Origin: an uncultured cyanobacterium
Lineage (GTDB): Bacteria; Cyanobacteriota; Cyanobacteriia; Thermosynechococcales; Thermosynechococcaceae
Direction of reading: 5' to 3'
Assembly: GCA_937951315.1 (NCBI GenBank)
Contig: CALFCG010000118.1
Location: 1-36,085, forward strand
Length of the DNA: 36,085 nt
Shown here: in pieces, positions 1-36,085 of the stretch
Layout of the letters: the number at the start of each line of letters is the position of its first letter
How positions within the stretch are numbered: position 1 is the stretch's first letter
Position numbers and translations under genes: made by a program
Notes under the pieces: model-generated
Told to the model about the DNA's origin: nothing
What the model saw: the letters and a program-made list of their open reading frames with translations, nothing else
Database searches by the model: none

Positions 1-593
1 CCTGTCTTGCCGAGCATATTGCTGACATGACTCTCCACTGTTCGCTGACTCACGCTCAATCCCGTTGCTATCTCACGGTTCGACATTCCCTTGGCCACCA
101 ACTGAATCACTTTTTGCTCCGTTGGTGTTAAATCAACATCAAAGGGAACATTAATAGAAACTTCGCCCTCTATCGGTGCATTTTTTTGCTGCTGCATGCG
201 CGCTGTTTGCTTCAGCGAGGCTTCAATTTGAGCCACTAATTCATCCGGCTCAAAGGGTTTTACCATGTAAACATCAGCGCCAGTATTTAAACCCGTTACC
301 CGATCTTGTATTTGTCCTTTGGCAGATAAAAATAATACAGGTAACCAACTTGTTTGGGGGTTGTCTCGAACCCGTTTTACAAATGAATAGCCATCCATCT
401 CCGGCATCATGACATCGCAGATGATCAGACTCGGTAGATCCTTCTCTAGGACTCTCAAAGCTTCGCGGCCATTCTTGGCGGTGACGACCTCATAGCCTCG
501 CAGCTCTAAATAATCCTTAACTAATAAAACAAGATTTGGATCATCATCAATGAGCAGCAGTTTATTCTGTTCGGTTGTGCTTAAGTCTGGCAT
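1..593 (-). CDS. NarL/LuxR-family response regulator, C-terminus cut by window edge
   Basis: Translating the minus strand from the ATG at 593 gives 197 uninterrupted codons running off the window. Residues 10-128 form a receiver domain: acidic pocket D16-D18, phospho-acceptor D60 in the segment IICDVMMPEMDGY, and the conserved lysine K112 in VKPF. After a short linker a LuxR/GerE helix-turn-helix begins near residue 154 (LTPTEQKVIQLVAKGMSNRE) and reaches SHVSNMLGKTG at the edge, so only the last part of the DNA-binding domain is missing. It should be a DNA-binding two-component regulator. No sensor kinase is visible nearby; an HPt protein lies two genes upstream on the same strand. The family includes the cyanobacterial/plastid Ycf29 (Rre1) type, but I cannot assign it to that orthologue group. 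Domain call is firm, target unknown. Confidence 0.9.
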   Translation of the reverse strand, partial: MPDLSTTEQNKLLLIDDDPNLVLLVKDYLELRGYEVVTAKNGREALRVLEKDLPSLIICDVMMPEMDGYSFVKRVRDNPQTSWLPVLFLSAKGQIQDRVTGLNTGADVYMVKPFEPDELVAQIEASLKQTARMQQQKNAPIEGEVSINVPFDVDLTPTEQKVIQLVAKGMSNREIATGLSVSQRTVESHVSNMLGKT

Positions 594-744
594 GCTTAGG
601 AGTCCAATCTGGCGTCTATATTGATTAACTAATATTGAGTCGTGAATGGGCGAGATCGCGTGTACAAATGATTAAAACTACGATGAATCTTCACAACGGA
701 ACGAAAATAAATAAACCTGTACTGGCACTAGTGTGTATTGTGGC

Positions 745-1773
745 CTAAGAAATGACATTCATGTCAGTGATTACGGATTTTTTAAGGACTTCGAGTTGTG
801 ACCAGATCTTTTGCAGTAAGGGATCTAACCCCATCTTTGCGACGGCTGAAATCGCTAAGACAGGAGTTGAGCTGGCCTGCTGGACTTGCTCCAAAGTATG
901 CCCCAATTGATCTGGCAATAGTGCATCGACTTTATTTAAAACTACAACTTGGTGTCTTTTAGCGAGTTCCCCATCGTAGGCTTGCAATTCTGTCTGGATC
1001 GTATGGTAGTTCTTCACTGGATCTTCTGCTGTCGCGTCAATGAGGTGAACTAAGAGTCGAGTTCGTTCCACGTGTCGAAGAAAGTCATGCCCTAAGCCTG
1101 TCCCCTCATGGGCTCCTGCAATTAAGCCCGGGATATCAGCGAAGACAATTCCATCCCCTCCTGGATGGGGGACCACACCCAGATTGGGGATCAAGGTTGT
1201 AAAGGGATAATCTGCAATTTTAGGACGGGCTGCCGATAGGACTGCTATCAGGGTCGATTTGCCTGCATTGGGTAGGCCAATAATGCCCACATCGGCGAGT
1301 AGTTTGAGCTCTAATCGCAGGTTTCGTTCCTGGCCCAACAAGCCTGGCAGTGCATGTTCAGGTGCTCGGGTGCGATTACTTAAAAAATGCTTGTTCCCCA
1401 AGCCACCTTTGCCACCGATGGCAACGTTTAAGGTCTGATCAACTTCGGTGAGATCCCCGAGAAGTTCATTCGTATCAATGTCGTATACCGCCGTACCACA
1501 AGGGACTTCGACGATTAAATCGTTTCCCCCTGCACCTGTGAGATTCTTGGGGCCTCCCTTTCGTCCATCTTGGGCGGCGAAAATACGAGCATACTTAAAA
1601 TCCAGTAAAGTTTGCAGATTCGAGACCGCTTGTAAAATGACGGAGCCACCTTTACCGCCATTGCCACCCGCGGGTCCTCCTGCAGGTACATATTTCTCGC
1701 GGCGGAAGGCCACCATGCCATCGCCTCCCTTACCTCCCTGGACTCGAATATCGGCTTGATCAATAAATCGCAT
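745..1773 (-). CDS. obgE: GTPase Obg/CgtA
   Basis: A 342-residue protein with the full Obg layout. Residues 1-158 are the glycine-rich Obg fold, beginning [20 protein letters not shown] with the [12 protein letters not shown] stretch. The G domain follows: P-loop GLPNAGKS (166-173), FTT switch I (191-193), DIPG switch II (213-216), NKVD (280-283) and SA near 309. Obg proteins bind the 50S ribosomal subunit and act in ribosome maturation and stress responses; this is family knowledge. The C-terminus is short, without an extended acidic OCT tail. It reads from an ATG at 1773, about 100 bases after the HPt gene and 150 bases before the response regulator, all on the same strand. Confidence 0.97.
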
Positions 1774-1872
1774 TTAGCGGTTCGTATCCCCAAAATATGT
1801 ACTTTGATTGTAGAGGTTGGCTCTAGCATCCATTGTGGTTGCTTGCCGAAGTCTGTTTACTTGCTATGGGAA

Positions 1873-2265
1873 TTAGGCGGGGGGCCACTGCCGGACTTGA
1901 GTGATGACCTCTGTAAAAGCCTGTTTGAGGTGGGATAACTGAGAGGCATAGCTTGCCCTGATCCCATGTTTGGCGTCTTGCTCAATTTGAGTGGCAATCG
2001 CCTGAAAGGAGTAGGCTCCAATATTGCCGCTTGCCCCCTTGAGGTGATGCGCTTCTTGGCGAATAATCTCTAGACGTTGTGAGATGTTGCTCTCCTTTGA
2101 GTCTGCCTCCTCCAGCGTCATGATCTGGGCGATTGCCTCTTCAATCCCCTGAAGATGCTGTTCTGCATCCGTGATAAACAGTTCAAGTAGTTCCTGTTCG
2201 AATTCGAGATCCCCTCCAGAATATTCCTGTAAGCGACGGGGATCGATGGGGGTTGGAAAAGCCAT
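1873..2265 (-). CDS. HPt (histidine phosphotransfer) domain protein
   Basis: A 130-residue single-domain protein. The helical segment EAHHLKGASGNIGA contains the HPt signature H-x-L-K-G, making H73 the likely phosphorylated histidine. HPt proteins shuttle phosphate between hybrid kinases and response regulators. The open frame reaches a TTG at 2295, but the ATG at 2265 has an AGGGTGG-like ribosome site in front and starts with the natural helix, so I use it. No histidine kinase lies in the window; the nearest possible acceptor is the response regulator at the left edge, with obgE between them. That pairing is only inferred from distance. Confidence 0.85.
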   Translation of the reverse strand: MAFPTPIDPRRLQEYSGGDLEFEQELLELFITDAEQHLQGIEEAIAQIMTLEEADSKESNISQRLEIIRQEAHHLKGASGNIGAYSFQAIATQIEQDAKHGIRASYASQLSHLKQAFTEVITQVRQWPPA

Positions 2266-2326
2266 GAGTGTTATCCACCCTTGAAAACGGACCAATGTTC
2301 AATGTGATGTCTGAGATTGCAGACGT

Positions 2327-3778
2327 TTACGGTTTGAGATCAGGTTGGGCCTGGCTAAAGACTTTATATGTCATTTTAGAAATCTTGCGAATGAGTTCCT
2401 GAGCACGAGGGTCATTATGCGGCCGCTCGACCATCACCGTGGCGACATAGTGCTGACCATTTGGCATTTCAATGAGGCCTGTGTCTCCTACAATTGAACC
2501 AATGTCTCCAGTCTTATGGGCAATCGTTGCATCCGATGCTAACCCGCGGGGTAGAAGTGTCTTTGTTCTTGTCTGCCTCATAATTTTGAGGGCCTGATCG
2601 CGACTCTCGTCTGATAGCAACTCACCGCGCTTCAGCTTGAGCATGAGGGTGGACAAGTCCTGGGGGCTGATAGTGTTCGTTCCATCTAAGTCAGGCAGAG
2701 GGTTCCGAATTTTAGTGTGCTGGAGTCCCCAACCCCGAAATTGGCGATTCAGAGTATCTTCACCGCCGAGTAGATCAATCAGCATGTTTGTGGCGGTATT
2801 GTCACTGATCGTGATCATTTTTTCCGCTGTTTCCAGGGCGCTGAACTCAGTGCCAGGGGGTTGGTACTGCATCGTTCCGGCTTCGGTTGCCATGAGATCA
2901 GCACGCATGACCAACTTGTCGTCAAGGCTAAGTTCACCGGCATCAAGTGCCTGAAAAAAGGCCAGTAGCACTGGTACTTTTATGGTACTGGCCGCTGAGA
3001 ATGCTTGGTCCCCTGATATATCTAAGGTTGCTCCTGTGCTTGCATTGAGGAAATACAGACCTGGCGTCAAGCCCTTTTGGGCATCAGCCATCTGCCCGAT
3101 TTTAGATTTGAGGGCATCCAGTGCGAGTTGTTGGGGGTGTCGAGGTTGACTGACGGTTGGTTGAGTTGCTTCTTCTGCAAGGGTTGTACCAACTGATGAG
3201 TTCGAGCCAATCGCAGAACTGGAAGCATTGGGCAGTGCTTGTGCTGTTGAGGCCTGAGGGACATGTAGGACTTCTGTCGAGCCGGTTAAGAGAGTCGACC
3301 GAGGCGTTGGATCAACAACGGCAAGGATTGTGCCGGCGATTGCGCCGACCCCCAATCCCATGACCAAGAGTCTCATTGGGTAAAGGAGCGGCCGCTTTCG
3401 TGCCGGAGTTTCCCGGCGCGGAGGCTTTAACGATTTGATTTGGGATTGACTTGAATGGATGCCTGTTTTTAATGCAGGCGATATGGCTATCTGTTGTATC
3501 TCTTCTGTCTTGCGAGCCCCTTTCTGACGAGGAGCGCTGAGCGACTGATGGGAGTTTACGCGTGACACTTTAGAACGCACTGATGGTGTGGATGACATCA
3601 GTGGGGGACGACGGGTAGAAGTGGGGCCAGGCTTGGTCGTCTGGTAGCGCCGTTGTTGAGATTGCGTCTGCCCTGTTAACTGAGTACGTCGAGCCTGTTG
3701 ATGAGCAAGCTGCCGTCGCTGTTTCAAAAGATATCGACGTTTCCGGTAACTTAATGTTTGTCCAGAGCTTTGTAACAC
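2327..3778 (-). CDS. Membrane-anchored class A beta-lactamase-like serine hydrolase
   Basis: A 483-residue protein from a GTG at 3778 preceded by AAGGAG at 8 bases. Residues 1-130 are strongly basic and rich in Q, R and S, followed by one membrane segment (about 133-153, RLLVMGLGVGAIAGTILAVV), so the enzyme domain would be exported but anchored. The catalytic domain (about 215-475) shows the serine-lysine motif S264-T-I-K267, SDN (325-327) and K422-T-G424. The glutamate motif of the omega loop (ExxLN in class A enzymes) is missing: residues 351-385 contain no glutamate, only NPLPDLDGTNTIS. It may therefore be a penicillin-binding or slow-acylating relative, not a resistance enzyme. It lies between the HPt gene and trmJ, each separated by a small gap. 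Confidence 0.85.
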   Translation of the reverse strand: MLQSSGQTLSYRKRRYLLKQRRQLAHQQARRTQLTGQTQSQQRRYQTTKPGPTSTRRPPLMSSTPSVRSKVSRVNSHQSLSAPRQKGARKTEEIQQIAISPALKTGIHSSQSQIKSLKPPRRETPARKRPLLYPMRLLVMGLGVGAIAGTILAVVDPTPRSTLLTGSTEVLHVPQASTAQALPNASSSAIGSNSSVGTTLAEEATQPTVSQPRHPQQLALDALKSKIGQMADAQKGLTPGLYFLNASTGATLDISGDQAFSAASTIKVPVLLAFFQALDAGELSLDDKLVMRADLMATEAGTMQYQPPGTEFSALETAEKMITISDNTATNMLIDLLGGEDTLNRQFRGWGLQHTKIRNPLPDLDGTNTISPQDLSTLMLKLKRGELLSDESRDQALKIMRQTRTKTLLPRGLASDATIAHKTGDIGSIVGDTGLIEMPNGQHYVATVMVERPHNDPRAQELIRKISKMTYKVFSQAQPDLKP

Positions 3779-3834
3779 TGGGGATTCTCCTTAATTAAGC
3801 GACCTGGTAGTAAACAGTTAAAAAAGATAGAGAC

Positions 3835-3910
3835 AAAACGCTAAGAGCCTGCAGTCATGAAGGACAGATAGATTAATTTGCCTCAATCGTTCATGATACT
3901 TTAGCGTTTT
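3835..3910. repeat. Nested imperfect inverted repeat between trmJ and the beta-lactamase-like gene
   Basis: Outer arms AAAACGCTAA (3835-3844) and TTAGCGTTTT (3901-3910) are perfect 10-bp complements. Inner arms TCATGAA (3855-3861) and TTCATGA (3890-3896) are also perfect. Read on the minus strand it follows trmJ and ends in GTTTT, so it could act as a long-looped terminator, or as a structured leader for the next gene. Function is inferred. Confidence 0.5.
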
Positions 3911-3983
3911 ATGCGCTGGCTGTATTAAAGTATCTGTTTTTTCGCTAGACTGCCACGGTTGTAAAGCAATCTAGGCCTAAATC

Positions 3984-4745
3984 TTAACGAGTCTGAGACA
4001 GCTTCCAGTTGATCTGACGGTTTATGCCGCGCAACATTGCTAGCTCTGCTTCGGATAGATTGGCCCGGTTAAAGAGACGACGTACCTTCATCATTCGTGC
4101 GTGTGCTGTATGGGGGTACAGAAATCCGACATCTAGGAGAAGGGCCTCAAGCTGTTCATAATGGGCCTCCATTTGCTCTAGTGTCGCTGGCACATGGTCA
4201 TTGGGCAAGGCTGCCGGTAGGTTTGTTTGTGGTGAAGTTTCGTCGGCATCAATGACTGCCTGATGTAACTCATAGGCACATACTGCAACAGCTTGCGCTA
4301 AATTTAGTGCTCTGTATTCCTCGCTGGTGGGAATACACAAAAAGCGCTGGGCAAAATTCAATTCTTGGTTGCTTAAGCCTCTATCTTCTGGACCGAAAAT
4401 CAGAGCAGAAGGGCTATCGAGCAGCCAGGGGAGCGCGGTGCGAGGCGGGTGCGGTGTAATGGCAAGGTGGCGTTGGCTACGCGCCGTTGTGGCAATGGCG
4501 CGCTGACAGCCAACGAGGGCTGCAGGTAACGTGGCCGTTTGCTGGGCTGATTCGAGGATATCTTTCGCATGGACTGCCATCCACTGAGCTTCTTGCCCGA
4601 GGGGATCACATTGAGGATTGACCAAGGTCAGGTGATGAAGCCCCATATTTTTCATGATCCGGGCCACTGATCCGATATTGCCAGAACCTGCTGGTTCAAC
4701 TAAGACGATTCGAATATTATTTAGTCTTTGTCGGGGGAGACTCAT
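3984..4745 (-). CDS. trmJ: tRNA (cytidine/uridine-32-2'-O)-methyltransferase TrmJ family
   Basis: A 253-residue SPOUT (trefoil knot) methyltransferase. The three SPOUT motifs are visible: the N-terminal VLVEPAGSGNIGSVARIMKN (around 14-33), LIFGPEDRGLSNQEL (115-129), and the S-adenosylmethionine-binding knot IPTSEEYRALNLAQAV (138-153). TrmJ methylates the 2'-OH of position 32 in the tRNA anticodon loop. The C-terminal helical extension after residue 185 (EQMEAHYEQLEALLLDVGF) is typical of TrmJ against shorter TrmL proteins. ATG at 4745 starts right at the conserved domain. Substrate range (Cm32 only or both Cm32 and Um32) cannot be read from sequence. Confidence 0.93.
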   Translation of the reverse strand: MSLPRQRLNNIRIVLVEPAGSGNIGSVARIMKNMGLHHLTLVNPQCDPLGQEAQWMAVHAKDILESAQQTATLPAALVGCQRAIATTARSQRHLAITPHPPRTALPWLLDSPSALIFGPEDRGLSNQELNFAQRFLCIPTSEEYRALNLAQAVAVCAYELHQAVIDADETSPQTNLPAALPNDHVPATLEQMEAHYEQLEALLLDVGFLYPHTAHARMMKVRRLFNRANLSEAELAMLRGINRQINWKLSQTR

Positions 4746-5097
4746 TTTTTGTCTTGAGCCTCAATAGATAATAGAGTGATCATCGATTTTTGAGAGGATA
4801 ACGCCAGCCCTACTCTATTTAGGATGTGGGTCTCTAGCATACAAGCAATGCTTGAGTTGTACTTTAAGAAAATTTGTGTTGACACAACTCCGATAATCCC
4901 GCACACTCTGGTTAAAACACGTACTCTAGAGATATTAGGGGATAGCTAATTTCACTGTTGCTAATGTTTTTGGCAGTGATTCAGCGAATGTAGAGCCATC
5001 TGGGGGCAAGGCTTGTAATCTGCTGTGATATCAGGAAATTCTTGCTATGATGTCGCGTGTAATCCAGTGTGATGCGTGAAGGAGTAAAGCTGAACAG
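4746..5097. other. Divergent intergenic region trmJ / murC
   Basis: 352 bases with no plausible gene, separating divergently read trmJ and murC. It must carry promoters for both. The only element I can point to with some support is an extended -10 for murC (separate entry). A TTGACA at 4879-4884 has no good -10 at 16-18 bases downstream. Confidence 0.6.
5043..5051 (+). promoter_or_regulatory. Candidate extended -10 promoter for murC
   Basis: TGCTATGAT matches the extended -10 pattern TG-n-TATAAT with one mismatch in the hexamer, 46 bases before the murC ATG. There is no convincing -35, which is tolerated for extended -10 promoters. An AAGGAG lies at 5079-5084, 13 bases before the ATG, a slightly long spacing. 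Confidence 0.4.
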
Positions 5098-6606
5098 ATG
5101 CCTGATTCCGTTGATTTAAATGGCCGGCCGCTCCACTTTATTGGGATTGGCGGCATCGGAATGTCGGCCCTTGCTCACGTGTTGCTTAAACGGAATTTGC
5201 CGGTTTCAGGCTCTGATCTGCGCCAAAGTAGTATTACCCAGAAGCTTCAGGCCTTAGGGGCTGAAATCTTTTGGCGGCAGGATGCAGAAAATATATCGAA
5301 GTTGCTGGTGGCGCAGTCTGAGAACCAAGCGACTGGAGAGCCTGCTTCGCCTGTTTTGCCGCAAGTCATTTGTTCAACAGCTATCCATAGTGATAATCCT
5401 GAATACCAAGCAGCTGTGGAACTCGGGTGCCCAATTTTTCATCGTTCAGATATTTTGGCAGCGTTGATTAAAGAAATGCCGTACGGCATTGCCATTGCTG
5501 GAACGCATGGCAAGACGACAACCAGCAGTCTTTTGGGGTACGTGCTGTTGCAGGGACAATTAGACCCTTCTATTGTCGTGGGTGGAGAGGTGGCAGCCTG
5601 GAACGGTAATGCCCGTGTCGGTGAGAGTCCCTACTTGGTGGCTGAAGCCGATGAATCGGATGGGTCTCTGGTGAAATTTTCTCCGCGTGTTGGCGTTATC
5701 ACGAATATCGAACTCGATCATCCGGATCATTACACAACGCTAGATCAGGTCTTAGAAATTTTTCAGGCCTTCGTTGACCATTCTCAGTCTCTCCTTGTGT
5801 GTCTCGACTGTCCGAACATTCGCGAACGTCTCATCCCTGCGAACCCCCAGAAAGATTTCCTAACCTATAGTCTCAAGGAAGAGTCTGGCGCTGATTACTC
5901 GGTACGCCAGGTTATCTACGGATCAACTGGAACAACCGCTCAGGTTCTAGAAAAAGGACAACTTTTAGGAGAGATGCACTGCAGTTTACTGGGGGAGCAT
6001 AACCTGAGTAATGCGCTGGTCTCAGTTGCGATCGCACGTCAACTCGGCCTAGACTTTCCCACGATTGCGGCGGCAGTGGCTGATTTTGAAGGGGCGAAAC
6101 GGCGGTTTGAACATCGTGGGGAAGCCCAAGGGATCTGCTTCATTGATGATTATGCGCACCATCCCAGTGAAATCACCGCAACCCTCGCCTCGGCGCGACT
6201 TCAAGTACAGTCTTCGGAGACTACGCCTGAGCCCACCTATCGGCGGGTTATTGCCGTTTTTCAACCTCATCGGTTTAGCCGGACCCATACCTTCCTAGAG
6301 GAATTTAGCCAAGCCTTTAGTGACGCGGATCTGGTGGTTGTTACCGACATTTATAGCGCTGGTGAAGCCAATTCTGGCCTGATCAATGGTGAACAGGTGA
6401 CAGCGAAAATTGCTGCTAATCATGCCGGTGTTGTGTGCTATGAGCCTGATCTTGTGCAGGTTACAGCATATCTCCGTCAGAATCTTCAGCCTGGTGATCT
6501 CGTCATGTTCCTTGGGGCCGGTAACCTTAACAGTGTTATTCCTGATGTTCTTGTCCATTTTCAAGGTAAAACAGCAGAAGCCATAGATCCGGTGGCCTTA
6601 TCATGA
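5098..6606 (+). CDS. murC: UDP-N-acetylmuramate--L-alanine ligase
   Basis: A 502-residue Mur ligase that adds L-alanine to UDP-MurNAc in the cytoplasm, the first amino-acid step of peptidoglycan precursor synthesis. The N-terminal nucleotide-binding fold shows FIGIGGIGMSALA (14-26), the central domain has the ATP P-loop GTHGKTTT (135-142) and the EADESDGS segment, and the C-terminal domain has FIDDYAHHPSEI and FQPHRFSRT, all MurC hallmarks. The stop codon overlaps the murB start by four bases (ATGA at 6603-6606), so the two are almost certainly translationally coupled. Confidence 0.97.
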   Translation: MPDSVDLNGRPLHFIGIGGIGMSALAHVLLKRNLPVSGSDLRQSSITQKLQALGAEIFWRQDAENISKLLVAQSENQATGEPASPVLPQVICSTAIHSDNPEYQAAVELGCPIFHRSDILAALIKEMPYGIAIAGTHGKTTTSSLLGYVLLQGQLDPSIVVGGEVAAWNGNARVGESPYLVAEADESDGSLVKFSPRVGVITNIELDHPDHYTTLDQVLEIFQAFVDHSQSLLVCLDCPNIRERLIPANPQKDFLTYSLKEESGADYSVRQVIYGSTGTTAQVLEKGQLLGEMHCSLLGEHNLSNALVSVAIARQLGLDFPTIAAAVADFEGAKRRFEHRGEAQGICFIDDYAHHPSEITATLASARLQVQSSETTPEPTYRRVIAVFQPHRFSRTHTFLEEFSQAFSDADLVVVTDIYSAGEANSGLINGEQVTAKIAANHAGVVCYEPDLVQVTAYLRQNLQPGDLVMFLGAGNLNSVIPDVLVHFQGKTAEAIDPVALS

Positions 6607-7523
6607 CTCCTACCCACATTGATCTACCTTCGGGTAGTGAAATCCAGACTCAGTTTACCTTGTCAGATTTAACCACTTTCAAAGTGGGTGGGCCTGCTGA
6701 GTGGTTTGTTGCGCCACAGTCCATTGAAGATCTCCAGGTAAGCTACGGGTGGGCAACAGATAATAATATTTCTGCCACCCTCTTGGGGGCAGGTTCTAAT
6801 CTCTTAATTAGTGATCAGGGGCTTCCGGGTTTAATTATCTCCACGCGTTTCCTCAAGCATCATGAATTTGATGAGCAAACGGGGCGGATCATCGTTGAGG
6901 CTGGGAAATCCCTGCCTAAGCTTGCTAAGCAAGCTGCGCGCAAAGGTTGGGCCGGTTTAGAATGGGCGGTTGGTATTCCAGGAACTGTCGGCGGTGCGGT
7001 GGTGATGAATGCGGGCGCTCACGGCGGGTGTACCGCTGATAATTTGATTGAAGCTCATGTCCTTAATCCTGATGGAACGGTTGAAATTCTTCCGGCATCC
7101 GCTTTGATGTATGCCTATCGATCCTCCATTTTGCAGCAGGAGGATAGACGCCCTCTGATTCGGGCTGTGCTGCAGCTCCAGCCCGGGGCCGACCCCGAAG
7201 TTGTGCAGACGACCACCCAGACTCACCTTAGCCATCGCCTGAATACCCAGCCCTATGACTGGCCAAGTTGTGGTAGTGTCTTCCGCAACCCTCTACCGCG
7301 TTCGGCTGGCTGGTTAATTGAGCAAACCGGTCTCAAAGGCTATCAGCTGGGTGGCGCTCAAGTTGCGCAAAAACATGCCAACTTTATCCTTAACTGTGGG
7401 CATGCTACAGCCAGTGATATCTTTAATCTGATTCGCCATGTTCAGCATCGTGTTGAGCAAAAATGGTCCCTCTCCCTGCATCCAGAAGTCAAAATGTTAG
7501 GAGAATTTCCTCAGGTTGCTTAG
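6603..7523 (+). CDS. murB: UDP-N-acetylenolpyruvoylglucosamine reductase
   Basis: A 306-residue FAD enzyme that reduces UDP-GlcNAc-enolpyruvate to UDP-MurNAc, the step just before MurC. Motifs visible: TFKVGGPAEWF near the N-terminus, the FAD-binding LLGAGSNLLIS, GIPGTVGGAVVMNAGAHGG, and GSVFRNP carrying the catalytic serine, with HANFI near the end. The order murC-murB with an ATGA overlap is common in cyanobacteria, and puts two consecutive pathway enzymes on one message. Confidence 0.97.
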   Translation: MTPTHIDLPSGSEIQTQFTLSDLTTFKVGGPAEWFVAPQSIEDLQVSYGWATDNNISATLLGAGSNLLISDQGLPGLIISTRFLKHHEFDEQTGRIIVEAGKSLPKLAKQAARKGWAGLEWAVGIPGTVGGAVVMNAGAHGGCTADNLIEAHVLNPDGTVEILPASALMYAYRSSILQQEDRRPLIRAVLQLQPGADPEVVQTTTQTHLSHRLNTQPYDWPSCGSVFRNPLPRSAGWLIEQTGLKGYQLGGAQVAQKHANFILNCGHATASDIFNLIRHVQHRVEQKWSLSLHPEVKMLGEFPQVA

Positions 7524-7613
7524 AGATATCCCAAGTATCATATAGAGAGTCTGTGCCCTATGGCTTAGACCTCGAAAGCTTCAATATTCATCTATAGATT
7601 AAAGCTAGGAAAT

Positions 7614-7964
7614 ATGGCAGAAGGACAAGGTTTTGGTTTCGGTCTTGGCAAAATGAAGGAGCTGGCCGAAGCAATCAAGAAAGCACAGCAGGTCCAAGAA
7701 GGTGCCAAGCAGCTTCAAGAAGACCTGGAGGCCATGGAAATCGGAGGTGAATCCGGTGGCGGTATGGTCAAAGTATTTATGAGCGGTAACCAAGAACCCC
7801 TCCGGGTAGAAATTTCTCCGGCTGCAGTCGAAGAGGGTGCGGAAGTTCTCTCTGATCTCGTGGCAGCTGCGATGAAAGATGCCTACATCAAATCGACTAA
7901 CACGATGCGAGAGCGGATGGAAGATCTGACGGGAGGACTAGAGCTGCCGGGTCTTAATATGTGA
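7614..7964 (+). CDS. YbaB/EbfC family nucleoid-associated protein
   Basis: A 116-residue protein of the YbaB/EbfC family, small dimeric DNA-binding proteins that coat the nucleoid. The N-terminus is glycine/phenylalanine rich ([25 protein letters not shown]), followed by the typical [24 protein letters not shown] strand region and a C-terminal helix with [21 protein letters not shown]. It lies 90 bases after murB in the same direction and is followed by a strong terminator, so it is probably the last gene of the murCB operon. Its regulatory role here is unknown. Confidence 0.92.
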
Positions 7965-8009
7965 TCGTGACTCATTGTTTATCTTGGTCTAGATTTCCAG
8001 AAAGTCTGT

Positions 8010-8024
8010 TTGAGGTGACCTCAA
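8010..8024. repeat. Perfect 15-base palindrome
   Basis: TTGAGGT-G-ACCTCAA is a perfect odd palindrome about 45 bases after the ybaB stop and upstream of the terminator. It could be a protein-binding site or a short hairpin; function unknown. Confidence 0.35.
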
Positions 8025-8059
8025 GGCAACCTCTAATTCTTCGCTAATTCGTATCAGCC

Positions 8060-8100
8060 AAAAACATGAGCGTTAGCAACCAAAGACGCTCATGTTTTTT
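8060..8100 (+). terminator. Rho-independent terminator after ybaB
   Basis: A perfect 14-bp stem, AAAAACATGAGCGT (8060-8073) with ACGCTCATGTTTTT (8086-8099), loop of 12 bases, ending in a run of six T. The A-run on the left arm makes it look bidirectional, but both flanking genes are on the plus strand. It separates the mur cluster from the str operon. Confidence 0.85.
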
Positions 8101-8185
8101 AGCGACTCCCTGTTCCTTTCAGTCTTATCAAGAAAGCCTGAAATAGCTTCTGGTAGTTGGTTTAGGGCGCAGTTGCTTTTAGGGT

Positions 8186-8215
8186 TTGACAGTTGTTGTC
8201 AGGAGGCGATATAGT
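8186..8215 (+). promoter_or_regulatory. Strong sigma-70-type promoter of the str operon
   Basis: TTGACA (8186-8191) and TATAGT (8210-8215) are 18 bases apart, close to consensus. They sit after the mur terminator and 55-85 bases before the rpsL ATG, which fits the main promoter for rpsL-rpsG-fusA-tuf-rpsJ. Confidence 0.75.
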
Positions 8216-8269
8216 CAGTATTTGGTAAAATAATCACTACTGAGCATACGCTTGCTTCGATATTAATCC

Positions 8270-8650
8270 ATGCCCACAATTCAGCAATTAATCCGTATCC
8301 AACGGCAAGAAATCCTGAAGAAGACGAAGTCTCCAGCTTTGAAAAGCTGTCCCCAGCGCCGGGGCGTCTGCACACGGGTCTACACTACAACACCTAAAAA
8401 ACCGAACTCAGCTTTGAGAAAGGTTGCCAGGGTGCGACTAACCTCTGGTTTTGAGGTAACCGCCTATATCCCGGGTATTGGACATAACCTGCAAGAACAC
8501 TCGGTGGTTATGATTCGTGGCGGTCGTGTGAAGGACTTGCCAGGTGTTCGCTACCACATTATCCGAGGTACTTTAGATACCGCTGGCGTTAAGGATCGTC
8601 GTCAGAGCCGTTCTAAGTATGGTGCCAAAAGACCTAAGCCAGAGAAGTAA
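8270..8650 (+). CDS. rpsL: 30S ribosomal protein S12
   Basis: A 126-residue S12 with the usual start MPTIQQLIR, the decoding-site loop [18 protein letters not shown], and the second loop [14 protein letters not shown]. Both loops match the common streptomycin-sensitive form, with lysines at the two classic positions and no obvious resistance substitution. S12 sits in the decoding centre of the 30S subunit. First gene of the str operon, directly behind a strong promoter. Confidence 0.98.
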
Positions 8651-8677
8651 AAACTTGATGTTTAGTCTACTAGAAAC

Positions 8678-8696
8678 CAAGGCCTCGGTGGCCTTG
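8678..8696 (+). other. Hairpin between rpsL and rpsG
   Basis: CAAGGCC (8678-8684) and GGCCTTG (8690-8696) form a perfect 7-bp stem with loop TCGGT. There is no T run after it, so it is more likely an RNA-processing or translational-control structure than a terminator. In E. coli, S7 binds the rpsL-rpsG spacer; that this hairpin does the same is a guess. Confidence 0.45.
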
Positions 8697-8785
8697 AGGT
8701 AGGCTTCGAAATTTGTTTAACCGGATTCCAGTCTTTTTACCTTGGCTGGTTTTCCAATCATTCTGAAAGATTAGAGTAGGTTCTC

Positions 8786-9256
8786 ATGTCTCGCCGTATC
8801 CGCGTCCAGAAGCGTCCTGTCCCCCCTGATTCTGTCTACAACAGTCGTCTCGTCAGCATGACGATTCGTCGGTTAATGACGAGCGGGAAAAAGTCGGTGG
8901 CCTCTCGTTTGCTCTACGATGCTATGAAAGTTATTGAAGAGCGCACCAACCAGGATCCTCTTGAGGTCTTCGAGACAGCGGTGCGGAATGCAACACCACT
9001 GGTCGAAGTTAAAGCCCGACGGGTGGGTGGTGCAACTTATCAGGTGCCCATGGAAGTACGCTCTGAGCGAGGGGTTGCCCTCGCGCTTCGTTGGCTAGTG
9101 TCCTTCTCGCGCCAGCGTGCGGGGCGTTCGATGGTGAGTAAGTTAGCCAATGAATTAATTGATGCTGCTAATGAAACGGGTGGAGCGATTCGCAAGCGCG
9201 AAGAGACGCATCGCATGGCTGAGGCAAATAAGGCCTTTGCTCACTACCGCTATTAA
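8786..9256 (+). CDS. rpsG: 30S ribosomal protein S7
   Basis: A 156-residue S7, with [19 protein letters not shown] at the start, the core [20 protein letters not shown] and [14 protein letters not shown], and the C-terminal region [19 protein letters not shown]7 nucleates assembly of the 30S head by binding the 3' domain of 16S rRNA. It follows rpsL by 135 bases and precedes fusA by 90, the standard str order. Confidence 0.98.
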
Positions 9257-9346
9257 TGAGTCCTAATTCGTCATTTCGGTTGTTATAAATTTTTCGGATC
9301 CACTGAAGTCTGGGTAAGATCCTCTGCCTAGACGAAGGAGAGAGCT

Positions 9347-11422
9347 GTGGCAAGGTCCATTCCCCTCGAAAAAATAAGGAATATTGGGATTGCTGCTCAT
9401 ATTGATGCGGGCAAAACCACCACAACAGAGCGCATTCTGTTCTACTCCGGTGTTGTCCATAAGGTCGGTGAAGTTCATGATGGCAACACCGTTACTGATT
9501 GGATGGACCAGGAACGGGAGCGGGGAATTACGATCACGGCGGCGGCTATCTCCACTACCTGGAAAGATCACCACATCAATATTATTGATACGCCGGGGCA
9601 TGTTGACTTCACGATTGAGGTAGAGCGCTCCATGCGCGTGTTGGACGGTGTGATTGCCGTCTTTTGCTCTGTGGGAGGGGTGCAGCCTCAGTCTGAAACG
9701 GTATGGCGACAGGCCGAACGCTATTCGGTACCTCGAATCGTGTTCGTGAATAAAATGGACCGAACGGGGGCTGACTTTTTTAAGGTTTATGATCAGATTC
9801 GCGATCGCTTGCGAGGAAATGCGATCGCAACTCAAATTCCCATTGGCAGTGAAGATAACTTTCGCGGCATTGTCGATCTCGTCAAAATGAAGGCCTTCAT
9901 CTATAACAACGATGAAGGAACAGATATTGAAGAGAAAGATATTCCTGCCGAAGTTAAAGATCAGGCGGAAGACTATCGCACACGCCTTGTCGAGAGCGTC
10001 GCCGAAGCAGATGACGCCCTCATGGAGAAGTATCTAGAGGGAGAACCTCTCACTGAAGCTGAAATTATTGATGCGCTCCACAAGGGCACCATCGAAGGGA
10101 CTATGGTTCCTATGCTGTGTGGTTCAGCATTTAAGAATAAAGGTGTGCAGCTTTTGCTGGATGCTGTTATCAGCTATATGCCCTCCCCTATAGAGGTCCC
10201 TGCGATTCAAGGCCTGTTAGAAGATGGCTCAGAAGCTGAGCGCTCTGCTGACGATAATGCACCTCTGTCGGCCCTCGCCTTTAAGGTTATGACCGATCCC
10301 TATGGCCGCCTGACTTTTCTTCGGGTTTATTCCGGGGTCTTGAAAAAGGGCAGTTACGTCCTGAATCCCACCAAAGATAAAAAAGAGCGGATTGCTCGCC
10401 TGATCATCATGAAGGCCGATGACCGAATTGAGGTGGATGAACTTCGGGCAGGTGATCTGGGTGCGGCTTTGGGGCTCAAAGATACCTTCACCGGCGAAAC
10501 GCTGTGTGACGCGAAATCTCCGATCATCTTGGAATCTCTCTTTATTCCCGAGCCTGTTATTTCTGTGGCTGTGGAACCGAAGACCACTCAGGATATGGAC
10601 AAGTTGTCTAAGGCAATGCAGTCCTTAGCTCAGGAAGATCCAACTTTTCAGGTCAGCATTGATCCTGAAACCAATCAGACCGTGATCTCAGGCATGGGTG
10701 AACTTCACCTCGAAATTCTGATTGATCGGATGCTGCGGGAGTTCAAAGTTCAGGCTAATATTGGTGCTCCCCAAGTTGCCTACCGAGAAACCATTCGCAA
10801 AGCCGTCGAAGCCGAAGGCAAATTTGTGCGTCAGAGTGGCGGTAAAGGGCAGTATGGGCATGTCGTCATTCAGTTGGAACCCGGTGAGGAGGGAACTGGG
10901 TTTGAGTTTGTCTCTAAAATTTCAGGGGGGGCAATACCCCAAGAATTTATCAAGCCTGCAGAGCAGGGTATGAAAGAAGCTTGTGAATCTGGTGTCTTAG
11001 CAGGTTATCCTCTTATAGATGTCAAAGTGACCCTCATTGACGGGTCATATCACGATGTGGATTCTTCAGAGATTGCCTTTAAAATTGCCGGTTCTATGGC
11101 AATTAGAGAAGGTGCCCTCAAAGCATCTCCGGCTCTGCTAGAGCCGATGATGAAAACCGAGGTAGAAGTCCCCGAAGAGTTTTTGGGTCCTGTGATGGGA
11201 GATTTAATCTCTCGCAGGGGTCAAATTGAAGGACAGGAAGTGACCCAAGGGCTGTCTAAAGTCACAACCAAAGTCCCTTTGGCAACCATGTTTGGGTATG
11301 CCACGGATATCCGGTCTATGACCCAAGGTCGAGGTATCTTTTCTATGGAGTTTAGCTGTTATGATGAAGTACCTCGGAGTGCGGCTGAACCAATCATCGA
11401 AAAAAACAAAGGGTACGCATAG
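9347..11422 (+). CDS. fusA: Elongation factor G
   Basis: A 691-residue EF-G that drives ribosomal translocation with GTP. GTPase motifs: [10 protein letters not shown] (17-26), [15 protein letters not shown] and [10 protein letters not shown]. The later domains carry [27 protein letters not shown] and the domain IV stretch [15 protein letters not shown]. The start is a GTG at 9347 with GAAGGAG six bases upstream. All domains are full length, so this is the main translational EF-G. Confidence 0.98.
9801..9828. repeat. Two HIP1 palindromes (GCGATCGC) inside fusA
   Basis: GCGATCGC at 9801-9808 and 9821-9828, exactly 20 bases apart within coding sequence. HIP1 is an over-represented octamer in many cyanobacteria. 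Further copies are scattered through the window, for example inside murC, the DinG-like gene, the S9 peptidase gene, the ribonucleotide reductase gene, dnaK and the DHH gene, which supports the taxonomic call. Confidence 0.85.
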
Positions 11423-11447
11423 ATCATTGAAAAGGAATAGTTGATTC

Positions 11448-12677
11448 ATGGCACGCGCAAAGTTTGAAAGAAACAAACCTCACGTCAACATTGGCACTAT
11501 TGGTCATGTTGACCACGGTAAAACCACGTTGACAGCAGCCATTACCATGTCTCTCGCAGCACAGGGTAAGGCACAAGTCAGAAAGTATGACGAAATTGAT
11601 GCTGCCCCTGAAGAAAAGGCTAGAGGCATCACTATCAACACTGCTCACGTTGAATATGAGACTGATGGTCGTCACTATGCTCACGTGGACTGTCCCGGAC
11701 ACGCTGACTATGTGAAGAACATGATCACTGGCGCAGCTCAGATGGACGGTGCAATCCTGGTTTGCTCTGCTGCCGATGGTCCTATGCCTCAAACTCGTGA
11801 GCACATCCTGCTTGCCAAGCAAGTCGGCGTACCTAGCTTGGTTGTCTTCTTGAATAAAGAAGATCAAGTTGATGATGAAGAATTACTAGAACTTGTTGAA
11901 TTAGAAGTTCGTGAGCTGCTCTCTGAGTATGACTTCCCAGGTGACGATATCCCCATCGTTGTGGGTTCAGCTCTCAATGCGGTAGAAGCTTTGACTGCAA
12001 AGACAGATATTTCCAAGGGAGATGATAAGTGGGTCGATAAGATCTTGGCTCTTATGGAGGAAGTTGATAGCTACGTCCCGACTCCCGAGCGTGATGTTGA
12101 TAAGCCTCTCTTGATGGCCGTTGAGGATGTGTTCTCAATCACCGGTCGTGGAACGGTTGCCACAGGACGCATTGAGCGTGGTGTCGTTAATGTGGGCGAA
12201 ACTGTTGAAATCGTTGGTATTAAAGACACAAACTCTACGACCGTGACAGGCGTAGAGATGTTCCAGAAGACCTTGGATCAAGGTATGGCTGGTGACAACG
12301 TCGGTCTCCTTCTGCGGGGTGTGCAAAAAGAAGATATTGAGCGGGGCATGGTTATTGCTAAGCCTGGTTCTATCACACCTCACACTAAGTTTGAGTCTGA
12401 GGTCTATATCCTCAAAAAAGATGAGGGTGGTCGTCATACCCCTTTCTTCCCTGGATATCGTCCTCAGTTCTACGTGCGCACAACTGATGTAACCGGTACA
12501 ATCGATGCCTTTACTGCTGATGATGGTAGTGCAGCTGAGATGGTAATGCCTGGTGATCGGATTAAAATGACGGTTGAACTCATCAACCCCATTGCAATTG
12601 AGCAGGGAATGCGTTTCGCTATCCGCGAAGGTGGCCGCACTGTCGGTGCAGGTGTTGTCTCCAAAATCCTCGCTTAA
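11448..12677 (+). CDS. tuf: Elongation factor Tu
   Basis: A 409-residue EF-Tu that carries aminoacyl-tRNA to the ribosome. GTPase motifs GHVDHGKT (19-26), [20 protein letters not shown], and [20 protein letters not shown]. Domain 2 shows [18 protein letters not shown] and domain 3 ends [14 protein letters not shown]. The extra KALMEEVD region after residue 190 is typical of cyanobacterial and plastid EF-Tu, which are about 409 residues. It starts 25 bases after fusA. No second tuf is in the window. Confidence 0.98.
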
Positions 12678-12697
12678 ATATAAGAGAGTGTGAAGTT

Positions 12698-12720
12698 AGC
12701 TGCTGGATTACCCAGCAGCT
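12698..12720 (+). other. Hairpin between tuf and rpsJ
   Basis: AGCTGCTGG (12698-12706), loop ATTAC, CCAGCAGCT (12712-12720): a perfect 9-bp stem, with only a broken T stretch (TCTTTGTCTC) after it. It may be a weak terminator or processing site that lowers rpsJ relative to tuf. Expression effect is inferred. Confidence 0.55.
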
Positions 12721-12820
12721 TCTTTGTCTCTTCATCGCTCCCGCCTAAATTATCTTTGGGAATTGAAGTTTCCCGCTTAGTCCTTCATCTGGACCTTGAA
12801 AATTAAAGAGAACAAGACCT

Positions 12821-13138
12821 ATGGCAACCCTTGACCAACAGAAAATCCGGATTCGACTAAAAGCTTTTGATCACAGACTCCTCGATACTTCCTGCGACAA
12901 AATTGTTGAAACGGCAAAGCGCACAAACGCATCACCTGTTGGTCCCATTCCTCTGCCAACGCGTCGTCGCATTTACTGTGTCCTGACTTCACCCCACGTT
13001 GATAAGGATGCTAGAGAGCATTTTGAGACCCGTACCCACCGCCGCATCGTTGATATTTATCAGCCTTCCCCTAAGACAATTGATGCGCTAATGAAGTTAG
13101 ATTTGCCTGCTGGTGTAGATATTGAGGTCAAGCTCTAG
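12821..13138 (+). CDS. rpsJ: 30S ribosomal protein S10
   Basis: A 105-residue S10: [20 protein letters not shown] at the N-terminus, [31 protein letters not shown] in the middle and the C-terminal [13 protein letters not shown]10 is also the NusE antitermination factor. In cyanobacteria rpsJ closes the str operon, unlike E. coli where it begins the S10 operon; the layout here agrees with that. Confidence 0.98.
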
Positions 13139-13190
13139 GTTTTCTCCGACTGGTTGCAACCTTAGTTAGACAGGCAAAAATAGTTTGGTA

Positions 13191-13218
13191 GGGTAAATCT
13201 GCGGGTTTACCCGAGCGT
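13191..13218 (+). terminator. Candidate terminator of the str operon
   Basis: GGGTAAA (13191-13197) pairs with TTTACCC (13206-13212), loop of eight bases, followed by GAGCGTTTTCC. The stem is short and the T run is only four, so it is a plausible but modest terminator after rpsJ. Confidence 0.45.
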
Positions 13219-13299
13219 TTTCCTAAGACTTACCTAGCTAGATCGGCTAGAGTAAGGAATACTCTTTTTAAACGCGTCAATATACCCGCATCTCGGCAA

Positions 13300-13944
13300 A
13301 TGGTTTTTCCTTCTTCGCTTGCAGTTAGAGAACTTCCTCTTTTTCCTCTCCCAGAGGTTGTTCTGTTTCCCCGTTGTCCTCTACCCCTGCATATCTTTGA
13401 ATTCCGCTATCGGATCATGATGAATACGATCCTAGAAAGTGATCATCGGTTCGGTGTTCTAATGTGGGATCCAGAGCAGGGAAAAGCTGCAACGATTGGT
13501 TGCTGTGCTGAGGTTATCCGCTACGAGCGCCTCCCTGATGACCGAATGATGGTTCTGTGTTTGGGACAACAGCGTTTTCGTGTACTCGATTATGTCCGAG
13601 ATAAGCCCTATCGGGTGGGTTTAGTGGAGTGGATTGAGGATACGACAGCTCAAACTGATCTGCAGCCATTGGCCGCCGATGTTAAACAGCTCTTTAAAGA
13701 TGTTGTGGGTTTGTCTGATAAACTCACCGATCAAGAAACAGAACTTCCGGATGACATCCCTGAACAGGCCACCCAGCTTTCCTATTGGGTTGCAAGTAAG
13801 TTTCATGGAGCAGCCCCTGAGCAGCAGGCGTTGCTAGAAATGCAGGATACGCAGCTTCGCTTGGAGCGAGAAACCGAAATTCTGACGTCGACACGCAATC
13901 ATTTGGCGGCTCGGACTGTTCTGAAAGATACGCTTAATTCCTAG
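13300..13944 (+). CDS. Lon N-terminal (substrate-binding) domain protein
   Basis: A 214-residue protein made only of the N-terminal domain of Lon protease. It begins with VRELPLFPLPEVVLFPRCPLPLHIFEFRYR, the classic Lon-N signature, and contains FGVLMWDP, CCAEVIRYERLPDDRMMVLCLGQQRFRV and a helical C-terminal half. There is no AAA ATPase or peptidase domain, so it does not degrade proteins itself. Stand-alone Lon-N proteins are widespread in cyanobacteria and plants; their role is poorly known. Its stop shares CTAG (13941-13944) with the convergent pheA gene. Confidence 0.9.
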   Translation: MVFPSSLAVRELPLFPLPEVVLFPRCPLPLHIFEFRYRIMMNTILESDHRFGVLMWDPEQGKAATIGCCAEVIRYERLPDDRMMVLCLGQQRFRVLDYVRDKPYRVGLVEWIEDTTAQTDLQPLAADVKQLFKDVVGLSDKLTDQETELPDDIPEQATQLSYWVASKFHGAAPEQQALLEMQDTQLRLERETEILTSTRNHLAARTVLKDTLNS

Positions 13945-14804
13945 ACAATTGTGAGGAGTGGGTAGCTCCCAAAATTCTTCAGCACTTCTGTGACTGCCTT
14001 TAATTGCTGCCAAGCTGAGTCGAATGGAGCTGCTTCGGCATTGATCTCGGCATCAATAAAAAAGACATAATCCCCCATTGAACGACGGCTTGGCCTAGAC
14101 TCGATACGGCTCAAGTTAATATTTCGATCTGCAAATATCTGTAGGGCTTTGATGAGCGCTCCCGGCTGGTTTGCGGGCAAGCTGAAAGCAATTGACGTAT
14201 AAATTTGATCGGTTGTAATGACTGGAGGCAGATCTGTTGTTGCTTGTTGCTTAATAATCCAAAAGCGAGTGCAGTTGTCTGGGTGATCTTGAATGCTGCG
14301 TTTAATGATCGGCAAGCTGTAGAGCTCTGCTGCCCGTTCAGAAGAAATGGATGCAGCCTGCTGATTTGCTTGGACGTATTGAAGCGCTTCTGTCGTCGAA
14401 TTGGTGGCAATAGTGTTGGCCTTTGGGAGGTGGAGGGCTAGCCATCTTTGGCATTGTCCTAGCGCTTGAGGATGCGAGTAAACCGTGCTAATTTCCTCTA
14501 GATTATGGGTTTGAGCAATGAGGACATGTCTGATCGGTAACACTAAGGCCTGATGAATCTGAAGATCTGAGCATTGCCAGAATGTGTCAAGTGTCGTGGC
14601 GACACTGCCTTCAATTGAGTTTTCGACAGGTGCCATTGTCAGTTGTGTGTCCCCTTCCGCTGTTGAATGGATGGTGCGGGCAATACTGCTGCAGGGATGC
14701 AATGTCGTTGCGGTGGGGGAGGCAGAGATCAAGTCGATATACGCTAAGGCCGCTTGCTCAGCGTAGGTCCCTGGCGGACCGAGATGGGCGATTGACACAG
14801 TCAT
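13941..14804 (-). CDS. pheA: Prephenate dehydratase
   Basis: A 287-residue protein from ATG at 14804; the open frame runs further upstream but that part has no similarity pattern and would cross the divergent promoter region. It begins SIAHLGPPGTYAEQAALAY, the prephenate dehydratase signature, contains APVENSIEGSVATTLDTFW, and has NCTRFWIIKQQ at the end of the catalytic domain. A C-terminal ACT domain follows (IAFSLPANQPGALIKALQIF ... INLSRIESRPSRRSMGDYVFFIDAE), the site of phenylalanine feedback inhibition. It converts prephenate to phenylpyruvate in phenylalanine synthesis. There is no chorismate mutase domain. Confidence 0.95.
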   Translation of the reverse strand: MTVSIAHLGPPGTYAEQAALAYIDLISASPTATTLHPCSSIARTIHSTAEGDTQLTMAPVENSIEGSVATTLDTFWQCSDLQIHQALVLPIRHVLIAQTHNLEEISTVYSHPQALGQCQRWLALHLPKANTIATNSTTEALQYVQANQQAASISSERAAELYSLPIIKRSIQDHPDNCTRFWIIKQQATTDLPPVITTDQIYTSIAFSLPANQPGALIKALQIFADRNINLSRIESRPSRRSMGDYVFFIDAEINAEAAPFDSAWQQLKAVTEVLKNFGSYPLLTIV

Positions 14805-14954
14805 AAATCCACCGGGATGTTTCTTGTTAGTGTATCGGTGCAAGGCTCTGTTCTTGAAGATGATTTGTGAGAAATGCTGCCTTCCTCCTGCCGGCGGCTT
14901 CTGGGATGGACTATGCCACAATGAAGGTCTGCTGTTACCGCCCATGAGTTTATT

Positions 14955-16490
14955 TTGCTTGAGGTAGACGTTCACCAGCAACTCCATGCTTTTTTGCGTG
15001 ATCAGGGAGAAACTCGCTGGCCCCATCATTTATCTGTGGCTCGTTTAGTGGCCCGTGCTTTACGTCTGCAACGCAGTGCTCTGATCCAGGTGAGTGCTGC
15101 CGCTCGATATCGTGGACATTATCGCTGTAGCTATCTTGTGCCGTTGCTCTTGTGGCCTGGGTTTGTTGTCTTAGTTGCGCCTGTTGCTGTTCAGCAGCGG
15201 CTTTTGCAAACAGATATTCCTAAGCTAAGCGAGTGTCTAGGCTTTAAAAAGCCAGTTTGTACGGCTCATCAATGGCCGGGTCCCCACTTTAATGGTCTCC
15301 TCATTCTTTCGCCTCGAGAATGGCTGTTACAGCGGTCTGAACTGGGTGTGCAACCTAAGAGTCTTGTGTTGTTAGATGGGGTGAATGAGTTAGAGGGCTG
15401 GACGCGTCAACATTTAACGCTGTCTCTTGATTTGCAGGACTGGGAGCAGTTGCGATGGTGTTATCCCCATCAGACGCAGCTGTTGCGGGGCGCGCGCGCC
15501 CAGTTGACTTGCAGTATTTTTCAACATCCTGTGAATCCCTATGGTTGTTCGGTGTTAACCGATGCTGAACGCCAGATTCTTGAGCATCTCCATCATGATT
15601 TACAGGGTTGTGATTTGAGCATGAGTCCCAAATCCTGGCAGCTATTTTGGCAACAGTATTCGCACTCTGATCAGTTGCTCTGGACCGAAATTCATCGTGA
15701 GCAAGGATCGTTTACGCTGCACTGTGCACCGATTGATGTGGAACCTTATTTGCGGACGGTGTGGGACCAGCAGACGACCGTACTGTTGGGGGGCGGGGGA
15801 GATGTTCATGCGAGCGCTCAGCTCTATGCGAAAACCTTGGGGATTGAAGATTTAACCTGTGTCCAGTTTGGAGCGGATCGCCATACAGAGGCAATCCAGC
15901 TCTATATTCCTGATGGTCTCCCCATGCCTAATACGCCTGAATTTCAGGCACGAATCATGATTCAAATTCATGAGCTGTTGGCTCTCAGTCGAGGGATGGG
16001 GCGGCCCACGGTGTTGGTAATTGATGATTTGCCTCTGAAGGCGCAGATTGCAGCTTTGTTAGCGGCTGAGTTTGGCTCTCGGGTTCAGATGGAGACACCT
16101 TCCCTGGGGCAAGACAGTATTCTGGTGACCGGTTGGGACTATTGGTTGCAGGTACAGCATCATATTCCGGCGCCACCTTTGTTGGTGATTGCGACCTTGC
16201 CGATTCCGTCTTTGGAAGACCCGCGAGTGGCGGGACGGGTGGCTTACTATAAACGACGACGCCAAGACTGGTTCCGGCTTTATCTGTTGCCCCAGACGCT
16301 ACGAATGCTGCAAGATGCGATCGCACCTGCCCGTGAACAAAAAGGTGTGGTTGCCCTTTTGGACGCCAGGGTTATCCATCGTAGCTACGGGCAACAGATT
16401 CTTGATGCGCTGAGTCCCTATGCGCGAATAAACTACCTCGACCCCAGCTTGTTTACCCCCTCTGCATTGCCGTTACTGGATCATGCCTAA
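14955..16490 (+). CDS. DinG/XPD-helicase-like protein with degenerate ATPase motifs
   Basis: A 511-residue protein starting at TTG 14955 (frame is closed by a TGA at 14922-14924; no ATG in between; the start is therefore uncertain by a few codons). Overall layout follows DinG/XPD helicases: an N-terminal region SALIQVSAAARYRGHYRCSY then LVPLL where the Walker A should be (41-65), LVLLDGVNELEGW where DEAH should be (138-149), LHCAPIDVEPYLRTVW (255-270) then LLGGGG in place of TSAT, and a C-terminal half with ILVTGWDYWLQVQ, LLVIATLPIPSLEDPRVAGR (409-428) and GVVALLDARVIHRSYGQQIL (464-483). The family resemblance is clear to me, but the nucleotide-binding lysine, the DEAH acid pair and the arginine finger Q-GR-IR all look lost. 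Function unknown; likely a structural or binding role. Confidence 0.72.
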   Translation: MLEVDVHQQLHAFLRDQGETRWPHHLSVARLVARALRLQRSALIQVSAAARYRGHYRCSYLVPLLLWPGFVVLVAPVAVQQRLLQTDIPKLSECLGFKKPVCTAHQWPGPHFNGLLILSPREWLLQRSELGVQPKSLVLLDGVNELEGWTRQHLTLSLDLQDWEQLRWCYPHQTQLLRGARAQLTCSIFQHPVNPYGCSVLTDAERQILEHLHHDLQGCDLSMSPKSWQLFWQQYSHSDQLLWTEIHREQGSFTLHCAPIDVEPYLRTVWDQQTTVLLGGGGDVHASAQLYAKTLGIEDLTCVQFGADRHTEAIQLYIPDGLPMPNTPEFQARIMIQIHELLALSRGMGRPTVLVIDDLPLKAQIAALLAAEFGSRVQMETPSLGQDSILVTGWDYWLQVQHHIPAPPLLVIATLPIPSLEDPRVAGRVAYYKRRRQDWFRLYLLPQTLRMLQDAIAPAREQKGVVALLDARVIHRSYGQQILDALSPYARINYLDPSLFTPSALPLLDHA

Positions 16491-16572
16491 GCCATTAAGT
16501 TTCTGCGAATAATGGGACGATGTTCACGACTCACCGCTAGGATTGTCTGAGTTGCGTTGATGAGGGAAAAAG

Positions 16573-16788
16573 ATGGGAGAAGCCAAACGTCGCCAGAATT
16601 CTCAGGGTGAACAGTACGGGAAAGACCCCAATATTTTGCCCTGGATTCCCTTTAGTGAGCGTCAGCTGATCCAGTTCTATAAAACAGCCAACAAAGGCGC
16701 TTGGATTGGGATTTTTATTGTTGCCATCGCTTGGGTTATTCTTCGCTTCATTGGTCCCCTCCTGGGTTTGTGGCAGGTTCAAGGGTGA
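16573..16788 (+). CDS. DUF2839 small membrane protein
   Basis: A 71-residue protein beginning MGEAKRRQNSQGEQYGKDPN, then ILPWIPFSERQ and one membrane segment (about 44-65, WIGIFIVAIAWVILRFIGPLLG). This is the pattern of the cyanobacterial DUF2839 family, with the MGEAKRR start seen in several short photosynthetic-organism proteins. Function unknown. GAGGGAAAA precedes the ATG. It lies 80 bases after the DinG-like gene on the same strand and may be read with it or alone. Confidence 0.85.
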   Translation: MGEAKRRQNSQGEQYGKDPNILPWIPFSERQLIQFYKTANKGAWIGIFIVAIAWVILRFIGPLLGLWQVQG

Positions 16789-16815
16789 TTGAATAGGGTT
16801 TCCAGTGAATCTATG

Positions 16816-16845
16816 CTGGACATCGTTATGGGTAGACGGTATAGT
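16816..16845 (+). promoter_or_regulatory. Weak candidate promoter for tRNA-Cys
   Basis: CTGGAC (16816-16821) and TATAGT (16840-16845), 18 bases apart, end about 68 bases before the tRNA. The -10 is good, the -35 poor. Confidence 0.3.
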
Positions 16846-16912
16846 TATCAACTACCATGTCATTTCGGTTTTGTGTTCATCAAGGCCTGTTGACACCTCC
16901 TGCGGGAGATAA

Positions 16913-16983
16913 GGTGGCATAGCCAAGTGGTAAGGCAGGGGCCTGCAAAGCCTTTATCCCCAGTTCGAATCTGGGTGCCACCT
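16913..16983 (+). tRNA. tRNA-Cys (anticodon GCA)
   Basis: Folds as a full cloverleaf. Acceptor GGTGGCA (16913-16919) pairs perfectly with TGCCACC (16976-16982); D arm GCC-AAGTGGTAA-GGC; anticodon arm GGGGC-CTGCAAA-GCCTT with anticodon GCA; T arm CCCAG-TTCGAAT-CTGGG. The discriminator base is T, as expected for cysteine tRNA identity. CCA is not encoded; the gene is followed directly by TTTT, which may help end transcription. Confidence 0.96.
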
Positions 16984-17111
16984 TTTTATTTCATTGAACT
17001 GAATAACAAAGTTCGTCAGCTGTCGCCATGCGCCTATGCTTATTTATGGGCCGCTGAGTCTGTTGCTAAGGGTCAAGTATCTATAATTCACCTGGTTAGG
17101 AGAGTCACAAG

Positions 17112-17744
17112 ATGGAAAAGACACCCAAGCCCGCTCTTGAACATCAAAATGTGCCGCAAAATCACCAAGGGTTGCATGATTTTCTCTATAGCTCAGGAGA
17201 TGAGCATAGTGTTTCTCAACAGACACCGGTTGTTCCTCACAGTCATGAAATGCTTGAGGTTGAGGCTTGGTTGACAACGGTTGCAGATCGGAAAATTGCG
17301 GGTGTTTATGCTGTCTTTGATCAGCAACATCAGGCCCAGTATGTGGGCTATTCCCGTAATGTGGGTCTTTCGTTAAGAGGGCATGTGACCGATAACGGTT
17401 CCCAGGTTTGTGCGTTTGTCCGGGTGCAGACTTTTCAGTTCCCGAAGCGATCTGAAATGGAAGCTCTGCGGGATGCCTGGATTGCTGAAATTGGGACGAC
17501 ACCCCCAGGGAATGAAGGGGATGGATCGTGGGCAGCAACCGTTGGTGCCAGCGCCGTGGCTGTGATGTCCCCCCAAGAGCGGGAGGCCCACGAAGCTAAA
17601 AAGCTGAAGTTGCGAACGGCAATGGCCGATGAGACGCTGCAGAAAGAGAAAGAAGCGGCATCTAAGGCTGAAAACTTGAAGTCGGCTGTAGAGGCTGATG
17701 ACTGGAGTGCCTTGATTGATGGACAAACTCAGGAGACGCGTTAG
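17112..17744 (+). CDS. GIY-YIG nuclease-fold protein, related to the domain in plastid glutaredoxin S16
   Basis: A 210-residue protein. The core (about 48-135) shows GVY (64-66), YVG (77-79) then SRNVGLSLRGH with R89, EMEALRDAWI with a conserved glutamate, and PPGN with N134, matching the order of GIY-YIG catalytic residues. After residue 150 the chain is a charged, lysine/glutamate-rich helix. The same kind of domain, with GVYAVxD and a loose YIG, sits in front of the glutaredoxin domain in plant chloroplast GrxS16; here there is no glutaredoxin part. DNA cleavage is possible but unproven. AGGAG precedes the ATG. Its last four bases overlap the convergent gene at 17741. Confidence 0.7.
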   Translation: MEKTPKPALEHQNVPQNHQGLHDFLYSSGDEHSVSQQTPVVPHSHEMLEVEAWLTTVADRKIAGVYAVFDQQHQAQYVGYSRNVGLSLRGHVTDNGSQVCAFVRVQTFQFPKRSEMEALRDAWIAEIGTTPPGNEGDGSWAATVGASAVAVMSPQEREAHEAKKLKLRTAMADETLQKEKEAASKAENLKSAVEADDWSALIDGQTQETR

Positions 17745-19090
17745 TTTTCTAGTTTGTTGGGGATGCCTTCACAGCCACCCGGAATGGTGGCTCGTGTTTT
17801 AGATCCGCCCCAGGCACAGCAGTAATATCGTTGCTCGGCGGAGAGATTGCGCACCTGGGTTAGGTCGGCGTTTTCGATAATGGCGCCGGTTTGTTTGCCT
17901 TGGGTGTAGTTGGGAGCGTTGATTCGATCTCGAGGGGTGGCTGTTTCTGCTGTCCCGTAATAAAGCTTGGTCCGGCCAACATCAGCTTGCTGAAGATTGG
18001 CGTTATAGAGAATCGCGCGGGAGAGATTGGCCCGACTGAGATCACAGCCTTGCAGGTTAGCCCCAACTAGATTTGCATCGCTTAGCTCGGTTAAATGGAG
18101 ATCGGTGGCGGCTATGTCAGCATGGGCTAACATACTGCCTAAATCGATCACCCGCACTCCATATTCGATATCTTCTTCGTAGCCTCCGAGACCATCAAAG
18201 ATGGGCCTGCCGAGACGACGATCTCGCTTTAGGGGGGTGAGCAGTTTGGCGCTGGAGAGAAACCGGAGAATCTTGGCTCTGCCCTCTGCACTGAGTCCGC
18301 CGAGGATTGCGGCTGTGCGGCCCTCTGCAATCGCCCGTTCAGAGGGCCAATCCTCTAATAAACCATCCTCGTCGAGGACCAGATCAGAAAGACCCTGGAA
18401 ATAGGCATCAATGGTTTGTTGCTGGGTAATTCGGTTCTGTTGACTGGTGAGTTCTTTGGAGATGATGTACTGACGCCAGGCGACAAACAGGGCGAGAAAG
18501 GCGACTAAAATCTGTCCGATGGCGCCAAATGCTTCGGCTAAAGCGCCAAAGGCTTCCCAATTAATGCGTTTTCCGAGGGATAAGACCAGACGAATGATGC
18601 CTGTAAAGTAAGCAATGCCTGCAATTGCGACTGATCCGACCAGCGTTGCGATCGCCCATTCTCGATAGGGATTGGGAAATGAAGTGCTTATAATCTGCTG
18701 CAGGGGGGCCCAGACCATGCGCAGCGCCAGAAATAGGGCAATACCGGCGGCTGGGAGGCCAATTAAGGCACTCTGGAGGAGAAATCCCAACAAGACAAGA
18801 ACAACCGTGATGATGGTGAGTAGGCTGAGTTGTTGAGGAGTCAGCGTCTGTAGATTGACGTCAATTGCGGATGAGGTCTCCGCCCAGAATCTCGGCAGAG
18901 GTTCTAGCTTCTGTGCCAGAGACGATCGCTCAGAAGCAGGTTTGCGCAGCTTGAGTGGTTCGTTCTCCTCTGGAGGGATGGGTTGAGAGGAGAAGCGATT
19001 GCTTTCGTCAGGATTCGGGGGGGGCTGAGATGGACTGGGCATGCATTTTGTAGGGATACAAAAGGATGATAATCGTAGTTTGCCACTCAT
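17741..19090 (-). CDS. Pentapeptide-repeat membrane protein
   Basis: A 449-residue protein. Residues 17-80 are proline/serine rich and polar. Two or three hydrophobic spans follow (LLTIITVVLVLLGFLLQSAL and onwards to about 135; WAIATLVGSVAIAGIAYFTG; AFGAIGQILVAFLALFVAW). A helical cytoplasmic-looking segment comes next (QQNRITQQQTIDAYFQGLSD ... LRFLSSAKLL), then pentapeptide repeats (LTELSDANLVGANLQGCDLS and RANLSRAILYNANLQQADVG), then a cysteine-containing tail. Pentapeptide repeats build a right-handed beta helix used for binding; no enzyme is recognised. ATG at 19090 or at 19042 could be the start; neither has a good ribosome site. Confidence 0.75.
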   Translation of the reverse strand: MSGKLRLSSFCIPTKCMPSPSQPPPNPDESNRFSSQPIPPEENEPLKLRKPASERSSLAQKLEPLPRFWAETSSAIDVNLQTLTPQQLSLLTIITVVLVLLGFLLQSALIGLPAAGIALFLALRMVWAPLQQIISTSFPNPYREWAIATLVGSVAIAGIAYFTGIIRLVLSLGKRINWEAFGALAEAFGAIGQILVAFLALFVAWRQYIISKELTSQQNRITQQQTIDAYFQGLSDLVLDEDGLLEDWPSERAIAEGRTAAILGGLSAEGRAKILRFLSSAKLLTPLKRDRRLGRPIFDGLGGYEEDIEYGVRVIDLGSMLAHADIAATDLHLTELSDANLVGANLQGCDLSRANLSRAILYNANLQQADVGRTKLYYGTAETATPRDRINAPNYTQGKQTGAIIENADLTQVRNLSAEQRYYCCAWGGSKTRATIPGGCEGIPNKLEN

Positions 19091-19311
19091 CTCTTTTCTA
19101 GGAAAGGAGTGGGGCGAGTTGGGGCTACATATAATCTCGGTGCCTTGGGTACTTTAGGTTACCCTCTTGTCGCAAAGGATGTTAACGTGCGATTTGGGCA
19201 AGAAGATGTGAGGAATACAGCTTCAGCTATTTCTAAGGTGATAGCCTAATAATATTATTGGTTCTCTCTCGACTCAGCCTGTCCTTCTATAACTCCTTTA
19301 GGTTTCTTGTC

Positions 19312-19608
19312 ATGTCTGTTTCAAATCCTGCTAACGATAATCGTGCGGTGCGCCGCAGCAATCCTCAAGAGGTTGAGCGTGGTGAAGCGCTGCCTTGGGA
19401 GCAGGAGGGTGAGTTTGAAATTGAGGCGGTGATTATGAGCCAAACCAATGGCGAGCTGTTGGTGAAGACGAATGTGGGTGGACAACCGACGCATTTAACT
19501 ATTGCAGGCTATCTTCCGGGCAAGGTGACGTCTCAGACTTGGCGTTTGGCCTGTCTGAGAGAATCGGGTCAACTCGAACTCTTGGATGGTGAACCTCTGA
19601 AGCAATAA
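19312..19608 (+). CDS. Conserved-looking hypothetical protein, 98 residues
   Basis: From ATG at 19312 (the frame opens at a TTG at 19258, but the first 18 codons look like leader). The chain has a polar N-terminus (SVSNPANDNRAVRRSNPQEV), then a strand-rich core FEIEAVIMSQTNGELLVKTN and an end GQLELLDGEPLKQ. The strand pattern could be a small beta barrel, but I recognise no family. It stands alone, convergent with the S9 peptidase gene. Confidence 0.6.
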   Translation: MSVSNPANDNRAVRRSNPQEVERGEALPWEQEGEFEIEAVIMSQTNGELLVKTNVGGQPTHLTIAGYLPGKVTSQTWRLACLRESGQLELLDGEPLKQ

Positions 19609-19620
19609 CGTATAAAACGC

Positions 19621-19637
19621 TCGGATGTATACACCGA
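19621..19637. repeat. Near-perfect palindrome in a convergent gap
   Basis: TCGG-A-TGTATACACCGA is a palindrome except for one extra A. It lies between the ends of two convergent genes. Possibly a weak shared terminator or a binding site; too short for a firm call. Confidence 0.3.
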
Positions 19638-19668
19638 TAGACGCGAATCCTTGATTGCCGATCTGATC

Positions 19669-21594
19669 CTAGAGATTTTCTATGGGAATGGCTTCAACCT
19701 GATCCGCGATCGCAAAATCAAACACCCTGGAATAAAAGTACAGCTCACTATCGAGGGCGCGCTTAATATTCTCGGCTTGCCGAAACCCATGTTGTTCCTC
19801 GGGAAACGTTACATAGGCAACGGGAATCCCTTTACTTTTTAGGGCGTTGACCATTGCTTCTGCTTGGTTCGGCGGTACGACTTTATCTTCAAGTCCCTGC
19901 AGAAAGATCACGGGACAAGAGAGTTGCTCAACATGGTGAATGGGAGATCTTGCCTGGTAAAGATCCTGACGCTCGGGATAGGGGCCAATCAGCCGATCGA
20001 GATAGCGAGCCTCAAACTTATGGGTATCTTTTGCTAGGGCTTCTAGATCTCCGATGCCGTAGTAACTGGCTCCAGCCTTAAAGACATTCCGAAAGGTGAG
20101 GGCCGCCAATGTTGTATAACCGCCTGCGCTGCTGCCGGTGATCGCCATGCGATCGCAATCGACTAGCCCTTGTTTGGCTAAGTACTGCGCACCATTGACG
20201 CAGTCATCGACATCCACAATGCCCCATTGGTCGCGTAACCGATGTTGGTAGGCGCGCCCATAGCCTGTGCTGCCGCCATAGTTAACGTCCAATAGAGCAA
20301 AACCGCGACTGGTCCAGTATTGAATTTTGAGGCTTAAGCTACTGGAGGTAGAGGCTGTCGGTCCGCCGTGACTCTTCACAATCAGCGGGGGTTGTTCCGT
20401 CGTCGGCCCTTGGAAATCTTTATTTTTAGGCGGGTAGTAGAAGCCATAGGCCGTCAAGCCATTTTCTGTGGGGAACTCTAATAGCTCCGGTGCTGAGATA
20501 TAGGCTGGATCCAGCTCGAGTTGGCTGGCGCTACGCACTATGGACGGCTGATCGGTTGCCAGATCGAGTGTGACAACTTCTGTGGCTTTTGTAGAGGAGC
20601 TGCCTTTAAATGCAGCAAAGGTCGACCCCACTTTCAGGCCGGAGATATCTGTGTAGTTTGTGTCAATTTCTGTAAGCTGCCCGCTGTTGATCTCGAGGCG
20701 TCCCAGATGCCATTCCCCGTGCAGATTGTAAGTACAAAGAATGTGATCGGCAGAGATGAATCCATAGGTGGACATGCCAAACACCCATTGAGGCAGGCCA
20801 AACTCAGCTGATTGGGGACAGAGGGGCTGGGCTTGGTGCTCGTGCCAGCGATAAAGGTTCCACCAGCCCGTGCGGTCTGACACAAAATAAAGCTGTCCAT
20901 CAGGGGACCACTGGGGTTGAAACACCGATTCATCTGGGCCTCCCGCAATATGTTGTGGCTGCGAAAGGGAGCCATCGGTCTCCAGCGTTGCCAGCCAGAG
21001 ATCGGTTCCATCCCAGGGGAGATTGGGATTGTCCCATGAGAGCCACGCTAGCTGCGTTCCATCGGGACTGAGACAGGGAGACGCATAGAAGTCATGGCCT
21101 TGATCCAAGTTTTGAGGAGGGCTAGCTGTCTTTAGATCAACGCTCACCAGCGTATTACTGACCTCTTCTGCCTGATGCGTTTCGCAGATGCAAATCAGAC
21201 GATTGTTGCGATGATCGATGATGGGATTGGCATAGCGGCTGCTGGTGTTCTCGGGTGTTAGTGGGACCGGGGCTTGTCCTTGGTCTTGACGATAAAGGCG
21301 CTGGTCGCTGTTGTTGATGAAGTAGACGGTGCCTTGAGCAACGGTAAAAGCGGCACCGCCATATTCATGAACGCGGGAACGAATATTCCAGGGGGCTGGT
21401 GTTACATCGCTGGGTTGATCTGTCCCTTGCGTGACCAGAACTGATCGCCCTTTTTCGGTTGGTCGTAGCTCTGTCCAGTAGAGGCTCTCACCATCAATGG
21501 CTAAATCCCCGAGGCCGATACTTCCTGCGACGATCAGCTCAGAGGTGATGGGTGATGTCCAGGAGCCGTAGGGTGCAACGACAGAATCAGCCAT
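19669..21594 (-). CDS. S9 family prolyl-oligopeptidase-like peptidase
   Basis: A 641-residue protein with an N-terminal beta-propeller (about 20-370, repeated WD-like blocks such as FQPQWSPDGQLYFVSDRTGW and LSPDGTQLAWLSWD) and a C-terminal alpha/beta hydrolase. The catalytic triad is visible: Ser489 in GSSAGG (487-492), Asp570 in GLEDKVVPP, and His602 in EEQHGF. The oxyanion region KSHGGPT is near 407. There is no signal peptide, so it is probably cytoplasmic and cleaves short peptides, perhaps releasing N-terminal dipeptides. It is the last gene of a cluster with the crr7-like and ycf37-like genes (22-base gap), though a functional link is not shown. Confidence 0.92.
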   Translation of the reverse strand: MADSVVAPYGSWTSPITSELIVAGSIGLGDLAIDGESLYWTELRPTEKGRSVLVTQGTDQPSDVTPAPWNIRSRVHEYGGAAFTVAQGTVYFINNSDQRLYRQDQGQAPVPLTPENTSSRYANPIIDHRNNRLICICETHQAEEVSNTLVSVDLKTASPPQNLDQGHDFYASPCLSPDGTQLAWLSWDNPNLPWDGTDLWLATLETDGSLSQPQHIAGGPDESVFQPQWSPDGQLYFVSDRTGWWNLYRWHEHQAQPLCPQSAEFGLPQWVFGMSTYGFISADHILCTYNLHGEWHLGRLEINSGQLTEIDTNYTDISGLKVGSTFAAFKGSSSTKATEVVTLDLATDQPSIVRSASQLELDPAYISAPELLEFPTENGLTAYGFYYPPKNKDFQGPTTEQPPLIVKSHGGPTASTSSSLSLKIQYWTSRGFALLDVNYGGSTGYGRAYQHRLRDQWGIVDVDDCVNGAQYLAKQGLVDCDRMAITGSSAGGYTTLAALTFRNVFKAGASYYGIGDLEALAKDTHKFEARYLDRLIGPYPERQDLYQARSPIHHVEQLSCPVIFLQGLEDKVVPPNQAEAMVNALKSKGIPVAYVTFPEEQHGFRQAENIKRALDSELYFYSRVFDFAIADQVEAIPIENL

Positions 21595-21616
21595 AGTTCA
21601 GTTATCCCAAGGAAGG

Positions 21617-21871
21617 TTATTTTTCTAGACGCACAGCGTACCACTGTAGATATTGGCCTTCGCCAATATCCAGCTCACAGCTTGTCTTGAGAAGGTGTTG
21701 GGCTTGTGCCGTCGGCGTGGGTAGATGTTGTAGATCCGAGGCTTGCTCCGGATACTGCTGCAACAGTGATTCGAGGCGGGCGAGCATTTCTGTCGCGTTT
21801 AAAAACTGTTCAGGTTGTCCCGTTTCAAGCACCACATACATATCCTCGCTGTACATTAGTTGATCGGGCAT
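21617..21871 (-). CDS. crr7: CRR7-like protein (chlororespiratory reduction 7 family)
   Basis: An 84-residue protein that begins MPDQLMYSEDMYVVLETGQP and ends CELDIGEGQYLQWYAVRLEK, both ends matching my memory of the CRR7 family of cyanobacteria and plants. In plant chloroplasts CRR7 is needed for accumulation of NDH-1 subcomplex A; the cyanobacterial role is less clear. The middle is a helix. It sits 11 bases after the ycf37-like gene and 22 before the S9 peptidase, so the three are probably one transcript. Confidence 0.85.
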   Translation of the reverse strand: MPDQLMYSEDMYVVLETGQPEQFLNATEMLARLESLLQQYPEQASDLQHLPTPTAQAQHLLKTSCELDIGEGQYLQWYAVRLEK

Positions 21872-21882
21872 GGTGCATTGCC

Positions 21883-22431
21883 TTAACTAGAGGGAACAAG
21901 CCGTCGCTTCAGGACTTTAACGCGGCGATTGGCCGTGCTGTTTTTGGGATCTTGCGCGAGGCTCTTTTCGTAGGCATCTAGGGCCTGGGTGTTGAGATTT
22001 TTCTTTTCGTAAACATGACCCAAGTTATTGAGGGCCGTGACATAGGTCGGTTGATGTTCCAGGGCTTCTTTATATTGGCGAATGGCCATATCAAATTGGT
22101 CTTGCTTGAAAAAGGCAAAACCCAGCGCGTTATACACAGGTGCACTTTCGGGTGGGATTTCTTCTTCGGCTTCGATGAGTTTGATGGCTTTCTGAAACTG
22201 CCCAACGGCTTGGCCGGGTAGTTTTTTCATGAGATAAATACTGCCTAGCTCGAAATGCGCTTCAATGTTGCCTGAACCCTCTCGGATTTTGCTCAAGAGG
22301 CGTGCGATTGTGTTCTCTGTTTTTCGGGTTTGCAGAATCTGACGACCAATCATGCCCACAGCAAAGATCAGCAGCCCTAGTAGGAGGACCAAATAAATGG
22401 TGGCTAAAGGCAGACTTTTTAAGGCTTGCAT
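21883..22431 (-). CDS. ycf37: Ycf37/Pyg7-like TPR membrane protein (photosystem I assembly)
   Basis: A 182-residue protein with one N-terminal membrane span (about 9-30, IYLVLLLGLLIFAVGMIGRQ) and three tetratricopeptide repeats (IEAHFELGSIYLMKKLPGQA; VYNALGFAFFKQDQFDMAIR; ALNNLGHVYEKKNLNTQALD). Size, single span and repeats fit Ycf37, which aids photosystem I assembly and stability in cyanobacteria and, as Pyg7, in plants. Other single-span TPR proteins exist, so the assignment is likely but not certain. First gene of the ycf37-crr7-peptidase cluster. Confidence 0.72.
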   Translation of the reverse strand: MQALKSLPLATIYLVLLLGLLIFAVGMIGRQILQTRKTENTIARLLSKIREGSGNIEAHFELGSIYLMKKLPGQAVGQFQKAIKLIEAEEEIPPESAPVYNALGFAFFKQDQFDMAIRQYKEALEHQPTYVTALNNLGHVYEKKNLNTQALDAYEKSLAQDPKNSTANRRVKVLKRRLVPSS

Positions 22432-22664
22432 TGCATGGATTTCATAAACGACGCTGTCTTCAGCCTATCAAACAGTTTAGAAGGTGTTTATAAAGTAAAG
22501 CTGAACTCAGTGCTGTGTTGAGTCTGCTCATTTGTTGGGGTTAACGGGTGTTTTGAGCTTCATGTTTGTGCTTTAGGGCAAGGATGTGACCAATGCTGAA
22601 TAGGTCTTTTGATTGATGCTCCGTGACCTTAGGGTGGGTGATGCGTTGTTCTCAGTTCGGGATG

Positions 22665-23429
22665 TCATTCTAAGCCCCAATATTGCTGGCGTTGCTCTAG
22701 CCAGCCCGTTTGACTAAGCTTCTCTAACGATTGATTGATTTTTTCCAAGAGTGATTTGTATTGCAGTCCTTTTGGTAGGGCAATGGCCAAGGAGCGACGG
22801 GCTAGGGGTTGTCCGAGCATGCGGTAGGTCGAATCGTCTTGCTGCCAGCCAATGAGGACAGCCTGATCGCCTGCAAAGGCATCTGCTTGCTCCGCTTTGA
22901 GGGAGGCAATGGCGTCTTGGTAGGTTTTGACTCCGATGAGTTGTGTCGTGGGGAATGCTGATCGGAGGACTGCAATATTGTGGGAATGCTGGAGGACCGC
23001 AATGGATTTGAGATCGTGGATGGTGCGGATACTTGAGGGCCGGGTGACTAGGCGAGTGGCGCTGTTGTAATAGGGCACGCTGAAATTTACGATGCGCCTC
23101 CGGTTTTCTGTAAGGGTTAGGTTTGCGATCGCAACATCCACCTCCCCATCAACCACAGCTGTTAGTCGATCTTGATTCATAACGGGTTTCAGTACCACCG
23201 CCGTCGAGTCCCCCAGCAAATCCTGGGCTAACTGCCGCGCCAAATCAATCTCAAAGCCCTGCAGTTGGCCCTGTTGATCACGAAACCCTAAGGGTTTGAG
23301 ATGCTCTTTGACCGCGACAACTAAATGTTCGCGACGTCTAATCTCAGACCATTCAGCTGCCTGTGCCACAGGAGCCGTTAGCGTCAAGCTGAGAATGCCG
23401 ATAAGGGAGATAAATCGCTGCAGTTGCAT
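22665..23429 (-). CDS. Periplasmic amino-acid-type solute-binding protein (SBP_bac_3)
   Basis: A 254-residue protein with a signal peptide (QLQRFISLIGILSLTLTAPV then AQA-AE cleavage) and a family 3 solute-binding domain. Typical segments: HLVVAVKEHLKPLGFRDQQG, GFEIDLARQLAQDLLG, DVAIANLTLTENRRRIVNFS with PYYNSATRLV, and YQDAIASLKAEQADAFAGDQ. Proteins of this type bind polar amino acids for an ABC importer, or act as sensors. No permease or ATPase gene is adjacent, so it is an orphan binding protein. It is last in a run of three minus-strand genes with gaps of about 20 bases. Confidence 0.9.
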   Translation of the reverse strand: MQLQRFISLIGILSLTLTAPVAQAAEWSEIRRREHLVVAVKEHLKPLGFRDQQGQLQGFEIDLARQLAQDLLGDSTAVVLKPVMNQDRLTAVVDGEVDVAIANLTLTENRRRIVNFSVPYYNSATRLVTRPSSIRTIHDLKSIAVLQHSHNIAVLRSAFPTTQLIGVKTYQDAIASLKAEQADAFAGDQAVLIGWQQDDSTYRMLGQPLARRSLAIALPKGLQYKSLLEKINQSLEKLSQTGWLEQRQQYWGLE

Positions 23430-23447
23430 GATTCAGACCTCTTTTCT

Positions 23448-23744
23448 CTAGAGTTCTTCGGCCACTAATAGAGCCTGCATCTCCGACCACGATAAGTTGC
23501 GTTGAAGGAACTGAGGGGCCGTCGGATTGTAGGGGCCTACTAATCGATCAATGGACTTAATCTCAGCCCGATCAGGTAGAACTGGCATATCAGGATCAAA
23601 ATTTGTCGGGCTTGTGAGAGAACTGGAAAAGCCCTTAAAGATCAAGACTTCATCCATTTGATCCTCAAGGACAACCTTCACCAAAAGCACTTCTTGGGGA
23701 TGTTGCTGCGTATACTGCTCTAACCGATATCCAGGACTCTGCAT
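23448..23744 (-). CDS. Conserved cyanobacterial/plastid-type small protein
   Basis: A 98-residue soluble protein with EVLLVKVVLEDQMDEVLIFK then GFSSSLTSPTNFDPDMPVLP and IDRLVGPYNPTAP. The VFKGFSSSL..PT.FDP pattern is one I associate with a conserved family found in cyanobacteria and chloroplasts (probably the one catalogued as DUF7734), but I am not certain of the accession. Function unknown. It lies between the DUF3177 gene and the binding-protein gene, each within 25 bases. Confidence 0.7.
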   Translation of the reverse strand: MQSPGYRLEQYTQQHPQEVLLVKVVLEDQMDEVLIFKGFSSSLTSPTNFDPDMPVLPDRAEIKSIDRLVGPYNPTAPQFLQRNLSWSEMQALLVAEEL

Positions 23745-23767
23745 CTTTATCTTTTATGGACCATTCC

Positions 23768-24358
23768 TTAAAAACCGCTGGCTGAGCGACCTTGCTTTGC
23801 TAAGCGGAATAGCAAAAAGTAGAAAAAGTAGAGACCATATAAGACCAGTGCGATCATTGCAATGAAACCTAACTTGCCTGCATTTGTACCGCTATGCAAA
23901 AGTGCTTTATAGCCCCAGGGCGCCTGGATCCAAACCTGGCACATCGAATCTGAGATGGCTTCCTTTGATAAGGCACACTTCAGAAATGGAAGTTGACCAA
24001 TGGCAGCGATTGCACAATAAAGAGTCATGGCCCAGCGCCAAGTACTAAAAGCCAGCTTTAGCTCACCCCGCCGATCCGCAACTTCTTCATTCAGATCGGC
24101 CCAAAACCAAAGACTAATCAAGACTAATAACAAACCGCAGAACCGAACAATGAAGCTGAAGGGTAGTTCAGCCATCATTAAGTACACTGCAATGAGCAGT
24201 AGGCTTGCCACTCGCCAGTAAATAACCAGCAAGTTAGTAATGGGCTTCGCCCCTTTGCTAATGGACCAAATGAGTAGTCCGAGTGGAGCTAATACTACAA
24301 ATAAGAGCGAGAGCCGATAGTCGGTCCAGGCTAGCGATCGCAACAATTCAATGGGCAT
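23768..24358 (-). CDS. DUF3177 family membrane protein
   Basis: A 196-residue membrane protein with about five hydrophobic spans: LSLLFVVLAPLGLLIWSISK, VIYWRVASLLLIAVYLMMAE, FIVRFCGLLLVLISLWFWAD, WAMTLYCAIAAIGQLPFLKC and LGFIAMIALVLYGLYFFYFL. The N-terminal LRSLAWTDYRL, the WADLNEE loop, and the CxxW loop between the last spans fit the cyanobacterial DUF3177 family. Function unknown. First gene of a three-gene run, and a cytosine-rich HIP1 half-site lies near its start. Confidence 0.8.
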   Translation of the reverse strand: MPIELLRSLAWTDYRLSLLFVVLAPLGLLIWSISKGAKPITNLLVIYWRVASLLLIAVYLMMAELPFSFIVRFCGLLLVLISLWFWADLNEEVADRRGELKLAFSTWRWAMTLYCAIAAIGQLPFLKCALSKEAISDSMCQVWIQAPWGYKALLHSGTNAGKLGFIAMIALVLYGLYFFYFLLFRLAKQGRSASGF

Positions 24359-24370
24359 TTTTGGCTAAGT

Positions 24371-24667
24371 ATGGCTTCAAAGTTCTATCGTTTACCAGAA
24401 TACGCCCCCGAGGGAACGCAGATTGATGAACCTCAGCGGTTGATCGTGCACTAAGTGACCGATCCTAAGGAGTTGGCAGAGGCAGGAGATATTCCAAACT
24501 GAACACAACAGTAAGAGTTCCCTAAACTGTGGACATCACGATCCTTTGATCGGGACTTTTACAATCAATACAGACGAAGGGATAAATTTCAGGATGCGCT
24601 GCGTTCTAAAGTACTCGAAACTCAGAAGAACGCGAAGAAGGCACTAGGCTTTGTTGTTGAACGATGA
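24371..24667 (+). pseudogene. Possible decayed reading frame with three internal stops
   Basis: Reading from ATG 24371 gives 27 codons of protein-like sequence (MASKFYRLPEYAPEGTQIDE...), then TAA, TGA and TAA within about 25 codons, then a further 40 open codons rich in charged residues (SFDRDFYNQYRRRDKFQDAL...). The compositional continuity across the stops hints at an old gene remnant. I do not recognise the family. The last 60 bases overlap the minus-strand gene at 24606. It could equally be chance. Confidence 0.25.
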
Positions 24668-24878
24668 TGGGGGGAGAACTTTCTGATGGTGTTGTTTCTG
24701 CAGAAAGATAACCCATGCAGCTATCCATCAATAGGTAAACAGCCACTAAGCCAACTGCGGATAAAGCGACTAATGTACCGGCAAAAATGAGCGATGCTTC
24801 ACGCAATCTGAGGGCCGATCGCATGAGTTGGAATGACCAGAGTACGAGTCCGGCAGCAGTGGCAAGCAAAATTATCAT
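24606..24878 (-). CDS. Small membrane protein, two hydrophobic spans
   Basis: About 90 residues from the ATG at 24878 (a TTG at 24899 would add seven). Two hydrophobic stretches, IILLATAAGLVLWSFQLM and ASLIFAGTLVALSAVGLVAV, are followed by a polar, serine-rich tail. No family recognised. It stands alone, with the DUF3177 gene 240 bases beyond its end. Real coding status is likely from the clean membrane pattern, but unproven. Confidence 0.55.
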   Translation of the reverse strand: MIILLATAAGLVLWSFQLMRSALRLREASLIFAGTLVALSAVGLVAVYLLMDSCMGYLSAETTPSESSPPIIVQQQSLVPSSRSSEFRVL

Positions 24879-24899
24879 TATGTTTACCAATTTTAACAA

Positions 24900-25264
24900 A
24901 AATGTAGCGCTGCGCTTGCCTCATTGAAGCTTCTTGACATTGTTTTAAGAATCTAATGCTTTATGGGACTCACTGAGAAGTTGTGCTGAACTCAGGGGGC
25001 TCCAGCGCCGAATCGAGAGTCGTTGATAGGGTAGAACTCAAGGACTCTCGACTCAGCGCTCAGACTAGGGCGCTAAATATTTGTTGCATCTTTCTCAGGA
25101 ACGGACGGTCGTGTTGGGTCATATCTGCTGCTGAGCATGAGACTCTGGCACCCAAGATTGACAGCTTGTCGGTGTATGAACATTGGCTTAATCCTGCGAG
25201 CGACTGTAGGAATTACGGAAAGGCCCTGTCTACCGTCGTTACGCAGTGATGAAAGAGAACACTT
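24900..25264. other. Intergenic region with a nested inverted repeat
   Basis: No convincing gene; an 88-codon plus frame here has no protein-like features. It holds a nested hairpin: outer AGCGCC (25004-25009) with GGCGCT (25069-25074), inner TCGAGAGTC (25013-25021) with GACTCTCGA (25043-25051), both perfect. Short GAACTCAG/GAACTCAA motifs repeat around it, resembling the ends of the MITE at 26123, which suggests decayed mobile material. Confidence 0.5.
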
Positions 25265-25705
25265 CTAGGGACTCTTATCCAAAGCACGTTTGCCACCCCA
25301 TCGGCTGACAATTTTATCGTCATAGTCATCGGATGCCTGCAGAACTGCGGTGACAGATGCCTCTAACTCTTGAGGATCACAGGTTGAACCGACGATCGTG
25401 TGCTCAAACAAAATATCCCCCGCTTCATTCAGGGAAAATGCCCCGAACCGGAGCTCTGCGTTTTCTCTGAGCAAAAAATTCTGTAGTGTGGCGTCCAGTT
25501 TTGCCCCTGACACCACAGTGGAGCGAATATTAATTACAGCATCCTCGTTCCAAGGATAAAGCCTCACCTCTACCCACGCAGACCCCATAAACAGTCCAAC
25601 TCCGGGTTCGTCGAGGACCTCCCATGGGATGTGACCAAAAAGCTCGTCCATCCACCCCCGTACTTTGCTGAAGCAATCTTGCTGTGCCTGAGTTGTGAAT
25701 TCCAT
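25265..25705 (-). CDS. YbjN domain protein
   Basis: A 146-residue protein with the features of YbjN / type III chaperone-like folds: an N-terminal helix (QDCFSKVRGWMDELFGH), a strand region GVGLFMGSAWVEVRLYPWNE then AVINIRSTVVSGAKL, the LLRENAELRFGAFSLNEAGD segment, LFEHTIVGSTCDPQELEASV, and a final helix. The role of such proteins is mostly protein-protein contact; no enzymatic motif is seen. It follows the DUF4342 gene by 22 bases and is probably co-transcribed. Confidence 0.8.
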   Translation of the reverse strand: MEFTTQAQQDCFSKVRGWMDELFGHIPWEVLDEPGVGLFMGSAWVEVRLYPWNEDAVINIRSTVVSGAKLDATLQNFLLRENAELRFGAFSLNEAGDILFEHTIVGSTCDPQELEASVTAVLQASDDYDDKIVSRWGGKRALDKSP

Positions 25706-25727
25706 AGTGAAGAGTTCTGAGTACGGA

Positions 25728-26066
25728 TTAATCTATATCTTTCTCAATAATGAGGCTCAAGCGTCCAGCTAGTAACCCCAGTGCTGCGATAGATGTTATC
25801 AACAGAGGAGAGAACATCAGACCCAACGTACCACCGATAAAGCCTACAGTAAAAGGAATTTTGAGTAACGGGCGGCCTGCTTCTGTTTTAATGACGATCT
25901 GGCGAATATTTCCCTGCTGAATGAGCGCCTTGACACGAGCCATCACCGTATTGGCATTGACTAAAAATTCTTCCACGCTAGTTTTCGCGTTGGCTTCAGA
26001 TGCTTCGCTTGTTTCTACCTTGGGTTCTTGTGCCGTCTGCTCTGGATCATTGCCGAACTCGCTCAT
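25728..26066 (-). CDS. DUF4342 domain protein
   Basis: A 112-residue protein. The first 30 residues are acidic and disordered-looking. The DUF4342 pattern follows: SVEEFLVNANTVMARVKALI, QQGNIRQIVIKTEAGRPLLK, then IPFTVGFIGG and a hydrophobic hairpin (LGLMFSPLLITSIAALGLLAG), ending LSLIIEKD. The hydrophobic part suggests membrane attachment. Function unknown. The ATG is 56 bases downstream of the right-to-left edge of the MITE, so the insertion lies in its promoter region. Confidence 0.85.
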   Translation of the reverse strand: MSEFGNDPEQTAQEPKVETSEASEANAKTSVEEFLVNANTVMARVKALIQQGNIRQIVIKTEAGRPLLKIPFTVGFIGGTLGLMFSPLLITSIAALGLLAGRLSLIIEKDID

Positions 26067-26122
26067 GAGGTCAGAGTCTCCCGTCTATCGTGTCGTCACT
26101 GTTGCCCAATTTACCCTGCTTT

Positions 26123-26223
26123 ACCTGAGTTCGACAAAAATATTGATTTTGGACGTTCTGACGAAAGAATAAGGGTTTCAGACTACGAGGTGATAGGGCT
26201 TTCAGCCTCTGTCGAACTCAGGT
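26123..26223. mobile_element. 101-bp MITE with 14-bp perfect terminal inverted repeats and 7-bp target duplication
   Basis: Left end ACCTGAGTTCGACA (26123-26136), right end TGTCGAACTCAGGT (26210-26223), exact reverse complements. The bases immediately outside both ends are the same: CTGCTTT at 26116-26122 and at 26224-26230, a 7-bp target duplication. The interior has no open frame of note. This is the structure of a non-autonomous insertion mobilised by a transposase encoded elsewhere. The transposase family cannot be named from this alone. It lies just upstream of the DUF4342 gene and could alter its expression. Confidence 0.85.
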
Positions 26224-26323
26224 CTGCTTTGGTTATTAGAGTCTAGGGCTGGGCTTGACTCCTATGCTTCTAGTGGCAGAACCTCTATTGGTCGACTCTT
26301 TCTGGTATTTCTATGACATTTCA

Positions 26324-26369
26324 ATACAACAAAGCCCTCGGTAAGGTAAGACCAAGGGCTTTGTGTATT
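26324..26369 (-). terminator. Hairpin after the rlpA-like gene
   Basis: CAAAGCCCT (26330-26338) pairs with AGGGCTTTG (26355-26363), and flanking AATACA and TGTATT extend the stem with one bulge. It begins 15-20 bases past the rlpA stop on the minus strand. The tail is only TTGTTGTATT, so termination strength is uncertain. Confidence 0.6.
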
Positions 26370-26383
26370 GCATCAAGAAAATT

Positions 26384-27370
26384 CTATTGCAGAACGTCAA
26401 CTTTAACGGGAGCGACGCCACTGCTGGTTAAGCCGATGGCTTGTGCTCCTTTCCGAGACATATCAATAATTCGACCCCTGATGAAAGGTCCGCGGTCATT
26501 GATGCGAACCACGACCGAGCGGCCATTGTTCAGGTTGGTGACCCGAACTCGGGTACCAAATTTCAATGTCTTGTGGGCTGCTGTTAAAGCATCTTGGTTA
26601 TATCTTTCACCACTGGCTGTTTTACGGCCATGAAAGTACCCGCCGTACCAAGATGCCTCTCCACGGAGCTGATAGCGTACAGCCGCACCTGAGCTTGCCG
26701 GCGCCTTGGCGACTGGAGGCTTCGGACGACCTGGAATATCTGTAAGTGCGGTTGCATTACCCAGCTGTCGGCGAATGAGGTTGGTAATCTTGAGTGCATC
26801 CTCTGCCGAATCTTTGGTTGTATTCGGAAGGATGGTTTCCTTATTAACTGCCAGAAGCTGTTCATCCTGTGCGCGGATCACATAGGTCTTCTGCTCTTTA
26901 TCCCAAATCACTCGAACGAGGTCTGCATCTGCACCCGACTGCTGGAACTGATTAATCTTTGCCGCAACTGTCGTCGCGCGCCACATCGGATCTTGCGTCT
27001 GCTCGATAGAGGCCTCACCTGCAGCTTTTGTCTCTGTCGCTGCCTCAGCTTTTTCAGCCTTTCCGAGGAATGTGACAACTGGGATGTCTTTAACGTAAAG
27101 GGTAACGGCTGATTTACCGGAGACTTCGTGACTATAAAGCTGAGTTAAAGAGGTCTGTTCTTCAGCGGCTTCACTCTCTCCGACTTTCTGAACACTGGGT
27201 TCAGAGCTTTTAGTCTCAGATTCAGTCTCTGACTGAGTAACCGCCGATTTATCTTGCTCAATCTTAGATGCCTCGCCAGTTTGCTCACTAGCCTGACTCA
27301 CCGATAGGGCACAAACAACTGAGACAACAAGGGCTGAAGCAAGGCCAGTCAATACCGGTTTGTTTTTCAT
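26384..27370 (-). CDS. rlpA: RlpA-like septal/peptidoglycan protein with double-psi beta-barrel
   Basis: A 328-residue protein from ATG 27370; the frame extends to 27421 only via a TTG, and the ATG starts a clean signal peptide (KNKPVLTGLASALVVSVVCA, cleavage near SQA-S). A long polar region rich in E, S, T and A follows (about 30-215). The C-terminal 95 residues are the RlpA double-psi beta-barrel: GEASWYGGYFHGRKTASGER, AAHKTLKFGTRVRVTNLNNG, VVVRINDRGPF and GRIIDMSRKGAQAIGL. RlpA proteins are periplasmic; some cleave denuded glycan strands. There is no SPOR domain, which differs from E. coli RlpA. Whether it is active is unknown. Confidence 0.9.
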   Translation of the reverse strand: MKNKPVLTGLASALVVSVVCALSVSQASEQTGEASKIEQDKSAVTQSETESETKSSEPSVQKVGESEAAEEQTSLTQLYSHEVSGKSAVTLYVKDIPVVTFLGKAEKAEAATETKAAGEASIEQTQDPMWRATTVAAKINQFQQSGADADLVRVIWDKEQKTYVIRAQDEQLLAVNKETILPNTTKDSAEDALKITNLIRRQLGNATALTDIPGRPKPPVAKAPASSGAAVRYQLRGEASWYGGYFHGRKTASGERYNQDALTAAHKTLKFGTRVRVTNLNNGRSVVVRINDRGPFIRGRIIDMSRKGAQAIGLTSSGVAPVKVDVLQ

Positions 27371-27772
27371 ATTTCTGCAATAGAGGGCATTTCTGTAATC
27401 AAGGGCACTTTCAAATTTCAAGACATTTCAGTCTGCATAAGCGCCATTGGAAAGCTGTACTCGTTACGATTTCATACTTACTTTACAGAACTTAATTAAC
27501 CTACCATGCTGATTTTGGTTTTCGCATCCGCATATTCTCGCATAGGGATCCCAAAGCCATTGGACGACTTAATCTTGATAGCGTGGGCCATTGCATAAAA
27601 TTATCCCCAACCCGTTGCCATGAAAGCATGACAGGCAGTAGGTATATCTGCTCATTAAATTAGCTGAGCTTATGAAAATTTATTTATTTATTTGGTTTTT
27701 TGATTAATTGTATTGAAAGTATGCTGCCTGATCGTTGAGTGTCGTGGTTAGGTGGCACATTCTATCCTAATT
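27371..27772. other. AT-rich intergenic region upstream of rlpA
   Basis: About 400 bases without a supported gene between two minus-strand genes. A very AT-rich stretch (27671-27715, with TTTATTTATTTATTTGG and TTTTTTG) is the only notable composition feature. I see no riboswitch or RNA gene in it. Confidence 0.5.
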
Positions 27773-28825
27773 TTAGCTGCAGCTACTGTAACCACAGACG
27801 GGGCACGCTCCGCCTGAACAGCCGTTCATATGGTGTAGCTCCGCGCTGCATTCTGGGCACAGCATTGCTGTTAAGGTACCTACTTCAGGAATGCTCCAGC
27901 CTTCTGCTGTTTGGGGAGTGGTAGTGGAGAGTGCTTCTTGGCGTAAGGTTGTTGAAGGTTGAGTGGAGCTGTTGCTTTCGTCTGTCGAGGTTGAAGCAGT
28001 AATAGGCTTGTGTGTGGATATGCCTGAGGTCTGCACCTCGATTTTGCTTGGCTCTACTGTTCCTGCTGGAGTCAGTTGCTCTGGTGCTTCGTGCAGCACC
28101 TTGCCCACTAAGTCGGCGAGCCCCAGGATCCGATTTGGCCCTAGCCCTTCAGAATCAGCGCCGCGAATACCTCTGATTTGGCGACAAATTTCTGGAATGG
28201 GTACCTGCTTCTCAAGCAGCAAGTTAATGAGTCGGGAGATCGCTTCGCAAAGAGACTGGACCTCAGTGCCTGATTTGCCTACGGTCACCCAGATCGATCG
28301 CAGTCCCTCCTGGTTGTAGGCTAAGAAAATTTGAACTTCACCCCAAGTGAAAGTAGAAACCTTGCGCTGAAGGGCTTGATCATAGTCCCCTGGCGGCAGA
28401 GAAGGCGCAGGTGGAGTTTGCGTGTCTTCTCTATTCGTGCTGGATGTTGAGCCCGTGGCCTGGGAGATCTCCTCTGGCGCAGAGGTCGCCGATTCGCTTA
28501 GTGATGAGCTTGTGTCGGTCTGTGAATCCGATGGTTCATTGGTCCCCGATTGACTGCTGGTGGGAACTGCTTCCGAAGGGTCTGTGAAGGCCTGGGGAAA
28601 CTCTTGCATGAGGGAAAGGAAATGAGCCTGTAAAGGCTCGCTGTTGTTGGGAGCAGCGATTTGCTGACTGGTTGTGCGATCGTTCGATTGTTCGGAGTTT
28701 TGCCCCCTGCTCGCGACTTCTGGTTGAGCTTCTCCTTCTTTAAAAGATGCTGGAGTCTCTTGTGCATCCGAAAAAGCTTGGGGGAATTGATCAACGAGAC
28801 TCAGGAGTTTGTCTGTGTGGGCCAT
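27773..28825 (-). CDS. Split class II ribonucleotide reductase: TSCPD and zinc-ribbon tail subunit
   Basis: A 350-residue protein from ATG 28825, which has GAAGGAAACATC in front; the ATG at 28846 is also possible but lacks this site. Residues 7-20 (LLSLVDQFPQAFSD) and 69-82 (FLSLMQEFPQAFTD) are two copies of one motif, joined by polar low-complexity sequence. Residues 154-245 match the TSCPD domain found at the C-terminus of NrdJ enzymes (TWGEVQIFLAYNQEGLRSIW, GKSGTEVQSLCEAISRLI, GPNRILGLADLVGKVL). The end is a cysteine motif, CPEC (323-326), C336, CPVC (341-344), C349, like the NrdJ CGYSxC tail. It follows the catalytic gene by 86 bases. It probably supplies the redox-active tail in trans. 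Confidence 0.82.
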   Translation of the reverse strand: MAHTDKLLSLVDQFPQAFSDAQETPASFKEGEAQPEVASRGQNSEQSNDRTTSQQIAAPNNSEPLQAHFLSLMQEFPQAFTDPSEAVPTSSQSGTNEPSDSQTDTSSSLSESATSAPEEISQATGSTSSTNREDTQTPPAPSLPPGDYDQALQRKVSTFTWGEVQIFLAYNQEGLRSIWVTVGKSGTEVQSLCEAISRLINLLLEKQVPIPEICRQIRGIRGADSEGLGPNRILGLADLVGKVLHEAPEQLTPAGTVEPSKIEVQTSGISTHKPITASTSTDESNSSTQPSTTLRQEALSTTTPQTAEGWSIPEVGTLTAMLCPECSAELHHMNGCSGGACPVCGYSSCS

Positions 28826-28911
28826 GATGTTTCCTTCGCGAGCCATGGTGTTGTTGGGGGGATAGCCGTAAGAGCTATCGAGCTTTCAGCAATATCGCTG
28901 TTTCGAGTTTG

Positions 28912-30870
28912 TTATGAGGCTTCTTCTGATTTTTCCGCCTCGCCAACTTTGATCGGTTCAGAGTCTAGAGTTCCAGAGCGATAGATGGTCACGCCTTTGA
29001 GCCCGGCTTTTTCCGCTAGACGGTAGATTTGCTTGATCTCTTCGACCGTTGCATGGGCGGGGAGGTTAATGGTTTTAGAGATAGAAGAGTCGATCCAGTC
29101 CTGCCATTTTGATTGGACGATAATGTGCCAGCCGGGTGGAATCTCACGGGCAATTTTAAAGCTGTTGGTGATATTGGAATGGGCCTTGGCGTACTGGGTG
29201 CCTGCCAGGGAGCCGGTCTGTTTGACAATCTCTGCGTCAGCTTCAGAGAGCTCTAGCTCGTCAAGGTAGGGGTTGAGGATTTGAACCCAATTTTGTTCAT
29301 TCTTAGAGGCATCCACAAAGACTTGCTTCCAGAGGGTGAGACCGAAATCGGGTTCAAAGGCCCAGGAACAGGCTGCGAGCTGTGCAATGCTGCCGGTGGG
29401 GGCAATGGAGAGCACGGTGGAGTTGCGGCGAGGAACTTGGGCCAGATCTTGACGATCGCTCTCTAAGACCTCAGCGCCGTTGTAGTGATTGCCTTCACTA
29501 TCAACCCACATCTCAAAGGGGTTGCCGGTCTTGATGTCTTTAATTTGTGCCCAAACCCCACAGGGGCTTTTTTCTGCGGCAATGGTTTCGGATGCCCGAT
29601 AGGCATGGTTGGCAATCCAGCTTCCCCAGTGATCGATGGCTTCTAGGTGTTCTTGAGAGTCATAGGGAATGCGGGCTAGCTTGAGATAGTCTGCCCAGCC
29701 CATGATGCCCAGCCCTAACTGTCGGAAAACGTTGGTGACGTTGTCTTTCTGGTCTGGCGTGGCAAATTCAGAGACGTTCAACACGTCATCGAGAAAGCGA
29801 ATGGCAATCCCAACGGTCTCAGCTAAGTCATCCCAGGCGACTTCTAGCTCACCTTGATCATTCCGATGGACAAATTTTGTGAGTACGAGGGAGCCAAGGT
29901 TGCAGGCTGAGTTGGGGGGCAGGAATATCTCGCCGCATGGATTGGTGCAGGTGACAAAATCGCGAATGGGGCTGCGGCGTTTGGCATTATCGATCAGGAG
30001 TAGCCCCGGATCGGCTGTGTCGTGAGCGTTTTGGGCCATTGTTTGCCACAGGCGTTGCGCCTCTTCATCGCCTTGGTCGAGCTTTTCAAAAAATTCATCG
30101 TCAAGCTGAACCGAGATGTTGGCGTTGTGCCACCTGCGATCGCGTTTACCCTCGGGGTTCAGGTGTGTTTCTACCCAGGCGGTCCCCAGCTGGTTTTGTA
30201 GAGCGCTTAATTTGGCTTGTTTATCTGCGGTTGCTTCGTCACTGGCTGCCAATTGAGCCATCTGCTCAATGATGTCTTTAACAAAATTAGCGTCGATGGT
30301 GGACTGAGTTTTTGCCTGGATAAATTCCCAAATGTCAGGATGCCGCCAGTTCATAGAGAACAGGAAGGCGCCGCGACGGGCTTTGTTGCCCGTTGTGATT
30401 TTCTTGGAATTCTCGGACACCATGTCCAATACGGCACAGGGACCGAGCGCTTTACCGTCCTGAAAAGGCGCTCCTTTGGGGCGAATGTAGCCTTTGCTGT
30501 CTTCTGCGCCAATGTTGATGCCAACGCCACCCCGAAACTTCGTGGTTAGGACGGAATCGGAAACCAGCTTTGTAATGTCATGGATGTGATCCTCTGACGA
30601 TAGTACAAAGCAGTTCAGCATTCCGTGGGTGCCGTGGTCTGAGTTCGCCAGGATGGACCCCCCCGGCACAAATTTCATCGGCAATAAAATAGAAAGGAAC
30701 TTCTCTTCCCAACTTTGTTGAAGCTCAGGCGTGGGTTCAGCACTTGCTACAAATCGAGCGACCCGGCGGGCAACGTCTTCCCAGGTCGTTTCATCATGGA
30801 TTAGGTACTTTTGCAGAACGGCTTTCTGAGATTCACTAAGTTCGAGGTTGGGTGATTGTGCAAGTACCAT
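28912..30870 (-). CDS. nrdJ: Adenosylcobalamin-dependent (class II) ribonucleotide reductase, catalytic chain without C-terminal tail
   Basis: A 652-residue protein from ATG 30870, with AAGG eight bases before it; a TTG at 30900 would add ten residues. It makes deoxyribonucleotides using a B12 cofactor. Visible core: MKFVPGGSILANSD, the radical-enzyme segment MLNCFVLSSEDHIHDITKLV with Cys87, FRGGVGINIG, NARRGAF-type region, TCTNPCGEIFLPPNSACNLG with the radical-bearing Cys312 and Cys323, and LSIAPTGSIAQLAACSWAFE. It ends at GVTIYRSGTL plus a short acidic tail, where single-chain NrdJ enzymes continue into TSCPD and zinc-ribbon domains. Those domains are encoded by the next gene. Confidence 0.92.
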   Translation of the reverse strand: MVLAQSPNLELSESQKAVLQKYLIHDETTWEDVARRVARFVASAEPTPELQQSWEEKFLSILLPMKFVPGGSILANSDHGTHGMLNCFVLSSEDHIHDITKLVSDSVLTTKFRGGVGINIGAEDSKGYIRPKGAPFQDGKALGPCAVLDMVSENSKKITTGNKARRGAFLFSMNWRHPDIWEFIQAKTQSTIDANFVKDIIEQMAQLAASDEATADKQAKLSALQNQLGTAWVETHLNPEGKRDRRWHNANISVQLDDEFFEKLDQGDEEAQRLWQTMAQNAHDTADPGLLLIDNAKRRSPIRDFVTCTNPCGEIFLPPNSACNLGSLVLTKFVHRNDQGELEVAWDDLAETVGIAIRFLDDVLNVSEFATPDQKDNVTNVFRQLGLGIMGWADYLKLARIPYDSQEHLEAIDHWGSWIANHAYRASETIAAEKSPCGVWAQIKDIKTGNPFEMWVDSEGNHYNGAEVLESDRQDLAQVPRRNSTVLSIAPTGSIAQLAACSWAFEPDFGLTLWKQVFVDASKNEQNWVQILNPYLDELELSEADAEIVKQTGSLAGTQYAKAHSNITNSFKIAREIPPGWHIIVQSKWQDWIDSSISKTINLPAHATVEEIKQIYRLAEKAGLKGVTIYRSGTLDSEPIKVGEAEKSEEAS

Positions 30871-31030
30871 ATATAGTGCCTTGGCCTTCAGGTGATTCAA
30901 ATTAACACTAGATTCAGCTCACAGTAACCCACCCTGATTTCAATTTCAACCTATTCAACTGAATGTGAACAAACCTATATGAAGAAACTGCGAGGCGGGG
31001 CATTATTCCTTCCGTGGAGTGTCTGAATCC

Positions 31031-31059
31031 AAAAAATCCCTCCACATTAGTGGAGGGAT
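31031..31059 (-). terminator. Rho-independent terminator of dnaK
   Basis: On the minus strand: perfect 10-bp GC-rich stem (ATCCCTCCAC at 31036-31045 with GTGGAGGGAT at 31050-31059), four-base loop, then TTTTTT. It starts about 30 bases after the dnaK stop. A textbook terminator, and it insulates nrdJ from dnaK transcription. Confidence 0.92.
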
Positions 31060-31089
31060 CTGCAGGCTATGTGTTTTTAAGGTTGAACC

Positions 31090-33000
31090 TTAGCTTTCAG
31101 AGAACTCGGCATCAATCACATCATCCTCGCCGGAATCGCTGCCACTCTCTGGGCCAGGAGCTTCGCCTTCTGGTCCAGGGCCAGGAGCGGCTTCGCCTTC
31201 ACCCTGCTGGTAGAGCTGGGTGCCGATGGCGTACAGAGCTTGCTGGAGTTCGCTGGTCAGAGACTTCATCCGATCGTTATCTTCACTTGCGATCGCATCT
31301 TTCAAGTCATTAACCAAAGCCTCAGCCTTTTCTTTCTCGGGGCCTTCGACCTTGTCGCCCAGCTCTTCCATTTGTTTCTGAGCTTGATAGACGAGGGTAT
31401 CAGCCTGGTTCTTGACCTCGATCTTTTCGCGACGCTCTTGGTCAGCCGAAGCATTAGCCTCTGCATCGCGAACCATTTGATCGACTTCTGTATCGGACAG
31501 CGTCGAAGCACCTGTGATGCTAATCGACTGTTCCTTACCCGTGCCTTTCTCCTTCGCCGTGACGTTGAGGATACCGTTAGCGTCGATGTCGAAAGTGACC
31601 TCAATTTGAGGGACGCCTCTGGGGGCTGCTGGAATGCCGTCGAGACGGAAAGTTCCCAAACTCTTGTTGTCCGTCGCCATTTCTCGCTCCCCTTGGAGAA
31701 CGTGAATTTCAACGTTGGTTTGACCATCAACCGCTGTTGAGAACACCTCCGACTTTTTCGTAGGGATTGTCGTGTTGCGAGGAATTAGCTTTGTCATCAC
31801 GCCACCGAGGGTCTCAACCCCCAGAGAAAGAGGTGAAACGTCCAGAAGCAGGATATCCTTGACCTCACCGGCCAGTACACCTGCCTGAATGGCAGCGCCG
31901 ACAGCAACAACTTCATCCGGGTTGACGGACTGGTTGGGCTCCTTGTCTAAAACACGCTTAACGGTGTCTAGAACGGCAGGAATTCGGGTTGAGCCACCCA
32001 CCATCACCACTTCATCGATGGCACTCTTATCAATTTTGGCGTCGCGGACAGCATTCTCTACAGGGATGCGACAGCGATCAATCAGATCGGAACACAGCTC
32101 TTCGAACTTAGCCCGTGTCAATGTTGTATCTAAGTGCTTAGGACCATCTTGAGTGGCCGTGATGAAGGGAAGGTTAATGTCTGCCTGTGTCACGCTAGAT
32201 AGCTCAATCTTGGCTTTCTCTGCGGCTTCGGTGAGTCGCTGAAGCGCTTGCTTATCTTTGCGTAGATCAATGCCTTCCGAGCTTTGGAATTCTCCCGCGA
32301 GATAATCAACAATCTTTTGGTCAAAGTCATCACCACCAAGGTGGGTGTCACCAGAGGTTGAGAGTACCTCAAAAACCCCGTCACCGACTTCTAGTACTGA
32401 GACGTCAAACGTACCACCCCCTAAGTCAAAGACCAGAATCGTTTCGTTACTCTTCTTGTCTAAGCCGTAAGCCAAAGACGCTGCTGTTGGCTCGTTGATA
32501 ATACGAAGGACTTCAACGCCCGCAATCTTACCGGCATCTTTCGTCGCCTGACGCTGGGAGTCATTAAAGTAGGCTGGGACCGTAATAACCGCTTGGGTGA
32601 CGGTTTCACCTAAATACTTGCTGGCATCTTCGACCAGCTTTCGCAGGACGTTCGCTGAAATTTCTTCAGGTGCAAATTGTTTCCCTACTGCCTGGCAGTC
32701 TAGTTTGACGCTGCCGTTAACGTTGAGAATCTTGTAAGGGACTTCTGTTGTTTCGTGGTTAACTTCGTCCTGACGGCGGCCAATGAAGCGCTTGACAGAA
32801 TAGAACGTGTTCTCAGGGTTCATAACTGCCTGACGCTTGGCAATCTGACCCACTAAACGATCGCCATTCTTGGCAAAGGCAACGACTGATGGGGTTGTGC
32901 GAAACCCTTCTGCGTTTGCAATTACGGTGGGCTTACCCCCTTCCATAACTGCTACGCAGGAATTGGTTGTTCCTAAATCGATTCCAACTACTTTTGCCAT
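31090..33000 (-). CDS. dnaK: Chaperone DnaK (Hsp70)
   Basis: A 636-residue Hsp70 that folds and protects proteins with DnaJ and GrpE. Start [20 protein letters not shown], phosphate loops [15 protein letters not shown] and [29 protein letters not shown], the linker [15 protein letters not shown], and the substrate-binding domain with [20 protein letters not shown]. The C-terminus is glycine/acid rich and ends DVIDAEF, typical of major cytosolic DnaK (DnaK2 type in cyanobacteria). No grpE or dnaJ is adjacent, and no CIRCE operator is seen upstream. Confidence 0.97.
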
Positions 33001-33352
33001 AGGATGCTTCCGGCTCCTTCTAAAGATATCTGTTTCGTCTGTCTAAGCAGCCTTAGCCGACGCTTACTGAAGACAACAGATTGAGAGGGCTATAACAGCA
33101 TCCGCCTCAACGTGCAGGTCTCCTTTACCTATACTGCGGTGCTTTCACCCCTTTCATGAAGGGGTATTTACCGAACATGAGTAGACGGTTTTGGCCCGAT
33201 CAGGCTTGAGGATGCCCTGACCCAAGATGGTTTTAGCCTCCCTGCTAGAGCCTGCCAATGAGTGGTTTCGGTTGATTAAGATTAAATGAAAAACAGTTCT
33301 TCATTGCTAGGCTGTGCTAGCATTTTGGGCAAATTGCCTCTCAAATGCACGT
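33001..33352. other. Divergent intergenic region dnaK / HNH gene, with hairpin
   Basis: About 350 bases that hold the promoters of both genes. ACCCCTT (33147-33153) and AAGGGGT (33159-33165) form a short stem around TTCATGAA. I looked for a CIRCE element (TTAGCACTC-N9-GAGTGCTAA) and did not find one. No gene is supported. Confidence 0.55.
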
Positions 33353-33850
33353 ATGGGCAAAGTACTGGTTCTCAATGCTTCCTATGAACCCTTGAACATC
33401 ACGAGTTGGCGTCGTGCTGTTGTTCTCTTGCTCAAAGATAAGGCTGAGCAAGTTGAGCATAACGGGCACTTTATTTATACAGATTTTCCGCTACCCACTG
33501 TTATTCGTCTGCGTCAGTATATCCACGTTCCATACAAAGATATTCCGCTGACCCGCCGCAATATTCTTCATCGTGATGGCCATGCCTGTCAGTACTGTGG
33601 TGAGACCAAAGACACGCTAACCCTCGATCATGTTCTTCCCCGGTCGAGGGGAGGTCCTGATACCTGGGATAATATGGTGACTGCCTGTGTCTGCTGCAAT
33701 GTTCGGAAAGGGAATCGCAAGCCCCACGAAGCGCGAATGACGCTCAAAAAAATGCCACGGAAGCCCTATAGTAGTCTTTACTTTGAGGTAACCAAGCATT
33801 TGCGCAATGGGTTACATCAGGAATGGCGAAAGTACGTGATTGGGGCTTAG
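33353..33850 (+). CDS. HNH endonuclease family protein
   Basis: A 165-residue protein from ATG 33353; the frame opens at a GTG at 33314, but the conserved family start is MGKVLVLNASYEPLNITSWR. The zinc-bound HNH module is HACQYCG ... LTLDHVLPRSRGGPDTWDNM ... CVCCNVRKGNRKP, with two CxxC pairs for structural zinc and the H-N-H catalytic set. Proteins of this exact type are near-universal in cyanobacteria and probably are housekeeping, not part of a restriction system. DNA target unknown. Confidence 0.9.
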   Translation: MGKVLVLNASYEPLNITSWRRAVVLLLKDKAEQVEHNGHFIYTDFPLPTVIRLRQYIHVPYKDIPLTRRNILHRDGHACQYCGETKDTLTLDHVLPRSRGGPDTWDNMVTACVCCNVRKGNRKPHEARMTLKKMPRKPYSSLYFEVTKHLRNGLHQEWRKYVIGA

Positions 33851-33946
33851 GTTGCAGCCCTGCATTGATGGGCAATGATGAGTCACGATAGTGTCCAGAA
33901 AACCCTCTGTTTATAGCCTTGCTGGATCATCTTGCCGCTGTTTTGG

Positions 33947-33965
33947 AGCCCCTGTAAGGGGGGCT
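33947..33965 (+). terminator. Weak hairpin after the HNH gene
   Basis: AGCCCC (33947-33952) pairs with GGGGCT (33960-33965). No T run follows, so termination is doubtful. It is the best candidate in the 285-base gap. Confidence 0.3.
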
Positions 33966-33975
33966 TGTGGCCCTC

Positions 33976-34074
33976 TTGTCCATAGCTCTTTTTGATTCAG
34001 AGCCCGCACTTAATATGGACAAATAGAGAAAAATTACCTCAGTCTCGCTTATGATCGAAGTAGGAAATGGACAA
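33976..34074 (+). promoter_or_regulatory. Three copies of TTGTCCAT/ATGGACAA upstream of the DHH gene
   Basis: TTGTCCAT at 33976-33983 and ATGGACAA at 34015-34022 form an inverted pair, and ATGGACAA recurs at 34067-34074; the last two share nine bases (ATGGACAAA) and lie 52 bases apart. Their position 60-160 bases before the DHH start suggests an operator. The binding protein is unknown. Confidence 0.4.
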
Positions 34075-34136
34075 ACTACGAGTTCTATTTTGACTTCGTA
34101 TTTCGCAGATTTTCAAGATAGTTAGGACTTTCAGCT

Positions 34137-35369
34137 ATGGTATCCAGTTCTCTGAAGGCAAAAGATGCGCCAGTGAGCGATCGGCCAACGCTTGATAGCG
34201 TCGTCGAGCCGAGGGCTGCTCAGGGGAGCTGGGCTTCTGTTTCTAGTGGTCTCTTAGACTCACGCACTGCAGCTTTAGAAAAGATGCTCGAAGCGCACCA
34301 AGGCGATCGCCAGTTGGTGATTCTACAGGATTTTCCGGACCCCGATGCGCTCTCTTCAGCCTGGGCCTATAAGTTAATTGCGGCACAATACGAGATTCAA
34401 TGCGATATCGTTTATGCGGGTACCCTGAGCCATCAGGAAAATATAGCTTTGGTCAAGCTCACGGGCATTCCGGTCCAGCGCTGGCCTTGTCAGTCGCCAA
34501 AGTCTAAGGCGAAAGATCTCTCTCCCTATCAAGGATGTGTCTTAATTGATAATCAGGGAACGACCAGCCAGCTAATGGCTCCAGTTCAACAGGCGGAAAT
34601 TCCCCTTGTACTTGTTATTGATCACCACAGCCTTCAGGAGGATTTAGAGGCTGAAGTGATTGATGTGCGTTCAGATACACGGGCCACGGCGACGATGTTG
34701 ACCCAGTATCTGCAGGCGGGTTTATTAACGCTTGACAGTAGCAATAATGCCCATGTCAAATGTGCAACGGCCCTCATGCATGGGATTCGTTCCGACACCC
34801 ACGATCTGCGGCAGGCCCAAGAAGAAGATTTTCAGGCGGCGGCTTTTCTGAGTCGATTTTATGACAGTCAGATCCTAAACACTGTTCTGCAGTCGGCGCG
34901 GTCGAAGCAGGTGATGGAGGTGATTGAACGGGCGCTGAAAAATCGCAGCATTGTCAATAATGTGACGATTGCTGGGGTGGGTTATCTCCGCTATGACGAT
35001 CGTGATGCGATTCCTCAAGCCGCTGACTTTCTGGTAACAGAAGATAATGTACATACGGCGGTGGTCTATGGCATTGTCCATGATGAGGATGAGGACTTAG
35101 AGCTGGTGGTGGGGTCTCTGCGGACGACCAAACTGACCTTAGACCCGGATGAATTTATCAAAGAAGCTTTTGGGCAAGATGCTCAAGGACGCTTTTTTGG
35201 AGGTGGACGTTCTCTGGCGGGTGGCTTCGAGATTCCGATGGGATTTTTGTCCGGCCTCAATGAAAATTCTGAGTATGCCAAGCTTAAGTGGACGGTCTAC
35301 GATAAGCAGATTAAGCAAAAGCTGCTGCATCTAGTGAATCCAGAAAACAGCATGATTGATGCGAGTTAA
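34137..35369 (+). CDS. DHH-family phosphoesterase (NrnA-like), divergent motifs
   Basis: A 410-residue protein. The DHH domain shows QLVILQDFPDPDALSSAWAY (59-78), VLIDNQG, LVIDHHS with D162-H163-H164, and ATALMHGIRSDTHDL. The C-terminal DHHA1-type domain has VVGSLRTTKLTLDPDEF and FFGGGRSLAGGFEIP (353-367). NrnA-type enzymes degrade nano-RNA and pAp or cyclic dinucleotides with manganese. In this one the first-motif histidine is Gln64, and the GGGH histidine is Arg358. The remaining metal ligands (Asp68, Asp70, DHH) are present, so the fold is clear but the substrate may differ. The first 45 residues are a low-complexity extension. Confidence 0.85.
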   Translation: MVSSSLKAKDAPVSDRPTLDSVVEPRAAQGSWASVSSGLLDSRTAALEKMLEAHQGDRQLVILQDFPDPDALSSAWAYKLIAAQYEIQCDIVYAGTLSHQENIALVKLTGIPVQRWPCQSPKSKAKDLSPYQGCVLIDNQGTTSQLMAPVQQAEIPLVLVIDHHSLQEDLEAEVIDVRSDTRATATMLTQYLQAGLLTLDSSNNAHVKCATALMHGIRSDTHDLRQAQEEDFQAAAFLSRFYDSQILNTVLQSARSKQVMEVIERALKNRSIVNNVTIAGVGYLRYDDRDAIPQAADFLVTEDNVHTAVVYGIVHDEDEDLELVVGSLRTTKLTLDPDEFIKEAFGQDAQGRFFGGGRSLAGGFEIPMGFLSGLNENSEYAKLKWTVYDKQIKQKLLHLVNPENSMIDAS

Positions 35370-35390
35370 CCTCGGGCGCAAATCTGGAAA

Positions 35391-36085
35391 ATGACTTTGG
35401 GCTATGAATCAGAGAGCCTAAGTGTGATGAGAACTCTCTATAGTCAAGACTTTGAGGACAACCTCACACCGAGTCGATCCGTTATCGAGCATTGTCGAGA
35501 ATCTGTAGAGAACGATGACGAGGATGACAGTGTTGCTCTTTTACAATACCGGGGTACTCGTACAGAGTATGAGTTAGGCATTGAGTATGTTGAAAGCTTA
35601 GATCCTCTAGATCGGGTTTTGGGAGTCGATCTCCTGGGACAGCTTGGCTGGGGAGATCAAACATTTCTGTAAGAGAGTGTGCACGCTCTGATTCCAATGC
35701 TGAAGGATACAGATGAGCGCGTAGTCTTTTCAGCCGCTATTGCTCTTGGCCATCGTTCCGATCCGCAGGCGATTCCTCACCTGATTGAGATCGCAAAACA
35801 TGAAAACTCCGATATTCGATATGGCGTTGTTTTAGGTCTATTAAGACATGAAGATCCCGATGCTATCCAGGCCCTTATTCAGCTCACAAAGGATGCGGAT
35901 GCAGATGTACGTAATTGGGCTTTATTTGGTTTAGGGACGCAGATTGAGACAGACACACCCGATATCAGAATGGCCTTGTTTGAAGGACTTCAAGAGTCCG
36001 ACTTCGAGGCCCGTGGTGAAGCAATGGTGGGATTAGCGCTGAGAGGAGATGCCAGAGTTGTTGATGCCATCCTTCAGGAATGGCA
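35391..36085 (+). pseudogene. HEAT-repeat protein gene with one in-frame TAA, cut by window end
   Basis: From ATG 35391 (or ATG 35427) the frame reads 93 residues, meets TAA at 35670-35672, and continues in the same frame without another stop to the window end. Both sides belong to one repeat protein: LDPLDRVLGVDLLGQLGWGD before the stop and VHALIPMLKDTDERVVFSAA, IPHLIEIAKHENSDIRYGVV and ALIQLTKDADADVRNWALFG after it, with regular 31-residue HEAT (PBS lyase-like) spacing. A single G-to-T change of a GAA codon would produce this. It may be a broken gene, or the part after the stop may be translated from ATG 35697. Such proteins are binding scaffolds; no target is known. Starts 21 bases after the DHH gene. 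Confidence 0.7.

Follow-up and report, generated by a model that had tools for sequence, protein, structure and literature searches.

A short type of DinG architecture was named sDinG in a 2025 review (PMC11981726, section 3.9). Its ATP-binding residues and the DNA-binding residues of MD1 are missing, an extra helix is present, and its function has never been studied; it was reported from Nostocales, Chroococcidiopsidales, and Pleurocapsales (PMC11981726). In the AlphaFold3 model of sDinG, only part of the ssDNA strand was placed, on MD2 and with poor confidence (PMC11981726). In Escherichia coli DinG (EcDinG), a proline-rich strand known as the P motif contacts ssDNA, and F638 stacks on the deoxyribose (PMC6300356). 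Our literature search found no paper on sDinG beyond PMC11981726, and a search on DinG in cyanobacteria, DUF2839, and DUF1815 found no functional data.

The sDinG Gene and Its Genomic Context

We analyzed a stretch of 36,085 nucleotides (the window) from an uncultured cyanobacterium, in which a protein that fits every sDinG feature of PMC11981726 tested here is encoded next to a small membrane-type protein:

14955..16490, + strand: sDinG, a short motif-less pseudohelicase with DinG/XPD fold, 511 amino acids (profile matches, homologs, and predicted fold)
16573..16788, + strand: DUF2839 small protein, the downstream neighbor in about half of the loci, which we do not regard as a functional partner

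The open reading frame of sDinG contains no internal stops and begins with TTG. This start is supported by the close homologs, most of which have a GTG start in the same position (VIEVEVHQQL in the homologs vs. LLEVDVHQQL in the window). The prephenate dehydratase gene (pheA), whose start is likely near 14804, is divergent from the sDinG gene, and genes for EF-G, EF-Tu, ribosomal protein S10, and a Lon N-terminal-domain protein are located upstream of sDinG. On the other side, the DUF2839 gene is followed by tRNA-Cys (16912–16984). Among these scanned neighbors, neither a CRISPR or mobile context nor the type IV cas genes that form the context of CasDinG were found, and no gene beside sDinG indicates a pathway. 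A 210-amino-acid open reading frame (window 17112–17744) downstream of tRNA-Cys has no Pfam match.

Relationship to DinG and Loss of Catalytic Motifs

Profile searches linked the protein to the DinG family. Pfam Helicase_C_2 matched residues 409–488 (5e-7, above the curated cut-off), the PADLOC model typeIV_DinG matched residues 210–499 (3e-36), and the best-scoring NCBIfam model was YoaA (4e-21), which matched residues 231–494 in the C-terminal half; the NCBIfam DinG and YoaA scores amount to roughly one-tenth of the equivalog score and lie far below the equivalog cut-off. Structure comparison was needed because a single-sequence search of PDB sequences gave chance-level matches only and the family profile matched none of them at E 0.001. 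An AlphaFold2 model of the window protein, built from 24 window and homolog sequences, reached a pLDDT of 86.8 and a pTM of 0.84. When compared with the PDB, it matched DinG both in Foldseek (6fws, E 1e-19) and in VIA-align, where 8zef was best, with an end-to-end alignment of 484 residues (Z 32.3, 3.8 A). After the DinG chains, the next structural matches were CasDinG and XPD; the DEAD-box RNA helicases Dbp5 and eIF4A were also matched (Z about 18–19 vs. 32 for DinG). The overall DinG/XPD fold is present in the predicted model, and the similarity to DinG greatly exceeds what chance would give. The initial annotation had matched the chain to a DinG-type helicase nearly end to end, and had named a missing match to SF2 helicases as the outcome that would speak against this; the strong DinG/XPD match agrees with its reading.

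Motif tables were derived from alignments of 89 to 110 sDinG members with true DinGs. The places of the lost motifs in the window protein are:

15093..15122, + strand: Walker A place, residues 47–56 SAAARYRGHY (DinG alignment; a short model helix, 48–53, in the P-loop position)
15375..15386, + strand: DEAH place, residues 141–144 DGVN (alignment; first Asp retained, Glu and His gone)
15789..15800, + strand: beside the SAT (motif III) place, residues 279–282 GGGG (DinG alignment)
16311..16334, + strand: motif VI place, residues 453–460 QDAIAPAR (alignment; QGxGRxxR lost)

In the model, helix 48–53 lies between strand 42–46 and helix 57–66. Throughout the family, the column of the Walker A lysine is occupied by Tyr, His, Trp, or Ser, and Lys was found in 0/110 members. 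The Asp of DEAH is often kept, Glu is mostly replaced by Gly, and His occurs in 7/110; SAT has mostly become G-[GS]-[AF], and the central Gly-Arg of motif VI mostly Ala-Pro. The Fe-S cysteine region is gone as well, its columns being gaps in the whole sDinG family, a loss that comes in addition to those listed in the initial annotation. Since ATP binding, ATP hydrolysis, and the Fe-S domain appear to have been lost, to judge from the sequences of 110 members, it is very unlikely that sDinG could translocate or unwind.

The motif letters originally read by eye (SAAARYRGHY, DGVN, LGGGG, and QDAIAPAR) do stand where GTGxGKS, DEAH, TSAT, and QGFGRLIR align in true DinGs. It had also been claimed that the long, intact frame is maintained, and full-length homologs across the class confirm this. 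Homologs of the same length that lack the same motifs occurred in every lineage tested, and decay specific to this strain was not seen (n = 110), so the sequences give good support to the suggestion of a helicase-fold protein that is conserved, restricted to cyanobacteria, and not an ATPase.

Residues Retained and Gained in sDinG

Three further segments were compared with DinG:

15018..15062, + strand: N-terminal signature, residues 22–36 WPHHLSVARLVARAL (the R..Q motif of DinG is replaced; W22, H24, R30, and R34 are nearly invariant in sDinG, not in DinG)
16194..16223, + strand: P-motif equivalent, residues 414–423 TLPIPSLEDP (DinG alignment; the ssDNA-contacting strand in DinG, PMC6300356)
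16266..16274, + strand: DWF, residues 438–440 (F440 aligns with EcDinG F638; Phe in 98/98)

Column comparison with DinG revealed that 23 of 64 DinG-invariant columns in HD2 are retained in sDinG; for HD1a, the initial portion of HD1, the count is only 2 of 29. The HD2 core (DWF, LP, D-x-R, and YG) is nearly invariant in sDinG, and W439, F440, D470, R472, and G479 are common to sDinG and DinG. The intercalating residue Y636 of EcDinG corresponds to Asp in sDinG, and the P-motif residues are mostly changed. The median pI of the family is 6.3, which is not strongly basic. The same comparison identified W22, H24, R30, R34, W163, and R476 as invariant in sDinG only. Because W22, H24, R30, R34, and other residues are conserved in at least 95% of sDinG proteins and not in DinG, HD1 of sDinG does not appear to be drifting freely.

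Distribution and Origin of sDinG

Profile searches detected sDinG in 183/186 sampled Cyanobacteriia genomes in a first draw, in 213/242 genomes in a second draw that partly overlaps the first, and in all 50 genomes examined of one cyanobacterial family. Usually one copy is present per genome, Prochlorococcus-sized genomes included, and the range spans the class, from Prochlorococcus-like genomes to Gloeobacter and the genomes of UCYN-A and Epithemia symbionts. The window protein is 42–55% identical to its homologs. Because there is usually one homolog per genome class-wide, orthology with the Nostoc PCC 7120 sDinG of PMC11981726 is very likely. No relative of sDinG was found in viral contigs at the sensitivity used.

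Among the listed genomes of the class that lack sDinG, all belong to one family (f26) except G440, which is 87% complete; the second draw (n = 242) contained 29 genomes with no sDinG match, of which 9 are outside this list. Family f26 is probably Pseudanabaenaceae, and one of its genomes, with a 328,634-base plasmid, is taken here to be Pseudanabaena PCC 7367. Members of f26 (G193, G282, G346, G462, and others) are of the thylakoid type and contain PsaK in addition to lacking sDinG. An assignment of f26 to Gloeobacter was rejected on the presence of PsaK; Gloeobacter corresponds to family f50. Canonical DinG was not found in the three f26 members searched. Because this family does without sDinG, the protein is not universally indispensable, and f26 represents a natural knockout lineage.

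Gloeobacterales (families f50 and f58) encode a full-length sDinG that lacks the motifs and, at a separate chromosomal site, a canonical DinG. We take f50 to be Gloeobacter, with G. violaceus PCC 7421 (4,659,019) and G. kilaueensis (4,724,791). Their canonical DinGs (L143–L150) are intact, with GTGTGKS, DEAH, and QGAGRL[IV]R, and no canonical DinG was found in the sampled Cyanobacteriia other than Gloeobacterales. When one sample was scored with the YoaA model, genomes of the class reached about 81 bits at most, and most non-photosynthetic phylum mates that have canonical DinG scored >500 bits. In an unrooted tree, all sDinGs clustered together (100/100) at the end of a long stem, with the Gloeobacter-type proteins branching first, and the canonical DinGs of Gloeobacterales grouped separately. 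The coexistence of both proteins in Gloeobacterales, together with the monophyly of sDinG and the first position of the Gloeobacter type, argues that the loss of the motifs from sDinG preceded the radiation of cyanobacteria, to judge from these sequences. The other lineages probably lost their canonical DinG afterwards. With a stem of this length and an unrooted tree, sDinG itself may have arisen either by duplication or from the type of DinG seen in the phylum mates.

Selection in Non-Photosynthetic Symbionts

Two UCYN-A-like genomes of 1.44–1.49 Mb and the genomes of Epithemia/Rhopalodia-type endosymbionts retain full-length sDinG; one of the former (1,443,806) is presumably UCYN-A ALOHA. 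In these genomes, genes of the psbA/psbD family are absent or broken. Fragments with several stops, which are visible pseudogenes of this family, were seen in two Epithemia-type endosymbionts (G147 and G268). Pairwise dN/dS values of sDinG among the UCYN-A-like and Epithemia-type genomes were 0.18, 0.17, and 0.23; sDinG is under purifying selection where photosystem II genes have been lost.

The DUF2839 protein is a small, single-helix membrane-type protein with an MGEAKRR N-terminus. Its gene lies just downstream of sDinG in 18/37 loci, Prochlorococcus-like ones included, and DUF1815 is linked to sDinG in 13/37 loci and is often next after DUF2839 in other genomes. In the Epithemia-type symbionts DUF2839 is broken or missing, and in the UCYN-A-like genomes it is unlinked to sDinG. 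Because sDinG is kept under purifying selection where psbA/psbD are lost, and because DUF2839 is broken, missing, or unlinked in the same symbionts, the function of sDinG is tied neither to photosystem II nor to DUF2839. DUF2839 also persists in the sDinG-less family f26. Both DUF2839 and DUF1815 were rejected as partners.

Possible Function of sDinG

We propose that sDinG is a pseudohelicase whose ancestor was a helicase of the DinG/XPD family and which arose before the living cyanobacteria radiated. HD2 is kept, including the strand rich in proline and the invariant Phe that touch ssDNA in E. coli DinG, and the former ATP-binding domain has a new set of invariant residues. Such a protein may sit on single-stranded or forked DNA without ATP and/or bind a partner via its remodeled HD1, and its role would be constitutive genome maintenance (replication or repair), unrelated to photosynthesis. 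In our opinion, there is somewhat less than an even chance that sDinG serves genome maintenance in this way, by binding ssDNA/forks or a partner independently of ATP; its DNA contact, partner, and pathway are inferred. A more far-reaching version, which we consider doubtful, would place sDinG in an ancient chromosome-maintenance core: It would have been a paralog beside DinG in the ancestor, outlived DinG except in Gloeobacterales, be needed in UCYN-A, and act as an ATP-free ssDNA/fork clamp or as a hub via the remodeled ATP cleft.

DNA binding itself may have been lost altogether, as the partial, poor-confidence AlphaFold3 placement of ssDNA would suggest (PMC11981726). The Asp in place of Y636, the altered P motif, the median pI of 6.3, the absence of sDinG from f26, and the lack of a neighboring gene that indicates a pathway also speak against our proposal. 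By analogy with RecC and AddB, sDinG might be a pure protein scaffold without nucleic acid contact, whose new HD1 surface (W22/H24/R30/R34) would hold a cyanobacterial partner. The loss of DinG residues from HD1 and the gain of sDinG-only invariants, the absent DNA contacts of MD1 (PMC11981726), and the near-neutral pI are consistent with this idea, which nevertheless seems rather unlikely to us; against it, HD2 has kept residues by which EcDinG contacts ssDNA (PMC6300356). Binding of RNA, with a role in transcription, RNA turnover, or ribosome assembly, would suit the housekeeping-type distribution and the structural matches to Dbp5 and eIF4A. We regard it as improbable, because these matches are weaker than those to DinG/XPD and the deoxyribose-stacking Phe is kept.

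The remaining explanations conflict with the data more directly. Although the loss of every catalytic motif might be expected of a degraded, functionless relic of DinG, the frame is full length in nearly every sampled Cyanobacteriia lineage, identity to homologs is considerable (42–55%), and dN/dS is about 0.2 in reduced genomes; there is next to no chance that sDinG is such a relic, which selection and distribution already contradict. YoaA being the best-scoring NCBIfam model, sDinG could work as YoaA does, in a pair with HolC, the chi subunit of polymerase III. The search for HolC (PF04364) was negative in all 77 Cyanobacteriia and positive in the controls, E. coli and Caulobacter; the pairing with HolC itself is thus excluded and a YoaA-like role in general is extremely unlikely, although a different clamp-loader partner may exist. 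A photosynthetic or thylakoid role together with DUF2839 is suggested by the adjacency of the two genes, and we consider it very unlikely: Genomes devoid of the psbA/psbD family have an intact sDinG, and the decay or unlinking of DUF2839 in symbionts already largely contradicts such a role.

A motif-less helicase fold under purifying selection across most of the class, including picocyanobacteria and a nitroplast-lineage genome, is probably hard to do without. UCYN-A is a lineage of nitrogen-fixing organelles, in which sDinG would still be needed if the chromosome-maintenance reading is true. Natural contrasts are available in Gloeobacter, where the dead protein occurs together with the live one, in f26, which has neither, and in the non-photosynthetic symbionts, which have the dead one only. 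There is also a risk of misannotation: The Helicase_C_2 match suggests an active ATP-dependent helicase, which is apparently absent from these cells.

Comparison with Known Systems

RecC and AddB are inactive helicase-fold subunits that serve as platforms for DNA or partners without ATPase motifs. They share with sDinG the retention of a helicase fold without these motifs; they differ in being SF1 folds within a fixed complex, whereas sDinG has no known partner. The ExoDinG of Staphylococcus aureus has an intact Walker A motif. It is a DinG relative with a pseudo-FeS domain and the best structural match of our model, and differs by an N-terminal exonuclease that sDinG lacks. This enzyme was reported to have no helicase activity in earlier work (cited in PMC11981726), although a 5′–3′ helicase activity is reported in a later study (PMC12345164). 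Canonical DinG/YoaA proteins of E. coli, non-photosynthetic phylum mates, and Gloeobacterales have the same domain order and fold, with DWF-LP, the P motif, and D-x-R...YG; unlike sDinG, they contain Walker A, DEAH, SAT, motif VI, and the Fe-S cysteines.

The closest match is the sDinG of PMC11981726, which is likewise cyanobacterial and consists of MD1, MD2, and a compact Arch, without an Fe-S or pseudo-Fe-S domain. ATP-binding residues are absent from both, and its extra helix between beta1 and alpha3 corresponds to helix 48–53 here. The two accounts differ in range, with three orders in the review, vs. nearly the whole class and coexistence with the Gloeobacterales DinG in our analysis. Thus, the sDinG group itself was already known (PMC11981726); new are its class-wide range, its coexistence with DinG in Gloeobacterales, its loss in one family, the sDinG-only signature of HD1, and its persistence under purifying selection in symbionts that are not photosynthetic.
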